A DNA stretch of 64,000 nucleotides. Source: Octadecabacter sp. B2R22. Its GTDB lineage: Bacteria > Pseudomonadota > Alphaproteobacteria > Rhodobacterales > Rhodobacteraceae. This document shows, one piece after another, positions 1-64,000 of the stretch (positions are counted from its first letter, which is position 1; the number at the start of each line of letters is the position of its first letter). The notes beneath the pieces are model-generated. The model was not told the origin of the DNA and did no database searches. It saw nothing but the letters and a program-made list of their open reading frames with translations. The DNA lies in the NCBI RefSeq assembly GCF_018861045.1, contig NZ_JAHKQJ010000007.1:1085511-1149510 (forward strand), read 5' to 3'. A program made the translations under genes and the position numbers.

Positions 1-258
1 CGCCGCCGCAGTTTTTGCCACCGCAAAACCGGAACTGTCAGTCACCACGGACACGGTGAACTCATGCTCCGCTCCGGCCCCCGTCTTGTCCGATCGATCC
101 TTGGCAAGCTCCGGCCCCAACGCCACATAAAGGGACGGTGCAACGCCGGATGGCAAAGCATCATAAATGTCCGTTCCGACCAATCCCGACAGCGTCGCAT
201 CCGCGACAAGGGCTTGGTAAATGGCCGTCTGCAACGCCGCTGAAACGCCATAACTCAT
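1..258 (-). CDS. GTA tail-terminator-like protein (g8, DUF3168), 3' part beyond window
   Basis: The first 86 codons are present and the frame runs off the left edge. The protein starts MSYGVSAALQTAIYQALV and continues with a DAT-LSGLVGTDIYDALP stretch and PSLYVALG, typical of the DUF3168 family that closes the tail end of phage and GTA connectors. Its ATG overlaps the stop of the upstream g7 gene in an ATGA arrangement, so the two are probably translationally coupled. It is the eighth gene of a Rhodobacter-type GTA cluster read leftward, and the tail genes should follow outside the window. Assignment rests on family resemblance and synteny. Confidence 0.85.
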   Translation of the reverse strand, partial: MSYGVSAALQTAIYQALVADATLSGLVGTDIYDALPSGVAPSLYVALGPELAKDRSDKTGAGAEHEFTVSVVTDSSGFAVAKTAAA

Positions 259-590
259 GCCACTGTCTCCTCTTGTGAGGTGCAAATCAGATAGCGCCCA
301 TCGGCGTCATCTTCGGTCACACTCAAAATCCGGTAATACCGTTCGCCTTCACGGAACCGCTGTTCGGCCTGAGGGCGCGCATCGGACCCAACAGGAGCCG
401 CACGCACAACGATCTGGTAGGAAACCAGACTCAACGGAGCCGCAACCCCAGCCTTTTCACGTCCTGAACGGGCCTTCACATTGGCCCAAACGATGCCAAG
501 CGCGGCCCAACTCTCGTTGAAGCCCCCTGCGCCATCGGCCACGCGTTGCGGGGCCTCCAGCACCAGTTGGCGGTTCAAACGATACGCCAT
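255..590 (-). CDS. GTA head-tail adaptor / stopper protein (g7)
   Basis: This 111-residue protein resembles phage head-tail adaptors of the SPP1 gp16 type: an N-terminal RLNRQLVLEAP strand, a tryptophan-rich GFNESWAALGIVWANVKA segment, and a C-terminal FREGERYYRILSVTEDDADGR strand pair. It would sit between the portal-bound adaptor and the tail. The length is normal for the family. Its start shares one base with the stop of g6 (TGATG), and its stop overlaps the start of g8, so g6-g7-g8 form a tightly coupled block. Confidence 0.88.
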   Translation of the reverse strand: MAYRLNRQLVLEAPQRVADGAGGFNESWAALGIVWANVKARSGREKAGVAAPLSLVSYQIVVRAAPVGSDARPQAEQRFREGERYYRILSVTEDDADGRYLICTSQEETVA

Positions 591-1189
591 CAGGACGCAC
601 CCCCGCCCAAAATGCGCAACGTCCGGTAGCGTTCAATCAACGCGCTGACGCCGAACGGCATGCACCCGCCATCATATTGAACTTCATGGCGATATTCGTA
701 GTAATGCGCCGCCAGCAGAAACACTGCTTGTGCCAAATCAGCTGGCAAATCCGCCCACTCCGGGCCAAAGCCTGCCAACATCGTGATCTTGACAGATCCG
801 CCGTTTCCAATTGTAGGCAAAGCCCCTGAAACAGCCTCAAGCGACGGGCGCTGCATGTCGGGGCGCAGCTGATAAGCACCGGCATCAATTGCCGTCTCCG
901 TGCCCGCCCGATCCGTTATAACAACATCAACAATCGCCGAAACCGGCGCAATTGGCAGGGCCTGCGCGCAGGCGTCACGCCAACGCGTCAACGTCCAACT
1001 AAAGTCGCGCTCGATCAGCGCCTTACCGGTGCGCGCTTCAATCGCGGCCAGTGCAGATCGCAGGAACCCTTCCAGCAATCCGTCTTGCACGCCATCATCG
1101 GAAAACCCCGATCCAAGGCGCAGGTGGTCTTTGAACTGTGCAACCGGCAACGCCGCTGTCGGCACGCTGGTTTCTTCGATCAACATCAT
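590..1189 (-). CDS. GTA head-tail connector / adaptor protein (g6)
   Basis: The 199-residue product matches the phage gp6-like head-tail connector family (phiE125 gp8 type). An N-terminal FKDHLRL segment is followed by AALAAIEARTGKALIERDFSWTL-like sequence split around residues 45-70, and a C-terminal helix AVFLLAAHYYEYRHE. In the RcGTA particle the equivalent protein forms a ring under the portal. GGAG lies about seven bases before the first of two tandem ATG codons. It is separated from the capsid gene by 166 bases, the longest gap in this part of the cluster. Confidence 0.88.
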   Translation of the reverse strand: MMLIEETSVPTAALPVAQFKDHLRLGSGFSDDGVQDGLLEGFLRSALAAIEARTGKALIERDFSWTLTRWRDACAQALPIAPVSAIVDVVITDRAGTETAIDAGAYQLRPDMQRPSLEAVSGALPTIGNGGSVKITMLAGFGPEWADLPADLAQAVFLLAAHYYEYRHEVQYDGGCMPFGVSALIERYRTLRILGGGAS

Positions 1190-1281
1190 GGGTTTACTCC
1201 GAAAAGTGCCAAATCAAATACCGTCCTGAATCCGGGCGCGTGCCCCCCACATTGCTCGGACGGAAGGAAGCAACTGGACAA

Positions 1282-1298
1282 CGCGAGGGTCGCTCGCG
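1282..1298. other. Intergenic hairpin between GTA capsid and connector genes
   Basis: CGCGAG and CTCGCG form a six-base-pair perfect stem around a five-base loop, in the 166-base gap between the capsid stop and the g6 start. There is no U-run, so a strong intrinsic terminator is unlikely. It could mark 3' end processing or partial termination that keeps capsid mRNA above connector mRNA. The rest of the gap shows nothing clear. Confidence 0.4.
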
Positions 1299-1355
1299 CA
1301 CTGCACACGCCCGGACCGAACGCGAAGGCTTGCCCCCGCGCCCGTTCCGTAGGCC

Positions 1356-2555
1356 TTAGGACAGGCCGAACTTAAGAAGCTTGATCGCAGCGTAATCGCT
1401 GATCGCACCACCAACGCGCTTGGTCGCATAGAACAAGACATGTGGCTTGGCGCTGAACGGGTCACGCAAAACGCGCAGATCAGGACGTTCCGCAACGGTG
1501 TAGCCATTGCCAAAGTCGCCAAACGCAATGGATGTGCTGTCAGACGCCACATCAGGCATGTCTTCAGCAATCAGCACCGGATACCCCAGCAGACGTGCAG
1601 GCTCGCCCGCAACCAGACCATCAGACCACAAGAAACGGCCATCATTGTCTTTCAGCTTACGCACAAGGCCAGCCGTCTTGGAGTTCATCACAAATGACGC
1701 ACCCGCGCGGTACTCCGCGCCCAAAGAATAGACGAGATCAACCAGCGCATCCGCACCATTGAAATCACCATCCGTCCCCGTAACCACGTAGCCAAGGTTG
1801 CCCCAGACCCAAACGTCATTATCGACCTGTGGCGCCGTCAAGAAACCAGTCGGCTTGTCGATGCCATCGCCAGACACAAACGCCGCCGCCTCGGAACGTG
1901 CGAACTTGTCGGCAATACGACCCGCAAGCCATTCATCAATGTTGAATGCTGTGTCATCCAGCAGACGCTGGGATGCCTTTGGCAGAGCGGAAAGCTCGTG
2001 CAGCGGGATCGTAATGCGATCGATCTGCGGCGTGCCTGTCTCAGATGTCGGATCGGTCTCAGTTGCCCAACCAGCACCCATTTCCGTGTGATCAATCAGC
2101 ACGTCATAAGATGTCGCCTCAACGTTGACCACATTGGCAATCGCACGCAGCGACGCCGTAGAGGACAGCGTAGACTGAACCGTCGCAGATGTCTGTGGGT
2201 CCACCAGATAGCCACCATCAGCCGCAACAGCCGTGGACATGGATTTGCCTTCAATCTCAAGGCCACGCAACGCGTCATCTTCGCCGCTGCGCAGATAGGC
2301 CTCAAACGCCTTCTGGTGTGGCGCCTCAACAGAGGCAGCAGTGGCCAGCGCAGGGCGTGCGCCAGAAATCATGGATTTACGGTCAAGTTTTGTCATTCGG
2401 TCGTCCTGCTCTTTCAGTTTGGTTTGAATATCAGTCGTGAAGCCTTTGAAATCGGTCACAAATCCCGCCATCGCGGCTTTCAACTCGGTGGCTGGGGTCG
2501 TCGCGTCGCCGCGCGCATCTTCCCCGGCCCGAGCCTTGCACTCAGGTGTCGTCAT
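1356..2555 (-). CDS. GTA major capsid protein, HK97 fold (g5)
   Basis: The 399-residue protein has the HK97 capsid layout. A charged, coiled-coil-like N-terminal delta domain covers roughly residues 20-60. A region around 95-115 (KSMSTAVAADGGYLVDP) is where the prohead protease usually cuts. The capsid core follows, with the family signature PKASQRLLDDTAFNIDEWLA, GDGIDKPTGFL and YTVAERPDLRVLRDPFS. It forms the DNA-filled GTA head. AAAGGA lies about seven bases before the ATG. It directly follows the protease gene that matures it, and the reading frame is intact. Confidence 0.95.
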   Translation of the reverse strand: MTTPECKARAGEDARGDATTPATELKAAMAGFVTDFKGFTTDIQTKLKEQDDRMTKLDRKSMISGARPALATAASVEAPHQKAFEAYLRSGEDDALRGLEIEGKSMSTAVAADGGYLVDPQTSATVQSTLSSTASLRAIANVVNVEATSYDVLIDHTEMGAGWATETDPTSETGTPQIDRITIPLHELSALPKASQRLLDDTAFNIDEWLAGRIADKFARSEAAAFVSGDGIDKPTGFLTAPQVDNDVWVWGNLGYVVTGTDGDFNGADALVDLVYSLGAEYRAGASFVMNSKTAGLVRKLKDNDGRFLWSDGLVAGEPARLLGYPVLIAEDMPDVASDSTSIAFGDFGNGYTVAERPDLRVLRDPFSAKPHVLFYATKRVGGAISDYAAIKLLKFGLS

Positions 2556-2594
2556 GTTCGGATCCTTTCAGATCAATGGGTGGAAACGCCGGTC

Positions 2595-3137
2595 CTAACG
2601 GTGGCCCAGCACAGCGCGGGCATCCTCAAACACCCCCGCCAATTCGCGCAGGGCCTCAGCCGCAGGGTCATCCCCCTTAGCCCCCACCCGCGCATCCGGA
2701 AGCATCGGGAACGTGACCAAAGACACCTCCCAAAGTTCCAACTCAGACAAAAGGCGACCGCCCTTGTCATTCTTCGTGGCCCGCACCGTGCGGTAACCAA
2801 TGGAAAGCCCGTCAATCGCGCCCGCCTCAATCAGCGCTGCCGCCTCTCGGCCTTTGGCGACATCGCGCAGGATACGCCCCTTAACCCACAGGCCGGCCTT
2901 ATCCTCGCGGACCTCGCCCCAAACCCCGATGGGTTGCGCAGGATCATGTTGCCACAACATCTTCACGCGCCCGCCTTTGCTCGCCAGCTTGTCCAGGGAC
3001 GCCGCATAAGCACCGGTCTCAACCACATCGCCACCTTGGTCGGTCTTGCCAAACAGCGACGCATAGCCGCTGATCTCAATCCCGTTCTCGACGGCAACAC
3101 TGTCCCCAAGGGCTATAAATTTATGTTCTAAAGTCAT
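2595..3137 (-). CDS. GTA prohead maturation protease, HK97 family (g4)
   Basis: This 180-residue serine protease belongs to the HK97 prohead protease family (peptidase U35/S78). It shows the N-terminal ISGYASLFGKTDQGGDVVETGAY signature in two parts (residues 23-45), a conserved histidine in MLWQHDPAQPIGVW near residue 65, and GLSIGYRT with the probable nucleophile serine near residue 112. It would cleave the capsid N-terminal delta domain during head assembly. AGGAG stands before the ATG. It lies between g3.5 and the capsid gene, as in RcGTA. Confidence 0.93.
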   Translation of the reverse strand: MTLEHKFIALGDSVAVENGIEISGYASLFGKTDQGGDVVETGAYAASLDKLASKGGRVKMLWQHDPAQPIGVWGEVREDKAGLWVKGRILRDVAKGREAAALIEAGAIDGLSIGYRTVRATKNDKGGRLLSELELWEVSLVTFPMLPDARVGAKGDDPAAEALRELAGVFEDARAVLGHR

Positions 3138-3148
3138 GTCATCTCCTC

Positions 3149-3367
3149 TCAGGGTGCCGCATTCAGGATCGATTCAACCGCCTGCGCCAATATCACCCCA
3201 ACCACACCGTAAACCGTCAGCCACAAACGGCGCTCCAGCCGTTCCATCATCGCTTCGATCTTCCCCAATTGAGAATTCACCTGCGCAAATTGCAGCGCTG
3301 CCACCCTCTCATGGGCTTCAACGCGCAACGATGGTCCGCATTCAAAGCTCTCGCGCGGATCAGCCAT
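3149..3367 (-). CDS. Small GTA membrane protein (g3.5)
   Basis: The 72-residue protein begins MADPRESFECGPSLRVEAHE. It has an amphipathic helix (residues 20-46, QFAQVNSQLGKIEAMMERLE) and a single C-terminal transmembrane helix (LWLTVYGVVGVILAQAVES). The size, topology and position between portal and protease match orfg3.5 of RcGTA, whose role is unclear. Its start overlaps the end of the portal gene by eight bases. I chose this ATG rather than an upstream one in the same frame because the longer version would only extend antisense-like sequence into the portal gene. Confidence 0.8.
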   Translation of the reverse strand: MADPRESFECGPSLRVEAHERVAALQFAQVNSQLGKIEAMMERLERRLWLTVYGVVGVILAQAVESILNAAP

Positions 3368-4541
3368 CACCCACCTCAAGCGCAGGCAGCCCCAACAGGT
3401 TCCGCTTTTCTGCATCTGTGAGGAACGGCGCACTGCTGATCCGGCTCCACTGCGCATCACGTTCGTCCGACAGCGCTGCAACTTGGTCCAAGTCGGGCTT
3501 GAGATGGAAACTCTCCCCCGTGAAATCACCCAACCAATGAGCAATCGACCCCGTTACGCGCGTCACCAATGGCAACACCGTCAAACGATAAAACGCACGG
3601 TTGGCCTCTTGGTAATTCGCGTAAGTGGCATCCCCCGTCAGCCCCAGCAGCATCGGCGGCACCCCAAAGGCAATCGCGATCTCTCTTGCTGCGGCTTCCT
3701 TGGTTTTCTGGAATTCCATGTCGGACGGGCTAAAGCCCATTGGTTTCCAGTCCAAACCACCTTCTAGCAACATCGGACGGCCCGCATTGCGCGCACCCTG
3801 ATGTTGGCTCTCCATCTCACTAAGCAACCGATCATACTGATCGCTGCTCAACTGGCTCTGCCCCTCAGCACCTTTGTAAACAATGGCACCACTTGGCCGC
3901 GCCGCATTGTCGAGCAACGCTTTGGACCACCGGCTCGCCGCGTTATGCACATCAAGCGCCTGCGCAGCCGCCTGCATCGGGCTTAGCCCATAGTGATCAT
4001 CCTGCGGGTGGAACGACTTGATGTGACACACAGGGCTTGGGCCCTCGCCCACCGCAAACCGATGTTTGCGCCCGCCAACCGTGTAGTCATACCCCACAGG
4101 CCAGCCATCCGTCCCGGGAACCAATGTCATCCGGTCGCTGCGCAACACATGCAACTCAAGCGGAACGTCCTCGCCACCGACGGCCTCAAGGTATCCATTG
4201 CCTGTCAGCAGCAACTGACCAAACAAAGCTTCAAACAACTCGGCGCGGCCCTGCGCCCCATTCGGACGCGCAACCAGCTCCAGAACCGGATGCGTGTCAT
4301 AACGACGTTCGCAGTCTTGCAACACTAACGGTAACGCCGCTGCCGCCTCTGCGATCAATTTCACTGCACGAAACCCTACAGGGTTGGCCGTGAACCCACC
4401 GCGTGTCAGCGACGCCGTATCACGCGCACCCCAAACTGCCCGCCCCGCAGATCCCCACGCGGCAATCTTCCCCGTCGCGGATGCCTTCACCTCAGGCACT
4501 GCCTGCTGTTCGCCGTCCGCTCGCTTTAGAAAATCAAACAT
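3360..4541 (-). CDS. GTA portal protein, HK97 family (g3)
   Basis: The 393-residue protein is an HK97-type portal, the twelve-fold ring through which DNA enters the head. Recognisable family stretches include NPVGFRAVKLIAEAAAALPL, LLLTGNGYLEAVGG, DHYGLSPMQAAAQALDVHN, EFQKTKEAAAREIAIAFGVP and PPMLLGLTGDATYANYQEAN. The length is normal for GTA portals. AGGGGA lies about seven bases before the ATG. It follows the large terminase after a 133-base gap and overlaps the small g3.5 gene. Confidence 0.95.
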   Translation of the reverse strand: MFDFLKRADGEQQAVPEVKASATGKIAAWGSAGRAVWGARDTASLTRGGFTANPVGFRAVKLIAEAAAALPLVLQDCERRYDTHPVLELVARPNGAQGRAELFEALFGQLLLTGNGYLEAVGGEDVPLELHVLRSDRMTLVPGTDGWPVGYDYTVGGRKHRFAVGEGPSPVCHIKSFHPQDDHYGLSPMQAAAQALDVHNAASRWSKALLDNAARPSGAIVYKGAEGQSQLSSDQYDRLLSEMESQHQGARNAGRPMLLEGGLDWKPMGFSPSDMEFQKTKEAAAREIAIAFGVPPMLLGLTGDATYANYQEANRAFYRLTVLPLVTRVTGSIAHWLGDFTGESFHLKPDLDQVAALSDERDAQWSRISSAPFLTDAEKRNLLGLPALEVGDG

Positions 4542-4655
4542 TCAAATCCCCTCTGGTGCCGCCGCATCATGGCGTCTCATCCAACACGATATAATTTCGT
4601 CTAAATTTGCTTCGGAATGCTAAAGGCACCGTTCGCTGCCTGCGCAACACCCCGA

Positions 4656-4679
4656 TATCGCCATGAAAATATGGCTATA
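4656..4679. other. Hairpin at the 3' end of the large terminase gene
   Basis: GCCAT and ATGGC form a perfect stem around a six-base AT loop, extended by three more pairs after one mismatch. It straddles the terminase stop codon, in the 133-base gap before the portal gene. There is no U-run. It may be an mRNA processing or stability element. Nothing else was seen in the gap. Confidence 0.35.
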
Positions 4680-6075
4680 ACTGCCGAACCTGCGGCGACC
4701 GCCACCGCTTCGCCGGCTCGATAAACAGATCCGTAATCGCCCAGACCAAGGCATCCACGCGGTCAGGGGATCCCTGTCCCGTAAACCCTTGCGCGGTCAT
4801 CTGGCACATCTCATCTTCCAGCGCCCCAAGCCCCAGAACATGATGAACACGCCCTTGTTCATACAAAGCAGCCACAGGCTCGGCGCGCATGGATTTCCCG
4901 CGCGTCGCATGCACCCCGCGATAGGGCACCGTCGGATCAATGGAACGCACAATGGTCTCAACCATCGCCCCGCCTTGGTTCACTTCCGCCACCAGCCGCT
5001 CCGCGCCATGGCGATCCATGGCGGCAATTGCCGCCGCCGCCCACTCATTGGGGCTCGCTCCTTGGATGCTCGCATCTTCGAGAACAAAGACCTTCCAATC
5101 AGACACCGGTCCTTGGCTCATGATCCCGGCCACAACAATCCCGCACGCATCCGACGTCGCATTCGCCCCCGCAGGCGGGTCAACCGCCACCACAATGCGG
5201 TCCAGTTCCGGCACTGCCTTCACATGAGCAGCCTCAACCGTCGCAGACGACCACAGCGCCCCATCGACGTCCGCCAACAACACGCCGTCCAGCTCTTGGC
5301 GCCCCAACCGTGTGCCCGCATAGCGCTCCTGAACCTCGGCCAGAAAACTGTCGGCAAGGTAGGCACGGTTCGCTTCCGTGGACGCATGGGTTTGAACCGT
5401 GCTGCTCCGCTCCAAAAGCTCTTTCAATATTCCAACATTTCGCGGCGTAGTAGTGACACATGCGCGTGGATTCTTGCCTAAACGCAATCCAAACTGCATC
5501 ATATCCCACGTATCCTGCGCCTTTGGCCATTTCGCCAATTCGTCCGCCCACACGGCGTCAAACTGCGGTCCACGCAGCCGTTCAGGATCAAACGCCGAAA
5601 ACAATCGCGCCTCAGCGCCATTTGGCCAAACCAACATCTGCCGTCCAGAAATCCATTGCGGTCGGCGGTCCGGAGGCGAACAGGCCAAGATGCCACTTTC
5701 ACCAAACACCATAACCTCGCGCGCCTGTTCCATCGTTTCACCGATCAACCCAACACGTTTCGCTAAACCGGGGTCGCGCGGACGCGACCCCTCAACCATA
5801 GACCTGACCCATTCACTGCCCGCGCGTGTCTTGCCTGCACCGCGCCCACCAAGAATAACCCATGTCCGCCAATCCCCCTCAGGGGGCAACTGATGGTCCA
5901 ACGCCCAAAAGTCGAACAAGTAGGGCAGCGCCCTAACCTGCTCATCCGTCAAGCTCCTCAAGAATTGCTTACGATCTGCAACATCGGCGGATGCGACCAA
6001 GGCGGCACCCGATCTCACGTCTGAGGGCGGCGAAGTCGATGTCCCCTTCTCCCAGCCCGTCTCCGAATTTGTCAT
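4675..6075 (-). CDS. GTA large terminase subunit (g2), ATPase/nuclease
   Basis: The large terminase drives headful DNA packaging and cuts the DNA. Walker A (GGRGAGKTRAG, residues 76-86) and Walker B (AVWADE, residues 174-179) are intact. The C-terminal RNase H-like nuclease half shows VVAVDPPAG, RLVAEVNQGG and DRVDALVWAITDL. I placed the start at the ATG with GAGAGG nine bases upstream (466 residues). An ATG 39 bases further out and a TTG near 6000 are alternatives. The start overlaps the small terminase gene by about 107 bases, an overlap seen in other GTA clusters. Confidence 0.92.
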   Translation of the reverse strand: MTNSETGWEKGTSTSPPSDVRSGAALVASADVADRKQFLRSLTDEQVRALPYLFDFWALDHQLPPEGDWRTWVILGGRGAGKTRAGSEWVRSMVEGSRPRDPGLAKRVGLIGETMEQAREVMVFGESGILACSPPDRRPQWISGRQMLVWPNGAEARLFSAFDPERLRGPQFDAVWADELAKWPKAQDTWDMMQFGLRLGKNPRACVTTTPRNVGILKELLERSSTVQTHASTEANRAYLADSFLAEVQERYAGTRLGRQELDGVLLADVDGALWSSATVEAAHVKAVPELDRIVVAVDPPAGANATSDACGIVVAGIMSQGPVSDWKVFVLEDASIQGASPNEWAAAAIAAMDRHGAERLVAEVNQGGAMVETIVRSIDPTVPYRGVHATRGKSMRAEPVAALYEQGRVHHVLGLGALEDEMCQMTAQGFTGQGSPDRVDALVWAITDLFIEPAKRWRSPQVRQL

Positions 6076-6292
6076 TGAAGTCTGCCTCTCTCTTGCGAGC
6101 TTCCGCGATTGCATCGGTCAGACGGGACATCTGTTTGGGCAACAGATCTATGTCCTTAAAGTCCCCTGCCTTCACAAGGTCCAACACGACACTCAGCGTC
6201 TCGCCAATGGTTTCGTAAAGCTGCCTAGCCTCCTCGATACGTTCAGCAGCCGATTTCTGTTCGGTGGGAACACCACCGCTTTGGTCTGTCAT
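5969..6292 (-). CDS. GTA small terminase-like protein (g1)
   Basis: The 107-residue product has a helical, charged core (AAERIEEARQLYETIGETL, then KQMSRLTDAIAEARKREADF) and ends in a basic tail. This fits the first gene of the RcGTA cluster, which encodes a small terminase. GTA small terminases are thought to lack specific DNA recognition, in line with random packaging of host DNA. GAGGGG lies ten bases before the ATG. It is the first gene of the GTA operon in this window. Confidence 0.85.
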   Translation of the reverse strand: MTDQSGGVPTEQKSAAERIEEARQLYETIGETLSVVLDLVKAGDFKDIDLLPKQMSRLTDAIAEARKREADFNDKFGDGLGEGDIDFAALRREIGCRLGRIRRCCRS

Positions 6293-6330
6293 TATTGAAG
6301 TTCCCCTCTCGGGTTGCTCCGCCCATGAGA

Positions 6331-6366
6331 ACGAAAAAGGGCGCTAGGGAAGTGTCCCAAGCGCCC
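6331..6366 (-). terminator. Intrinsic terminator after fabF-mltG, inside the GTA leader region
   Basis: GGGCGCT and AGCGCCC pair, then continue after one mismatch into GGGA/TCCC around an AGTG loop. On the minus strand the stem is followed by five Ts. It lies between mltG and the first GTA gene, only about 40 bases before the GTA small terminase start. Any GTA promoter must therefore read through it or overlap it. Confidence 0.75.
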
Positions 6367-6423
6367 GCTTAATTTCGACCAGCGCAGTATCAAACTACGC
6401 AAAGTGTCGGTTTTTTCCAAATA

Positions 6424-6438
6424 TTAACAGATAGTTAC
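6424..6438. promoter_or_regulatory. Near-consensus CtrA-type site upstream of GTA operon
   Basis: TTAA-CAGATAG-TTAC matches the CtrA consensus TTAA-N7-TTAA at seven of eight positions. It lies about 130 bases before the GTA small terminase start and just past the end of mltG. CtrA is required for GTA expression in several Rhodobacterales. Direct binding here is inferred. Confidence 0.4.
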
Positions 6439-6467
6439 CGCGCCCACATGGAACACTTCGTTAACCC

Positions 6468-7640
6468 TTAATTGTCACCCGATGCGGCACGTTCAGCCTC
6501 AAGACGGCGATAAATCGCAACGTTTGCGTTGTGCTCATCCAAGGTCACAGCAAAGTTGTGCCCGTCTCTCGGGTTCAACGTTTTCGCCACAAAGAAGATG
6601 AAATCCGTGTCTGACGGGTTCAACGCCGCCTCGATAGATCCACGCCCTGGATTGGCAATTGGCGTCTGCGGCAGCCCCTCGATTACATAGGTATTCCAAG
6701 GTGTTTCCGCCCGAAGCTCACTTTGGCGTAAACCGCGCCCCAACACACCTTCGCCCAGCGTAACGCCATAGATGACCGTCGGGTCAGTCTGCAGGCGCAT
6801 GCCTTGGTTCAAGCGGTTGATAAACACCGATGCCACGTCAAAACGCTCATCAGAGGTCGACGCCTCCTTCTCGATGATTGATGCAAGAATCAGGGCCTCT
6901 TCTGGGGACGCCAGCGGCAATCCATCGGCCCGCGACTCCCACGCGTCTGCCAGAACGCGCGTTTGTGCCGCTTCCATTTTGTCCAACAATTCGGCCACCG
7001 AATCCCCGGGTTGAACCTGATAGGAATCGGGTGCCAACATGCCCTCAGCTGGAATTTCGTTCACGGAACCTTCCATGACGTCCAGTGAATTCAGGGCTTG
7101 CACAACCTGCCAGCTCGTCACGCCCTCGGCAAATACCACGTTAAATTGCGTGTCGCTCGCCTCTCGCGCTTCTGTGAAAATTGCAGGGGCATCCTCTTCC
7201 GAAGGATTAAATTGTGCCAGCTCAACAAAGTCACCCGTTGCTGGGTCCAATTCGCGCACCTCAGCCAAAACCCGATTGATACCAACGCGATAGATGATCT
7301 GCGTCCCACATGAACTCGGCCCACCGCGCGTCACAATATCCACGATCTCTTCCATGGACGCCCCAACAGGCACCAGAAAACTACCCGCCTTCAACTGCGA
7401 TGCTTTGTTCGCGTAATCTACACCAATCCGAAAAAGCGCAGGAGAGGAAATCGCGTCTTGCTCGGCAAGGCTCTCGCTCACGATCCGCATGTTGGACCCT
7501 GAACGGACCTGCAAACAGATCGCTTGTTCCAAAGGCCCTTCAGCGCTGTATTCGTTGGTTCCCCAAGCGATCACACCGGCAAACAGGAACAACGCGACGA
7601 TGAAAAACGTCAGCGCGTTGGCCGCGATATGTTTCCACAT
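6468..7640 (-). CDS. mltG: Endolytic murein transglycosylase MltG
   Basis: MltG (YceG family) cuts nascent peptidoglycan glycan strands in the inner membrane and helps set strand length. The 390-residue protein has one N-terminal transmembrane helix (residues 10-27) and a LysM-like region. The YceG catalytic domain follows, with MLAPDSYQV near residue 201 and the catalytic glutamate in ILASIIEKEA (about E257), then INRLNQGMRLQTDPTVIYG. The start codon follows the fabF stop with no gap (TAAATG), so it is co-transcribed with fabF. Confidence 0.95.
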   Translation of the reverse strand: MWKHIAANALTFFIVALFLFAGVIAWGTNEYSAEGPLEQAICLQVRSGSNMRIVSESLAEQDAISSPALFRIGVDYANKASQLKAGSFLVPVGASMEEIVDIVTRGGPSSCGTQIIYRVGINRVLAEVRELDPATGDFVELAQFNPSEEDAPAIFTEAREASDTQFNVVFAEGVTSWQVVQALNSLDVMEGSVNEIPAEGMLAPDSYQVQPGDSVAELLDKMEAAQTRVLADAWESRADGLPLASPEEALILASIIEKEASTSDERFDVASVFINRLNQGMRLQTDPTVIYGVTLGEGVLGRGLRQSELRAETPWNTYVIEGLPQTPIANPGRGSIEAALNPSDTDFIFFVAKTLNPRDGHNFAVTLDEHNANVAIYRRLEAERAASGDN

Positions 7641-8900
7641 TTAGGAAACCTTCCCAAACAAGACAGATGCATTGGTGCCACCAAAGCCAAACGAATTGGA
7701 CAGCGCCACATTGATCTCGCGTTCAACTTTTGCGTTGGGGGCAAGGTCAATCGCAGTTTCGACTGCAGGGTTATCAAGGTTGATCGTCGGCGGAGCCACC
7801 TGATCGCGGATCGCCAGAATGCTAAAGATCGCCTCAATCGCGCCCGCAGCCCCTAAAAGGTGGCCCGTTGCGGACTTGGTGGATGACATCGTCACCTTGG
7901 ATGCGGCATCGCCCATCATCCGCTCAACAGCGCCCAATTCGATGGTATCTGCCATGGTCGATGTGCCGTGTGCGTTGATGTAATCGATATCCGCAGGCTC
8001 AAGCCCTGCATCCTTCAACGCCATCCGCATAGACCGCTCACCGCCCTCACCGTCCTCGGACGGGGCTGTGATGTGGTATGCATCCCCTGTCAGACCATAG
8101 CCCAACACTTCAGCGTAAATCTTCGCGCCACGCGCTACAGCGTGATCATAGTCTTCCAGAACAACCATGCCCGCGCCCTCGCCCATGACGAACCCATCAC
8201 GGTCTTCGTCGTAAGGGCGACTTGCGCCTTTAGGATCGTCTGCGCGTTTGGTGGACAGCGCCTTACAAGCGTTAAAGCCTGCAATGCCAATCTCACAGAT
8301 CGTCGCCTCAGCGCCACCAGCAATCATCACGTCCGCACGGCCCGCCTTGATAAGTTGTGTTGCATCGCCAATAGCATGCGCACCTGTAGAACAGGCCGTC
8401 ACAACTGCATGGTTAGGGCCTTTGAAACCGTACTTAATCGCGATCTGGCCAGAAATCAGGTTGATCAACGCACCAGGAACAAAGAATGGCGACACGCGAC
8501 GCGGGCCCTTTTCCTTCATCATGATGGCCGTTTCCGCGATCGAATTCAGACCACCAATACCTGAGCCGGTCAGAACGCCCGTGCGCTCAAAATCATCATC
8601 GTTTTCAGGGGCCCAACCGGAATCCTCAACGGCCTGCTGTGCAGCAGCCATTGCGAACAGGATAAACGTATCAACCTTACGCTGATCCTTGGGTGCCATG
8701 TACTTGGCCGCATCAAACGTGCCGTCCGTGCCGTCGCCATAAGGAACCTCACAGGCGTAAGTCGTTCCAAACCCTTCAGGGTCAAAATGAGTGATCGGTC
8801 CAGCGCCGGATTGCGCATCCAAGATACGCTCCCAGCTCTTTTCGACTCCATCAGCAAGCGGGGTTACCAACCCCAGTCCGGTAACAACGACGCGACGCAT
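7641..8900 (-). CDS. fabF: Beta-ketoacyl-ACP synthase II FabF
   Basis: FabF condenses malonyl-ACP with acyl-ACP in fatty acid elongation. The 419-residue thiolase-fold enzyme has the full Cys-His-His triad: C170 in VTACSTGAHA, H311 in INAHGTSTMADTIE and H347 in KSATGHLLGAAGA. The C-terminal SNSFGFGGTNASVLF is typical. It lies 260 bases downstream of acpP, behind the acpP terminator, and probably has its own promoter as well as read-through. Confidence 0.97.
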   Translation of the reverse strand: MRRVVVTGLGLVTPLADGVEKSWERILDAQSGAGPITHFDPEGFGTTYACEVPYGDGTDGTFDAAKYMAPKDQRKVDTFILFAMAAAQQAVEDSGWAPENDDDFERTGVLTGSGIGGLNSIAETAIMMKEKGPRRVSPFFVPGALINLISGQIAIKYGFKGPNHAVVTACSTGAHAIGDATQLIKAGRADVMIAGGAEATICEIGIAGFNACKALSTKRADDPKGASRPYDEDRDGFVMGEGAGMVVLEDYDHAVARGAKIYAEVLGYGLTGDAYHITAPSEDGEGGERSMRMALKDAGLEPADIDYINAHGTSTMADTIELGAVERMMGDAASKVTMSSTKSATGHLLGAAGAIEAIFSILAIRDQVAPPTINLDNPAVETAIDLAPNAKVEREINVALSNSFGFGGTNASVLFGKVS

Positions 8901-9053
8901 AGCTCAACCCTCACGTTAATAAGCTTTTGCAGGTGATACCGCGTGCAGCACCAAAGGGGCAAGTGCGCCAATGGCCAATTCCATCAAACAAGCGCTTCTT
9001 GGGAAAATTGTCGGACCCGTTGGCCGCCGCCGTCAGGTGGAAAATCGCGCAAT

Positions 9054-9069
9054 CGGCTAATTTTAGCCG
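9054..9069. other. Short palindrome between acpP and fabF
   Basis: CGGCTAA and TTAGCCG form seven-base arms around two bases, about 155 bases before the fabF start and beyond the acpP terminator. It could be an operator for fabF. The rest of the 260-base gap shows no gene. Confidence 0.3.
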
Positions 9070-9106
9070 CTCGCTATGGTGCTTGAGCGGCCAAACTTTG
9101 CCCAAA

Positions 9107-9137
9107 CGAAAAAGGGCGGCACCTTGCGGCACCGCCC
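9107..9137 (-). terminator. Intrinsic terminator of acpP
   Basis: On the minus strand GGGCGGUGCC pairs with GGUGCCGCCC (two G-U pairs) around a stable GCAA tetraloop and is followed by five Us. It lies 24 bases past the acpP stop, so it can uncouple acpP dosage from fabF. Confidence 0.85.
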
Positions 9138-9160
9138 TCCCAATCAGATCTAAAGGACGC

Positions 9161-9394
9161 TTACGTCGCTTCAGAGATGAACTTAGTGGCGTCGCCAAAG
9201 CTCTGGATCGTTTCTGCTGCGTCGTCAGGGATTTCGATACCGAATTCCTCTTCGAACGCCATCACGAGCTCAACAGTGTCGAGGCTGTCAGCGCCCAGAT
9301 CGTCGATGAAGGACGCGCCATCAACAACTTTGTCTTCTTCAACACCAAGGTGCTCTACAACGATCTTACGTACGCGGTCTGCGACATCGCTCAT
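9161..9394 (-). CDS. acpP: Acyl carrier protein AcpP
   Basis: The 77-residue acidic carrier protein holds growing acyl chains in fatty acid synthesis. The phosphopantetheine attachment serine is S37 in [14 protein letters not shown]. The length and sequence are standard for alphaproteobacterial AcpP. It stands alone between fabG (upstream, 193-base gap) and fabF, with its own strong terminator, as expected for a very highly expressed gene. Confidence 0.98.
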
Positions 9395-9587
9395 GTTAAA
9401 TTCCTCACATAGTTCGGGGCCTGTGGCCCGTTTTGTTCACCCAAACCTACAATAGGCAAGAGCGGTTTTTTGATCCGTGACCGGACCCTAAAGAAACGAG
9501 ACGCTACGTCACGATTTCCAATTCTGCGCCGCCTATAGCAGAGTTTCACTCTGTGGCAAACGCTTTCGAATGCACCCCATATAGGGG

Positions 9588-10325
9588 CTACAGCATCGCC
9601 ATACCACCATTGACATGCAAAGTCGTGCCCGTGACGTAGGCCGCTTGATCGCTCGACAAGTACAATGCAGCTGCCGCAATCTCCTCTGGCGTGCCCATAC
9701 GGCCTGCCGGGATCTGGCTATTGATTTTCTCTTTTTGATCATCCGTCAGCTTTTCGGTCATCGCGGTGGCAATGAAACCTGGCGCGATACAGTTCACAGT
9801 GATGCCGCGCGATGCGACCTCATAAGCGATGGATTTAGACATCCCGACCATGCCAGCTTTACTTGCAGCGTAGTTCGCCTGCCCCGGATTTCCAGTTGCG
9901 CCAACGATTGAAGACACATTCACGATCCGGCCCCAGCGGGATTTCATCATGCCACGAATGACACCCTTACACAGGCGCATTGTCGACGTGAGGTTCACGT
10001 TGATCACATCGGACCATTCGTCATCCGACATCCGCATAAAAATCTGATCGCGGGTAATGCCAGCATTGTTCACCAGAATATCAACGGATCCCATCGCCTC
10101 AACCGCCTGCTTTGGCAGCGCATCAACAGCCGCGCCATCGCTCAGGTTACACGGCAGCACATGGGCGCGATCACCCAGCTCAGCGGCCAATGCCTCAAGT
10201 GGTTCGACCCGCGTGCCGGACAGGCCCACAGTTGCGCCAGCGGCATACAACGTCTTGGCAATCTCGCCACCAATACCGCCAGAGGCACCCGTGATCAGAG
10301 CGTTCTTACCTGTTAAATCAAACAT
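9588..10325 (-). CDS. fabG: 3-oxoacyl-ACP reductase FabG
   Basis: FabG is the NADPH-dependent ketoreductase of fatty acid elongation. The 245-residue Rossmann-fold protein shows the cofactor motif TGASGGIGGEIA (residues 12-23), NNAG (86-89), the catalytic serine in NVSS (S138/S139), and Y152 and K156 in NYAASKAG. The C-terminus YVTGTTLHVNGGMAM is typical of the family. It starts three bases after the fabD stop, so the two are an operon. Confidence 0.97.
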   Translation of the reverse strand: MFDLTGKNALITGASGGIGGEIAKTLYAAGATVGLSGTRVEPLEALAAELGDRAHVLPCNLSDGAAVDALPKQAVEAMGSVDILVNNAGITRDQIFMRMSDDEWSDVINVNLTSTMRLCKGVIRGMMKSRWGRIVNVSSIVGATGNPGQANYAASKAGMVGMSKSIAYEVASRGITVNCIAPGFIATAMTEKLTDDQKEKINSQIPAGRMGTPEEIAAAALYLSSDQAAYVTGTTLHVNGGMAML

Positions 10326-10328
10326 GTC

Positions 10329-11267
10329 TTATCCTTCATTCAATGCAGCAGCAGCCGCAACAACATCATCGGGGGACCCAACAGCGCGGGTTGCAATACT
10401 ACGATCGACCCGTTTCACCATGCCAGACAAAGCCTTGCCTGCACCGATCTCCCAAACCTCAGTAACACCGGCACCTGCCATCCACTGAACGCTTTCACGC
10501 CAGCGCACAGAGCCCGTCACCTGCTCAACCAAGAGCGCCTTAATCTCATCTGCGTTCACAGCCTCTGCACGCACGTTCGCGATCAACGGCACAGCCGGAG
10601 CGTTCATGGTAACCGCAGCCAAAGCCTCTTCCATCACCTCCGCAGCAGGTGCCATCAGGGATGAATGAAAAGGGGCAGAAACAGGCAACAACATCGCCCG
10701 CTTGGCGCCATTGGCCTTTGCGATCTCAACCGCTCGTTCCACGGCGGCCTTATGGCCCGAAACGACAACCTGTGACGGATCGTTATCATTGGCGGCCTGA
10801 CAGACCTCCCCCTGCGCGGCTTCGGCCGCAACCGCTTGTGCAGCTTCAAAATCCATGCCCAGCAAAACCGCCATCGCGCCAATCCCGACAGGCACAGCGT
10901 CTTGCATGGCTTCGCCACGGGTGCGCAACAAGCGCGCCGTGTCCGTCACGCTCAACGCGCCAGCGGCAGCCAACGCAGAATATTCGCCCAACGAATGCCC
11001 CGCCACAAAAGATGCCGCTTCAATGGTAACGCCTTCAGCCTCAAGTGCGCGCATCGCCGCCAATGATGTGGCCATTAACGCAGGCTGCGCGTTCCGCGTC
11101 AGCGTCAAATCAGCAATATCGCCAGACCAAATCAGGTCGGATAGCTTTTCACCCAAAGCATCGTCGACTTCATCAAAAACGGCCTTTGCAGCCGGATAGG
11201 CTTCAGCCAATGCCTGCCCCATCCCGATCGTCTGCGCGCCCTGCCCCGGAAAAACGAATGATTTCAT
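10329..11267 (-). CDS. fabD: Malonyl-CoA:ACP transacylase FabD
   Basis: FabD loads malonyl groups onto AcpP. The 312-residue protein begins with FPGQGAQTIGMG. It carries the nucleophile S92 in GHSLGEYSALAAAG and the partner histidine near residue 201 in LPVSAPFHSSLM. C-terminal NVRAEAV and QVTGSVRWRESVQWM are standard. It is the first gene of the fabD-fabG pair. Confidence 0.97.
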   Translation of the reverse strand: MKSFVFPGQGAQTIGMGQALAEAYPAAKAVFDEVDDALGEKLSDLIWSGDIADLTLTRNAQPALMATSLAAMRALEAEGVTIEAASFVAGHSLGEYSALAAAGALSVTDTARLLRTRGEAMQDAVPVGIGAMAVLLGMDFEAAQAVAAEAAQGEVCQAANDNDPSQVVVSGHKAAVERAVEIAKANGAKRAMLLPVSAPFHSSLMAPAAEVMEEALAAVTMNAPAVPLIANVRAEAVNADEIKALLVEQVTGSVRWRESVQWMAGAGVTEVWEIGAGKALSGMVKRVDRSIATRAVGSPDDVVAAAAALNEG

Positions 11268-11350
11268 GATGTGCCCCTCACTATTATTCTTTCCCTACCG
11301 TTAGCGTGACCATGGCCTACGCACAAGACACCAGCCAGCACCCTTAAAAC

Positions 11351-11378
11351 GCAAAAGCGACCCCAAAAGGGTCGCTTG
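11351..11378 (-). terminator. Intrinsic terminator after the membrane protein gene
   Basis: AAGCGACCC and GGGTCGCTT form a nine-base-pair stem with a short A/C loop. On the minus strand it is followed by a T-rich stretch. It closes the gene ending at 11405 and separates it from fabD. Confidence 0.8.
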
Positions 11379-11404
11379 GTCGGTTTCATAATGGTTTTGA
11401 ACGG

Positions 11405-12028
11405 TTATGCCGCCAATGGGCCAGTCCAAACAGCAGGCCGCGCAGTGCCGCCCTGAATAATCCCGCAATCATGTGCAAGGCGGTCCCGCAAAGGATACAA
11501 AGTCGCAACTGCCCCGTCCGCGACAGCAAGAACCATTCGGCTGGTCAATGTGATCTGAACCTGCCCAAAACTACTGTCCCCCCGGGAGGAAACAACGTCG
11601 ACGGATTTCACCGTGTCGAGACCATGCCGGCTGAGCGTGATTTCTCCGCCGGTTGCGCCCTTGATAACCTGGCGCAACTCGCCAACGTTTGTATCAATCT
11701 GAACTCTAACGCGCGTGCCGCGAAACGCGTGCCGACCACAAAACGCCCCTACAACGAGGGCTCCCAAAGAAATGAAAAGCTTCGCCAAAAACGCGCTCCC
11801 GGTGAACGACATTGCGGGCATGATCCAAACCGCCACGGCAGCAATGAAAGCGGCAACTGCGAAAATGGATACAACGCCTCGGGCGAGAACGGAAAGGTCG
11901 ATGACCTGTTCGTTCATCTTAGTCTCGTACCCCCAATAGACCTCGGACACTTGTGGTCGACCGTAAGGCTTGAGTTGCGGGGAAACAGCGGCTTCAACAA
12001 AATGGCACGGATCAGGTGTTGCGGTCAT
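11405..12028 (-). CDS. Hypothetical inner-membrane protein, two TM helices
   Basis: I do not recognise a named family. The 207-residue product has two adjacent hydrophobic helices (about residues 52-72 and 80-100). A soluble domain of about 100 residues follows (VRVQIDTNVGELRQVIKGAT to LYPLRDRLAHD). It looks like a membrane-anchored cytoplasmic or periplasmic sensor-like domain. GGAG lies seven bases before the ATG, inside a 15-base palindrome, and an exact CtrA-type site lies 83 bases upstream. It diverges from rpsF and has its own terminator. Confidence 0.75.
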   Translation of the reverse strand: MTATPDPCHFVEAAVSPQLKPYGRPQVSEVYWGYETKMNEQVIDLSVLARGVVSIFAVAAFIAAVAVWIMPAMSFTGSAFLAKLFISLGALVVGAFCGRHAFRGTRVRVQIDTNVGELRQVIKGATGGEITLSRHGLDTVKSVDVVSSRGDSSFGQVQITLTSRMVLAVADGAVATLYPLRDRLAHDCGIIQGGTARPAVWTGPLAA

Positions 12029-12035
12029 TTAGGTC

Positions 12036-12050
12036 TCCAATTCAATTGGA
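12036..12050. promoter_or_regulatory. Perfect palindrome over the ribosome binding site of the membrane protein gene
   Basis: TCCAATT-C-AATTGGA is an exact 15-base palindrome eight bases before the start codon at 12028, and its right edge supplies part of the Shine-Dalgarno (GGAG). It may be a repressor operator or an RNA element limiting ribosome access. Confidence 0.4.
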
Positions 12051-12110
12051 CACAACCTCACCGCGAACTTGGGCGGAAACGTGACACCAAAACGGTGAAA
12101 GAGGGATTTG

Positions 12111-12125
12111 TTAACCTTCTGTTAA
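12111..12125. promoter_or_regulatory. CtrA-type site (exact TTAA-N7-TTAA)
   Basis: TTAA-CCTTCTG-TTAA fits the CtrA consensus exactly, in the 302-base divergent region between the membrane protein gene and rpsF. It is closer to the membrane protein start (83 bases) than to rpsF (206 bases). Confidence 0.5.
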
Positions 12126-12229
12126 TAATCATCCCCCCAATCCGTACATCGCCACCCCCGCTAGCCAAGATCAGCACGCCCTGCAAAGCTTTCGCTTGAT
12201 CCTACAGTGCACCTTTGTATAAGGCCCAC

Positions 12230-12283
12230 ACATCCCGCAGCTTTTATGAACTGCGCAGTCTCTCGTGGGCGAGAGTGGGATGT
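12230..12283 (+). ncRNA. Candidate structured rpsF leader (three-way junction)
   Basis: ACATCCC (12230-12236) pairs with GGGATGT (12277-12283) and encloses two hairpins. The first is GCAG/CTGC with a ten-base loop. The second is CTCTCG/CGAGAG with a TGGG loop. They are joined by GCAGT. The element ends 47 bases before the rpsF start. rpsF mRNAs in many bacteria carry a leader bound by the S6-S18 complex, and this could be a lineage version. I cannot confirm that from sequence alone. Confidence 0.5.
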
Positions 12284-12330
12284 TTAAATCCTCGCCCTTT
12301 GAAATGCGCCGAGAACAGAACGGAGTCACC

Positions 12331-12684
12331 ATGCCACTATATGAGCATGTGTTTATTGCGCGTCAGGACTTGTCCAACACGCAAGCAGAAAGCCTCATCG
12401 AACACTTCTCCACAGTGCTTGCAGACAACGGCGGTAAAGTCGTTGAATCTGAGTACTGGGGCGTCAAAACGATGGCTTACAAAATCAACAAGAACCGCAA
12501 AGGCCACTACGCCTATTTGCGTTCTGACGCAGCTGCCCCAGCGATCCAAGAAATGGAACGCCTGATGCGCCTGCACGAAGACGTTATGCGCCTTCTGACC
12601 ATCAAAGTGGACGCGCACGAGGAAGGTCCCTCAGTGCAAATGCAAAAGCGTGACGAGCGACCAGATCGCCGCGAACGCCGCTAA
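12331..12684 (+). CDS. rpsF: 30S ribosomal protein S6
   Basis: The 117-residue protein starts MPLYEHVFIARQDLS and has the S6 beta-alpha-beta core with EYWGVKTMAYKINKNRKGHY and MRLHEDVMRLLTIKVD, ending in a charged RPDRRERR tail. S6 binds S18 and the central domain of 16S rRNA. I chose the internal ATG that gives the conserved MPLYEH start over an ATG 66 bases upstream. It leads the rpsF-rpsR-rplI operon. Confidence 0.97.
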   Translation: MPLYEHVFIARQDLSNTQAESLIEHFSTVLADNGGKVVESEYWGVKTMAYKINKNRKGHYAYLRSDAAAPAIQEMERLMRLHEDVMRLLTIKVDAHEEGPSVQMQKRDERPDRRERR

Positions 12685-12713
12685 TCCACCAGATAAAGAA
12701 AGGACCATAAGTC

Positions 12714-12941
12714 ATGGGTACTAAACCATTTTTCCGCCGTCGTAAGTCCGATCCATTTGAGGGCGATAACGCTCCTAAGATCGACTACAAAGACACCCGG
12801 ACACTTCAGCGCTACATCTCTGAGCGTGGCAAGATCGTTCCATCCCGTATCACCGCTGTCGGTGCAAAAAACCAACGTGCTTTGGCACGCGCAATCAAAC
12901 GCGCACGGTTTTTGGCCCTGCTGCCCTACGCCGTTAAGTAA
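12714..12941 (+). CDS. rpsR: 30S ribosomal protein S18
   Basis: The 75-residue basic protein shows [10 protein letters not shown], the conserved [19 protein letters not shown] and [20 protein letters not shown], all standard for S18. It partners with S6 on the 30S platform. It lies 29 bases after rpsF, with AAAGGA upstream of the ATG, and 12 bases before rplI. Confidence 0.98.
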
Positions 12942-12953
12942 GGAGAAATTCCA

Positions 12954-13583
12954 ATGGATGTTATCCTTCTCGAACGTGTCGCAAAGCTTGGCCAGATGGG
13001 CGAAGTTGTCTCAGTAAAACCAGGTTACGCACGCAACTTCTTGTTGCCACACGGCAAAGCCCTGCGCGTCAACGAAGCCAACATGGCAGCGTTCGAAGCA
13101 CAGAAAGCCCAGCTCGAAGCACGCAACCTCGAAACCAAGAAAGAGGCCGAAGCACTTGCGGCCAAACTCGATGGTGAAACTTTCATCGTGATTCGCTCTG
13201 CGTCTGACGGCGGCAACCTTTACGGCTCCGTCACAACACGCGACGCGGCTGACGCTGCAATCGAAGCTGGTTTCACAGTTGATCGTAAGCAGGTCGTTCT
13301 TATCGAGCCTATCAAAGAGCTTGGTATCCACGATGTGCTAGTCAAACTGCACCCAGAAGTTGATGCGACAATCAAGTTGAACGTTGCACGTTCTACTGAA
13401 GAAGCAGAACTTCAGGCCGCTGGTAAATCCGTAGCCGAACTGGCCGCGGAAGAAGAAGCAGCTGCTGAATTCGAAATTCAGGAACTGTTCGACGATATCG
13501 GCGCTGCCGGTATGGACGACTTTGGTGACGACGCACCTGCCGCCGAAGAAGCACCTGCTGAAGAAGCTTCCGAAGAAGACTAA
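12954..13583 (+). CDS. rplI: 50S ribosomal protein L9 with acidic C-terminal extension
   Basis: L9 binds 23S rRNA near the L1 stalk. Residues 1-150 carry the normal N-domain ([20 protein letters not shown], then [13 protein letters not shown]), connecting helix and C-domain ([14 protein letters not shown]). The protein continues for about 60 more residues, rich in Glu, Asp and Ala ([14 protein letters not shown], then [14 protein letters not shown]). E. coli L9 has 149 residues. Such tails occur in some Rhodobacteraceae, and their role is unknown to me. A terminator follows. Confidence 0.97.
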
Positions 13584-13604
13584 GTCTTCCTTCGTTGAAA
13601 ACAG

Positions 13605-13636
13605 AAAAGGCCGCTCCGATCTCGGGGCGGCCTTTT
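13605..13636 (+). terminator. Terminator of rpsF-rpsR-rplI
   Basis: AAAAGGCCGC and GCGGCCTTTT form a ten-base-pair stem with a 12-base loop, 22 bases after the rplI stop. The 3' arm supplies the U-run. Confidence 0.85.
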
Positions 13637-13748
13637 CCGTACTCAAGCCCCCCCGATTCCCCGCTAGAGTCAGGTCTGATTGTTTCGAAAAACGGGCCTA
13701 TTTGACCGGCTTGGCCGGATCGTTCACGATTCCGCATGAAAGTGACCG

Positions 13749-13763
13749 TTAAGCACTTGTTAA
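13749..13763. promoter_or_regulatory. CtrA-type site (exact TTAA-N7-TTAA)
   Basis: TTAA-GCACTTG-TTAA lies 95 bases before the VPLPA-CTERM gene start, where an activator could contact RNA polymerase. The rest of the 220-base gap after the rplI terminator shows no gene. Confidence 0.5.
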
Positions 13764-13857
13764 CCAATATTTCTTGCTAACCGCGCACCAGATTCCTAGA
13801 ATCTGGGCACAGAAGTACCTTTTTTAGTTAGAACTCATGTTTCCGGGGGGAATAGAA

Positions 13858-14613
13858 ATGAATTTCAATATCGTAACTTCAAGCATTGCGGCTTTGGTAA
13901 TGTCTGCCAGCATGGCATCTGCCGCGTCAATTGACCTCACAACGTGGTCCGCAGAAGGGTCCGGAAATTGGACTGTTCAGTCAGGCAACGATGCAGTCTT
14001 GCAGACGATCAACACACCGGCACCAACTGTATTTCACAACAATTCAACCTCATCGCAGGGCAATGATCTTCAGGGTCAGATTACAGTCGGGAGCACGTGG
14101 GACGACGATTTCATCGGGTTTGTTTTGGGCTACAATGCAAATGATCTGTCAAACAGCGCCGCAAGCTATCTTCTTGTCGACTGGAAACGCGGCACGCAAG
14201 ACTACCAGGGTACCGGTCTTCTCGGTCTTTCCATTTCACAGGTGAGCGGCGAACTCGGTAACGACAGTGGCGCTTGGGCACACGACCCAGCCAACAATGT
14301 GACAGAGCTTGCACGAGCCACAAACCTCGGCAGCACAGGCTGGAACATCAACCAAACTTACGATTTCAAAATCGACTTCACAGCAACAAATGTGAAAGTG
14401 TTCGTCGACGACGTCCTCGAGCTGGATGTTAGCGGTGTCTTCGCTGACGGTGGTTTTGGTTTTTACAACTACAGCCAAGATAATGTCACATATGCTGGCA
14501 TCACATCTGACGTCCTCCCAGATCCCTCGCCGGTTCCGTTGCCTGCCGCAGGTTGGATGTTGTTGGCTAGTCTGGGTGGCCTTGCCGCTGCAAAGCGTCG
14601 CAAGCAAGCGTAA
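13858..14613 (+). CDS. VPLPA-CTERM surface protein with thrombospondin-C-like domain
   Basis: The 251-residue protein has a signal peptide ending near ASAAS (residues 21-23). A lectin-like domain follows, containing DDDFIGFVLGYNAND, SYLLVDWKRGTQ and YDFKIDFTATNVKVFVDD; the GFV-GY and VDWK signatures resemble the thrombospondin C-terminal/laminin G fold. The C-terminus is a VPLPA-CTERM sorting tail: VPLPAAGWMLLASLGGLAAA then KRRK. Such proteins are thought to be handled by an exosortase-type enzyme. The ATG follows a GGGGGGA ribosome site. An exact CtrA-type site lies upstream and a terminator follows. Confidence 0.85.
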   Translation: MNFNIVTSSIAALVMSASMASAASIDLTTWSAEGSGNWTVQSGNDAVLQTINTPAPTVFHNNSTSSQGNDLQGQITVGSTWDDDFIGFVLGYNANDLSNSAASYLLVDWKRGTQDYQGTGLLGLSISQVSGELGNDSGAWAHDPANNVTELARATNLGSTGWNINQTYDFKIDFTATNVKVFVDDVLELDVSGVFADGGFGFYNYSQDNVTYAGITSDVLPDPSPVPLPAAGWMLLASLGGLAAAKRRKQA

Positions 14614-14634
14614 ACAAACCATCATCGATAGGCC

Positions 14635-14662
14635 AAGGCCGCTCCTTATTGGGGCGGCCTTT
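14635..14662 (+). terminator. Terminator of the VPLPA-CTERM gene
   Basis: AAGGCCGCTCC pairs with GGGGCGGCCTT around TTATT (one G-T pair) and runs into TTTG. It lies 22 bases past the stop. Confidence 0.8.
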
Positions 14663-14757
14663 GTCGTTTATGTTTCTCGACTCCCGCCGCATGTTGTTAC
14701 AGTCTCGTTGCACAACGACCTTAAGACTGGGTTCAACTTCATTCAAAGGGGCACATC

Positions 14758-16716
14758 ATGTCATTCACACTTTCTCGTCGCGGATTCCTTTCCGGAACCG
14801 CAGGCCTTATCGCTATGCATCCTTTCTCGGTGCGCGCGCAAACCAATCAAGCACACCTGCGCATCATGGAAACGACGGATCTGCACGTCCACGTCTACCC
14901 ATATGACTACTACTCCGACCGCGCCGTCGACACTGTCGGCTTGTCCCGCACAGCGTCAATCATCCAAGACATCCGCGCGGAATCGACGAACTCTATCCTG
15001 CTCGACAATGGTGACTTCCTTCAGGGGAACCCGATGGGCGATTACATCGCCTATGAACGCGGCATGGACGGCGACGTAACCCACCCTGTTATCACAGCTA
15101 TGAACACTCTGGGCTTTGACGCATCCACCTTGGGGAACCATGAATTCAACTACGGCCTTAGCTTCCTCGAAAAGTCTCTCGCGGGTGCGGGCTTCCCTGT
15201 GGTTTGTGCGAACGTCGCCAAAGCCTTGGGCGCCTCCCCTACAGAAGACGAAACGCTTTTGCCGCCCTATGTGATCCTTGAACGCGACCTCACGGAAGGT
15301 TCAGGCGAGGTCCACCCTATCAAGATCGGCCTTATCGGCTTTGTCCCACCGCAAGTGATGAACTGGGACCGTCGTCACCTCGAAGGCAACGTGCAGGCAC
15401 GTGACATTCTTCAGGCCGCCCGCGCTTGGGTGCCTCAAATGCGCGAAGCCGGTTGTGATATCGTCATCGCCCTCTCTCACTCAGGCATTGGCAGCGCGGA
15501 TGAGGAAGACGGCATGGAAAACGCCTCCGTGCCACTGGCCGCAGTTGACGGCATCGACGCGATCCTCACCGGCCACAGTCACCTCGTCTTCCCGTCCTCC
15601 ACCTACGCGGACTTTGCAGGTGCGGACGTTGAAGCCGGCACCTTGCACGGCAAACCTGCTGTCATGGGCGGGTTCTGGGGCAGCCACATGGGCCTGATTG
15701 ATCTGATGTTGGAACGGGACGGCTCTGGCTGGCGCGTTCTATCCCACACGTCCGAGGCTCGCCCGATTTCGCAGCGCAACGAAGACCGCTCTGTGACTGC
15801 CTTGGTTGAAGATTATCAACCGGTCCTCGATGCCGTCGCGACTGACCACGAAGAAACCCTCGCATACGTGCGCCGCGCCGTTGGCAAGACGGATGCGCCG
15901 TTACACAGCTACTTCGCGCTCGTTGCCGATGATCCGTCCGTCCAAATCGTGTCGAACGCGCAGATGTGGTACATTGAACAGATGATGGTCGGCACCGAAC
16001 ACGAAGGCCTGCCGATCCTTTCCGCGGCCGCGCCGTTTAAGGCAGGCGGCCGAGGCGGACCCGAATACTACACGGATGTCGCAATCGGCGATGTGGCGAT
16101 CAAGAACGTCGCCGACCTTTACCTTTATCCAAATACGACACGCGCCGTGCGGGTGACGGGCGCGCAGGTCAAAGACTGGCTTGAACGCTCTGCGGGCATG
16201 TTCAATCAGATCGAAGCAGGCGCCCAAGACGCGATCCTGCTGAACCCTGACTTCCCGTCCTACAACTTTGACGTCATCGACGGTGTCACCTACCAAATCG
16301 ACCTCAGCCAGCCGTCCAAGTTTGACCGCGACGGCGCTGTGATCAATGAGGGCGCGAACCGCATCGTGAATTTGATGTTTGATGGTCAGCCAATCGACAT
16401 GGCCGCTGAATTCATCATCGCCACCAACAACTACCGCGCAGGTGGTGGCGGCAGCTTCCCCGGTGCATCAGCGGAAACAACCGTATTTGAAGGGCCTGAC
16501 ACCAACCGTGACGTCATCGTGCGCTACATCGTCGATCAGGGCACTGTCAGCCCACGGGCCGACGGAAACTGGACGTTTGCCCCGATGGACGGCACCACCG
16601 TTTTGTTTGAAACCGGCCCCGCAGGCGAAGCCTACGCCGACGATGTTCCGGGCGTGACGATGGAAGCCGCAGGCCAAAGCGACAGCGGCTTCTCTCTGTT
16701 CCGCATCACTCTCTAA
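14758..16716 (+). CDS. cpdB: 2',3'-cyclic-nucleotide 2'-phosphodiesterase / 3'-nucleotidase, TAT-exported
   Basis: This 652-residue periplasmic metallophosphatase frees phosphate and nucleosides from extracellular nucleotides. A twin-arginine signal ([12 protein letters not shown]) opens the protein. The calcineurin-like domain shows [34 protein letters not shown], and the GHSH motif in [10 protein letters not shown]. The C-terminal 5'-nucleotidase domain includes [12 protein letters not shown] and [17 protein letters not shown]. The length matches CpdB of other bacteria. It stands alone and ends at a bidirectional hairpin. Confidence 0.92.
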
Positions 16717-16734
16717 CTCCGGCTATCAAACCTT

Positions 16735-16758
16735 GGCCGCCCCTTCTTTGGGGCGGTC
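16735..16758. terminator. Bidirectional terminator between convergent genes
   Basis: CCGCCCC and GGGGCGG pair around a T-rich loop, with a further G-T and G-C pair outside. It lies 18 bases after cpdB and four bases beyond the stop of the opposing gene. Confidence 0.7.
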
Positions 16759-16761
16759 GAC

Positions 16762-17229
16762 TTATCGATCAAACGTCTCAAGCGTTAGCGTGCCTTCGCA
16801 CGTCGTCTGCTCCGTTGATCCAATCCAGACATGTAACGGGCCATCGCTTGCGCCCCAAACAGTCACCTCTTCGCGGCCATTCGCGGTGTCGCCAAAATAC
16901 CAAACGCCCCGACTGTCTTGCACGGCCAACACGGGGCTACAGGCCGCCTCTGCCATGACCATCAGAATATGAGGTCCCATGGTATCCAGCTCAAACCGAG
17001 CCGTCGGCGCCAAGGGCAAGAACCCCCTCACCCGATCATCCTCAACCCCAGTGACAACCCACGTCCCACAAGGCGCTATATGATCGCCCTCAGCACGGAC
17101 CTCCCAGCTTTGTGGAGCGATTAAATCGGGGCCCGAGGCCTCAAAAAACGGGGCATCTAGGGACGGATCAGGACAGTCCGCAAAAGCCGGACCAGTCGAA
17201 AGAACAAGAAATGCGACGATGTGTTTCAT
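16762..17229 (-). CDS. Small secreted protein of unknown function (paralogue of 17392-17853)
   Basis: The 155-residue protein has a short signal peptide (VAFLVLSTGPAFA) and a cysteine directly after it (ADCPDPS), then three more cysteines. The C-terminal part, VWYFGDTANGREEVTVWGA to VWIGSTEQTTCEGTLTLETF, closely parallels the next gene on the same strand. The family is unnamed to me. It looks like a compact beta-rich periplasmic domain with two disulfides. AGGAT lies seven bases before the ATG. Confidence 0.8.
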   Translation of the reverse strand: MKHIVAFLVLSTGPAFADCPDPSLDAPFFEASGPDLIAPQSWEVRAEGDHIAPCGTWVVTGVEDDRVRGFLPLAPTARFELDTMGPHILMVMAEAACSPVLAVQDSRGVWYFGDTANGREEVTVWGASDGPLHVWIGSTEQTTCEGTLTLETFDR

Positions 17230-17332
17230 ACGACAATCCTACATTTGATCTTGAACGTGTCGAATCCCAGATGAACACAATTTGGTTAACCGATCGCGAG
17301 GCCAGCGTGCGCTGCCCCGTCAAAGCCGCAAA

Positions 17333-17366
17333 GAAAAAGGGCCGCCCTCATTATCGAAGGCGGCCC
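17333..17366 (-). terminator. Terminator of the 17392-17853 gene
   Basis: GGGCCGCC and GGCGGCCC pair with an 11-12 base loop. On the minus strand five Ts follow. It lies 26 bases after the stop. Confidence 0.85.
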
Positions 17367-17391
17367 TAAACGTTCGTTTATCGCGGTTAAC

Positions 17392-17853
17392 CTAGTTGAA
17401 GGTCTCAAGTGTCAGAACGGCGTCACACGTCTGACCATCAAACGTCCCGACCCAAACATCGAGAACACCATTACCCGGGCTGCGGATATCCAAACGTGCA
17501 TCCGCATTCCCGTTGCTGTCATCATCATAATACCACTGCGTATCCGCAGTATTCGCCAGCAAAACCGAGTCACAATTGCTTCTCACATCAATAACAATGC
17601 GGTAGCCATTCATGCCGCTCAAATCGAACGAGAAATCCGGCTCCGTAATTACGAACCCATCAACTCCGGACGCGAATCCACACCGTTGCAGATTGTTGTC
17701 ACCACCCGCGACGACATTGAACTGGCGAGGCGAAAACAACTGCCCCCCAGTCGAGTTATACACTTCATTTCCCCAAAGTGTGTAATCGGGACACGCCTGA
17801 GCCGTCCCAACAAAACCAAAGCACGTAACAAAAACAGCAAATAAAAATTTCAT
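17392..17853 (-). CDS. Small secreted protein of unknown function (paralogue of 16762-17229)
   Basis: The 153-residue protein begins MKFLFAVFVTCFGFVGTAQA, a clear signal peptide, followed by CPDYTLWG. It shares with its neighbour the cysteine after the signal, the FSPRQFNVVAGGDNNLQRCG region, a WYYDDDSNGNADARLDI acidic stretch and the final VWVGTFDGQTCDAVLTLETF. GGGGAG precedes this ATG, so I preferred it to an upstream one. The pair look like a recent tandem duplication, each with its own transcription unit. Confidence 0.8.
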   Translation of the reverse strand: MKFLFAVFVTCFGFVGTAQACPDYTLWGNEVYNSTGGQLFSPRQFNVVAGGDNNLQRCGFASGVDGFVITEPDFSFDLSGMNGYRIVIDVRSNCDSVLLANTADTQWYYDDDSNGNADARLDIRSPGNGVLDVWVGTFDGQTCDAVLTLETFN

Positions 17854-17965
17854 GTTACTCCCCAATTCTAAATGCGTGACGTAAGGGTAACCCCATATCG
17901 TGAGAATGCACAGCGTTTCTGGACACGGCAAAGGTCAGGTTTCCCGTAGTTTTCCAACACAAACG

Positions 17966-17996
17966 CAAAAAGGCCGCCCTAAATGGACGGCCTTTT
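17966..17996 (-). terminator. Terminator of tig
   Basis: AAAAGGCCG and CGGCCTTTT pair around an 11-base loop, giving a T-run on the minus strand 20 bases past the tig stop. Confidence 0.85.
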
Positions 17997-18016
17997 CACT
18001 AATTCTGGTGTGAAGC

Positions 18017-19348
18017 TTATGCTTCTTCGAGCGCTTCAACGGCCTTTTGCAGATCGTCCTTAGACACTTCTTTTTCTTTCAGAGATGCGCTTTCAAGAAC
18101 GTGGTCCACAACTTTGTCTTCAAACAAAGGTGCGCGGATTTGCTGCTGCATCTGAGCGTTTTGCTGAACGAATTCAAAGAACTGACGCGCTTGGTTACCG
18201 TACTGGCGCGCTTGGTTCATCACAGCTTGTGTGAATTCCGCGTCAGATACTTGAACTTCGGCTTTCTGACCGATTTCAGCCAACAACAGGCCCAGCTTTA
18301 CGCGGCGCTCTGCAAGTGTTGTGTGCTCTTCAGTGGTCTCGATCTCAGGGTGATCGTGGCCTTCAACTTCAGGGTTTTCTTCGTGCCACAGCTGGTGTGC
18401 AATCTGGCCAGCTTCGGCTTCAACCAAGGATGGTGGCAGCTCGAAGGAAACCTTCTTGTCCAGTGCGTCCAGAAGGCCACGCTTGGTCACTGCACGTGCC
18501 GCGCCTGCGTATTCTTCTTCCAGTTTGTCGGAAATCTGACCTTTGAGGCCAGCAAGATCTTCTGCACCGAACTGCTTTGCCATCTCGTCGTTCAACTCAG
18601 CCGCCTTAGGCTCAAGAACGTTGTGGATCTTGCATTCGAAGACAGCTTTTTTGCCAGCAAGGTGCTCAGCGTTGTACTCTTCCGGGAAGGTGACTTCGAT
18701 GTCTTTCTCTTCGCCAGCTTTCACACCAACAAGGCCCTCTTCAAAGCCAGGAATGAACTGACCGGAACCGAGAACCAATGTGTGGCCTTCCGCCGCGCCG
18801 CCTTCAAAAGCTTCGCCGTCAACTTTACCAAGGAAATCGAATACAACCTGATCGCCGTCTTTCGCTTTGGAACCCTTTTTGCGGTCCTCAAAGTTCTGTG
18901 CGGTTTCAGCCAAAGACGCCAACGCTTCGTCAACAGATGCGTCGTCAGCTTTAACAACCATTTTTTCCAACTTGATGTCGGAGAAGTCGACCTCAGGGAT
19001 CGCAGGCAGTGCTTCGTAGGATACTTCTACGACAACATCATCGCCTTCTTTCCAGTCTTCGTTGGACATTTTCATCTCTGGCTGCATCGCAGGGCGGTCG
19101 CCGGATGCTTCGAGGTGCTTGTTCATTGCGCCATCGACAGCTTCTTGCATCGCTTCGCCAAGAACCTTTGGACCGAATTGCTTTTTCAGCATCGGCATTG
19201 GCACTTTGCCTTTGCGGAAACCCTTCATCTCAATCTCAGGCTGCGCCTCTTTGAGCTTGTCGTTTACTGTCGCATCCAGCTCGGCAGCTGTAACTGTGAT
19301 CTCATAGCCGCGCTTCAGGCCATCGTTCAGGGTCTCTTTAACCGACAT
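18017..19348 (-). CDS. tig: Trigger factor (ribosome-bound chaperone, prolyl isomerase)
   Basis: The 443-residue protein has the ribosome-binding signature [17 protein letters not shown] in the N-domain. The FKBP-type isomerase domain follows ([38 protein letters not shown]), then a long helical C-domain. AAGGA precedes the ATG that gives [15 protein letters not shown]; longer in-frame starts would run back toward the tRNA gene. It is transcribed just downstream of tRNA-Leu and may share its transcript. Confidence 0.96.
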
Positions 19349-19402
19349 GGTATCGTCCTTTTCCATTCGAACAGCCCTACCCTTGGTAGGACTAAGTAAT
19401 CT

Positions 19403-19487
19403 TGGTGCGGGTGAAAGGACTTGAACCTTCACGCCTTGCGGCGCCAGAACCTAAATCTGGTGCGTCTACCAATTCCGCCACACCCGC
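19403..19487 (-). tRNA. tRNA-Leu (anticodon UAG)
   Basis: The minus strand folds as a class II tRNA: acceptor GCGGGTG/CACCCGC, a D-arm with TGGCGGAATTGGTAGACGC, anticodon stem CCAGA/TCTGG with loop TTTAGGT (anticodon TAG), a variable arm, and a T-arm with GGTTCAAGTCC. The terminal CCA is encoded. It lies 54 bases upstream of tig on the same strand. Confidence 0.97.
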
Positions 19488-19497
19488 ACGATATAAA

Positions 19498-19517
19498 GGG
19501 AACGCAACCGCGTTCCC
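19498..19517 (-). other. Stable hairpin in the 5' leader of tRNA-Leu
   Basis: GGGAACGC and GCGTTCCC form an eight-base-pair stem with a four-base loop, ending 10 bases before the mature tRNA 5' end. On the minus strand TTTATAT follows, so it looks like a terminator, yet no minus-strand gene lies upstream. Confidence 0.5.
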
Positions 19518-19743
19518 CTTAAGTTGGGCACCTCCTAGCAAAGTGTCTGGAGGGATGCGAGAGGAAAACACGCCTCCCCCCCTAGGTTTTCGCGAATTTT
19601 TCGGACTTTATTCGCAGTGTCCCAAAAGACTCACCTTTTGAATGACATGTAATGACACCACAATTGTCCTGTTCGAAACACTTTCTTGCCATATTCTGCT
19701 GCAAACACTGAGGCAGACAAAATAGCTGAGAGCGAGAAACGCC

Positions 19744-20220
19744 ATGCACCTGGGACAGACAACAGAATTCAAAGACCGCATCGCGGTTGTATCCAAAGCC
19801 GCGAACGTGGCGGGCCTTGCAGCCGGAACAACTGTTATGACACTCGACGGCGAATTGCCCGTCGAACACCTGAACGCTGGCGACCGTGTTATTACACGTG
19901 ACGCAGGCATGTCAGTGCTGCGCGAAATCCGCAGCCACGAGGTGTATGTCGCCTCAATCCAAATCAAAGCTGGCTCCTTGGGCCACACCCGCCCACAGGA
20001 CGATCTGCTTGTCGGACCTGATACACTGGTTCACATCCGTGACTGGCGCGCCAAAGCGCTGTTCGGCGCTGATGTCGCTACAGTTAAGGCAAAGCGCCTG
20101 ATCGACGGTGAATTTGTATCCGAACAAGATGCAACAAAGATGACAGTTTATGAACTGATCTTTGATCGCCAGCACATCCTGTATGCTGACGGCCTCGAAG
20201 TGGCCTCTGCCGCGGTTTAA
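19744..20220 (+). CDS. Hint-domain (Hedgehog/intein-type) protein lacking the catalytic cysteine
   Basis: The 158-residue protein is almost entirely one Hint_2-type domain: AAGTTVMTLDGELPVEHLNA, GDRVITRDAG, PDTLVHIRDWRAKALFG and VYELIFDRQHILYADGLE. Roseobacter genomes carry many such domains, usually with Cys at the start (C-F-x-x-G-T). Here that place reads GLAAGTT, so self-cleavage by the standard thiol route is unlikely. There is no signal peptide. It is monocistronic, ending at its own terminator. Confidence 0.82.
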   Translation: MHLGQTTEFKDRIAVVSKAANVAGLAAGTTVMTLDGELPVEHLNAGDRVITRDAGMSVLREIRSHEVYVASIQIKAGSLGHTRPQDDLLVGPDTLVHIRDWRAKALFGADVATVKAKRLIDGEFVSEQDATKMTVYELIFDRQHILYADGLEVASAAV

Positions 20221-20262
20221 AACCGAAGGCCATCCGCTTTCACATTGTCTAATTGAATTGAA

Positions 20263-20288
20263 CGCAGCTCTTACGGGGCTGCGTTTTT
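20263..20288 (+). terminator. Terminator of the Hint-domain gene
   Basis: CGCAGCTC pairs with GGGCTGCG (one T-G pair) around a short loop, followed by five Ts. It lies 42 bases after the stop and 26 bases before the end of the convergent nnr gene. Confidence 0.85.
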
Positions 20289-20313
20289 CTTTTGGGGCCC
20301 CTCATTGGGCACC

Positions 20314-21984
20314 TCAAAGCCCCAGCGCACGAAACACTTTGGGCAGTTCCTCTGGCAAATCCTCGGCAATAAGCCCTGCCCCAAAGCTCAGCGCGCATTC
20401 TGTATGCAAAAACGCCCCAGCTTCTGCCGCCCTGTGCGGCACGAACCCGCGCGCCAACAGCCCCGTGATAAATCCTGCCAACACATCCCCCGACCCCGCG
20501 GTCGCCAACCAAGGCGCCGAACGCGCGTAAGCGCTTGAATTGATCGAACAGCGCCCATCAGGGCTGGCAATCACTGTATCCGGCCCCTTGAACAGCACCA
20601 CACAGCCCGCTCTTTTTGCCGCATCTCTTGTGGCATCGACCTTGGAATAGGCTGGTCCCGTGGTTGCAGGCGCGTTGAGTTTCTCAGAAATGTCAGGAAA
20701 CAGCCGCCCAAACTCGCCTGCGTGGGGCGTAAGCACGCATGTCTCATGAAGCCCCGCAAACAAGTCTGGTTCTCGGGAAACGATCGTCAGCGCATCCGCG
20801 TCCAAAACCATTGCCCGCCCAGCAGCAAGCGCAACACGGATCAACACCGCCTTGTCATCACTCAACCCCAATGCTGGCCCAAGGCACAACGCATTGATCC
20901 GCTCATCCTTAAGAACCCGCGCCAAGGCATCCCCGTCATGCACCCCCGCCAGCATAACCGCCGTTAAATGTGCGGCGTTTTCAGCCAATGCGTCCGGCGG
21001 ACTGCCCACCGTCACCACCCCCGCCCCGATCCGCAGCGCCCCACGCGCAGCGAGACGGGCTGCACCGGTATGACCTTGGTCACCGGATAGGATAAGCGCG
21101 TGGCCGTGAGAGTATTTGTGAGCCGATGCCACCTTGTCGAGGATGCTTTTCCCCCAATTGAAAGCTGGTTCAAACCTGAACTCTTCGACACTTCTTGCGA
21201 TGATAGAATTGTCCGGTTTCTCAAAACCATTCTGTGGCCCCGGCCATGCGCCTAAGACGCGACGAGCTTCAAACTTATCAAGTCCAAGGTCTGTGATTCT
21301 TAGTCGTCGGCCATTCATTCCGGCGATGTCTAACAGATGACCAATCTTAGCAAATTGGAACGTGACCGTCAGATGAGCACCGACCGCGATCTCGTCGTGA
21401 TTGCCTAGAGTTCGACCACTATCGGCACAAATTCCTGTCGGAACATCAACGCTGACTATGAAAGGCGGAATCTGTTCATTTGCTGAGCCGCCTAAAGAAG
21501 TCTCTTCAATCAATCTTCGGATACCGTCTATGGGGCGAGACAGCCCCGTTCCGAACAGTGCGTCTATACAAATCGTTGTATTGTTGCCCACCAAATCAAT
21601 CGCTGAACCGACTTGGTCAATCTCATCTCGTGTGAGCGTCGGAAACGACAAACTGCACACATCCCCTATGGCCACCCAACGCTCATAATTCATCTTCGCA
21701 TCCGGCGGCAGCTTTTCCGCGTCCCCATACAAAAACACGCCCACATCCCAGCCCGCGTCCCGCAACAGGCGCGCCACGACAAATCCGTCGCCGCCATTGT
21801 TGCCCGGCCCGCATAGAATCACCGCGTGAAACGATCCTTTGGCCAGGTCTGGCCATTCGGAAAAGACTGCATCAACAACGCCTTGCCCCGCACGTTCCAT
21901 CAACTCCAACCCCGTTACGGACCCACTCTCAATTGCGGCGGTCTCAATGGCGCGCATTTGGGCGGCTGTTAACAATTCAGTCAT
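20314..21984 (-). CDS. nnr: Bifunctional NAD(P)H-hydrate epimerase / ADP-dependent dehydratase
   Basis: This enzyme repairs damaged NAD(P)H hydrates. The N-terminal YjeF epimerase half has LTAAQMRAIE and GPGNNGGDGFVVARLL. The C-terminal ribokinase-like half has LILSGDQGHTGAARLAARGA, LTPHAGEFGRLF, VVLFKGPDTVIASP and TAGSGDVLAGFITGLLARG. I chose the ATG giving MTELLTAAQ because GGTC-AAGGA sits just before it. A central stretch (about 21130-21680) is visibly poorer in GC than both ends, suggesting intragenic recombination. The frame is intact. Confidence 0.95.
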   Translation of the reverse strand: MTELLTAAQMRAIETAAIESGSVTGLELMERAGQGVVDAVFSEWPDLAKGSFHAVILCGPGNNGGDGFVVARLLRDAGWDVGVFLYGDAEKLPPDAKMNYERWVAIGDVCSLSFPTLTRDEIDQVGSAIDLVGNNTTICIDALFGTGLSRPIDGIRRLIEETSLGGSANEQIPPFIVSVDVPTGICADSGRTLGNHDEIAVGAHLTVTFQFAKIGHLLDIAGMNGRRLRITDLGLDKFEARRVLGAWPGPQNGFEKPDNSIIARSVEEFRFEPAFNWGKSILDKVASAHKYSHGHALILSGDQGHTGAARLAARGALRIGAGVVTVGSPPDALAENAAHLTAVMLAGVHDGDALARVLKDERINALCLGPALGLSDDKAVLIRVALAAGRAMVLDADALTIVSREPDLFAGLHETCVLTPHAGEFGRLFPDISEKLNAPATTGPAYSKVDATRDAAKRAGCVVLFKGPDTVIASPDGRCSINSSAYARSAPWLATAGSGDVLAGFITGLLARGFVPHRAAEAGAFLHTECALSFGAGLIAEDLPEELPKVFRALGL

Positions 21985-22030
21985 TTCCTTGACCTTTCGC
22001 GATTCAATTTCGCTCAAACTTACATCATTT

Positions 22031-22047
22031 TGCCTATTTTTTAGGCA
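22031..22047. other. Short hairpin in the nnr-glnB divergent region
   Basis: TGCCTA and TAGGCA pair around five Ts, 47 bases before the nnr start and 113 bases before glnB. It may be an operator. No -24/-12 sigma-54 promoter was evident in this region. Confidence 0.35.
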
Positions 22048-22132
22048 GCACTATTGGAATCGTCTTGGGACTCCTGCCCCTAATACCCTACCGAATTGTA
22101 GCCCCTGCATAGAAGTGGTCTGACCCATATGA

Positions 22133-22498
<366 letters not shown>

Positions 22499-22569
22499 AA
22501 GCTGGGTGCCTTAACGCCCATGCTCTGAACAATTCCAACTCCAACACTATCCATGGAAAGAAGACTGAT

Positions 22570-23979
22570 ATGTCAGCCAACAAAGATCTCGTCAAAAGAA
22601 TTAAAGATGAGGAAATCGAATACGTCGATATCCGTTTCACAGACCCACGCGGTAAACTGCAGCACGTAACGCTGATCTGCGACGAAGTTGACGAAGACTT
22701 CCTCGAAGATGGCTTCATGTTTGACGGCTCCTCCATCGCAGGTTGGAAAGCCATTAACGAATCCGACATGAAACTGATGCCGGACGCGTCCAGCGCGTAC
22801 CTCGACCCCTTCTACGCTGAAAAAACAATCTGTATTCACTGCTCCGTTGTTGAACCAGACACTGGCGAAGGCTACGCACGTGACCCACGCGGCACAGCAG
22901 AGCGCGCAGAAGCTTACCTGAAATCCACAGGCATCGGCGACACATCCTTCTGGGGTCCAGAAGCTGAATTCTTCCTGTTCGACGACGTGCGCTACTCTGT
23001 AGGCATCAACAAAGTCGGCTACGAAGTCGATGCGATCGATGCGTCTTGGAACACAGACACACAGTACGAAATGGGCAACACAGGCCACCGTCCTGGCGTT
23101 AAGGGCGGCTACTTCCCTGTTAACCCAATTGATGACGCACAGGACATCCGTTCTGAGATGCTCTCCACTATGAAGCGCCTCGGCATGAAGGTCGACAAGC
23201 ACCACCACGAAGTGGCGTCCTGTCAGCACGAACTGGGCCTGATCTTTGGCACACTGACTACTCAGGGTGACGAACTTCAGAAATACAAATACGTTGTTCA
23301 CAACGTGGCACAGGCATACGGCAAGTCCGCTACATTCATGCCAAAGCCAATCGCTGGCGATAACGGCACAGGCATGCACGTGAACATGTCCATCTGGAAA
23401 GATGGCAAGCCATTGTTCGCAGGCGATAAATACGCTGACCTGTCTCAGGAAGCTCTGTACTTCATCGGTGGTATCCTGAAGCACGCACGCGCCCTGAACG
23501 CGATCACAAACCCATCCACAAACTCATACAAGCGTTTGATCCCGGGTTTCGAAGCACCAGTTCTTCGTGCGTACTCTGCGTCTAACCGTTCCGGCTGTGT
23601 CCGTATTCCATGGACAGATTCCCCGAAAGCCAAGCGCGTTGAAGCGCGTTTCCCTGATCCAGCAGCCAACCCATACCTCTGCTTTGCGGCATTGCTGATG
23701 GCTGGCCTTGACGGCATCAAGAACAAGATCGACCCAGGTGCGGCATCTGACAAAGATCTCTACGATCTGCCACCAGAAGAACTCGCAGAAATCCCAACTG
23801 TTTGTGGCTCCCTGCGCGAAGCGCTCGAAGCTCTCGAAGCAGACATGGACTTCCTGCTTGCGGGCGACGTGTTCACAAAAGACCAACTTCAGGGCTACAT
23901 GGATCTGAAATGGGAAGAAGTGTACGAATACGAACACACTCCTCACCCTGTTGAATTCAAGCTGTACTACAGCTGCTAA
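22570..23979 (+). CDS. glnA: Glutamine synthetase type I
   Basis: GlnA makes glutamine from glutamate, ammonia and ATP. The 469-residue protein shows [66 protein letters not shown]-like sequence, the latch [10 protein letters not shown] and the adenylylation tyrosine in DLYDLPPEE. That site means control by GlnE as well as PII. Codon choice leans strongly to ACA, CCA and GCA, as in other highly expressed genes here. Confidence 0.99.
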
Positions 23980-24000
23980 TTCAAAGACTTACAGTCTTCA

Positions 24001-24028
24001 AAGGGCGTCCCTCGGGGCGCCCTTTTTC
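24001..24028 (+). terminator. Terminator of glnB-glnA
   Basis: AAGGGCG and CGCCCTT pair (with an inner CCC/GGG extension) and are followed by a T-run. It lies 21 bases past the glnA stop. Confidence 0.88.
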
Positions 24029-24109
24029 GTGCGCCCCGCCCCGCGACCCAATTTCTGCCTTCATTAGAACGTTAACTTTCCCTAACGTTAACCTTATGTT
24101 GACCCAGTC

Positions 24110-24427
24110 ATGGTTGACCTTAGCGTCATGAGTAGTGTTTCAAAATATGTATCCCCGACCGAGTCGACACCCCAAACCAATGGGATCTGTCTGCATCGTA
24201 ATACGGAACTTCCATCGTCCGCGATCCGCGCCGGTGCGTCTTCTATGCCGGCTGCTTGGCGCACAGACCACAGCCGCGCAAAAACGGCCTTCAAACCAAG
24301 AACGGACCAAGTTCGCAGCTTTGCTGATATCGCTATGGATCCTTTCCGTTGGATGACGGCGTCAAAAACCAACAAGATCACATCTGCGCTCGTGCTCGGC
24401 TCAGTTGTCCTACTGCTGCTGTTCTAG
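24110..24427 (+). CDS. Hypothetical small protein with C-terminal membrane anchor
   Basis: The 105-residue frame is polar and basic for about 85 residues, then ends in one hydrophobic helix (ITSALVLGSVVLLLLF) at the very C-terminus, the topology of a tail-anchored protein. No family is recognised. No convincing Shine-Dalgarno precedes this ATG or the one at 24128, so the start is uncertain. Two copies of AACGTTAAC stand just upstream. It could be spurious. Confidence 0.45.
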   Translation: MVDLSVMSSVSKYVSPTESTPQTNGICLHRNTELPSSAIRAGASSMPAAWRTDHSRAKTAFKPRTDQVRSFADIAMDPFRWMTASKTNKITSALVLGSVVLLLLF

Positions 24428-24493
24428 ACTAAACCCGCCGAGAGAGCGGCCCCGTCACACTCCCAAAACAAGCCACAGCCTGAAAGACAGACG

Positions 24494-25255
24494 TTAGTCC
24501 CCCTTCACAACTGTCGTGTGGATGACAAAGGCCACGGCGTCTGGCTGGGGTAGCCGGAGGATCGTTTGCCGTTCGCTGCGCAAATAAGGCGCATCCGGTC
24601 TTCCAACCGGCCGTGGGTCGTTTTCGAGGCGCGGTTGAAACAGCGCGGGATCATCATATCGCAGGGCATTGGCCCGCCACACGGGCCGCCCAGCCTGAAC
24701 GCCATCAAACAAGCGCTGAACACGGGTCGCGATCGGTGCATCATATTCAGAAACCGGTTTGTGTATTCCGATCAGTGGCTTGCCAATCTTTTGTGCCAAT
24801 GTCCAACTCGCCGGAAAACACAATATAGCCCCCGTAAGCACATGCTCATTGCCACGCTTTTCCAGAATACACACGTCCTGCTGAAAAATTTGCCCAGCAG
24901 ACCAAAGCGGAGCCTCCCAGTCCAAAGCGACCTGAACCCCATCCGGGCACGTTACCTGCCCCCCATGAACCCGAAACCCATCCGGAAGGGCCTCCAACGC
25001 CAATGCCAAAAAGCCCTGCGCAGCAGCCAAACCATCGGGTAACTGCGCGTAGACGTCCTGTTTTCGGGTCTGCAACAAATGACGCCTCAACGCCATTTGT
25101 GCCCCGTAGGCGTCATCCCGAAGCAGCCAATCCCCAACAACAGGCCGCACGGCGGGCAGACGTGCAGTTGCAACATCCAACTGCCCATCAGGCATCTTAG
25201 CTTGCAATATCGTGTTCATTTTGATCGCCATATGCCCCGCTTTCTCATGTCGCAT
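24494..25255 (-). CDS. DUF3445 family protein, heme-dependent oxidative N-demethylase-like
   Basis: The 253-residue protein matches the DUF3445 family, whose studied members include heme-binding dimethylamine monooxygenase subunits. Family marks include RREHLLQ-like RRHLLQTRKQDVYAQLP, VQEDVCIL-like QQDVCILEKRG, LTGAILCFPASWTLAQKIGK and IHKPVSEYDAPI; the last two hold the conserved Cys and HxPV residues. Oxidative demethylation is inferred from family. The start is one of three close ATGs; an AGGAG favours 25255. It is monocistronic. Confidence 0.8.
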   Translation of the reverse strand: MRHEKAGHMAIKMNTILQAKMPDGQLDVATARLPAVRPVVGDWLLRDDAYGAQMALRRHLLQTRKQDVYAQLPDGLAAAQGFLALALEALPDGFRVHGGQVTCPDGVQVALDWEAPLWSAGQIFQQDVCILEKRGNEHVLTGAILCFPASWTLAQKIGKPLIGIHKPVSEYDAPIATRVQRLFDGVQAGRPVWRANALRYDDPALFQPRLENDPRPVGRPDAPYLRSERQTILRLPQPDAVAFVIHTTVVKGD

Positions 25256-25323
25256 CCACTCCTGACCGACGAACCCTTCGCTGCAACCTCTAACTTAGCG
25301 AAGGAGAGGGCGAACGAGCCAGC

Positions 25324-25452
25324 ATGACAAGGACACCCGAAAGATCGACCCAAGACAATATGAAACGCGGTTGCGGCGGCCTGCTCATGTTTGGCATCCT
25401 AACATTCGGCACATCGAGCACCAATGACATCTGGGTGGCGATGGAACGTTAG
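25324..25452 (+). CDS. Possible 42-residue small protein
   Basis: A short open frame has a basic start, then a hydrophobic segment (GGLLMFGILTFG) after KRGC, and ends with a TAG that overlaps the opposing gene's stop by four bases. An inner ATG at 25360 is possible. The ribosome site is weak and no family is recognised, so this is tentative. Confidence 0.25.
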   Translation: MTRTPERSTQDNMKRGCGGLLMFGILTFGTSSTNDIWVAMER

Positions 25453-26333
25453 TCATCCCCCCAATCGATTTCAGCCAAAACACCGTGATGGTCCGACCCA
25501 AAGAGTGGACGGGTTGTGACCTGCCCTTCCCCCGTACTAAGGACATGATCGATCTGGAACGGGATGTTCCGGATCCTTAACGTGGTTTGCAATGGCCCAT
25601 GAAGGGCCGTTTCGGTTGCGTTCGCTATTTGACGCACGGATGCCCCCCAAGGGGCCATGTTGAAATCTCCGCCAACAAGAACTCGCCCGTCGATTTCAGC
25701 GAGAAAAGGCAATGCTTGGGCCAAAATTGACTGCTGATCGTATGGGTATGGCCAAACCAGATGCACCGACACCGCCCAGAACGGTCCGTTTGGCCCCAGT
25801 ATTCGTGCCGCCGCGATTGACCGGCTGGGGGAACAGTAATTTTGTTCAATCGGCCATCGCGCGACGATGCCGATACCAGACCAATCCGAGAACTGGCAGA
25901 AATGCGCGTGAGGATGAGTACTCATAAGGTCGTTAGCGTAGTCGCTGCGTGTCGCGCTAACTTCTTGCAATAGCACGATATCTGCGGCCGCCCTTTGAAT
26001 GTCCGCGACTACGGCTGCGTCATCACCCCGCCCTCCTAAGGTATTCTTCGAATATACCAATAAATCAAAAGCGCGATCGTTTTCGATTTCGATTTCGACA
26101 AAGAACATCAACAGGATACGAACGACAACTCCCGTTCCCATTATGAGCCCCAAAGGGCCTATCAATTTACAACCCACTGCAAATGCCAAGGCCGAGGCCA
26201 ACGCCAGACCAAACGCAATCCACAGTCTGAAAACTGCTAAACTGTCACCAAGCCCATGCACGTCACCTGCGAATGACATCGCCAAAACGATGCCTGCACA
26301 GATCACCAAACTTCGCCCAATCAGTTGCCACAT
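25449..26333 (-). CDS. Membrane-anchored endonuclease/exonuclease/phosphatase family protein
   Basis: The 294-residue protein has two or three N-terminal transmembrane helices (residues 5-85). An EEP-fold hydrolase domain follows: IVLLQEVSATRSD holds the metal-binding Glu, VGGDFNMAPWGASVR the Asp-Asn pair and LFGSDHHGVLAEI the catalytic Asp-His. The substrate is unknown; nucleic acid, phospholipid or an inositol phosphate are all possible. AGAGG precedes the ATG. The GC content is lower than the neighbours. Confidence 0.85.
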   Translation of the reverse strand: MWQLIGRSLVICAGIVLAMSFAGDVHGLGDSLAVFRLWIAFGLALASALAFAVGCKLIGPLGLIMGTGVVVRILLMFFVEIEIENDRAFDLLVYSKNTLGGRGDDAAVVADIQRAAADIVLLQEVSATRSDYANDLMSTHPHAHFCQFSDWSGIGIVARWPIEQNYCSPSRSIAAARILGPNGPFWAVSVHLVWPYPYDQQSILAQALPFLAEIDGRVLVGGDFNMAPWGASVRQIANATETALHGPLQTTLRIRNIPFQIDHVLSTGEGQVTTRPLFGSDHHGVLAEIDWGDD

Positions 26334-26420
26334 ATTTCACCTCTGCGTGACGGGGCCGTCACATCCCTTGCAGGTTGTCTGCCCTGCGTCCACGTTGAGG
26401 GCAACCAAAGGAATTGCCCC

Positions 26421-27629
26421 ATGCCTACAGAGCGTTTCACCTTCCCCGGCCATGATGGTGGCCAGCTGTCCGCACGTCTTGATCTGCCCGATGGCCCGCA
26501 TCTTGCGACGGCCCTTTTTGCGCATTGTTTCACCTGTTCTAAAGACATCCCCGCAGCTCGCCGTGTCGCCGCACGTTTGGCGGGCCTTGGCATTGCTGTA
26601 CTTCGATTTGATTTCACGGGGCTCGGCCATTCTGAGGGTGAATTTGAAAACACAAACTTCACCACCAATGTGCAGGATCTTGTGACCGCTTGTGCAGAGC
26701 TGGACAAACGCAACATGACACCGTCGCTCCTTATCGGTCACTCCCTCGGGGGTGCGGCGGTGCTCAAAGCCGCCGCGCAGATGGACAACATCAAAGCCGT
26801 CGCCACCATCGGCGCGCCTTTTGATCCTGAACACGTGACCCATAACTTTGCTCATGCTCTGCCTGACATCCTGCGTGACGGGATCGCTGAGGTTTCCCTT
26901 GGCGGTCGGTCATTCCGCATCTCTAATGATTTCCTCGAAGACGTCGCAAAGGGTGAACTGACGCCTGCCATCGCGAGCCTGAACGCCGCCCTGCTTGTTC
27001 TTCATGGCCCGCGTGACGCGACCGTCTCAATCGACAATGCATCCGAGATCTTCCTTGCTGCCAAACACCCGAAATCTTTCGTGACGCTGGACAATGCGGA
27101 CCACCTGCTGAGCAACGCAGAAGATGCAGAATACGCCGCAGACGTCATTGCCACTTGGGCTGCGCGTTACCTCGACCTGCGCCGCCCTGCGCCCCCAATT
27201 GGCACCCCCGAAGGCGTGCTGCGCGTGTCAGAGGCCGATCCAAATGGCTATCTACAAGACATCCACTCAGGGCCCCACCACGTGCTGGCAGATGAACCGG
27301 CCGCCTATGGTGGTAGCAACAAGGGACTTACACCTTATGGGTTCCTTTCAGCAGGGCTTGGGGCTTGCACGTCGATGACCATCCGCATGTATGCCCGTCG
27401 CAAAGGCTGGCCACTGGATCATGTCTCGGTTGATGTGACCCATGACAAAGTCCACGGACAAGACGCTGGCGCAGAGACAAAGGCAAAGATTGATCGGTTC
27501 GTGCGCACCATCACACTGAGCGGCGATCTGGATGAAGACCAACGCAAACGCCTGCTCGAAATCGCAGACCGCTGCCCTGTGCACCAGTCGTTGGAACGCT
27601 CCAACCATATCGACACAAAACTTGCCTAA
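26421..27629 (+). CDS. Fused alpha/beta hydrolase - OsmC family protein
   Basis: The 402-residue protein joins two domains. Residues 1-250 are a serine alpha/beta hydrolase with GHSLGGAAVL (nucleophile) and a histidine in LDNADHLLSNAED. Residues 260-400 are an OsmC/Ohr-like domain with GLGACTSMTIRMYARRKGWP and the second cysteine in DRCPVHQSLERS. OsmC proteins reduce organic hydroperoxides using this cysteine pair. The fusion is known in proteobacteria, but its physiological substrate is not. AAGGAA lies seven bases before the ATG. Confidence 0.92.
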   Translation: MPTERFTFPGHDGGQLSARLDLPDGPHLATALFAHCFTCSKDIPAARRVAARLAGLGIAVLRFDFTGLGHSEGEFENTNFTTNVQDLVTACAELDKRNMTPSLLIGHSLGGAAVLKAAAQMDNIKAVATIGAPFDPEHVTHNFAHALPDILRDGIAEVSLGGRSFRISNDFLEDVAKGELTPAIASLNAALLVLHGPRDATVSIDNASEIFLAAKHPKSFVTLDNADHLLSNAEDAEYAADVIATWAARYLDLRRPAPPIGTPEGVLRVSEADPNGYLQDIHSGPHHVLADEPAAYGGSNKGLTPYGFLSAGLGACTSMTIRMYARRKGWPLDHVSVDVTHDKVHGQDAGAETKAKIDRFVRTITLSGDLDEDQRKRLLEIADRCPVHQSLERSNHIDTKLA

Positions 27630-27672
27630 GCCGCAATTGGCTCAGGTCCACCAAAGACACCTACAAAAAGAA

Positions 27673-27701
27673 AGAGGCGCGGAGCATTGCTCAGCGCCTC
27701 T
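27673..27701. terminator. Bidirectional terminator between the OsmC fusion and bioY
   Basis: AGAGGCGC and GCGCCTCT pair, with an inner GAGC/GCTC stem and ATT loop. A T-rich tract follows on the minus strand, serving bioY. Confidence 0.8.
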
Positions 27702-27724
27702 CTATTTCTAAACCGTCGCAGATT

Positions 27725-28321
27725 TTAGCCGCGGGCTTTACCGATGAACTTCCATACAGCAGGAACCAAAAGCGCTGCCAAAACGAGCTTCAGAGCGTCA
27801 CCGATAAGGAATGGTGTGATGCCCCACTCAAGTGTCTGGGCCCAGCTTTCAGCGAAACCGTTCAACCAAAGAAGACCCGGGATGTAGATCAGCGCGTTGC
27901 CGACCAGCATAGCCAAAGCCATCAGTAGAACATTGCGGTCCCACCCTTTGCGCGCAGCAAACCCGAGTGCAAGCGTCGCCAGAACGTAACCAACAAGATA
28001 GCCGCCTGTGCCGCCCATCATGTATGTCAGGCCAGCTTTCTCACCCGCGAAAACAGTCGCACCCATCGCACCCAGTGCAAGGTAGCCAAGGATTGTTACC
28101 AGACCCAAGCGTGCGCCGTATGCTGCACCAATGGTCAAGATACCGAATGTACCCATTGTGACCGGAACTGGATTGCCCGGCAGGAATACTTGAATTTTTG
28201 CCAGCGCAGCCATGGCTGCAATACCTGCAACAACCAACAACGCCTGCTTTACGCGCAATGCGGAGCCTTCGTTCGCGCCAAAGGCTTCTGTCAGTACTTT
28301 ATCATTCATCGTCATTGTCAT
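27725..28321 (-). CDS. bioY: Biotin transporter substrate-binding subunit BioY
   Basis: The 198-residue membrane protein is an ECF-type S component for biotin uptake. Six hydrophobic segments and the family marks GNPVPVTMGTFGILTIGAAY and LTYMMGGTGGYLVGYVLA are clear. No bioM or bioN lies beside it, so it may work alone or borrow an energy module elsewhere. AAGGG lies about eight bases before the ATG giving MTMTMND; in-frame upstream codons were rejected. Confidence 0.95.
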   Translation of the reverse strand: MTMTMNDKVLTEAFGANEGSALRVKQALLVVAGIAAMAALAKIQVFLPGNPVPVTMGTFGILTIGAAYGARLGLVTILGYLALGAMGATVFAGEKAGLTYMMGGTGGYLVGYVLATLALGFAARKGWDRNVLLMALAMLVGNALIYIPGLLWLNGFAESWAQTLEWGITPFLIGDALKLVLAALLVPAVWKFIGKARG

Positions 28322-28400
28322 CAGAATTCTTCCCTTTTCAGTCCGTGTTGGGACCTTGAATGCCTTAGCAGGTTCGTTTCTGCAAGTGCGAAGGCTCTTG

Positions 28401-28817
28401 TTAGCGCGAACACATTTCATAGATTGTTTGGGATCGGTAATCCTTACGGGGGCCCTGAACGTTCCAAGTGACTGACCATAAGGGCCAATCTGAAACCTCA
28501 TAACCGCCGCGGTACATGTCTTCTCCACACAAGTGTTCGCTCGCCAATCCCCCCGACTGCGGATCAAAGTCGTGAAACGGGCGACCATCCTCAAAGCTCA
28601 CCCAAATCCGGTCACCTTCTTGGTGCCACAGATAACTGCGCTCAGCCTCAAAGCGCTGCCCGTTGACGATTAGCCCGCCGGTCTCGCGATAGGTTGCGCC
28701 CTCGGCCGTCGCCGCGATCACCGCCTGCCCCTCAAACTGGGACCGCGCCTCGGCCCTGTGATCGACGATCTCGCGCGTGACCTTATAAACGCCTAGGAAA
28801 TCCGAAATTCCACGCAT
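28401..28817 (-). CDS. DUF6314 family protein
   Basis: The 138-residue protein begins MRGISDFLGVYKVTREIVD and includes GTYRETG-like ATYRETGGLIV, SYLWHQEGDRIWVSFEDGR, FHDFDPQSG and LCGEDMYRGGY. This looks like a small lipocalin-like beta barrel. It matches what I recall as DUF6314, common in Rhodobacteraceae and without known function. The same frame continues upstream but there it is antisense to purB, so I cut at this ATG. It diverges from purB with a 99-base gap. Confidence 0.82.
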   Translation of the reverse strand: MRGISDFLGVYKVTREIVDHRAEARSQFEGQAVIAATAEGATYRETGGLIVNGQRFEAERSYLWHQEGDRIWVSFEDGRPFHDFDPQSGGLASEHLCGEDMYRGGYEVSDWPLWSVTWNVQGPRKDYRSQTIYEMCSR

Positions 28818-28916
28818 TGCCTTATCAATCCCCTTTGTCCGGCCCTTGTGACCCGAACGCCTGCACCTTATGACGCCTCCAATACCTATTTGCACCCTGA
28901 AGAAAAGGCCGCCGCC

Positions 28917-30227
28917 ATGATCCCTCGCTATGCCCGCCCCGTGATGACCGACATTTGGGAGCCCGCTACCAAATTCAAAATCTGGTACGAGATCGAGGCC
29001 CACGCCTGTGATGCCATGGCTGACATCGGCGTCATCCCACGCGAAAACGCGGATGCGGTCTGGAAAGCCAAGGATGTTGAATTCGACGTGGCTCGGATCG
29101 ACGAAATCGAAGCTGTGACCAAACATGACGTCATCGCGTTCCTGACGCACCTTGCAGAACACGTCGGCAGCGACGAAGCTCGCTTCGTGCACCAAGGCAT
29201 GACATCCTCTGACGTTCTGGACACCTGTTTCAACGTTCAGCTTGTGCGCGCCGCAGACATCCTTGTCGCTGACCTCGAAGGCCTCCTCGCTGCGCTGAAA
29301 AAACGCGCAATGGAACACAAAATGACCGTTCGCGTTGGCCGCAGCCACGGCATCCACGCTGAGCCAACAACAATGGGCCTGACGTTTGCACGCTTTTACG
29401 CTGAAATGGATCGCAACCTTGCCCGCCTGAAACTCGCCCGGACCGAAGTCGCCACTGGCGCGATTTCCGGTGCGGTTGGCACATTCGCCAACATCGACCC
29501 AGCCGTCGAAGAACATGTTTGCGAAAAACTGGGCCTCTCCCCTGAACCGATCAGCACGCAAGTCATCCCGCGCGACCGTCATGCGATGTTCTTTGCAACA
29601 CTCGGTGTTATCGCGTCGTCCATTGAAAACGTCGCCACAGAAATCCGCCACATGCAGCGCACCGAAGTTCTGGAAGGCGCCGAATTCTTCTCAATGGGCC
29701 AAAAAGGGTCCAGCGCGATGCCGCATAAGAAGAACCCGGTTCTGACAGAAAACCTCACGGGTTTGGCCCGCCTTGTGCGCATGACCGTGATCCCCGCGAT
29801 GGAAAACGTTGCCCTATGGCACGAGCGTGATATCTCGCACTCCTCCGTGGAACGTGGCATTGGCCCAGACGCGACTGTGACGCTTGATTTCGCCCTGAGC
29901 CGTTTGACAGGTGTTATCGATAAGATGTTGATCTTCCCTGACAACATGCTCGACAACATGAACAAATTCCCGGGTTTGGTTATGTCTCAGCGCGTGCTTT
30001 TGGCCCTGACACAAGCCGGTACATCCCGCGAGGACGCCTACTCAATGGTTCAACGCAACGCGCTTAAAGTGTGGGAATTCCGTACGGATTTCCAAGAAGA
30101 ACTGCTGGCGGATGAACAAGTGGTTGCCGCCTTGGGCGTCGATGCCATCAAGGAAAAGTTCGATCTTGGCTACCACACCAAACACGTCGACACGATCTTT
30201 GCTCGCGTGTTTGGCGAAACGTCCTAA
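28917..30227 (+). CDS. purB: Adenylosuccinate lyase
   Basis: PurB works twice in purine synthesis, releasing fumarate from SAICAR and from adenylosuccinate. The 436-residue protein starts [16 protein letters not shown]. It has the conserved [12 protein letters not shown] (catalytic His) and the signature loop [18 protein letters not shown], where the catalytic serine lies. A GTG 69 bases upstream is in frame, but the internal ATG with GAAAAGG fits the family start. Confidence 0.98.
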
Positions 30228-30242
30228 CGATCCCTAAAACCT

Positions 30243-30281
30243 TCCATGGGCCCCTAAAAACACAACACCTGGGCCCATGGA
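30243..30281. terminator. Strong inverted repeat between purB and the luxI-type gene
   Basis: TCCATGGGCCC and GGGCCCATGGA are perfect 11-base arms with a 17-base A/C-rich loop, between two convergent genes. There is no U-run on either side, so it may act as a transcription barrier or 3' stability hairpin. Confidence 0.6.
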
Positions 30282-30292
30282 CTGCTAAACAT

Positions 30293-30919
30293 TTACGCCG
30301 CCGTCATTTGCAAGACATTGTTCGCGACTTGCTTGTGACGCGCCGCGATCGCCATCACAGCGTATTTGTGACCATCATCGCCGTTCTCATAGGGTTCACC
30401 CAGCAATTCCGCGCCGTAGCCCAACCGCTTCAATGCGCGCAGAAGCCATAGATTTGACAATGATATCAAAGTATCAGCGCCTTCTTTGTTGGCCATCTCG
30501 ATCAAACCTTCGACGATAAGATCAAGGCACTGCGTCCGCATGCGCATGGAATTCACTTCCGGCGCGATCACCAAACGTGTGCATTCCCAAACCTTTGGGC
30601 TGTCGATCACATCGGTTAGCAGATCACTAGGGATCGTATCCAGTTTCCCCGTCATGGCGTCTTTCAGCATATAGGTATGATCGCCCCAAACCGCCGCCGT
30701 GGACATCGCGCGCGCACCCGCAAGCACCCGCCCGTTATCGTCTAAGACCAGCGAATAGCGGGCCATCGGGTTATCGTATTGGTCCATCTCGACCTCCGCA
30801 TTATGCGGGATTTGCCAATGCAGCGCATCGACGAAGAATTGTTTGCGTAATGCAAGGTAATCAAAAAACGAAGATCCGTATTGGTGGACGTTAGACAATT
30901 CAAAGGTGACATTTTTCAT
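30293..30919 (-). CDS. LuxI-family acyl-homoserine-lactone synthase
   Basis: The 208-residue protein holds all eight residues invariant in LuxI enzymes: R25, F29, W35, D46, D49, R70, E112 and R115 (in LALRKQFFVDALHW, EMDQYDN, VLAGAR and WECTRLVI). It should make an acyl-homoserine lactone from SAM and an acyl-ACP or acyl-CoA. A related exosortase-associated acyltransferase is less likely because a LuxR gene adjoins. AGGAG lies before the ATG inside a perfect hairpin. It lies 139 bases downstream of luxR on the same strand. Confidence 0.88.
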   Translation of the reverse strand: MKNVTFELSNVHQYGSSFFDYLALRKQFFVDALHWQIPHNAEVEMDQYDNPMARYSLVLDDNGRVLAGARAMSTAAVWGDHTYMLKDAMTGKLDTIPSDLLTDVIDSPKVWECTRLVIAPEVNSMRMRTQCLDLIVEGLIEMANKEGADTLISLSNLWLLRALKRLGYGAELLGEPYENGDDGHKYAVMAIAARHKQVANNVLQMTAA

Positions 30920-30922
30920 AGA

Positions 30923-30943
30923 GACTCTCCTATTTGGAGAGTC
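30923..30943 (-). promoter_or_regulatory. Perfect dyad enclosing the ribosome binding site of the luxI-type gene
   Basis: GACTCTCC and GGAGAGTC are exact eight-base arms separated by five bases (AAATA on the coding strand). The 3' arm is itself the Shine-Dalgarno, five bases before the ATG. As RNA it would hide the ribosome site. As DNA its 21-base symmetry is like a lux box. Confidence 0.65.
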
Positions 30944-30984
30944 CATTTAGCGCTCTGAACAATCGTTTGTTAACCAATAAACTG

Positions 30985-30999
30985 TTTCCATATTGGAAA
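30985..30999. promoter_or_regulatory. Palindrome upstream of the luxI-type gene
   Basis: TTTCCA-TAT-TGGAAA is an exact dyad 66 bases before the synthase start. It is a candidate operator for LuxR or another dimeric regulator. Confidence 0.4.
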
Positions 31000-31029
31000 T
31001 AATCGAGACTGATACACCAATGGCATTCG

Positions 31030-31044
31030 TTAACTATTTGTTAA
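31030..31044. promoter_or_regulatory. CtrA-type site (exact TTAA-N7-TTAA) between luxR and luxI
   Basis: TTAA-CTATTTG-TTAA lies 111-125 bases before the synthase start. It overlaps an AT-rich inverted repeat (AACTATTTG / CAAATAGTT, 31032-31059) at the end of luxR. Direct CtrA control of autoinducer synthesis is inferred. Confidence 0.5.
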
Positions 31045-31058
31045 TAAATTCAAATAGT

Positions 31059-31667
31059 TCAAATCAAGCCAAATTCTGCAACCATTGCAGCAGCTTGCGC
31101 TGATGTTTGCGCGTTCAATTTGGTTTTCGCGTTCTTCAAACGCTGTTTGACCGCCCCCTCAGAAACGCCCAACTCATAGGCAATCTGCTTTAGCCGCATG
31201 CCTTCTTTTACCATTTTCAATGCTTCCAGCTCTGCATCGGTCAGATTCGTCGGCGGCGCTTTCTCGTGGTGGCGCCTCAAAACATAGGCGTACAACGCCT
31301 CGATTTCGTGCTTATCAAACTCGCGGTCAGGCCGTGCGAACGTCCCAAAGGACCTTTGCCCTTCTCGGTTTCCGTCAAAACAGGCAACAGCCACACCGTA
31401 TCTCAGGCCAAACGTCTGCGCCTGATCCAACACGCGCATCGGATCAGGAAGCTCAATACCACTCCAGGCAATCGCGCCCGTATTTGCGTAAATCCAACGA
31501 ATTACGGGATCATGCAGCATGAATCGGTGGGTCGTGTAATGCTCAGCCCAAGCGACCGGAAGCGCGTTCACTTCTTCCAATGGAAACGCAAAACCAACCC
31601 GCAACGCTATATAATAGCCGGTCGTAGCCAGAGAACTCACTTCGTCATGAGAAGATAGGTTCATCAA
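31059..31667 (-). CDS. LuxR-family quorum-sensing regulator
   Basis: The 202-residue protein has an N-terminal autoinducer-binding domain with W40, Y44, D53, P54 and W68, spaced exactly as W57, Y61, D70, P71 and W85 of TraR. The C-terminal LuxR HTH (residues 140-185) reads NLTDAELEALKMVKEGMRLK, then QIAYELGVSEGAVKQRLKNA. It probably responds to the signal made by the adjacent synthase. It diverges from a second ligand-binding-domain gene across 144 bases. Confidence 0.93.
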   Translation of the reverse strand: MMNLSSHDEVSSLATTGYYIALRVGFAFPLEEVNALPVAWAEHYTTHRFMLHDPVIRWIYANTGAIAWSGIELPDPMRVLDQAQTFGLRYGVAVACFDGNREGQRSFGTFARPDREFDKHEIEALYAYVLRRHHEKAPPTNLTDAELEALKMVKEGMRLKQIAYELGVSEGAVKQRLKNAKTKLNAQTSAQAAAMVAEFGLI

Positions 31668-31811
31668 TATCCGGGCACCTCAATCGGCCATTTGAAACAA
31701 TTGTCACTGTCAATCTGCACTAAAAACACCTACCATTCAAACCACTGACTGTGAACGCACCTTAGTCCAGCCAGTTGGAGCTTAGCAACTTGAAAGCGAG
31801 TATACACGGGA

Positions 31812-32312
31812 ATGTCAAACACATCACAAATCAGGGAAATTCTCGAAACGGTTGAGACATTGTCTCCTGCTGGCTTTGCGATTGCATTTCATATTCGGCT
31901 AACCTCCCCCGATTTTTTGTTTCAGACCTACGCAAAGGAATGGACCGACATGTACTCCGAAAAAGGTTACGTGATGGTTGACCCTATTGTGCGCTGGGGC
32001 TTCACCGAAACGGGGTCTATTCGATGGTCAGCTCTCGGTGAGTATGATGATCATAACGTTTTGGAACAGTCGCTTGCATTTGGCATGGCCTACGGCGTGG
32101 CAATTGCCACAGAAACCAATGGCAGTCGCAGTTGTGCGGGTTTTTCTCGTGGCGATCGTGAATTTACGGATGATGAAATCGCAGTTCTAAGCGCACACGT
32201 ACAAGATCTGCACGATCTAACCGCCACCAACACCGGTATGGGCGACAAAATGCGCCAGGAATTACAGGCGCTCTCCATTAAGATGACTCACCCGGGAACA
32301 ACCAGGGGTTGA
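31812..32312 (+). CDS. LuxR-type autoinducer-binding domain protein without HTH
   Basis: The 166-residue protein aligns over its length with the ligand domain of the neighbouring LuxR: W44, Y48, D57, P58 and W72 at identical spacing, then AFGMAYGVAIAT and FSRGDREFTDDEIAVLSAHV. It ends with GMGDKMRQELQALSIKM instead of a helix-turn-helix, followed by a clean stop; no HTH remnant follows. TraR-inactivating relatives such as TrlR lack the DNA-binding domain and form inactive heterodimers, so a dampening role is plausible. The GC content is low. Confidence 0.85.
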   Translation: MSNTSQIREILETVETLSPAGFAIAFHIRLTSPDFLFQTYAKEWTDMYSEKGYVMVDPIVRWGFTETGSIRWSALGEYDDHNVLEQSLAFGMAYGVAIATETNGSRSCAGFSRGDREFTDDEIAVLSAHVQDLHDLTATNTGMGDKMRQELQALSIKMTHPGTTRG

Positions 32313-32473
32313 AATTCCGCAGGTACGTGCGGACCAACGCATCTATAAATTCCTATGAAACGACGGTGAATCGCACCCTGAACGCGCAAAATTTCAAATT
32401 CCCAAAGCCCTGTTAAGCCCCCATTCACCTAAATTGCGTTAAAACGGCCTCGATCTTCTGTAGGAGCGCGCAA

Positions 32474-33511
32474 TTGTCGAGTCCGATGCCAAATACCGCC
32501 ACACCCGTCATGCCCCGTTCGCGCAAGGCAGCAATGGTCGTTCAACTTTTACTCAGTGACGGCGGGGACCTCCCCCTCAGTCAGTTGCCCGAAGCCGCAC
32601 AAGCCCGTTTGACCCGCGAACTCGGCGGCCTAAACATCATCGACCGTGAGACATTAAAGAACGTGGCAATCGAATTTGCGGCGGAATTGTCTGATGTCGC
32701 CCTTACGGCTCCGGGCAGCGTCGAAGCCGCGCTCAAATCCCTAGATGGGCGTATTTCTGCGGCGACCGTCGCACGGCTGCGCGAAGAAGCGGCAGCCCAA
32801 AACGGCAGCGATCCGTGGACAATCGTCCTTGAACTGTCCGCAGATGAAATGGTGCCCATCACCACCGCCGAAAGCCCCGAAGTGTCAGCGATTCTGCTCT
32901 CAAAACTCCCGACATCAAAGGCCGCGACTTTGCTTGGTTTGGTGCCTGGTGAAACCGCGCGCCGCATCGCTTTCTCTATGTCGAAAACCTCTCACATCCG
33001 GGCCGATGCAATTGCGCGGATCGGAACGGGTCTGGCTCAGCAATATTGCGGCGCCGCCCTCCCCGCGTTTAGCGAAACCGCGGAAAGCCGCATCGGCGCG
33101 ATCCTCAATTCCAGCCCTGCCGCAACCCGCGAACAGGTTCTCGAAGGGCTGCTGTCTGAAGATCCAAGTTTTGGCGCAAGCGTGCGCAAAGCCATCTTTA
33201 CGTTTGCGGATATCCCTGCCCGCCTTGCTGTGCCTGACGTTCCGAAAATCCTACGTGACATCGATTCCGGCGATCTGGTGCGTGCTTTGGCCTCTGCCGC
33301 AGGTACCGGTGGGCCGTTGGCCGTAGCGGCAAACCACCTACTAGACAACATGTCCACCCGTATGGCCGACAACCTACGCGAAGAAATGGGCGAATCCGGT
33401 AAAATTAAACTCTCGGACGCAGAAGCCGCCCAAAATGCTGTGGTTACAGCCATCCGAGCCGCCGCGGATGCAGGGACTATTGCGTTGATCGTTGAAGGTG
33501 ACGACGATTAG
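32474..33511 (+). CDS. fliG: FliG-like flagellar motor switch protein (orphan)
   Basis: The 345-residue protein shows FliG features: an N-terminal KAAMVVQLLLSDGGDLPL segment and the middle domain with ESPEVSAILLSKLPTSKAA and RADAIARIGTGLAQQY. The C-terminal domain has FTFADIP, VPKILRDIDSGDLVRALASA, NMSTRMADNLREEMGE and IRAAADAGTIALI. FliG couples stator torque to the flagellar rotor. A TTG start has AGGAG seven bases upstream; ATG 32486 is the alternative. No other flagellar gene adjoins. A degenerate CtrA-like site stands about 60 bases upstream. Confidence 0.82.
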   Translation: MSSPMPNTATPVMPRSRKAAMVVQLLLSDGGDLPLSQLPEAAQARLTRELGGLNIIDRETLKNVAIEFAAELSDVALTAPGSVEAALKSLDGRISAATVARLREEAAAQNGSDPWTIVLELSADEMVPITTAESPEVSAILLSKLPTSKAATLLGLVPGETARRIAFSMSKTSHIRADAIARIGTGLAQQYCGAALPAFSETAESRIGAILNSSPAATREQVLEGLLSEDPSFGASVRKAIFTFADIPARLAVPDVPKILRDIDSGDLVRALASAAGTGGPLAVAANHLLDNMSTRMADNLREEMGESGKIKLSDAEAAQNAVVTAIRAAADAGTIALIVEGDDD

Positions 33512-33522
33512 GGTCGATGCCC

Positions 33523-34215
33523 TTATCGTAAAACCGCTGTCGCGAGAATGTTGCGAGGACCACGCGTTTGCACGATCACGGCAACAGCGCCGTTACCGTT
33601 CAGCCGAACGGTCTGATCCAAGCCTTCACGCCCGCCCCATTCGCCGACGACCTGCCAATCCGTAACGATATTCGCGTACCGGATCGACCGCCCCTGATTC
33701 TCGCCGCGACCAATTTCGACGATCTGTTCTGGATCGAACCGGACAACTTGAACCATCGCAGCGCTATCAAATGGCCGCGGCGAAGTTCCGGTGATCCGCA
33801 ATTGATCGCCTTGAAGTTCGGCCACAACCTGCACGCCGGTTTGGGCGGCGTTGTGGCGCCGGATCAGGTCCGCAACTTCCATCGGCTTTGTCCCGATGAC
33901 GTGATCACGCCCTGCAATCACAATTTGCGGTGTATAGATCGTGCTGTCGCCTGCAGCATGCGCATACTGCTGTTGGCGCCGTGTAAAGGCGGGGCTGCCA
34001 AAAGTGTCGGCCCAGCCAATGTAGTCCCAATAGTCAACATGAAGAGCGAGCGCGAGAACATCTGAACGTGCGGCTAGATCCACCAGCATCGCGTCCGCAG
34101 GGGGACAACTTGAACAGCCTTGCGACGTATATAGTTCGACGACGACGGGGCCATCCGCCACGACCGGAGTGGCAAATGCGATGCATGAGGCGAGGGCAGC
34201 AAAGGTTTTACGCAT
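33523..34215 (-). CDS. DUF1223 thioredoxin-like secreted protein
   Basis: The 230-residue protein has a signal peptide (ALASCIAFATPVVA). The DUF1223 domain follows: VVVELYTSQGCSSCPPADAM with a CxxC pair, HVDYWDYIGWADTF, RQQQYAHAAGDSTIYTPQIV and VIAGRDHVIG. The fold is thioredoxin-like and the protein is probably periplasmic; its redox partner is unknown. It is convergent with the fliG-like gene (11-base gap) and divergent from acnA. Confidence 0.9.
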   Translation of the reverse strand: MRKTFAALASCIAFATPVVADGPVVVELYTSQGCSSCPPADAMLVDLAARSDVLALALHVDYWDYIGWADTFGSPAFTRRQQQYAHAAGDSTIYTPQIVIAGRDHVIGTKPMEVADLIRRHNAAQTGVQVVAELQGDQLRITGTSPRPFDSAAMVQVVRFDPEQIVEIGRGENQGRSIRYANIVTDWQVVGEWGGREGLDQTVRLNGNGAVAVIVQTRGPRNILATAVLR

Positions 34216-34427
34216 GGAGATTCCTAGTTTCGTTGTCCTTGCCTAACCCAGTCCGGCCTAACAGGCCAATCAACCGTTTGCGATGGGCTGTTACAATTGT
34301 GTGGAACACAGTAAACACGTGACAATTAAGCGCATAAAATTCAGGGAAAACGGGCCTTGGCAACTATTGTGTGCAATTGTATACCGCAACCAGACTCACT
34401 TCCCACGTTCCCGCAGGAGAGACGCAG

Positions 34428-37115
34428 ATGACCATCACAGTTGGACACGATACCGCAAAAACGCGCAAGACGCTAAAAGTTGGCGATCAGTCGATTGCTT
34501 ACTATTCAATCCCAGCCGCAACCGAAGCAGGCCTTGGCGATTTCTCGAACCTTCCAGCGGCGCTGAAAGTTGTTCTTGAGAACATGCTTCGTTTCGAAGA
34601 CGGCAAGACCGTTTCCGTAGACGACATCAAGGCTTTCGCCGAATGGGGCGCTAAAGGCGGCAAGAACCCACGCGAAATCGCATACCGCCCTGCCCGCGTT
34701 TTGATGCAGGATTTCACCGGCGTTCCGGCTGTTGTTGACCTCGCTGCGATGCGTGACGGTATTGTTGCCCTCGGTGGCGACGCTCAGCAGATCAACCCAC
34801 TGAACCCTGTTGACCTCGTGATCGACCACTCTGTGATGATCGACGAATTCGGTAACCCACGTGCGTTCCAGATGAACGTGGACCGCGAATACGAACGCAA
34901 CCTTGAGCGTTACACATTCCTGAAATGGGGCCAGTCTGCATTCTCCAACTTCCGCGTTGTTCCTCCGGGCACAGGTATCTGTCACCAGGTGAACCTTGAG
35001 TACCTCAGCCAGACGGTTTGGACTGACAAAGACCAAAACGGCGAAGAAGTTGCATACCCTGACACGCTCGTCGGCACTGACTCCCACACCACAATGGTGA
35101 ACGGCGCTGCTGTTCTGGGTTGGGGCGTTGGCGGGATTGAGGCTGAAGCGTCTATGCTCGGCCAGCCAATTTCCATGCTGATCCCAGAAGTTGTTGGTTT
35201 CAAACTGACGGGCGCAATGATGGAAGGCACAACAGGTACTGACCTCGTGCTGAAAGTCGTTGAAATGCTGCGCGCCCACGGCGTTGTGTCCAAGTTCGTA
35301 GAATTCTACGGCGAAGGCCTCGACACTCTGCCACTGGCAGACCGTGCGACAATCGCAAACATGGCACCAGAATACGGCGCAACATGTGGTTTCTTCCCAA
35401 TTGATGACGAAACGCTTCGTTACCTGCGCAATACAGGCCGCGAAGAAGACCGAATCGCATTGGTCGAAGCCTACGCAAAAGAAAACGGTTTCTGGCGCGG
35501 CGCGGATTACAACCCTGTCTACACATCCACACTCGAGCTCGACATGGGAACAATCGTTCCTGCGATCTCGGGCCCGAAACGTCCACAAGACTACGTGGCA
35601 CTGACAGGCGCCAAAGATGCCTTCCGCAAAGAAATGGAAGAAACATTCAAGCGTCCAATGGGCAAAGAAGTTGCAGTCGCTGGCGAAGATTACACAATGG
35701 ACAGCGGCAAGGTCGTGATCGCGTCGATCACATCCTGCACAAACACATCCAACCCATATGTGATGATCGGTGCGGGCCTTGTGGCTCAGAAAGCCGCAGC
35801 ATTGGGTCTGAACCGCAAGCCTTGGGTTAAGACATCCCTCGCTCCGGGGTCTCAGGTTGTGTCTGCTTACCTTGAGGCTGCCGGCCTTCAAGAAGAGCTC
35901 GACAAAATCGGCTTCAACCTCGTCGGTTACGGGTGCACAACCTGTATCGGTAACTCTGGTCCGCTGCAGAAAGAAATTTCTGAGGCGATTCACGAGGGTG
36001 ATCTGGTCGCAACATCCGTCCTGTCTGGTAACCGTAACTTCGAAGGCCGTATTTCGCCTGACGTCCGTGCCAACTACCTCGCGTCTCCTCCTCTCGTGGT
36101 GGCATATGCGCTGGCCGGTACAATGGACATCAATCTGGCAACAGATCCAATCGCCCAAACGCCTGATGGCAAAGACGTCTACCTGAAAGACATCTGGCCA
36201 ACATCCAAAGAAGTTGCAGACATGGTCGAAAAGACTGTGACGCGTGAAGCATTCCAGTCCAAGTATGCTGACGTCTTCAAAGGCGACGAAAAATGGCAAG
36301 GCGTTGAAACGACGGATGCGGAAACATACGACTGGCCTGCTCAGTCCACATACATCCAGAACCCGCCGTACTTCCAAGGTATGTCTAAAGAACCTGGTGT
36401 TATCACCAATGTTGAAGGCGCAAAAGTTCTGGCCGTGCTGGGTGACATGATCACAACCGACCACATCTCCCCTGCCGGTTCTTTCGCTGAAACGACTCCT
36501 GCGGGTCAGTACCTGAAAGAACGCCAAGTTCCTGTTCGTGAATTCAACTCCTACGGGTCGCGCCGTGGTAACCACGAAGTCATGATGCGCGGCACATTCG
36601 CCAACATCCGCATCAAGAACGAGATGCTTGACGGCGTTGAAGGCGGCTACACAAAGGGTCCGGATGGCGCACAAACGTCTATCTTTGACGCGGCGATGGC
36701 CTACCAAGCTGCGGGCACACCAACCGTGATCTTTGGTGGTGAACAGTACGGTGCGGGGTCTTCTCGTGACTGGGCTGCAAAGGGTACGAACCTTCTAGGC
36801 GTCAAAGCGGTTATCGCTGAAAGCTTTGAGCGTATTCACCGTTCCAACCTTGTTGGCATGGGCGTTATCCCGTTTGAATTCACTGGTGGTGACAGCCGCA
36901 AGTCCCTTGGCCTGACAGGCGAAGAAACTGTGTCTATCTCTGGTCTGGACAGCGTGACACCGCTTCAAGAAGTTCCATGTGAAATCACAATGGCCGACGG
37001 CACAGTGAAAAACATCACACTGAAGTGCCGCATCGATACAGCGATCGAGATCGAATACATCGAACACGGTGGCGTCTTGCACTACGTTCTACGGAACCTC
37101 GCCAAATCTGCCTAA
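34428..37115 (+). CDS. acnA: Aconitate hydratase A
   Basis: AcnA converts citrate to isocitrate in the TCA cycle with a 4Fe-4S cluster. The 895-residue protein has the cluster cysteines in ITSCTNTSNP and GYGCTTCIGNSGPL, the DSHTTMVNGAAVLGWGVGGI region, and the swivel domain with GAGSSRDWAAKGTNLLGVKA. AGGAG precedes this ATG; an in-frame ATG 57 bases upstream was rejected. Codon use is strongly biased to ACA, CCA and GCA, indicating high expression. A terminator follows. Confidence 0.98.
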   Translation: MTITVGHDTAKTRKTLKVGDQSIAYYSIPAATEAGLGDFSNLPAALKVVLENMLRFEDGKTVSVDDIKAFAEWGAKGGKNPREIAYRPARVLMQDFTGVPAVVDLAAMRDGIVALGGDAQQINPLNPVDLVIDHSVMIDEFGNPRAFQMNVDREYERNLERYTFLKWGQSAFSNFRVVPPGTGICHQVNLEYLSQTVWTDKDQNGEEVAYPDTLVGTDSHTTMVNGAAVLGWGVGGIEAEASMLGQPISMLIPEVVGFKLTGAMMEGTTGTDLVLKVVEMLRAHGVVSKFVEFYGEGLDTLPLADRATIANMAPEYGATCGFFPIDDETLRYLRNTGREEDRIALVEAYAKENGFWRGADYNPVYTSTLELDMGTIVPAISGPKRPQDYVALTGAKDAFRKEMEETFKRPMGKEVAVAGEDYTMDSGKVVIASITSCTNTSNPYVMIGAGLVAQKAAALGLNRKPWVKTSLAPGSQVVSAYLEAAGLQEELDKIGFNLVGYGCTTCIGNSGPLQKEISEAIHEGDLVATSVLSGNRNFEGRISPDVRANYLASPPLVVAYALAGTMDINLATDPIAQTPDGKDVYLKDIWPTSKEVADMVEKTVTREAFQSKYADVFKGDEKWQGVETTDAETYDWPAQSTYIQNPPYFQGMSKEPGVITNVEGAKVLAVLGDMITTDHISPAGSFAETTPAGQYLKERQVPVREFNSYGSRRGNHEVMMRGTFANIRIKNEMLDGVEGGYTKGPDGAQTSIFDAAMAYQAAGTPTVIFGGEQYGAGSSRDWAAKGTNLLGVKAVIAESFERIHRSNLVGMGVIPFEFTGGDSRKSLGLTGEETVSISGLDSVTPLQEVPCEITMADGTVKNITLKCRIDTAIEIEYIEHGGVLHYVLRNLAKSA

Positions 37116-37142
37116 GACTTCAGGCAGCTCAGTAATCTTAAG

Positions 37143-37170
37143 GTCGCGCCCTAACGGGCGCGGCTTTTTT
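37143..37170 (+). terminator. Terminator of acnA
   Basis: GCGCCC and GGGCGC pair around TAAC, followed by GGC and six Ts. It lies 28 bases past the acnA stop. Confidence 0.9.
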
Positions 37171-37174
37171 CGTT

Positions 37175-37219
37175 TGGGGGCTCTGCCCCGTCGAGCAAGC
37201 TCGACTCCCCGAGGTATTT
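37175..37219. repeat. REP-like extragenic element typical of Rhodobacteraceae
   Basis: GGGGGCTCTGCCCC is followed by GTCGAGC-AA-GCTCGAC (perfect stem) and CTCCCCGAGGTATTT. I recall very similar GC-rich intergenic elements ending in CCCGAGGTATTT in many Roseobacter genomes. Only one copy was seen in this window, so repetition here is not shown. Confidence 0.55.
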
Positions 37220-37255
37220 CCGAAACAAAGGCAAAAGATAAACAAGAGGGTCACC

Positions 37256-38044
37256 ATGTCTCATCCGTCATTTGAATTCAGCCACGCATTGTGCCGCCTG
37301 CCCGCATCATCCGTTACAGATGGATTGCGCGCACAGGATCAAGGCGATCCGGATCCGTTTACCTTTGCGGCCGAGCATGCGGCCTACGTCAGCGCGTTGC
37401 GCGATGTTGGATGTGACGTGACGCTTTTGCCAAAAGACGAAACCTTTCCTGACAGCGTTTTCATCGAAGATCCCGCCTTGGTTTTGAACGGAACCGCGAT
37501 TGTACTGCGCCCGGGCGCTGACACGCGCCTTGGTGAAGCGGCGGCGCTGCGTCCATCCTTGCTTGAAAACATGACTGCTGTCATAGACTTGGAAACCGAC
37601 GGCTACGTCGATGGCGGCGATATTTTGTGCACAGATGACCGCGTGCTTTTGGGTCTCTCCGCACGCACGAACGTTCAGGGCGCCGAAGACCTACGCCCAA
37701 TCGTAGAAAGTTTGGGGTACAGCCTTGAAGTGCTTCAAACACCGCCAGAAATCCTGCATTTCAAAACGGAATCCTCATTGTTGGATCATGAAACGGTTTT
37801 GGCCACGCCTGCCCTTGCGGCGTCCGGTGCGTTCAAGGGATTGAACGTGATTGAAACGGTTGAAGGTGAAGAAGCGGCCGCAAATGCGATCCGCGTGAAC
37901 GACTATGTTTTCTTGTCAGCGGGCCATCCGAAAACAGCGGAAAAGCTGCAGGCTGCGGGATACATGCTCAAGATACTGAACACGTCACAGGCGGAGTTGG
38001 TAGACGGCGGCCTAAGCTGCATGTCACTGCGCTACAGCCGTTAA
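37256..38044 (+). CDS. ddaH: Dimethylarginine dimethylaminohydrolase
   Basis: DDAH hydrolyses N-methylated arginines to citrulline and methylamines. The 262-residue protein has the arginine-deiminase fold motifs FPDSVFIEDPALVL, DGGDIL, the catalytic H168 in ILHFKTESSLL and C255 in VDGGLSCMSLR near the C-terminus. The length is right for bacterial DDAH. Its stop overlaps the convergent ccmG stop by four bases. Confidence 0.93.
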   Translation: MSHPSFEFSHALCRLPASSVTDGLRAQDQGDPDPFTFAAEHAAYVSALRDVGCDVTLLPKDETFPDSVFIEDPALVLNGTAIVLRPGADTRLGEAAALRPSLLENMTAVIDLETDGYVDGGDILCTDDRVLLGLSARTNVQGAEDLRPIVESLGYSLEVLQTPPEILHFKTESSLLDHETVLATPALAASGAFKGLNVIETVEGEEAAANAIRVNDYVFLSAGHPKTAEKLQAAGYMLKILNTSQAELVDGGLSCMSLRYSR

Positions 38045-38577
38045 TTCGCGGCCAGCGCCTCGTTCAACGCGGGGCGCATTCGGGCTTCCAATTCGCGCGT
38101 GGTAAGCGGGCTTGCCATGCGTAAAAGGATCGTACCGTCGCCGTCCAACAGGAACGTTTCAGGGACGCCGTAGACGCCCCAGTCCAATGCGTAAAACCCG
38201 TCTTCATCGGTTCCAACCGCACGGTAAGGGTTACCAAGATCGTTTAGAAACCCAAGTGCGTTGCGGTCTAGGTCTTTGTAATTGATGCCGTAAATCGGCA
38301 CGCCCTCTTCGGCCAGAAGAACGAGGTTGGGGTGTTCAACGCGGCACGGCGCGCACCAGCTGGCCCAGAAGTTCACAATCTTGACCTCGCCATCGCGCAA
38401 GATGTCATCGCTTAGAACCGCAAGGTCGCCAAGGGGTTCAACAGTACCTTCCGGGGCGGGTTTGCCGATCAGCGCGGAGGGCAATTCATCACCCTGCCCG
38501 AAATACATCCCGCCTGCGAAAACGCCCGCAAGGCCCGCGAAAACGACCACAGGCACCAACATCAATTTATTTGCCAC
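38041..38577 (-). CDS. ccmG: Thiol:disulfide interchange protein CcmG (DsbE)
   Basis: CcmG keeps the apocytochrome c CXXCH cysteines reduced for heme attachment. The protein has an N-terminal membrane anchor (LMLVPVVVFAGLAGVFAGG) and a thioredoxin fold with WASWCAPC (C75, C78) and YGVPETFLLDGDG holding the cis-proline. I chose a GTG start overlapping the ccmD end, with AAGGA eight bases upstream, giving 178 residues; an ATG 33 bases further out is possible. It is the last gene of the ccm operon (helX of R. capsulatus). Confidence 0.93.
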   Translation of the reverse strand: MANKLMLVPVVVFAGLAGVFAGGMYFGQGDELPSALIGKPAPEGTVEPLGDLAVLSDDILRDGEVKIVNFWASWCAPCRVEHPNLVLLAEEGVPIYGINYKDLDRNALGFLNDLGNPYRAVGTDEDGFYALDWGVYGVPETFLLDGDGTILLRMASPLTTRELEARMRPALNEALAAN

Positions 38578-38731
38578 TAGCAGCGTCCTTTCGGGCCTCA
38601 ACCGCATCAAGCTGTGCGCGCATCTTGCGGGACCGCCGCATGGACAGCAAGACGATCACCACCAGCAAACCAATGGACGCCCCGTAAGCGGCCAGTACTT
38701 CGGTCGCGTAATCACCCAGATCAGGAAACAT
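38567..38731 (-). CDS. ccmD: Heme exporter protein CcmD
   Basis: The 54-residue protein has one transmembrane helix (EVLAAYGASIGLLVVIVLLS) followed by a basic cytoplasmic tail (RRSRKMRAQLDAVEARK), as in all CcmD. It helps release holo-CcmE from the CcmABC complex. The start shares a base with the ccmC stop (TAATG) and the end overlaps ccmG. Confidence 0.93.
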   Translation of the reverse strand: MFPDLGDYATEVLAAYGASIGLLVVIVLLSMRRSRKMRAQLDAVEARKDAASGK

Positions 38732-39456
38732 TATCTCATCCTCGCTTCGAGTGCTTTGATCCGGCGGGCACGGACTTCCGTCGCCGTGCGCATCAAGACC
38801 AATGCCAAAAACAGCAGGCCGAACCCGACCATACACACCAAAAGCGGGACGAAGAACACATCCGACACGGATCGCTCGCCTGTGGCGACTGGAACGCTCG
38901 TCCCTTGGTGAAGCCCTTGGTTCCAGAACTGCACCGCATAGCGTGACAGCACGGCAAACACTGATCCGACAAGGCACAGCACCGACGTGAGGTCAGCTGC
39001 GGTGTCAGAATCCTCAATCGCTTCCCAGAGGGCCATGTAGCCAAGATAAAACAGGAACAGGATCAGGAATGACGTCAGGCGCGGGTCCCAAGCCCACCAT
39101 GTTCCCCACATAGGCTGGCCCCAAATAGCACCTGTAATTAACGCGATAACAGTCATAACCATCCCAATGGGCGCCGCAGCACGCGCCGCCAAAGCGCTGA
39201 CATGGTGACGCCGCACCAACCAAATGAGAGAGGCAATCAGCATCATGAACCACGCGTTGATCGCCATCAGGGCGGCGGGCACATGCAGATAGATGATTTT
39301 AACCGTCGATCCTTGGCGGAAATCATCGGGCGTAAAAAAGAAGCCCCAGACCAGCCCGACCACAAGACAGGAGATTGAAATGCCCATCACCCACGGCACC
39401 AATGGCGTCGTGGTCGCAATGAACTTCTTCGGATTGGCGTATTCCCAAATCGACAT
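38731..39456 (-). CDS. ccmC: Heme transporter / heme-handling protein CcmC
   Basis: CcmC attaches heme to CcmE. The 241-residue protein has six transmembrane helices and the tryptophan-rich periplasmic motif WGTWWAWDPRLTS, flanked by histidines in YLHVPAAL and after the motif (GLHQGTSV). Length and order between ccmB and ccmD are standard. Confidence 0.97.
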   Translation of the reverse strand: MSIWEYANPKKFIATTTPLVPWVMGISISCLVVGLVWGFFFTPDDFRQGSTVKIIYLHVPAALMAINAWFMMLIASLIWLVRRHHVSALAARAAAPIGMVMTVIALITGAIWGQPMWGTWWAWDPRLTSFLILFLFYLGYMALWEAIEDSDTAADLTSVLCLVGSVFAVLSRYAVQFWNQGLHQGTSVPVATGERSVSDVFFVPLLVCMVGFGLLFLALVLMRTATEVRARRIKALEARMR

Positions 39457-39497
39457 TTGTCTTAGCTATCCTGCTCTTTTGATGGCGGCAATGGAGC

Positions 39498-40154
39498 TCA
39501 CCTTAGATTGATTTTCAAGGCCGCGGATGCGGCAAACGGCAGCAGTGCAAAGCTGGCCAATGTGATGACGGCAACCATCAGCAGCGGTGTTAACCCATCA
39601 AGGCCCGCAGCGCCGCGCGCAACGGCCTCTGCGCCAAAAATGAGCGTCGGCACATAAAGTGGGAGCACCAGGAGCGACATCAACAAGCCGCCGCGCCGAA
39701 CGCCAACCGTCAGGGCAGCGCCAAAAGTGCCGATCATCGACAAGGCCGGCGTGCCAAGCGCCAAGGACGCCAACAACCATCCGAACGCCGAGGGTTCCAA
39801 ATGCAACAAGAACCCAAGAACGGGCGCAACAAGCGTCAACGGCAGCCCCGTGGTGATCCAATGTGCGATGCCTTTGATCAAAGTGACACCTTCCATCGGC
39901 AAAGGCGATGTTGCTAAAAGCGGCAGCGAGCCATCCTCAAAGTCCAACGCGAAAATCCGGTCCAGCGACAAAAGCGCTGCCAACAAGGCCGCGACCCAAA
40001 CGATCCCCGGTGCGATGCGTGTCAGGATTTCGGCCTCTGGCCCGACACCGAATGGGACCAGAACGATCACGATAAGAAAGAATGACAGGCCAAGGCCAAA
40101 CCCGCCCCCTGCCCGCACAGCAAGCACAAGGTCCCGTTTCAGGAGTGCGATCAC
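39498..40154 (-). CDS. ccmB: Heme exporter protein CcmB
   Basis: CcmB is the membrane subunit of the CcmAB transporter. The 218-residue protein has six hydrophobic helices with MIALLKRDLVLAVRAGGG at the start and FEDGSLPLLATSPLPMEGV and LGTPALSMIGTFGAALTVG internally. It follows ccmA by 13 bases. Confidence 0.97.
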   Translation of the reverse strand: MIALLKRDLVLAVRAGGGFGLGLSFFLIVIVLVPFGVGPEAEILTRIAPGIVWVAALLAALLSLDRIFALDFEDGSLPLLATSPLPMEGVTLIKGIAHWITTGLPLTLVAPVLGFLLHLEPSAFGWLLASLALGTPALSMIGTFGAALTVGVRRGGLLMSLLVLPLYVPTLIFGAEAVARGAAGLDGLTPLLMVAVITLASFALLPFAASAALKINLR

Positions 40155-40167
40155 CGTTTAGCGCCCA

Positions 40168-40782
40168 TCATAAAAACGCCTCGTCAGAACTGGCGGCGTC
40201 CGGCGCTGCTTTGAACGGGGCCAGTTCAAGTTCGGGCGCTTCAATGCCAAGATCGATATGGGTCGCGATGACTGCGATGCCACCCTTGGCAAGGTGATCT
40301 TCAGACAGCCAACGCGCAAAAAGCTTGACCGAAAACCCGTCGAGGCTGACCGTGGGTTCATCCAGAAACAACACCTTACGGCCAACAACACCAAGGCGTG
40401 CCAGCCCGAGACGGCGCTTTTGCCCTGACGACAATGTGCCTGCGATCCGATCCTTGAGGTCAACCAGATCGAATGCCTCATAGACGGATTCGTCCGCGGA
40501 ATTGCCGTAAATCTCTGCCCAGAACGCGAGGTTCTCTTTCACGCTCAACTGGCCTTTGATCCCGTCGGCGTGGCTCGCGTAAGCGCCCGTATCCTCGGCG
40601 TAATCAACGGACCCTTTAAGTGCCGGCTGCAGACCCGCCAAAGTGCGAAGCAAGGTCGTTTTGCCAATGCCATTGGGTCCGCGCAGCACAAGGGCCTGCC
40701 CCTCGGCCACCGAAAAAGACAGGTCCGCCAGAACCGGCACGCCGCCCCGAACAACCGTCAAATCTGAAACATTCAAAGTCAT
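40168..40782 (-). CDS. ccmA: Heme exporter ATP-binding protein CcmA
   Basis: CcmA is the ATPase that powers release of heme-loaded CcmE. The 204-residue protein has Walker A GPNGIGKTTLLRTLAG, the ABC signature LSSGQKRRLGLARL, Walker B KVLFLDEPTVSLD and the switch histidine in IAVIATHIDLG. It opens the ccmABCDG run. Confidence 0.97.
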   Translation of the reverse strand: MTLNVSDLTVVRGGVPVLADLSFSVAEGQALVLRGPNGIGKTTLLRTLAGLQPALKGSVDYAEDTGAYASHADGIKGQLSVKENLAFWAEIYGNSADESVYEAFDLVDLKDRIAGTLSSGQKRRLGLARLGVVGRKVLFLDEPTVSLDGFSVKLFARWLSEDHLAKGGIAVIATHIDLGIEAPELELAPFKAAPDAASSDEAFL

Positions 40783-40803
40783 GAACGTATGCTACCCCAA
40801 GCC

Positions 40804-41157
40804 TTAGACTGGCAAAAGCGCCAAACCGACGCGGCGGCCTTCGCTTAGCAATACATTATAGGTGCGGCAGGCAGACGGCGACGCCATGACATCAACACCC
40901 AGCCCTGCCTCTTCTAGCGTGTCGCGGAAATCGGACGGGATATGCGCGATCTCGGACCCAGTGCCGATGAACATCACATCCACATCCGATATCGCATCAA
41001 GCAAGGTTTTCGCGTCATCAAAGCCGCCCCAAGGGGCAATGCCTGTCGGCAAGACAACCAACGCCCCTTCATAGACTTCTCCGCCGATGCGAAAGAACCC
41101 GGGCCCATAGCCATCAACGGGTTTCGCATCGGTATAGACGACTTCGTTCAACCGCAT
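40804..41157 (-). CDS. Mth938-like domain protein (DUF498)
   Basis: The 117-residue protein has the Mth938 fold marks: GYGPGFFRIGGEVYEGALVV near the start, the central DVMFIGTGSEIAHIP and C-terminal GLGVDVMASPSACRTYNVLLSEGRRV. Mitochondrial relatives (NDUFAF3) assist complex I assembly, and bacterial ones often sit beside secDF, as here. It starts nine bases after secDF, so it is in that operon. Confidence 0.9.
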   Translation of the reverse strand: MRLNEVVYTDAKPVDGYGPGFFRIGGEVYEGALVVLPTGIAPWGGFDDAKTLLDAISDVDVMFIGTGSEIAHIPSDFRDTLEEAGLGVDVMASPSACRTYNVLLSEGRRVGLALLPV

Positions 41158-41166
41158 ATCGGCCTC

Positions 41167-43830
41167 CTATGCGTCAATGTCAGCGAACTGACCGCCAACC
41201 TTTTTAGCCTCTTTGGACCAATCGCGCTTTACGCCCAACACCAGCAAAGTGCTGGAAGCCACGAAGATCGAGGAATAGGTCCCGACGATAACGCCCCAGA
41301 TCATCGCAAAGACGAACCCGCGGATCACGTCACCGCCCAACACATACAGCGCAATCAACGCCAGCAATGTGGTGAAGGATGTCATGAACGTCCGGCTAAG
41401 CGTTTCGTTGATGGACATGTTCAAAACGTCTTTCAACGTCTTGGTCTTAAACTTACGCAGGTTTTCGCGCACACGGTCAAAGACAACAACCGTATCGTTC
41501 AACGAGTAGCCCACAATGGTCAGCAAGGCCGCAATGATCGCCAAATCAAACCGGATTTGAAGTTCCGAGAAGATACCGATGGTCAAAACAACATCGTGTA
41601 CCAAGGCCGCAACCGCGCCCAAGGCAAATTGCCATTCAAACCGGAGCCAGATGTAAACCAGCACCGCCCCAATGGCCAAAACCACCGCCAAAATAGCGGC
41701 TTGGATCAGTTCACCCGAAACCGTCGGTCCAACGGATTCAACGGCTGGGAAGGTCATGGCAGGATCAATGGTCTGCAAGGCCGCCTGCACCGCTTGGATG
41801 GTTTCATTCGTCACCGCTTCTTCGTCGTCTTGCGCCTGAATGGCAACCGTGGCGACGTTTTCATCGTCGGCAAAGGTCGGGTCGAACACCTCGGTGATTG
41901 TGATTTCGCCCAGCTCAAGCGGAGCCAATGCAGCGCGGTATTCAGCGACGTCTACGCTGATCTCACTTTGCGTGCGCAACGTGGTGCCACCCTTAAAGTC
42001 GATCCCGAAATTCAGGCCCTGATAGAAGAACGACCCCAACGCGACGGCGACAAGAACCGCTGAGACACCCAACCACACCTTGGCGCGGCTAAAGAAATCA
42101 TAGGCTGTGTCGGCCTTAACCAGCTTCAGGTAGCGGCCTGTGAACAACGCCTTTGGACGTTTGCGTTCGAACCAGATCACCACCAACAAACGGGTCAGGA
42201 AGATCGCCGTAAAGACCGAAGTGATAATGCCAAGCCCAAGCGTAATCGCGAACCCACGCACAGGTCCTGCGCCCATGGCAAACAGGATTACTGCCGTAAT
42301 AAAGGTCGTGATGTTGGCATCGATGATTGCCGACAACGCTTTTTCATAGCCTAGTTCAATGGCCCGCGCGGGGCCTTTGGCCGTCTTACTTTCTTCTCGG
42401 ATACGCTCGAAGACCAGCACGTTGGCATCCACAGCCATACCAATCGTCAACACGATCCCCGCGATACCGGGCAATGTCAGCGTACCGCCGATCAGCGACA
42501 ACATCGCAAAGATCAGCGCGACGTTTACAAGCAACGCGATATTGGCAAAGACGCCCAGCAGACCATAACTCAGGACCATGTAAACAAGGACCAAGGCAAA
42601 GGCGACCACACAAGCAATCGCGCCTGCGTTAATGCTGTCTTGTCCCAAATCAGGACCGACTGTCTGTTCTTGTAAAAAGTCCAGCTCAGCCGGAAGCGCA
42701 CCTGCCCGCAACAGAACCGCCAACTGGGTGCTTTCCTGAACGGTGAACTGCCCCGTGATAATACCGGACCCGCCCGAGATATGTGATTGAATGGTGGGTG
42801 CACTTACGACTTCGTTGTCTAGGACAATGGCAAATGGGGACCCGATGTTGTCAGCCGTATAATCGCCAAACCGACGGGCACCAGATGCATTGAACCGGAA
42901 CGTCACCGCAGGGCGGTTGTTTTGGTCAAACGTCGGCTGACTGTCGACAAGGTCTTCGCCTGTCACCACAGGAGAACGTTCTACAATGTAATACTGGCCA
43001 ACCTGATCCAAGGACGGGATAACCATGTTACCGGCACCTGCCCGTGCATCTGGATCACTTGTACTCCCAACGACAGGGTGGAACCCAAGTTGGGCCGTTG
43101 TCCCGATGATGTCCTTAACTTCCTGTGCCGAACCAACACCTGGAACCTGAATCAAAATCCGTGCTTCGCCTTGACGCTGGATGGATGGTTCACGTGTGCC
43201 TGTTTCATCGATCCTACGACGCACAATCTCCAGCGCCTGACGAACTGTTCGGTCATCCGTGGCGACCTTTTCGGCCTCTGTCAGTTGAATGACCAGATCA
43301 GTGCTTGAAATCGACGCCACTTGGATGTCGACCTGCCCCACGGTCGTGACACTTACGACAGGCTGCGCCAAACCGCGCACCAATTCCAGCGCGCGGTCCA
43401 TGCCCGCAGGCTCAGAAATACGAACACGAAGTTCACCTTCGGTATCGCTTTCGTCTGTAACGAACCCAACAACATCACGCTCGGCGGCCAAAGTATCGCG
43501 GACTTCAGACCACATGGCGCGCATGCGGGCCTCATAGACTTGTTCAACTTTCACTTCCGCCAGAAGCTGCGCACCACCGCGCAGATCAAGACCAAGGTTC
43601 ACTAGATTATCCGGCATGAACGTGGGCCAAGATGCAGCGTCAGCCTCAAGCCCTTCGCGGGTCAGGCCCTTGGCCTCCAACTCGGCTGCGGTAAATTCCT
43701 CGGCGATGGCGGTTTCTGCGTCATTGGATCGCTCAACTGTGCCGTAAAAGCCGTTGGGCATTGCAACAAAAATACCAAACGCGACAACAAGCCAAATCGC
43801 TATGCGTTTAATAGGGTCAATCTTCAACAT
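41167..43830 (-). CDS. secDF: Fused protein translocase subunit SecDF
   Basis: SecD and SecF use the proton motive force to pull exported proteins through SecYEG. In this 887-residue protein the SecD part covers roughly residues 1-560, with a periplasmic P1 domain (FDQNNRPAVTFRFNASGARR, SHISGGSGIITGQFTVQEST) and IGMAVDANVLVFERIREE. The SecF part follows, with NFGIDFKGGTTLRTQSE and VGYSLNDTVVVFDRVREN. Fusion is common in Rhodobacterales. The order is yajC, a P1-like gene, then secDF. Confidence 0.97.
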   Translation of the reverse strand: MLKIDPIKRIAIWLVVAFGIFVAMPNGFYGTVERSNDAETAIAEEFTAAELEAKGLTREGLEADAASWPTFMPDNLVNLGLDLRGGAQLLAEVKVEQVYEARMRAMWSEVRDTLAAERDVVGFVTDESDTEGELRVRISEPAGMDRALELVRGLAQPVVSVTTVGQVDIQVASISSTDLVIQLTEAEKVATDDRTVRQALEIVRRRIDETGTREPSIQRQGEARILIQVPGVGSAQEVKDIIGTTAQLGFHPVVGSTSDPDARAGAGNMVIPSLDQVGQYYIVERSPVVTGEDLVDSQPTFDQNNRPAVTFRFNASGARRFGDYTADNIGSPFAIVLDNEVVSAPTIQSHISGGSGIITGQFTVQESTQLAVLLRAGALPAELDFLQEQTVGPDLGQDSINAGAIACVVAFALVLVYMVLSYGLLGVFANIALLVNVALIFAMLSLIGGTLTLPGIAGIVLTIGMAVDANVLVFERIREESKTAKGPARAIELGYEKALSAIIDANITTFITAVILFAMGAGPVRGFAITLGLGIITSVFTAIFLTRLLVVIWFERKRPKALFTGRYLKLVKADTAYDFFSRAKVWLGVSAVLVAVALGSFFYQGLNFGIDFKGGTTLRTQSEISVDVAEYRAALAPLELGEITITEVFDPTFADDENVATVAIQAQDDEEAVTNETIQAVQAALQTIDPAMTFPAVESVGPTVSGELIQAAILAVVLAIGAVLVYIWLRFEWQFALGAVAALVHDVVLTIGIFSELQIRFDLAIIAALLTIVGYSLNDTVVVFDRVRENLRKFKTKTLKDVLNMSINETLSRTFMTSFTTLLALIALYVLGGDVIRGFVFAMIWGVIVGTYSSIFVASSTLLVLGVKRDWSKEAKKVGGQFADIDA

Positions 43831-43928
43831 CGGGGTGGTCCTGTCTTGGTATCAACGGCGTAAGCGCCGGAATGTATGTAAATATCTGGGGAGTGCCTCA
43901 GAAAGATCGGCACGGAATCAGGGGCTGC

Positions 43929-44753
43929 CTAGGGGCAGAAATCGGCGCTGGGGTCGGACCCGTCGACAGGCGTCTCTGACACAACATTAAGGTCAAACGG
44001 CATCACACCGCCCTGTAAAACCGCGGCCAATTCATGTGTTTCTTCGACAGTGAAATCACCCGTGAGCATGCCACTTCCGCCAAAGATCGCGGATTGAATC
44101 ACAGGGGCACTAAACACTTCGCCGCGCATCACAATTGCAAAGGGGTTACCGATGTTTTCGCTCGTGTACTGGCCAAACACCTTGGCCCCTGTGCGATCAA
44201 ACGAAAACGCAATCGCAGGGCGGCCTTGCTGATCGAATGACACTTGCGCGTCTTCAATCGACGCCCCATCCAGAACGGCGACATCGTTCAAGACATAGGT
44301 TCGGACGGGGTCATAAGCGTCGGGCAAATGTATCTGCCCCGCCGCCAGATTCTGAACTGTCCCGCCGTCGTTGATACTTTCGACATCAAAGAACCCGAAT
44401 TCAACCCGTTCAAAAAGCGGCGCGATGGCAGCCAATGTCGCGTCGTCCCAATGCGGCAGCGATACCTCGATCAAACGATCTGGTATCGCCACGGAATGGT
44501 CCTGAACTTTGGCATATTGGTCGCGCTGCCCGAAGAACGCACCCACGCGCTCGTTCAGGACTTCCGCCGCGGCGGCATCCAGATCGTTGGCACGATCTGT
44601 TGTTCGCGCGTCGTCAGAGGCTTGCAACACCAGCCGCGTACCGCCGCAGGTGTCAACAATTGTCGATGCGGCCTCACGGCCTAACGCGCTGGTCGCAGTT
44701 GCGCCAACCCCACTGGCCATTAGGCCCAATGCGATAAGCGCATTCTTGATCAT
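43929..44753 (-). CDS. Free-standing SecD P1 (head) domain protein
   Basis: The 274-residue protein has a signal peptide (LIALGLMASGVGATATSALG). Its second half, from YVLNDVAVLDGASIEDAQVS through FDQQGRPAIAFSFDRTGAKV to GGSGMLTGDFTVEETHELAA, parallels the P1 domain of SecDF encoded next. It has no transmembrane helices after the signal, so it should be a soluble periplasmic homologue. It may assist or regulate SecDF. Its ATG overlaps the yajC stop (ATGA), and 98 bases separate it from secDF. Confidence 0.85.
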   Translation of the reverse strand: MIKNALIALGLMASGVGATATSALGREAASTIVDTCGGTRLVLQASDDARTTDRANDLDAAAAEVLNERVGAFFGQRDQYAKVQDHSVAIPDRLIEVSLPHWDDATLAAIAPLFERVEFGFFDVESINDGGTVQNLAAGQIHLPDAYDPVRTYVLNDVAVLDGASIEDAQVSFDQQGRPAIAFSFDRTGAKVFGQYTSENIGNPFAIVMRGEVFSAPVIQSAIFGGSGMLTGDFTVEETHELAAVLQGGVMPFDLNVVSETPVDGSDPSADFCP

Positions 44754-45031
44754 GCGTCTGCAGGCTCGGTCTTGTTAAGAACCTGTGCGAGTGTGGATTT
44801 CACAACGCGAACTTTTACGCCGTCCGCAATTTCCACTTCGACTTCGCCGTCGTCTTTGACTTTTGAAATCTTACCGATCACGCCGCCTTGGGTGACAACC
44901 TGATCACCACGGCGCACAGCCTCGATCATAGCTTGGTGTTGTTTCATCTTCTGCTGTTGAGGGCGGATCAACAGGAAATACATGATCCCGAAAATCAGGA
45001 TTAGTGGAATAAACTGGCCAATAGCGTCCAT
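44750..45031 (-). CDS. yajC: Preprotein translocase subunit YajC
   Basis: The 93-residue protein has one N-terminal transmembrane helix (FIPLILIFGIMYFLLI), then RPQQQKMKQHQAMIEAVRRG and the conserved GDQVVTQGGVIGKISKV. YajC is the accessory partner of SecDF. It is the first gene of the yajC - P1-like - secDF - Mth938-like block. Confidence 0.97.
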   Translation of the reverse strand: MDAIGQFIPLILIFGIMYFLLIRPQQQKMKQHQAMIEAVRRGDQVVTQGGVIGKISKVKDDGEVEVEIADGVKVRVVKSTLAQVLNKTEPADA

Positions 45032-45129
45032 TGTGGTCGTTCCTTAATTTATTGGCGAAGGCACCCCCCTCGCGATCTGGCGCACACTACGGTCGCGACA
45101 CGGGATTCGCAACGCTACGCGCCGTTAAA

Positions 45130-45203
45130 CATATGGGTCCGGCCCCATATGATTTCCATACGCAATCCATACGCTTTCCATATGGCGAAAATTGCGCCAT
45201 ATG
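45130..45203. promoter_or_regulatory. Repeat-rich element upstream of serS: two palindromes around tandem 11-base repeats
   Basis: CATATGGG/CCCATATG (45130-45151) and CATATGGCG/CGCCATATG (45179-45203) are perfect inverted repeats. Between them, TCCATACGCAA, TCCATACGCTT and TCCATATGGCG follow each other at exactly 11 bases (45155-45187). The element ends 33 bases before serS. It could be a multi-site operator on one DNA face or a two-hairpin RNA leader. No terminator is included, so it is not a plain T-box. Confidence 0.55.
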
Positions 45204-45236
45204 AGCGGCATAAAACCGCAAACAAGGACAAGACCC

Positions 45237-46529
45237 ATGCACGACATTCGCGCCATCCGTGACAATCCCGCCGCCTTTGATGCGGCTCTTTCCCGTCGTG
45301 GTGATGCGCCTTTGTCGTCTGAACTGTTGGCGATGGACGAAGCACGCCGCACTAAGATCGGTGCCGCCGAGACAGCACAGGCCGAGGCCAACAAAGCCGC
45401 CAAAGAAGTTGGCGCTGCGAAGGGTCGCGGTGACGAGGCCGAGTTCGAACGCCTTCGTGCGCTAGTGTCTGAAAAGAAAGCTGAAATTGCAGCCCTGAAC
45501 GAAGAAGCCAAGGCGCAAGATGCCGCACTGACCGCCCGTCTTGCTGAAATCCCGAACCTGCCTGCGGCTGATGTTCCTGATGGGGCTAACGAAGACGACA
45601 ACGTCGAAGTCTCTAAATGGGGCAACCCGCGCAATTTCGATTTCGACCCAGTCGAGCATTTCGAAATTCCTGCCGTCAAAGACAGCATGGATTTCGAAAC
45701 CGCCGCGAAAATCTCGGGCAGTCGTTTTGTTTTGCTCTCTGGGGTAACCGCCCGTCTGCACCGCGCCCTCGCCCAGTTCATGCTGGACCTCCATGTCAAC
45801 GAAAACGGGCTTACCGAAGTAAACCCGCCCGTTTTGGTGCGCGATGATGCGATGTATGGCACGGACAAATTGCCAAAGTTCGCCGAAGACAGCTACCAGA
45901 CGACTGAAGGCATGTGGCTGATTTCCACGTCCGAGATTCCGCTGACTTACATCGCAGCCGGACATGTGATGGACGAAAGTTACCTGCCGCGTCGCTATGC
46001 GGCGCATTCGCTGTGCTTCCGCTCTGAGGCAGGCAGCGCGGGTCGTGACACGTCAGGCATGCTGCGCCAGCACCAGTTCGAAAAAGTCGAAATGGTATCG
46101 ATCACGCATCCAGATGAATCCGACAATGAACAAAAGCGCATGTTGCGTTGCGCCGAAGACATCCTTGAACGTCTTGAAATTCCTTACAGAACCGTCGTTC
46201 TTTGCACAGGCGACATGGGCTTTGGCGCACGCCGCACCTATGACATCGAAGCATGGTTGCCGGGTCAGAATACCTACCGCGAAATCAGCTCGGTCTCGAC
46301 AACCGGCGACTTTCAGGCGCGCCGTATGAATGCACGCTTCAAGCCAGCTGACGGCGGCAAGCCACAGTTCGTTCACACGTTGAACGGCTCCGGCCTTGCT
46401 GTTGGGCGCTGCCTGATTGCGGTTCTGGAAAACGGTCAACAGTCGGATGGATCGGTTGCGATCCCTGCAGCCCTCCACGGCTACATGGGCGGAAAAACCA
46501 CCATCAACGCTGACGGAACATTGTCGTAA
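45237..46529 (+). CDS. serS: Seryl-tRNA synthetase
   Basis: SerS charges tRNA-Ser. The 430-residue class II synthetase starts [20 protein letters not shown], has the coiled-coil tRNA-binding arm (residues 30-105), motif 2 in [20 protein letters not shown] and motif 3 in [20 protein letters not shown]. An ATG 36 bases upstream is in frame, but the family start and an AAGGACA before this ATG favour it. Confidence 0.98.
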
Positions 46530-46538
46530 ATTGCGCCC

Positions 46539-47774
46539 CTAGAACCATCGTCGTTCGATCTTTTGGCGGGGACGCCTTCGTTGACCTTTGACGTGCGTTT
46601 CCCCGCCATCGCGCTCAATCATCAAAGTGCGCAGGTGATTTATTTCATCTGCGCTCATTTTATGGAGCTCATCCTTGAGCGCTTCCAAAGGATATGGGCG
46701 GTACGCCCCATCGTCGACGTAGCGATCCAACGCACAAAGGCTTAGATCGCGTTCTGCTTTCGGACCAGCCCGCCCGACGCCACCGTCTTTCAAATCCCGC
46801 CCAGTTGGCGATCGAACGCCGAACTTGTTGGTCAGATCGGCCATGTGATCAAAGTCCGACGCCGCTAGATCGAGAGAATCCCAATCCAACGCCAACCCCG
46901 CTTGCGCGGCCCCCATGGCGATCCAGTTCAGGGCAATGGATGACAATCCGATCCGTTTCCCCCCACCCCCGACTGATCCGTGGTTGCCCGGAAAAAATTG
47001 TTGCAGGTATGCGCCGTTGCGGTCCCTATTCAGCTCTTCCATGTTATTCCATGGCAGCGAAGGAAACGTCCAGCGGTACTCATCGATCGCAATCGCGTGC
47101 CGTGCCGAAATAACCGACGATGACAAGGCAGCGTCATGGAAATGGTGCCGGGCGTTGGCGATATCAGAAATGTGAAGTTTCTCAGGCAACCCCAGCGCCT
47201 TAACCGTGTCCCAGACACCAATGTAGTTGATATGAAGCCTGATCGCACCGGACTGTCCGTGCCGATTACGCCAATTCAGTTCCTTCGCGCTCGTTGCAGT
47301 GTCAGGTGAAATCCGTTCCCTGAACTCATACGATGACGGATCTTCAGGATGGGTCGCGGGATCTCGGCTTGCGTAGCGTTCGATTGCACCGCGGACCTCG
47401 TGTAAATTCCGCCGTGGAGGAATGCCACAAGATCGCAGAACACCGGCAAACGATCGTGCCGCAAACGCCCCTCGCGAAAAGCCGAACAGCTGAATTTCGT
47501 CTCCCGGTTCGTAGATCATGACAAGTTGGCGATATAGATCGGCGATAATCTCTAAAAGGCCCCACCCCAACGCGCCACCAAGACTTCGATCTAGGAAACG
47601 GCCAAACCGCGTGTTGCCGCGTCCTGACCCAACCCCGGGTGCATACAGGACAACTTGCAATGTGCCGTCATCATCATGATGTCGAACGCAGCGCGACAGC
47701 CTCAGAACGTTGGTCCCGTTCTCGGCATCCGGTGTGTTCCACGTTCCGTCGATAAATATGGCAATGCGTTTCAT
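46539..47774 (-). CDS. DUF2235 alpha/beta hydrolase-like protein
   Basis: The 411-residue protein starts MKRIAIFIDGTWNTPDAENG, the DUF2235 hallmark, followed by LYAPGVGSGRG and the nucleophile-elbow serine in LFGFSRGAFAARSFAGVLRS. The later WDTVKALGLPE and HAIAIDEYRWTFPS are also typical. Related domains occur in type VI secretion phospholipase effectors (Tle1), but no secretion genes adjoin and no immunity gene is seen. It is convergent with serS, nine bases away. Confidence 0.88.
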   Translation of the reverse strand: MKRIAIFIDGTWNTPDAENGTNVLRLSRCVRHHDDDGTLQVVLYAPGVGSGRGNTRFGRFLDRSLGGALGWGLLEIIADLYRQLVMIYEPGDEIQLFGFSRGAFAARSFAGVLRSCGIPPRRNLHEVRGAIERYASRDPATHPEDPSSYEFRERISPDTATSAKELNWRNRHGQSGAIRLHINYIGVWDTVKALGLPEKLHISDIANARHHFHDAALSSSVISARHAIAIDEYRWTFPSLPWNNMEELNRDRNGAYLQQFFPGNHGSVGGGGKRIGLSSIALNWIAMGAAQAGLALDWDSLDLAASDFDHMADLTNKFGVRSPTGRDLKDGGVGRAGPKAERDLSLCALDRYVDDGAYRPYPLEALKDELHKMSADEINHLRTLMIERDGGETHVKGQRRRPRQKIERRWF

Positions 47775-47848
47775 AAGCGGTGTCCCCAATCTCACCCGTA
47801 GGTTGAGGTTGAGGTGCCCTTAGGTCAAGTCGGCAAAACCTGACCCGC

Positions 47849-49345
47849 TTAGCCGCCGCGATACGGTTTCTTTTGATCCGCTGGCGCTTTGCCCAAGTGT
47901 TTACGCAAGCGAGACGGTGTTGATTTCGTCTTGTTTTTGTAAGGGTTCTTGTCCGCTTGGCTGCGGAAATGCAGGCGGATCGGTGTCCCCGGCATATCGA
48001 AATCAAGCCGCAGACCATTCACCAAATAACGCGAATAGCTTTCGGGCAATTTGTCTGGGTGGCTACACATTACAACAAACCCTGGCGGGCGTGTTTTGAC
48101 CTGTGTGGCATAACGCATCTTGATGCGGCGCCCACCTGGTGCGGGGGGCGGGTGCGCTTCGGACATACCAAGCAGCCAGCGGTTCAGCTGGGCCGTGGTG
48201 ACACGACGATTCCAGACTTCATGCGCCCGCAAGATGGCCTCTTGCAGACGATCAATCCCACGGCCCGTTTTCGCGGACACAGTAATCAGCGGCGCGCCCT
48301 TGAGCTGAGGCAACAAGCGTGTGAACTGTTCTTTCAGCTCTTTCAACTTGGCCTGCTTTTCGCCTTCAACGTCCCATTTGTTGACGGCCAAAACCACGGC
48401 ACGGCCTTCGCGTTCCGCCAAATCAGCGATCCGCAAATCCTGCTGTTCGAACGGGATTTCCACGTCGAGCAAGACAACAACAACTTCGGCAAACTTAACC
48501 GCGCGAAGCCCATCAGAGACCGAGAGTTTCTCTAGCTTTTCCTGTACCTTAGCACGCTTACGCATGCCGGCCGTGTCAAAGATACGTACAGGCACGGTCG
48601 CATCATCAGTGACCCAATCCATCTGCACAGAAATCGCATCACGCGTGATCCCTGCCTCTGGCCCCGTCAACAGACGGTCTTCACCAAGAATTTGGTTAAT
48701 CAGCGTGGACTTACCCGCATTCGGGCGACCAACGACTGCAATCTGCAACGGCTTTTCGCGTGTCGGAATGCGTGGAGCGTCATCATCTTCGTCGTCTTCG
48801 CTAACATCAACGTCAACGTCTGGCGCATCTGCCGCGGCGCGTTCTTCGAACTGATCCGACAGCGGCATCAGCACATCATACATCTCGCCCAAGCCTTCGC
48901 CGTGTTCAGCGGAGAGGCGGATCGGTTCGCCAAGGCCCAAAGAAAACCCTTCGATCACGCCCGCATCCGCGGCTTTGCCTTCGGATTTATTGGCCGCAAG
49001 GATCACATGCGCGTTCTTTTTGCGCAAAATATCTGCAAAAACTTCGTCGGCAGGCATGATTCCTGTCCGCGCGTCGTACATGAACAAACAGACGTCAGCC
49101 ATTTCCACGGCGCGTTCTGTCAGGCGGCGCATACGGCCCTGTAGGGACTCGTCTGTGGCCTCTTCCAGACCGGCGGTATCGATCACCGTAAAGCGCAAAT
49201 CGCCAAGCCGCGCAGGGCCTTCGCGCAAATCGCGCGTGACACCGGGCTGGTCATCGACCAAAGCCAGCTTCTTGCCTACAAGGCGGTTAAAGAGGGTGGA
49301 CTTGCCCACGTTCGGGCGGCCCACGATGGCGAGTGTGAAGGACAT
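47849..49345 (-). CDS. der: Ribosome biogenesis GTPase Der (EngA)
   Basis: Der matures the 50S subunit. The 498-residue protein has two tandem G domains: [12 protein letters not shown] with DTAGLEE and NKSEG, then [13 protein letters not shown] with [10 protein letters not shown] and NKWD. A KH-like domain follows ([20 protein letters not shown]) with a basic tail. An acidic linker ([16 protein letters not shown]) separates the G domains. It follows bamB, as in E. coli. Confidence 0.98.
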
Positions 49346-49393
49346 TTGCGTTTCTCTAAGTGATCAAGTGCAGCCCACTACACCCTTTTTCGC

Positions 49394-50743
49394 TTAACGG
49401 AAAGCGACCAATTGCCCGCGCGCCGATACAACGTACAGCGTGCCATTCGCCACGATGGGATTTGAGGCCGCTCCACCCGCGATTTCAACCGTGCCAACCA
49501 GCGCACCAGAGGCCGGATCAAACTGACGGATCAGCCCATCACCAGAGGCGACTATCAGACGGTTGCCCGCAATGATTGGACCGTAATGCGCAAAGCGTGT
49601 CTTTTGACGGCGTTCACGGCTTTCTGCAAAGCCCGGCAATTCTACGCGCCAGATCGCAGTCCCTGTATCCGCATCCAGACGCACAAGTTCACCAATGTCA
49701 TTGACCAAGAACAAAGAACCACCGGCAGGCCAAACAGGGCCAACCGCCCCTTCTGTTGCTGTCCAAAGACGGTCGCCATTGGCAAGTTCAAGCGCGACGA
49801 CACGGCCCGACACATTGCCCACATAGACGCGGTTGCCATCAATCACCGGATCGCCCGCGATATCAGAGATATTGGACGCCGCCGAACCAGGGCGTTGACC
49901 CGAAACGACTGTGGACCAACGACGCAAACCACCCTCAGGGAACGCTGCCAGTACTTCGCCAGTCGGGAAAGGAAAGATTGCAACGTCAGCATTCACCGCG
50001 GCGCCAGCACCGCCAGAATAGTTTGCCGTCGGGGCTGTTGTGCTTACGGTCCAACGTACACGTCCAGAGCCGAGTTCAATCGCCCAAGCACGGCCATCGC
50101 GAGCGACAACATAGGCGAGATCGCCAACAATCGTTGGCGCGGACGTCCCGGGAGCATCAAGATCCTGACGCCAGATTTCGCCACCCGTTGCCCCATCAAG
50201 AGCAACCACTTCACCAAATCCTGTCGTTGCCAAGATAACAGACCCAGCCGCAGCAAGCCCGCCACCGGATGCGTCACGAGCGTTGTCGGTGTCTGGCTTT
50301 AGATTGCGCGACCACAGGGTTTCGCCTGCTGTGGATGTCGCCACAACCTGACTTTCTGCATCAAGCGTAAAAACACGGCCCGAGGCGACGATAGGGTCAG
50401 CGGTAATCCGTAAGCGGCGGGTGTTTCCCTGTCCGATGTTGGTTGAGAATACTGGGGCCAGCGCCGTGCCGAGGGCTGGATGGGCTATCAGGTGCGTTGG
50501 GCCACCATTGCGGTGTGTCCAATCGGCATTTGCCGTCGCAGCGCCCAAAGAAACAGGCAGCGCTTGGTTCACGAAGGCGTCTGCATCGACCAAATCTCCG
50601 CGAATATCCAATCGTTCTCCCGGTAGAATGATGTCTTTTTCACCGCAGGCTGAAAGCAAACCAACAACGGCAAGGGCCGCAAATGCGGGCATCGCCACGC
50701 GCTTTTGTTTTGTCGTCGTGGTGCCAGAGATAAGTCCTGTCAC
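49394..50743 (-). CDS. bamB: Outer membrane assembly lipoprotein BamB-like, PQQ propeller
   Basis: BamB is a scaffold of the BAM complex that inserts outer membrane proteins. The protein has a lipoprotein signal ending in LLSAC, then beta-propeller blades with repeated VVALDGATGGEIWRQDLDAP-type units (GRVRWTV, GDRLWTATEG, GTAIWRVELP). I chose a GTG start (449 residues) with AAGGGA six bases upstream; an ATG 15 bases further out is the alternative. It lies between the yfgM-like gene and der, the conserved order. Confidence 0.9.
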   Translation of the reverse strand: MTGLISGTTTTKQKRVAMPAFAALAVVGLLSACGEKDIILPGERLDIRGDLVDADAFVNQALPVSLGAATANADWTHRNGGPTHLIAHPALGTALAPVFSTNIGQGNTRRLRITADPIVASGRVFTLDAESQVVATSTAGETLWSRNLKPDTDNARDASGGGLAAAGSVILATTGFGEVVALDGATGGEIWRQDLDAPGTSAPTIVGDLAYVVARDGRAWAIELGSGRVRWTVSTTAPTANYSGGAGAAVNADVAIFPFPTGEVLAAFPEGGLRRWSTVVSGQRPGSAASNISDIAGDPVIDGNRVYVGNVSGRVVALELANGDRLWTATEGAVGPVWPAGGSLFLVNDIGELVRLDADTGTAIWRVELPGFAESRERRQKTRFAHYGPIIAGNRLIVASGDGLIRQFDPASGALVGTVEIAGGAASNPIVANGTLYVVSARGQLVAFR

Positions 50744-50790
50744 GTCATTCCCTTCCATGCCCGGGCTCTTAAGATGCCCCTAAAGGCGGA

Positions 50791-51483
50791 TTATTGGTCG
50801 CCCTGCTCAGATGTTTGGCCAGTATTGCCAATGAGAGCATCAATGTCACCGCCCAAAGCCACAATCATGCTGAACGCGCGTTCGCGCAAGCCCTGTGTCA
50901 CTTCGGCGTCTTGCCCGATGGCCGCGAACTGATCGATCGCAGTGTCGATGTCACCTGCTTCAACGTTGAGCAAGGCAAGCTGTTCTTGTGCGATCAGTCG
51001 GAACGTCGACCCTGGTGTGGCCAATCCAGTCAGCATCGCGCGTCGGTCGTCCAAGGACAACTCTTCGCCCTGCACCATTGCGGCCTTTAGGGCCGCCAGA
51101 TCGCGGTACACTGCAGGCGCTGTATCGTCCAACGCGACAGCCTCAAGCGCTGTGACAGCACCGTTGATATCACCTGTTTCGACAAGGTTGGACGCAGTCA
51201 GCAGGCCCGTAATCGCGCCTGCCCCACCCGACAATTCGATCGCGCCAAGGGCGGCGGCACGTTCCGCATCATCATCCATCTCAAGTGCTGCAAGGATTTC
51301 ATCACCCGCAGCCTGCGCGGCTGCTGTGGTTTGCGCTTTGCGGTATTCGGAATAGGCGGTGCCGCCAACAACCAGCAAGACCGCAAGAACGGCGATCCAG
51401 CCATATTTGCGCATATACCCGAAGAGTTGATCCTTTCGGACTTCTTCGCTGACCTCTTCAATAAAGGATTCTGGATTGCTCAT
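50791..51483 (-). CDS. YfgM-like membrane-anchored TPR protein
   Basis: The 230-residue protein starts MSNPESFIEEVSEEVRKDQL. It has one transmembrane helix (YGWIAVLAVLLVVGGTAYSE) and a helical-repeat domain rich in alanine (LLTASNLVETGDINGAVTAL, LALLNVEAGDIDTAIDQFAA). YfgM links the Sec translocon to periplasmic chaperones. The position directly before bamB supports the call. The ATG at 51483 is in frame with a longer version that lacks family support. Confidence 0.88.
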   Translation of the reverse strand: MSNPESFIEEVSEEVRKDQLFGYMRKYGWIAVLAVLLVVGGTAYSEYRKAQTTAAAQAAGDEILAALEMDDDAERAAALGAIELSGGAGAITGLLTASNLVETGDINGAVTALEAVALDDTAPAVYRDLAALKAAMVQGEELSLDDRRAMLTGLATPGSTFRLIAQEQLALLNVEAGDIDTAIDQFAAIGQDAEVTQGLRERAFSMIVALGGDIDALIGNTGQTSEQGDQ

Positions 51484-51638
51484 CGGGTCCTCATAGGTTT
51501 GTTGGCCCCTCTTATCGCGAAGCATAGTCGAGGGACAAGTCCCGCCGACATGTCCGACCAAAGACGGGCGAGATCAGGCTTGCGCTTTTAAAGTGAACGG
51601 CTTTAACATAAAGCGAGAGCGACTCTGCAATACAGCTT

Positions 51639-51668
51639 GAAAATGAACCGATTAGTTCAGTATAAATA
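51639..51668 (+). promoter_or_regulatory. Predicted promoter with operator in spacer, RND efflux operon
   Basis: A TTGAAA -35 box (51639-51644) and a TATAAA -10 box (51663-51668) are 18 bases apart. The spacer holds TGAAC-CGATTA-GTTCA (51646-51661), an exact dyad well placed for a TetR-type repressor. The coding start is 82 bases downstream. No regulator gene lies nearby. Confidence 0.55.
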
Positions 51669-51749
51669 CCAATATTAGCCAGACCTACTTGCCCTAAGTG
51701 GCCAAGACCTTTTCAGCGCCTCCGGCGCCTTGTTGATGAAAGACTGAAA

Positions 51750-52964
51750 ATGCGCCTCCTGCCCATCCTTGCTGCGATTGTCGTTTCCTTGACACTCTAC
51801 GCCCTCGTTTTCGAGCGCGACCAGTTAATGGCCTTTGCACAAGTCGAAGCCGAAACAGAAATGACCGATGGAGAAGCCGAGGCCCCGCCCCCCGTGAGCG
51901 TGGTTGCCCTGAGGTCTCAGTCACAAACTGTTGAAAGCGCAGTGGTTTTACGTGGCCGCACAGAAGCCGCCCGTCAGGTAACAGTCGCATCCGAAACAGG
52001 CGGCCAAGTGATTTCCGAGCCGATCCGAAAGGGTGCATTCGTTGAAACAGGTACTCTGCTCTGCCACCTCGACCCTGGCACACGGGCCGCCCAATTGGCC
52101 GAAAGCCGCGCCCGCCTGAGCGAGGCGCAAGGCATGGTCCCCGAAGCCCAAGCCACCGTCGCCGAGGCGAACGCCCGCGTCCGAGAAGCCGAAATCGAAG
52201 TGAACGTCGCAAGCCAACTAAGTCAGGGAGGATTCGCATCAGAAACACGGCTGATCAGCGCGCAAGCCTCTCTAGAGGCCGCAAAAGCAGGCGTGCAACG
52301 CGCATCCAGCCAAGTAATTTCGGCACAAGCCGGCATCGAAGCCGCGCAAGCGGGCGTCGCTGCCATCGAGCGCGACATCGAACGGCTCAACATCACAGCC
52401 CCCTTTGCGGGCCTGCTCGAAAGCGACACCGCAGAACTCGGCACATTGATGCAAGCAGGCTCCCCCTGCGCCACAATCATTCAACTCGACCCCATCAAAC
52501 TGGTCGGGTTCGTCCCTGAGGCCGACATCGGCAAAGTAAGTCTGGGTGCGATGGCCGGTGCACGCCTATCAACAGGCGAAGAATTCAGCGGCCAAGTGTC
52601 CTTCGTGTCCCGCTCTGCTGACGAAACAACCCGCACCTTCCGCGTGGAAATTCAGGTGCCAAATACGGATCTGGCGATTGGCGATGGCCAGACGGTTGAA
52701 ATCCTAGTGGCCTCCAGTGGCCAGACTGCACATCTTTTGCCCGGGTCTTCGATGACGTTAGACGACGCAGGCACCATCGGGATTCGGGCCGTGGTCGATG
52801 GCGACGTCGCCCAGTTCTTACCGGTCGGCATTATTCGCGATACTGTGAACGGCATTTGGGTCTCGGGCTTGCCGGAAACCGTCGATGTGATTGTGGTCGG
52901 GCAGGAATACGTCACTGACGGTGTGCCCGTCACACCAACCTACCGTGAGGAGTCCGACGGATGA
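51750..52964 (+). CDS. RND efflux periplasmic adaptor subunit (membrane fusion protein)
   Basis: The 404-residue protein has an N-terminal anchor (LLPILAAIVVSLTLYALVF) and a lipoyl/barrel-sandwich half (GQVISEPIRKGAFVETGTLL). A long alpha-hairpin coiled coil (residues 110-205, many Ala and Glu) leads to the second lipoyl half with RLNITAPFAGLLESDTAELG, and a beta-barrel domain follows. It bridges the RND pump to an outer membrane channel that is not encoded here. It overlaps the pump gene by four bases (ATGA). Confidence 0.94.
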   Translation: MRLLPILAAIVVSLTLYALVFERDQLMAFAQVEAETEMTDGEAEAPPPVSVVALRSQSQTVESAVVLRGRTEAARQVTVASETGGQVISEPIRKGAFVETGTLLCHLDPGTRAAQLAESRARLSEAQGMVPEAQATVAEANARVREAEIEVNVASQLSQGGFASETRLISAQASLEAAKAGVQRASSQVISAQAGIEAAQAGVAAIERDIERLNITAPFAGLLESDTAELGTLMQAGSPCATIIQLDPIKLVGFVPEADIGKVSLGAMAGARLSTGEEFSGQVSFVSRSADETTRTFRVEIQVPNTDLAIGDGQTVEILVASSGQTAHLLPGSSMTLDDAGTIGIRAVVDGDVAQFLPVGIIRDTVNGIWVSGLPETVDVIVVGQEYVTDGVPVTPTYREESDG

Positions 52965-55900
52965 TGAATATCGTCGACGTCGCAGCCTCGCGCGCGAGGA
53001 TGGTATTGGCCTTTATCGCCCTGTCAATTTTGGCGGGCGGCATGGCCTATTTCGGCTTACCCAAAGAAGGTGAGCCGGACATCGAAATTCCGATCATCTT
53101 TGTTTCGGTCCCGTTCCCCGGTATTTCGGCTGAAGACTCAGAGACCCTGCTCGTGCGGCCTATGGAAGCCGAGTTGCAAGACATCGATGGCCTTCAAACC
53201 ATGACCGCCACAGCGTCGGAAAACTATGCAGGCGTGGCGTTGGAGTTTGATTTCGGTTGGAACAAGACCGAAACAATGGCCGATATCCGTGATGCGATGA
53301 CACGTGTTGAGGGCCTGTTCCCTGATGGGGCCGACAATTATTCCATCAACGAGATCAACTTCTCAGAGTTCCCGATCGCGATTGTGAACCTGACAGGCAA
53401 CGTTCCTGAACGCACACTGATCGCAGTAGCCAAAGACCTGCAAGACGCGGTTGAAGGCATTGACGGCGTGCTTGAGGCCTCCCTCACCGGTCAACGCGAA
53501 GAGATGATCGAAGTGATCATCGATCCCCTTCGCCTTGAGGCCTACAACGTCACCGCAGGTGAATTGATCGACGTCGTTACCCAGAATAACCTGTTGATCG
53601 CCGCAGGCGAAGTCGAAACGGATCAAGGGTCTTTTGCCGTCAAAATTCCATCCAGTTTTGATGAACCCCGCGATATCTATGACCTGCCCGTTAAGACAAA
53701 CGGCGACCGTGTCATTACCCTTGGCGATCTCGCGGAAATTCGCCTGACCTTTGAAGATCGCACAAGCACCGCGCGGTTCAACGGCACCACGACCGTCGCG
53801 TTGCAAATTGTCAAACGTCGTGGTTTCAACCTGATCGACACCGCCCAAGAAGTCCGTGATCTGGTCGACGCCGAGGTCGCAAGTTGGCCACAAGATCTAC
53901 AAGACGCTGTTCAAGTCGGCGTCAGCAACGACCAATCCCGTAACGTCGATTCCATGGTGCGCCAACTGGAAGGTTCTGTTTTGACGGCCATCGCTTTGGT
54001 GATGATCGTGGTTTTGGCAGCCCTCGGGACCCGCCCAGCGCTTCTGGTTGGCTTTGCCATTCCAACGTCGTTCCTGCTATGTTTTGCCTTCCTTGCAGTG
54101 ATGGAAATCACGATCTCCAACATCGTTATGTTTGGCCTGATCCTAGCTGTCGGGATGTTAGTAGACGGGGCCATTGTTGTGGTCGAATTCGCCGACCGAC
54201 GCATCCGCGAAGGGGCGGGCCCAATGGCGGCCTATACGGATGCTGCCAAGCGGATGTTCTGGCCCATCGTGTCATCAACCGCGACAACGCTTTGTGCATT
54301 CCTGCCGATGCTGTTCTGGCCCGGTGTGCCCGGCCAATTTATGGGCATGTTGCCTGTAACTATTATCTTTGTTCTCTCAGCATCCCTTGTGGTCGCTTTG
54401 ATTTACCTGCCTGTTTTGGGCGGCGTCACAGGCCGCATGAGCCGCGCATTTGGCACGACCTCAGATGCCCTCAAGGCCCGCTTACCATGGTTCGTGAACG
54501 CAGCCCTTGTCCTGCCGTCGATTATGATCGTCTTCACGGGCGCAATGCTGACCCTGAATCCGGGGTATCTGACAGGCCAACAGGTTGACGGAAGCTTTTT
54601 CGCGTCCCTTCCCGGCATGATCTTGTTTTTGCTCGGGACATTCGCGCTGTCGATCACCGTTGGAGCAGCCAAGATCGAACGCAAACCCCGCAACATCAAA
54701 GCGGGTTACAGACGGTCCATCTTTGGCCGCGTGATCCACTTCATTGCAGGCAACCCGATCATGCCGATCGTCGCAATTGGCGGCATCTTCTTTGTTGTGA
54801 TGTCTACATTCACGTACTTTGGCGCCAACAATAATGGCGTTGAATTCTTCGTAGAATCCGAACCCGAACAGGCCATCGTCTACGTCCAAGCCCGTGGCAA
54901 CCTCTCCGTTTCGGAAAAGGACGACATTGTTGCACAAGCAGAAGCCATCGCGCTGCGCGAACCCGGTGTGCAATCCATATTCGCATTTGCTGGTGCTGGT
55001 GGTCTGAACCAGAACACGGGCGGCGGCGAAGGCCCCCGTGACACAATCGGCCAGCTGCAAATTGAATTGGTTCCGTGGGAAGACCGCCCCGCCTTTGCCC
55101 GCGCAAATGACATTGATCTGGCAACGTTGGACGGCGACCTCGTGATGGAACGCCTCCAGATTGAACTTGAAACCCTTCCTGGTATCCGGACAGAAATCCT
55201 GAACCTCAGCCGTGGGCCAGCCTCCGCCAAACCCGTTCACTTGCGTCTGACGGGTGACAACTGGGCTGATCTGCGTGCCGCCACGACAACCGCCCGCGCC
55301 CAATTCGAGGACACAACAGGCCTGATCCAGATTGAAGACAGCCTGCCCTTGCCCGGCATTGATTGGGAAATCACCGTCGATGTGGAACAAGCGGGCCGTT
55401 ATGGCGCCAATGTCGCCGCCGTTGGCGGCATGGTGCAACTGGTCACACGCGGCATCCTCTTGGATACGATGCGCGTTGATAGCTCGGATGAGGAAATCGA
55501 AATCCGCGTGCGCTTGCCCGAACAAGACCGCGTTTTGTCCACCTTGGACAGCCTGCGCGTGCGCACCAATGCGGGCCTTGTGCCCCTGTCCAACTTTATT
55601 ACGCGGACACCGGTTCCTGAACTCAGCCAGATCGACCGCATCGATCAATCTCGTTATTTTGACATCAAAGCGGCGGTTGAACCCGACCTGATCAAATTCA
55701 TGGTCGGTGAAAACGACGAACAAACCATGCTCGGCCTCTTCCGTGAAATCGAAGCGGAGACATCAACGGATGCGACCCGAACCGTGGAAACACCGGACGG
55801 CACCCTGTTTGATCTTGTCGAACTGGGCGATGCGGCAAGTGTCGCAGACGTCCAAGCCGCAATCGATGACGGTGACACAGTTCAGGTCGCGGTGAATGGG

Positions 55901-56746
55901 AACGAACGCATCGAAGCCCTGACAGCTTGGCTCGAAACGGATCCCCTTCCCGCGTCTATCAACTATGAATGGACGGGCGATCAAGAAGATCAGGCCGAGT
56001 CAGGCGCCTTCCTTGCGCAGGCTTTCTTAGGGGCGTTGGGGCTGATGTTCATCATCTTGCTGGCGCAGTTCAACTCGGTCTATAACTCCATCCTCGTCCT
56101 TCTTGCCGTGGTTCTTTCCACCACTGGAGTGCTGATCGGGATGCTCGTTATGGATCAAGCCTTCTCAATTATTATGACAGGCACAGGGATCGTCGCCTTG
56201 GCGGGGATTGTTGTGAACAACAACATCGTTCTGATTGATACCTATCAAGAATACGAACGCTACATGCCCCGCACAGAGGCGATCACACGCACCGCCGAAG
56301 ACCGTATTCGCCCTGTGTTGCTAACGACCATCACGACAATGGCGGGCCTTGCCCCGATGATGTTTGGTCTTAGCCTAGATTTCATCGGTGGCGGATTCTC
56401 GGTCGATAGCCCTACATCGTTGTGGTGGAAACAACTGGCGACTGCCGTCGTCTTCGGTCTTGGTATCGCGACTGTTCTGACGCTGGTGTTCACCCCGTCC
56501 ATGCTGGCCCTGCGCGTTTGGGTCACGACCTACGCACGCTGGGCAGGACAGCTCTTTGCGAAACTTTCGATGGGGACAACCAGCCGCGCCGCCCAAGACT
56601 GGGCCCTCTCCCGCGAAGCGAAGCGCATCAAAGCGCCTGAGATCATCTGGGATGACCCAGATGCGCCCATCGCCCCGCCATCAGCAGAAAAAGCTAAGGC
56701 CAAGGATATCAAAGTCGACGACGCAGCGCTGCGGGCGGCAGAGTAA
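52961..56746 (+). CDS. RND efflux transporter permease subunit (AcrB/HAE type)
   Basis: The 1261-residue inner membrane pump exports hydrophobic compounds by proton antiport. It has the N-terminal helix and PKEGEPDIEIP, porter domains, a helix with GLILAVGMLVDGAIVVVEFA (proton-relay Asp) and the second half with GTGIVALAGIVVNNNIVLID. The protein is about 200 residues longer than AcrB. Extra sequence lies around residues 490-590 and at the C-terminus (PEIIWDDPDAPIAPPSAEKA). GAGGAG precedes its tandem ATGs. Substrates cannot be predicted. Confidence 0.95.
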   Translation: MMNIVDVAASRARMVLAFIALSILAGGMAYFGLPKEGEPDIEIPIIFVSVPFPGISAEDSETLLVRPMEAELQDIDGLQTMTATASENYAGVALEFDFGWNKTETMADIRDAMTRVEGLFPDGADNYSINEINFSEFPIAIVNLTGNVPERTLIAVAKDLQDAVEGIDGVLEASLTGQREEMIEVIIDPLRLEAYNVTAGELIDVVTQNNLLIAAGEVETDQGSFAVKIPSSFDEPRDIYDLPVKTNGDRVITLGDLAEIRLTFEDRTSTARFNGTTTVALQIVKRRGFNLIDTAQEVRDLVDAEVASWPQDLQDAVQVGVSNDQSRNVDSMVRQLEGSVLTAIALVMIVVLAALGTRPALLVGFAIPTSFLLCFAFLAVMEITISNIVMFGLILAVGMLVDGAIVVVEFADRRIREGAGPMAAYTDAAKRMFWPIVSSTATTLCAFLPMLFWPGVPGQFMGMLPVTIIFVLSASLVVALIYLPVLGGVTGRMSRAFGTTSDALKARLPWFVNAALVLPSIMIVFTGAMLTLNPGYLTGQQVDGSFFASLPGMILFLLGTFALSITVGAAKIERKPRNIKAGYRRSIFGRVIHFIAGNPIMPIVAIGGIFFVVMSTFTYFGANNNGVEFFVESEPEQAIVYVQARGNLSVSEKDDIVAQAEAIALREPGVQSIFAFAGAGGLNQNTGGGEGPRDTIGQLQIELVPWEDRPAFARANDIDLATLDGDLVMERLQIELETLPGIRTEILNLSRGPASAKPVHLRLTGDNWADLRAATTTARAQFEDTTGLIQIEDSLPLPGIDWEITVDVEQAGRYGANVAAVGGMVQLVTRGILLDTMRVDSSDEEIEIRVRLPEQDRVLSTLDSLRVRTNAGLVPLSNFITRTPVPELSQIDRIDQSRYFDIKAAVEPDLIKFMVGENDEQTMLGLFREIEAETSTDATRTVETPDGTLFDLVELGDAASVADVQAAIDDGDTVQVAVNGNERIEALTAWLETDPLPASINYEWTGDQEDQAESGAFLAQAFLGALGLMFIILLAQFNSVYNSILVLLAVVLSTTGVLIGMLVMDQAFSIIMTGTGIVALAGIVVNNNIVLIDTYQEYERYMPRTEAITRTAEDRIRPVLLTTITTMAGLAPMMFGLSLDFIGGGFSVDSPTSLWWKQLATAVVFGLGIATVLTLVFTPSMLALRVWVTTYARWAGQLFAKLSMGTTSRAAQDWALSREAKRIKAPEIIWDDPDAPIAPPSAEKAKAKDIKVDDAALRAAE

Positions 56747-56782
56747 ATTCTCGCCCAAGCGCTGCGCCCCAGTTTCTGACCG

Positions 56783-58597
56783 TTAAGCTGCTTCGTCTTG
56801 CTGCTGGCGATTCCACAGTTGTGCGTAACGCCCCTCAGCACTCAATAGTTCATCATGGGTGCCCTGTTCGACAATTACGCCGTCTTCCAACACCACAATC
56901 CGGTCCGCATCCGCAATCGTGCTCAGACGGTGGGCAATGGTCAGCACTGTGCGTCCCTGCCCCATGGCCTTCAGCTCGCTTTGAATTTCCATCTCTGTCT
57001 CAGTGTCCAGCGCACTTGTCGCCTCGTCCAAGATCAAGATCGGCGGATTCTTGAGCAACGTGCGCGCAATCCCGACCCGTTGCTTTTCGCCACCTGACAG
57101 CTTTAGGCCACGTTCACCCACGGTGGTTTCATACCCCTCCGGCAGGCTTTCTATGAACTCATGAATCTTAGCCGCCTTCGCCACAGCCTTGATGTCCTCA
57201 AAGCTGGCTCCATCACGCCCATAGGCGATGTTGTAGCGGATTGTGTCGTTAAACAGCACGGTATCCTGCGGCACGACGCCGATCTGCTCGTGCAGGCTCA
57301 ATTGCGTCACGTCGCGCAGGTCTTGACCGTCAATGCGGATCGCGCCCTCACCGACATCGTAAAACCGGAACAACAAGCGCCCGATTGTCGACTTGCCAGA
57401 CCCTGACGATCCGACAATCGCTACCGTTTGACCCGCAGGCACAGGCAAATCCACGCCTTTGAGGATTGGGCGCGCGGCGTCGTAACCAAAGAAGACATTG
57501 TCGAAAACCACTTCGCCGCCCTGCACATTTAGAACATTTGCATCTGGTTTGTCGTTCACTTCGGCTGGTTGCTCTAACAAAGTGAACATTTCGCCCATAT
57601 CGACCAAAGCCTGCCGGATTTCACGATAAACGGTGCCCAAAAAGTTCAGCGGCATGGTGATCTGGATCATGTAGGCGTTGACCATGACGAAATCGCCCAC
57701 AGTCAACGCGCCATTCTGAACACCGACCGCGGCCATCACCATAACAGCGACCAGCCCCCCTGTGATCAACACGGATTGCCCAAAGTTCAAGAATGCCAAT
57801 GAATACGACGTCTTCAACGCAGCGGCGACGTATTGCTCCATTGCACCATCATAACGTTCTGCTTCGCGTTGCTCGGCGCTGAAGTACTTAACGGTCTCGA
57901 AATTCAACAGACTGTCGATCGCCTTTTGATTGGCGTCGGTGTCTTGATCGTTCATCTCTTTGCGGATCTTCACGCGCCATTCTGTCACTGTGAACGTGAA
58001 CCAGATATAAAGAGAAATCGTTCCGACAACGACGGCCAAGTACCAGACATCAAACAAGAAAAATAGGATGACCGCGATCATCAAGAGTTCTAGAACAAGC
58101 GGCCCGATAGAGAACAGCAAGAAACGCAACAGGAACTCGACGCCTTTGACGCCACGTTCAATAATCCGGCTGAGCCCGCCTGTCTTGCGCGTGATGTGAT
58201 AGCGCATGGACAGGTTATGAATGTGGGTGAATGTTTCAAGCGCCAGTGCGCGCAAAGCACGTTGCCCCACTCGCGCGAAAATCACGTCGCGCAATTGGTT
58301 GAACCCGACGGTCATCAGCCGCGCAAACCCGTAGGCCACCGTCAGACCAACAGCACCAAACGCCAACATCGAGGCAGACCCTTCGCCCGCCAAGGCATCA
58401 ACCGCCCCTTTGTAGAGAATAGGCGTGCTAACGGCGATCAGCTTTGCCATAAACAGCACGCTCATGGCGGCAACAACACGGTTTTTCACCCATTGTTGAC
58501 CATCCGGCCAAAGGTACGGGATGACCCGTTTGACGACTTTCCAACCTTGAATTTTTTGGTTGCTCAGGTTGGCATTGGTTTGGGTAAGGTGGCGCAT
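56783..58597 (-). CDS. Atm1-type ABC exporter (fused permease and ATPase)
   Basis: The 604-residue half-transporter has six transmembrane helices (residues 40-320). Its ATPase has Walker A VGSSGSGKSTIGRLLFRFYD, signature LSGGEKQRVGIARTLL, Walker B ILILDEATSALD and the HRLSTIADADRI switch. The sequence style (TGGLSRIIERGVKGVEFLLR, NFETVKYFSAEQREAERYD) marks the Atm1/HMT1 family, which exports glutathione conjugates or polysulfides linked to iron-sulfur and metal handling. It stands alone, divergent from gcdH. Confidence 0.93.
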   Translation of the reverse strand: MRHLTQTNANLSNQKIQGWKVVKRVIPYLWPDGQQWVKNRVVAAMSVLFMAKLIAVSTPILYKGAVDALAGEGSASMLAFGAVGLTVAYGFARLMTVGFNQLRDVIFARVGQRALRALALETFTHIHNLSMRYHITRKTGGLSRIIERGVKGVEFLLRFLLFSIGPLVLELLMIAVILFFLFDVWYLAVVVGTISLYIWFTFTVTEWRVKIRKEMNDQDTDANQKAIDSLLNFETVKYFSAEQREAERYDGAMEQYVAAALKTSYSLAFLNFGQSVLITGGLVAVMVMAAVGVQNGALTVGDFVMVNAYMIQITMPLNFLGTVYREIRQALVDMGEMFTLLEQPAEVNDKPDANVLNVQGGEVVFDNVFFGYDAARPILKGVDLPVPAGQTVAIVGSSGSGKSTIGRLLFRFYDVGEGAIRIDGQDLRDVTQLSLHEQIGVVPQDTVLFNDTIRYNIAYGRDGASFEDIKAVAKAAKIHEFIESLPEGYETTVGERGLKLSGGEKQRVGIARTLLKNPPILILDEATSALDTETEMEIQSELKAMGQGRTVLTIAHRLSTIADADRIVVLEDGVIVEQGTHDELLSAEGRYAQLWNRQQQDEAA

Positions 58598-58830
58598 GTC
58601 GCTCTTTCATCTAGGCAGAGCAGTTACCTAATATGCCTGAGGCCCCTTTGCCAGATGCGATCAGATTTGTTCTGCGGTATCACGCCTGCCCGTTATTGTC
58701 CGCCCGAGAGGATCGATCGAATTGCTCCTTGGATATTGTTTCCAGTCCCGCATCTAACCCTACGATATTTGAGTCGTGCATTGTTCGACTGCATTGGTCA
58801 GGATAAGTTAACGCACGACATTGGGGGACA

Positions 58831-60066
58831 ATGATGAGTGAGTCGAAACCTAGCCAAACGGGGTCAAAGTCTGGCCACGGGCCTGATCTCTCTGCCTTTG
58901 ATTGGGCAGATGCCCTACGGCTCGAAGATCAACTTTCCGAGGACGAACGTATGCTTCGGGATGCGGCGCGCACTTTCGCGCAAGACACCCTTCAGCCCAA
59001 AGTACGCGACGCCTACCGTGATGAAACTGTCGACAGCGATATCTTTCGCGAAATGGGTGCGGCTGGGTTACTTGGCCTGACCATCCCCGAAGAATACGGC
59101 GGTCTGGGTGCGGGCTATGTCACTTACGGGCTTGTGGCGCGTGAAATCGAACGCGTGGACAGTGGCTATCGCTCCATGATGTCGGTGCAGTCATCCTTGG
59201 TGATGTATCCGATCAACGCCTACGGGTCCGAAGACCAAAAACAGAAATATCTCCCGGGATTGGCCAGCGGTGCGCTGATTGGCTGTTTCGGATTGACCGA
59301 ACCTGACGCCGGCAGCGACCCCGCCGGCATGAAGACCCGCGCCACCAAAACCGCAAAAGGCTACAGCCTGAGCGGGTCAAAGATGTGGATTTCGAACGCG
59401 CCCATTGCCGACGTCTTTGTCGTTTGGGCCAAATCCGACGCCCATGATGGCAAGATCCGTGGCTTCATCCTTGAGAAAGGCATGAACGGCCTATCCGCCC
59501 CCAAGATTGGCGGCAAGCTGTCATTGCGGGCCTCTGTGACAGGTGAGATCGTTATGGACAGTGTCGAAGTTGGCGAAGACGCGTTGTTGCCCGACGTTCA
59601 GGGCCTCAAGGGTCCGTTCGGCTGCTTGAACCGCGCGCGCTATGGCATTTCTTGGGGCGTTTTGGGCGCTGCGGAATTCTGCTGGCACGCTGCTTTGCAA
59701 TACGGGTTGGACCGCAAACAATTCAACCGTCCGCTTGCCCAGACACAGCTGTTCCAGAAAAAGCTCGCGGATATGCAGACCGAGATCACACTTGGATTGC
59801 AATCTGCCCTGCAACTTGGCCGATTGATGGATGCGGGCAAAGCCGCGCCGGAAATGATCAGCATGATGAAACGCAACAACTGCGGCAAAGCACTTGATGT
59901 GGCGCGGGCGGCGCGGGACATGCATGGCGGTAACGGTATTTCGGACGAATTCCACATTATGCGTCATATGGTGAACCTTGAAACAGTGAACACCTATGAA
60001 GGCACCCATGACGTTCACGCCTTGATTTTGGGGCGGGCACAAACCGGCCTACAGGCGTTTTTCTAA
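58831..60066 (+). CDS. gcdH: Glutaryl-CoA dehydrogenase
   Basis: This acyl-CoA dehydrogenase converts glutaryl-CoA to crotonyl-CoA in lysine and tryptophan breakdown. The 411-residue FAD protein has the GCDH-type [20 protein letters not shown] start, [58 protein letters not shown] and the catalytic glutamate in [18 protein letters not shown]. The GCDH-specific Arg in MKTRA supports glutaryl over short-chain substrates. GGGGGAC precedes the ATG. There is a 233-base divergent region shared with the ABC exporter. Confidence 0.95.
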
Positions 60067-60184
60067 TGTCCACAAAACGCCCCAGTCAAACGCACAATCG
60101 CCGCATCGGCCTCGCAATTGCGCCCTATTGTGCCCCTAGCAAAGCCGCCTGTGAGTGGGATCACATTTTGACCGAGTATGTACG

Positions 60185-61135
60185 ATGAAAGATATTATGA
60201 CGTCCTTTGCCTACGATCTTGGCAGCCTGAGTCGCGCTGACTGGATCGAGCGGGTCGAAGACATCACCGACGAACACGGTCACGCAGAACCCGTGGGTCC
60301 CGACCATTTCGCCTACCTCATTGATGCTGGCCGCACTTTGTTTGTGACCTTTGAAAGCATCGCATCGGTCCGAAAGGCCAATGATGAAACAGCCCCGATC
60401 GGCTGGGGCTTTGTTCAGACTCATGGCTGGTCCAGCCTGACCCTTATGGCGTCATCAGATACCGATTGGTTCCGTCATCCTGCGATGTTTGGATACTTTG
60501 ATCGTCTGATTGACGACGGGTTCTTTGACGACTTCGATCAGGTTTTGTTTTACGGGGCGGGTGCTGCGGGCTATGCGGCGGCTGCTTTTTCTGTTGCTGC
60601 ACCTGAGGCTAAGGTCTTGGTGATCCAACCACAGGCGACACTTGATCCAGGCCTTGCCCGTTGGGATCACCGCTACCCCGAAGCACGCCGCCTCGATTTC
60701 ACCAGCCGTTTTGGCTACGCGCCCCAAATGGTCGAAACCGCCCAAACCGTTTCAGTGGTTCATGATCCATCAGTTATTGAGGATGCGATGCACGCATCTT
60801 TGTTTAACGGCGAAAACACCAACCACTACAGTTGCACCTATCTTGGCCCCAATGCCCAGCGCGGGTTACTCGGGATGGATGTGCTACCTGAATTGATTGA
60901 ACAAGCGATGGACGACAACCTGACGCGCGACAGCTTTGCGCAGCTTTGGCGGGCGCGTCGCACCCATATGCCCTATCTGCGCACGCTTATGCATCGCACC
61001 GAAGCCGCGGAAGGTCACGAGCGCATGTTGGCGCGGTATTGCCGCCAAATCAGCGGCACTGGCGACCGTCCGCTGTTCGCCGAGAAGCTCGCTCAATTGC
61101 AAGCCAGCGGCGTCAACATTACGGCTGGCAATTAG
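60185..61135 (+). CDS. Alpha/beta-hydrolase-like protein, family often named phosphoadenosine phosphosulfate reductase
   Basis: I recall close relatives in Rhodobacteraceae being labelled PAPS reductase, but none of that family's motifs is visible: no SGG-D phosphate loop and no ECGLH tail. The sequence instead resembles alpha/beta hydrolases: LFVTFESI, GWGFVQTHGWSSLTLMAS, and VLFYGAGAAGYAAAAFS at the nucleophile elbow, followed by VLVIQPQATLDPGLARWDHR. Ala-127 sits where a Ser is expected. The start could also be the ATG at 60197. The function is unknown. Confidence 0.75.
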   Translation: MKDIMTSFAYDLGSLSRADWIERVEDITDEHGHAEPVGPDHFAYLIDAGRTLFVTFESIASVRKANDETAPIGWGFVQTHGWSSLTLMASSDTDWFRHPAMFGYFDRLIDDGFFDDFDQVLFYGAGAAGYAAAAFSVAAPEAKVLVIQPQATLDPGLARWDHRYPEARRLDFTSRFGYAPQMVETAQTVSVVHDPSVIEDAMHASLFNGENTNHYSCTYLGPNAQRGLLGMDVLPELIEQAMDDNLTRDSFAQLWRARRTHMPYLRTLMHRTEAAEGHERMLARYCRQISGTGDRPLFAEKLAQLQASGVNITAGN

Positions 61136-61413
61136 CCTTTGCGATTTTCAAGGGCGCGCTGCCCCCAGCGCAAAAGACGCATACCGAAATAACCCAACGT
61201 GCCCCCAATCGCGAGGCTTAGCGGCGTGCCCGTGCTGAACACAGCACAAAGGACGCCCGCAATGATCATGGCGACCATAAAGGCCAACGTGCGCAGTTCA
61301 CCTTCGGCAAGCTCAATCGAGTCGCTCAGCATTCCAGCGATGGGACGCGCGATCGGGCCTTCGAGCATTGGCGTGACGCCACCGGCAATTAGTGCAATCA
61401 GAAATCCAAACAT
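61132..61413 (-). CDS. Small integral membrane protein, unknown function
   Basis: The 93-residue protein starts MFGFLIALIAGGVTPMLEGP and has about three hydrophobic helices (residues 2-15, 45-65 and 67-82), ending in a basic RWGQRALENRKG tail. No family is recognised. AAAGGA lies seven bases before this ATG; another ATG six bases upstream would place the ribosome site too close. Its stop overlaps that of the preceding convergent gene by four bases. Confidence 0.8.
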   Translation of the reverse strand: MFGFLIALIAGGVTPMLEGPIARPIAGMLSDSIELAEGELRTLAFMVAMIIAGVLCAVFSTGTPLSLAIGGTLGYFGMRLLRWGQRALENRKG

Positions 61414-61554
61414 AGACATGTCCTTTCGGGAACAATTCATGGCGTGTTTAACAGGATTTCGCAAACTCGCACGCTTTAGACAAGGGGCGGTTTGGGGGGA
61501 ATTGTCAAACCGATCCCTCTGGTCAGACGGCGGCGGGCGGTGTAAAGGGCGGGT

Positions 61555-62604
61555 ATGCCCAAACAAAGCCCAGATAGCCTGACGATCCGCCGCCCAGATG
61601 ACTGGCACCTTCACCTCCGCGATGGTGCAATGATGGCCGCCGTGACGCCTCACACAGCCGCTCATTTTGAACGCGCGATTGTAATGCCCAACTTGGTGCC
61701 ACCCGTTGTGACAGGGGAGCAAGCCGCCGCCTACCGCGACCGCATCATGGCATACGTCCCCGAAGGGTCCAACTTTCGCCCGTTGATGACATGCTATCTG
61801 ACCGAAGATACTGACCCAGAAGACATCGCAAAGGCCCACGCTGACGGCATCATCACCGCAGTCAAACTGTATCCAGCGGGCGCGACAACGAACTCCGCCT
61901 CTGGTGTTTCGGATTTCGACAAAGTCCGACCCGTGCTGGAAAAAATGGCCGAAATCGGCCTGCCGCTGTGTGTGCATGGCGAAGTCACTGACCCGTCGAT
62001 CGACATCTTTGACCGCGAGGCCGTCTTTATCGATAAGGTCTTAAAACCTATCCGTAAAAAGACGCCAGACCTTCGGGTCATCATGGAACACGTCACAACA
62101 GAGAACGCCGTTGATTACGTCCGTGATAGCCGCTCAAACCTTGCCGCGACCATTACGACCCACCATTTGATCATCAATCGCAACCACATCCTCGCCGGTG
62201 GGATCAAACCCCATTACTACTGCTTGCCCGTCGCCAAGCGTGAAAAGCACCGCATTGCTTTGGTGCAGGCTGCGATTTCCGGTGACAAACGGTTCTTCCT
62301 TGGAACGGATTCCGCGCCGCACACGGATGCCAATAAATTGCTGCCCTGTGGCTGTGCCGGGTGTTTCACCGCCATCAACACCATGTCTTGCCTCGCAGAA
62401 GTGTTTGACGCCGCAGGTGCCATCGACAAGCTGGAAAACTTCACCTCGCTAGCGGGCCCGCGCTATTACAACCTGCCACCCAATGAGGCCACGATGACCC
62501 TGACCAAGGGCGAACCCGTCAACTACCCTGCTACAGTCGATACCGGCGATGGCCCTGTCACAGTGTTTGACCCAGGCTTCCCGCTTCATTGGCGCGTTGA
62601 ATAA
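61555..62604 (+). CDS. pyrC: Dihydroorotase PyrC
   Basis: PyrC closes the ring of carbamoyl aspartate in pyrimidine synthesis. The 349-residue enzyme is of the single-function E. coli type: zinc HxH in [10 protein letters not shown], the carboxylated lysine in [13 protein letters not shown], later histidines in VCVHG-like LCVHGEVTD and [11 protein letters not shown], and the catalytic Asp in LGTDSAPHT. It is followed 19 bases later by pyrE. Confidence 0.97.
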
Positions 62605-62623
62605 CCTAAACCGAAAGAGAACC

Positions 62624-63298
62624 ATGATCCCTACGTCTTTTCCTGACAAAGCCGAAATCGCCCGCCTGTCCGCACGTATGCTGATTGAAATCGGCGCGAT
62701 CGATTTCAACGCAGCCGAGCCCTTTACACATGCGTCCGGCAAGAAGGCTCCGACTTATGTGGATTGCCGTAAGCTGATTTCCTTCCCGCGCATCCGCAGC
62801 ACCTTGATGGATTTTCTGGCCGTGACCACCATGCGCGAAGTGGGTTTTGAGGCCTTTGACAATATCGCAGGCGGGGAAACCGCGGGTATTCCGTTTAGTG
62901 CTTTGATGGCGGAACGTCTTGCATTGCCAATGACTTATGTGCGCAAAAAGCCCAAGGGCTACGGCCGCAACGCGCGTATCGAAGGCGTGATGACCGAAGG
63001 CCAGCGTGTTTTGTTGGTCGAAGACCTTACAACCGACGGCGGCAGCAAACTGTCCTTCGTAGACGCGATCCGTGAAACTGGTGCGACCTGCAACGCGACC
63101 GCTGTGATCTTTTACTACGGTATTTTTGAAGGCGTCGAACAAACCTTGGGCGATCATGGCGTTCAGCTCATCAGCTTGTGCACATGGTGGGACGTTCTGG
63201 CAGAAGCCAAGGCATCCGAATCCTTTGACGCGGACACACTGACCGAAGTCGAAGCCTACCTGCGCGATCCAGCAGGTTGGTCAGCGGCCCACGCGTAA
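62624..63298 (+). CDS. pyrE: Orotate phosphoribosyltransferase PyrE
   Basis: PyrE joins orotate and PRPP to make OMP, the step following orotate formation. The 224-residue protein has [49 protein letters not shown] and the PRPP loop [20 protein letters not shown] precedes the ATG giving [11 protein letters not shown]; an in-frame ATG inside pyrC was rejected. It forms an operon with pyrC. Confidence 0.97.
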
Positions 63299-63334
63299 AC
63301 ATATAAAATAATTTGAATGGGTTTCAGCCCATTC

Positions 63335-63383
63335 GCCACAACATACAGCAGTCATACCCTATTAAATTGCAGTATGTTGTGGC
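63335..63383. repeat. Long perfect inverted repeat between pyrE and dnaB
   Basis: GCCACAACATAC (63335-63346) and GTATGTTGTGGC (63372-63383) are exact 12-base arms around a 25-base AT-rich spacer. No U-run follows. It lies 37 bases past pyrE and 105 bases before dnaB. It may be a pyrE 3' hairpin or an operator pair. Confidence 0.6.
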
Positions 63384-63401
63384 ACAGTTTCGCACAGCGA
63401 C

Positions 63402-63410
63402 CTATCCACA
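63402..63410 (+). promoter_or_regulatory. Candidate DnaA box before dnaB
   Basis: CTATCCACA differs from the strong DnaA box TTATCCACA at one position, and lies 77 bases before the dnaB start. Only one box is evident, so this is not an origin. DnaA control of dnaB is possible. Confidence 0.35.
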
Positions 63411-63487
63411 GGTTATACAATTTGCCTCGTTGAGGCTGGTTTTGTATGACAGCGCAGCGGTGGGACGCGCGATCAAGGGGCACTCAG

Positions 63488-64000
63488 ATGAACGAAGTAT
63501 CAACATTCAACGCAACAGGCGTCGCAGAAGCGAACGTTGATACTGCCCCTCATTCTATCGAAGCCGAACAGCAGCTTTTGGGCGCGATCCTGACCAACAA
63601 CGATATCTTTGACCGCGTTGCGTCTATCGTTGGCCCTGATCATTTTTATGATCCCGTGCATGCCCGTATCTTTGAGACCGCTGCCGCACGTATCGCCAAA
63701 AACAACCTCGCGTCCCCTGTGACGTTGAAAGCCTTTCTTGAAGACGACGAAGGCCTAAAAGAACTCGGCGGTCCGGCCTACCTTGCGCGCCTTGCCGGTG
63801 CGGCGATTTCCGCCTTTGCCGCCCGCGACTACGCACAGATGATCTATGACCTTGCCGTACGTCGTGAATTGATCACCGTCGGCAACGACATCGCGTCCAA
63901 GGCCAAAAAGGTCGATGTGGCAAGCGAGCCGAAAGAACAAATCGTCGAGGCCGAACAAGCCCTTTATAAGCTGGCAGAACAAGGCAGTTCCGAGGGCGGG
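63488..64000 (+). CDS. dnaB: Replicative DNA helicase DnaB, 5' part (cut by window edge)
   Basis: The first 171 codons are present. They cover the N-terminal primase-interacting domain: APHSIEAEQQLLGAILTNND, VGPDHFYDPVHARIFETAA and LGGPAYLARLAGAAISAFAA, then RDYAQMIYDLAVRRELITVG leading toward the linker. The ATPase domain lies beyond the edge. AAGGGG lies seven bases before the ATG. DnaB unwinds the replication fork. Confidence 0.96.
   Translation, partial: MNEVSTFNATGVAEANVDTAPHSIEAEQQLLGAILTNNDIFDRVASIVGPDHFYDPVHARIFETAAARIAKNNLASPVTLKAFLEDDEGLKELGGPAYLARLAGAAISAFAARDYAQMIYDLAVRRELITVGNDIASKAKKVDVASEPKEQIVEAEQALYKLAEQGSSEGG

Follow-up and report, generated by a model that had tools for sequence, protein, structure and literature searches.

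Two divergent luxR-family genes in the genome of an Octadecabacter raise the question of what a LuxR-type protein does once it has kept the domain that binds the signal and lost the one that binds DNA. The genes lie in a 64-kb stretch (the window), and their open reading frames were found at the positions claimed by a preliminary description of this DNA, which saw in them, together with the adjacent luxI, a three-part quorum circuit with a built-in signal sink or brake. Gene order in the window is PurB-like, LuxI, LuxR, short, FliG, with the gene for the HTH-less protein (the short protein) divergent from the complete luxR and luxI next after luxR. In what follows, "genus" refers to Octadecabacter, the source genus, and the family sample was drawn from Rhodobacteraceae.

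30293..30919, minus strand: luxI, acyl-homoserine-lactone synthase (Autoind_synth, PF00765, 58.8 bits for the 217-aa reading; leader comparison)
30924..30942, no strand: perfect dyad ACTCTCC-N5-GGAGAGT over the luxI Shine-Dalgarno (SD) sequence, a candidate LuxR operator or RNA hairpin (genus conservation, arm swaps, motif counts)
31059..31664, minus strand: complete LuxR, CerM-type, R-delta of Cude and Buchan, 201 aa from ATG (PF03472 58.0 bits and GerE 40.6 bits; groups with CerM)
31665..31811, no strand: divergent promoter region between both luxR-family genes (alignment of 22 loci)
31812..32312, plus strand: short protein, HTH-less LuxR homologue, CerN-type, 166 aa, autoinducer-binding domain only (PF03472 53.1 bits, no GerE; AlphaFold2; groups with CerN)
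32474..33511, plus strand, that of the short gene: fliG, context (FliG_C, FliG_N and FliG_M matches)

The leader comparison places the start of luxI most likely at ATGAAAAATGTC (30919), an in-frame ATG at 30946 sitting upstream of the SD, and an alternative start of LuxR at a TTG (31667) is also possible. A second LuxR/LuxI pair occurs elsewhere in the same genome (G000:C4:205573-206881), which makes cross-talk possible.

Domains and pocket of the short protein

The match of the short protein to Autoind_bind (cut-off 23 bits) is its only one in Pfam, where no second family was found at E up to 1. Its AlphaFold2 model (pLDDT 90.3) has the LuxR ligand-domain fold, which a fold test identified as that of LasR, RhlR, and TraR. 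All of the WYDPWG pocket residues are present (W44, Y48, D57, P58, W72, G95). The LuxR counterparts are W39, Y43, D52, P53, and W67 when numbered from the ATG and one higher when numbered from the TTG, so the spacing common to both proteins that was originally claimed is borne out with a difference of one in numbering. This agreement goes beyond chance, since the short protein and the neighboring LuxR are 34% identical over 146 aa (E 1e-26).

Across 57 divergent pairs, W44, Y48, D57, W72, and G95 of the short protein are invariant, P58 is kept in 56, and position 40 carries Y (52 pairs) or F (5 pairs). The partners vary slightly (W39 in 56/57, W67 in 54/57, G90 in 56/57), and the pocket of the short protein is therefore kept at least as well as that of its partner. 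Loss of pocket residues in orthologues, which the preliminary description had held would count against it, was not seen.

The protein had also been described as stopping where the HTH begins, with no remnant downstream. The absence of a remnant is confirmed: in the 300 nt 3' of the short gene, searched in three forward frames at 57 loci, no credible HTH remnant was found (best match E 0.57, 3.9 bits), and an HTH in another downstream frame was rejected on that result. The exact stopping point needs correction, because residues up to about 156 align with the beginning of the LuxR HTH and only the rest of that domain is gone. Residues 145–159 are predicted as a helix in the AlphaFold2 model.

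The gene pair among relatives and its counterpart in Cereibacter

The search for the gene pair in relatives that the preliminary description had called for shows it to be common. At a threshold of E 1e-8, the short protein has a match in 17 of 19 genus genomes, including all 11 that are at least 90% complete; the gene is partial in one of the 17 (G011) and has an internal stop in another (G003). In this latter 5.5-Mb genome (locus L011 on G003:C1) about 1.2 kb of extra DNA lies between luxR and the luxI dyad, and the locus was excluded from all pair counts. Among named genome contigs of the best 80 of 95 relatives, the pair is present in Octadecabacter, Pseudooctadecabacter, Loktanella, Yoonia, Actibacterium, and others. 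In a family sample of 150 genomes at least 90% complete (149 genera; threshold E 1e-15), 70 have some match and 31 have the divergent pair (30/149 genera), two of them carrying it twice. Of the 48 pair loci with enough flank to judge, 42 have luxI on the side of LuxR. At one genus locus (L028, G017:C2) the pair is kept, luxI is missing at that place, and purB directly follows LuxR.

All 139 matches of the family sample were accounted for: the 33 pairs supply 66, a tandem locus in genome G105 (LuxR, luxI, short) 2, further loci 60, and loci already included another 11. The HTH is absent from all 33 short members of pairs and from the short copy in G105 (34 in total), and present in the 60 from further loci and the remaining 11. 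With every match classified, no HTH-less match in the sample occurs without a LuxR of this type adjacent or one gene away (34/34). The converse fails, as 12 of the 60 HTH-bearing matches fall in the partner group (support 93, in the larger and weak tree described below).

Part of this locus has been described before. In the D topology of Cude and Buchan (2013, PMC3824088), luxRI (R-delta, I-gamma) is flanked by an oppositely oriented fliG and adenylosuccinate lyase; the window shows the same features, with fliG upstream in opposite orientation, luxR, luxI, and the PurB-like gene, and the named relatives show an identical gene order, their PurB having been found by similarity to the PurB-like protein of the window. 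An appendix table of that paper seems to give Octadecabacter, Loktanella, and others a second luxR tag, and the passages on the D topology make no mention that this second luxR is HTH-less. A 2015 survey of LuxR solos reported proteins consisting of the autoinducer-binding domain only, often near full luxR genes, and suggested ligand sequestering or partner binding (PMC4338825); the relevant part of the survey gives no family, orthology, or mechanism for them.

A tree was built from 102 ligand domains, without 22 of the 57 partner rows and without 9 of the 57 short rows, these 9 being closely related to others. It places the short-position proteins (SH-aLRT support 92, 49 rows) and their partners (88, 36 rows) in two separate groups, neither of them starred. 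Each group holds many genera, and a recent duplication of the neighboring LuxR was rejected on that account. In one uncultured Amylibacter pair (L087, 4296–5612), the protein in the short position is 204 aa long and retains a weak HTH (24 bits with a custom model; no Pfam match at E 0.01), possibly an ancestor-like state; it falls inside the short group in a quick tree. Constraining the HTH-less rows to one clade that excludes L087 gave +33 log units and a p-AU of 0.947. The DNA-binding domain may thus have been lost once and long ago, with L087 as a relic, a history that is compatible with the trees and not proven by them. The larger tree (162 rows, few columns, poorly resolved) was used to assign the 60 added matches to their types; on it, 3 changes are needed to account for the short label and 8 for that of the partners, in part since added rows land among the partners.

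The closest parallel is the CerN/CerM system of Cereibacter sphaeroides (PMC11655674, 2024). CerN lacks an HTH, and its binding to CerM requires acyl-homoserine lactone (AHL). CerM binds DNA in the absence of AHL, and CerN together with AHL frees much of that DNA. Swimming is abolished in cells without cerN or cerI and regained once cerM is lost (PMC11655674); because cells without CerN fail to swim just as cells without the synthase do, CerN relays the signal forward in C. sphaeroides. The same study reports that AHL by itself weakened CerM-DNA binding somewhat in vitro and that a cerI cerN double mutant swam a little, both of which this simple model leaves unexplained. CerM carries the substitution W57F, from which the authors suppose weak AHL binding. 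In their comparison of three organisms with C. sphaeroides, conserved synteny was found only for gtaR (PMC11655674), so the spread of the pair found here exceeds that reported in the paper.

We took a locus in genome G064 as CerN/CerM on the basis of gene order, the F in CerM, and Pfam scores near the published table; its two proteins are 30% identical to each other here, against 31% in PMC11655674. The short protein is 37% identical to CerN and the window LuxR 41% identical to CerM, which is modest, and the two short proteins align over 160 residues without a gap and have an identical end point. In both systems an HTH-less LuxR and a full-length LuxR are encoded divergently, with luxI on the side of the latter, and they have in common the WYDPWG pocket in the short protein, its C-terminal end, and the tree groups. 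They differ in that CerM has F where the window LuxR keeps W39, that cerR lies in between in Cereibacter with no counterpart in the window, that the Cereibacter synthase is of another LuxI type than the luxI beside the window LuxR, and that fliG lies downstream of the short gene in the window, unlike in Cereibacter. Judged from the tree, gene order, and gapless alignment, the window pair is orthologous to CerN/CerM. It is thus an already known kind of system, an HTH-less/full-length LuxR pair with a published mechanism in an ortholog. Among the matches listed from the open-licence literature there was no further study of a CerN/CerM-like or Roseobacter HTH-less LuxR.

Of the 57 partners, only that of Cereibacter has F in the pocket; the other 56, including that of the window, have W. 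W57F therefore marks the Cereibacter species and not the CerM clade, and a relay elsewhere must rest on something else, or else LuxR too senses AHL.

A dyad at the luxI leader

If LuxR acts on luxI, its site could be the dyad over the luxI ribosome-binding site. Of the 19 genus genomes, 14 contain just one exact copy of the dyad, which in 13 lies some 260–390 nt past the LuxR ligand-domain match and in G003 about 1.5 kb past it. G007 has a one-mismatch version, G005 and G006 have one-mismatch matches elsewhere, and the dyad is absent from G011, G014, G015, and G017 in the same search, G017 being without luxI there. A reversed-pattern control gave one match each in G007 and G017 among the 19 genomes. 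When up to 3 mismatches were allowed, the genome of the window gave an exact site plus two that differ at 3 positions (reversed control, one). Within the window alone the corresponding count is uninformative: 2 matches (one exact) against 1.42 in shuffles, with 42 of 100 shuffles having at least 2.

In 26 of 45 leaders of this luxI type, the best dyad lies in identical register, 2–3 nt before the start codon. When arms were swapped between 36 leaders (the 9 of 45 without GGAG in register being left out, and the swaps ignoring relatedness), outer pairs numbered 107 observed versus 87.9 swapped (sd 4.6; 0/5000 as high), and for the 23 leaders outside the genus 66 versus 51.3 (8/5000 as high). 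This drop on swapping indicates that the symmetry of the dyad tends to be kept though its letters change. A motif expression, written after the sequences had been viewed, was matched by 24 of the 46 leaders that belong to this luxI type (the remaining 22 are without the motif) and by 0 of 62 leaders from other luxI types.

The luxI leader folds with a z-score of −3.1, and 2 of 200 shuffles were equally stable. The dyad may be a LuxR operator or an RNA hairpin. No known RNA family was found at the luxI leader, two weak matches far below gathering scores lying elsewhere in 30001–33500. Sigma-70-type promoters numbered 0 in 30900–32500 (shuffles 1.8), which says little for this bacterial group. 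The core TCTCCAAAAAGG was considered as akin to the CerM site and dropped as evidence, because the spacing differs: TCTC-N7-GAGA in the window against TGTC-N6-GACA in the GtaR-like site of the CerM paper (PMC11655674).

Further observations concern the DNA around the pair. In most genus leaders, the in-frame ATG upstream of the likely luxI start (region 30919–30946) adds an MDSPxRRVx-like extension, that ATG being absent from L024 and L030, and in L118, L120, and L126 it opens a four-codon MDSP-stop frame that ends at the SD; this frame may be a leader peptide or a mere by-product of the dyad. In the divergent promoter region, CTGTC at 31707–31711 (TGTC half-site 31708–31711) is recurrent, with GAC following after 5 nt in some relatives, and resembles half of the GtaR-type site in the CerM paper (PMC11655674). 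In the 22-locus alignment, the DNA sequence GCAACnnnAAAGCGAGT at 31785–31801, just before the short gene, shows good conservation across Octadecabacter and in some further genera.

Direction of the circuit

With a probability of roughly 0.7, we read the short protein as a CerN-type receptor that has long since lost its DNA-binding domain and acts through its CerM-type LuxR neighbor. LuxR would bind its DNA sites without signal, LuxI would make AHL, and the short protein, having bound AHL, would pair with LuxR and remove it from DNA, so that the signal would be turned into a loss of LuxR activity. A likely target would be luxI itself, through the dyad, giving self-amplification by derepression. 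By analogy with Cereibacter, the window pair likely acts as CerN/CerM does, with the dyad as its candidate operator, and the direction is likely opposite to that of a brake, the short protein relaying the signal. What stands of the preliminary description is the three-part circuit of LuxI, LuxR, and HTH-less LuxR, conserved and with the pocket kept; its "signal sink" or "brake" is doubtful, given the relay by CerN in C. sphaeroides.

The brake draws on TrlR of Agrobacterium tumefaciens, a LuxR-type protein without a DNA-binding domain that pairs with and blocks the AHL-requiring TraR (PMC11655674, PMC13043044). Applied to the window, LuxR would need AHL to bind DNA and activate, and the AHL-bound short protein would form dead heterodimers and damp the response. 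The short protein is like TrlR, as described in those papers, in being a LuxR-type protein without a DNA-binding domain, and the window LuxR, like 56/57 partners, keeps W39 and with it an AHL pocket. LuxR itself may therefore sense AHL, and the division of labor may differ from that in Cereibacter; this lack of W57F is the main weakness in transferring the CerM mechanism, and the reason why a brake is still considered. The direction speaks against it, as the ortholog CerM binds DNA without AHL, and so do the two separate tree groups, in which the many genera exclude a recent truncated copy. TrlR is 88% identical to TraR (PMC11655674), unlike the short protein with its 34% identity to LuxR and separate tree group, so that a TrlR-type truncated near-copy was rejected. 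Of the TrlR comparison made earlier, AHL-dependent binding to the full-length partner is thus probably retained, by analogy with the CerN/CerM ortholog, and the near-copy is given up. On balance we consider a brake unlikely.

More improbable still is that the short protein works apart from LuxR, merely lowering free AHL or passing it to another protein such as FliG. Its unchanged pocket would suit such a role, and fliG comes next in the same orientation in 28 of the 56 pair loci with enough flank (the window copy gives the sole FliG_C match in its genome). In the other 28 it is absent from beside the short gene, and a mere sink would not need the LuxR type that all 34 HTH-less copies in the 150 genomes have close by, in a search that took matches regardless of partner. 

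Apart from this, a motility role for the window pair is plausible by analogy, because CerN/CerM governs flagellar motility through CtrA in Cereibacter (PMC11655674); the genome of the window encodes a flagellin above cut-off.

That the gene is a decaying luxR pseudogene without function, as the lost HTH, the internal stop in G003, and the early end of seven of 57 copies might suggest, is scarcely credible against the 49 copies of 156–166 residues, the pocket unchanged across pairs, and a difference from the nearest relative of 6 nonsynonymous versus 60 synonymous changes (dN/dS 0.017). The lengths are counted from the start of the profile match, the seven shorter copies having 134–154 residues and L087 being longer. 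For LuxR the corresponding changes are 11 and 67 (dN/dS 0.032). Genus-wide, the median dN/dS is higher for the short gene (0.166, 13 comparisons) than for LuxR (0.059, 19 comparisons), the looser constraint lying mostly at the ends of the short gene (0.34 and 0.41, core 0.14). For the genome of the window, the selection result and the kept pocket rule out a pseudogene; by its sequence, the short protein is no decaying fragment and is conserved and functional-looking.

Tentatively, the preferred reading of a CerN-type receptor acting through LuxR can be taken further, to a family-wide split receptor in which the HTH-less protein would be the main AHL sensor and LuxR an apo-active DNA binder on a single dyad over the luxI ribosome-binding site, so that quorum sensing would work through a DNA-blind LuxR that derepresses the synthase on signal, and would be physically tied to the flagellar switch gene; we put this forward as possible and do not expect it to hold in full. 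New here are the breadth of the pair, the probable age of the HTH loss (maybe single and old), and the candidate operator, and the direction of the circuit becomes testable in cultured Octadecabacter or Yoonia. HTH-less luxR genes are easily dismissed as truncated. The CerN/CerM arrangement, known from a single described species, proves to occur widely in the family.
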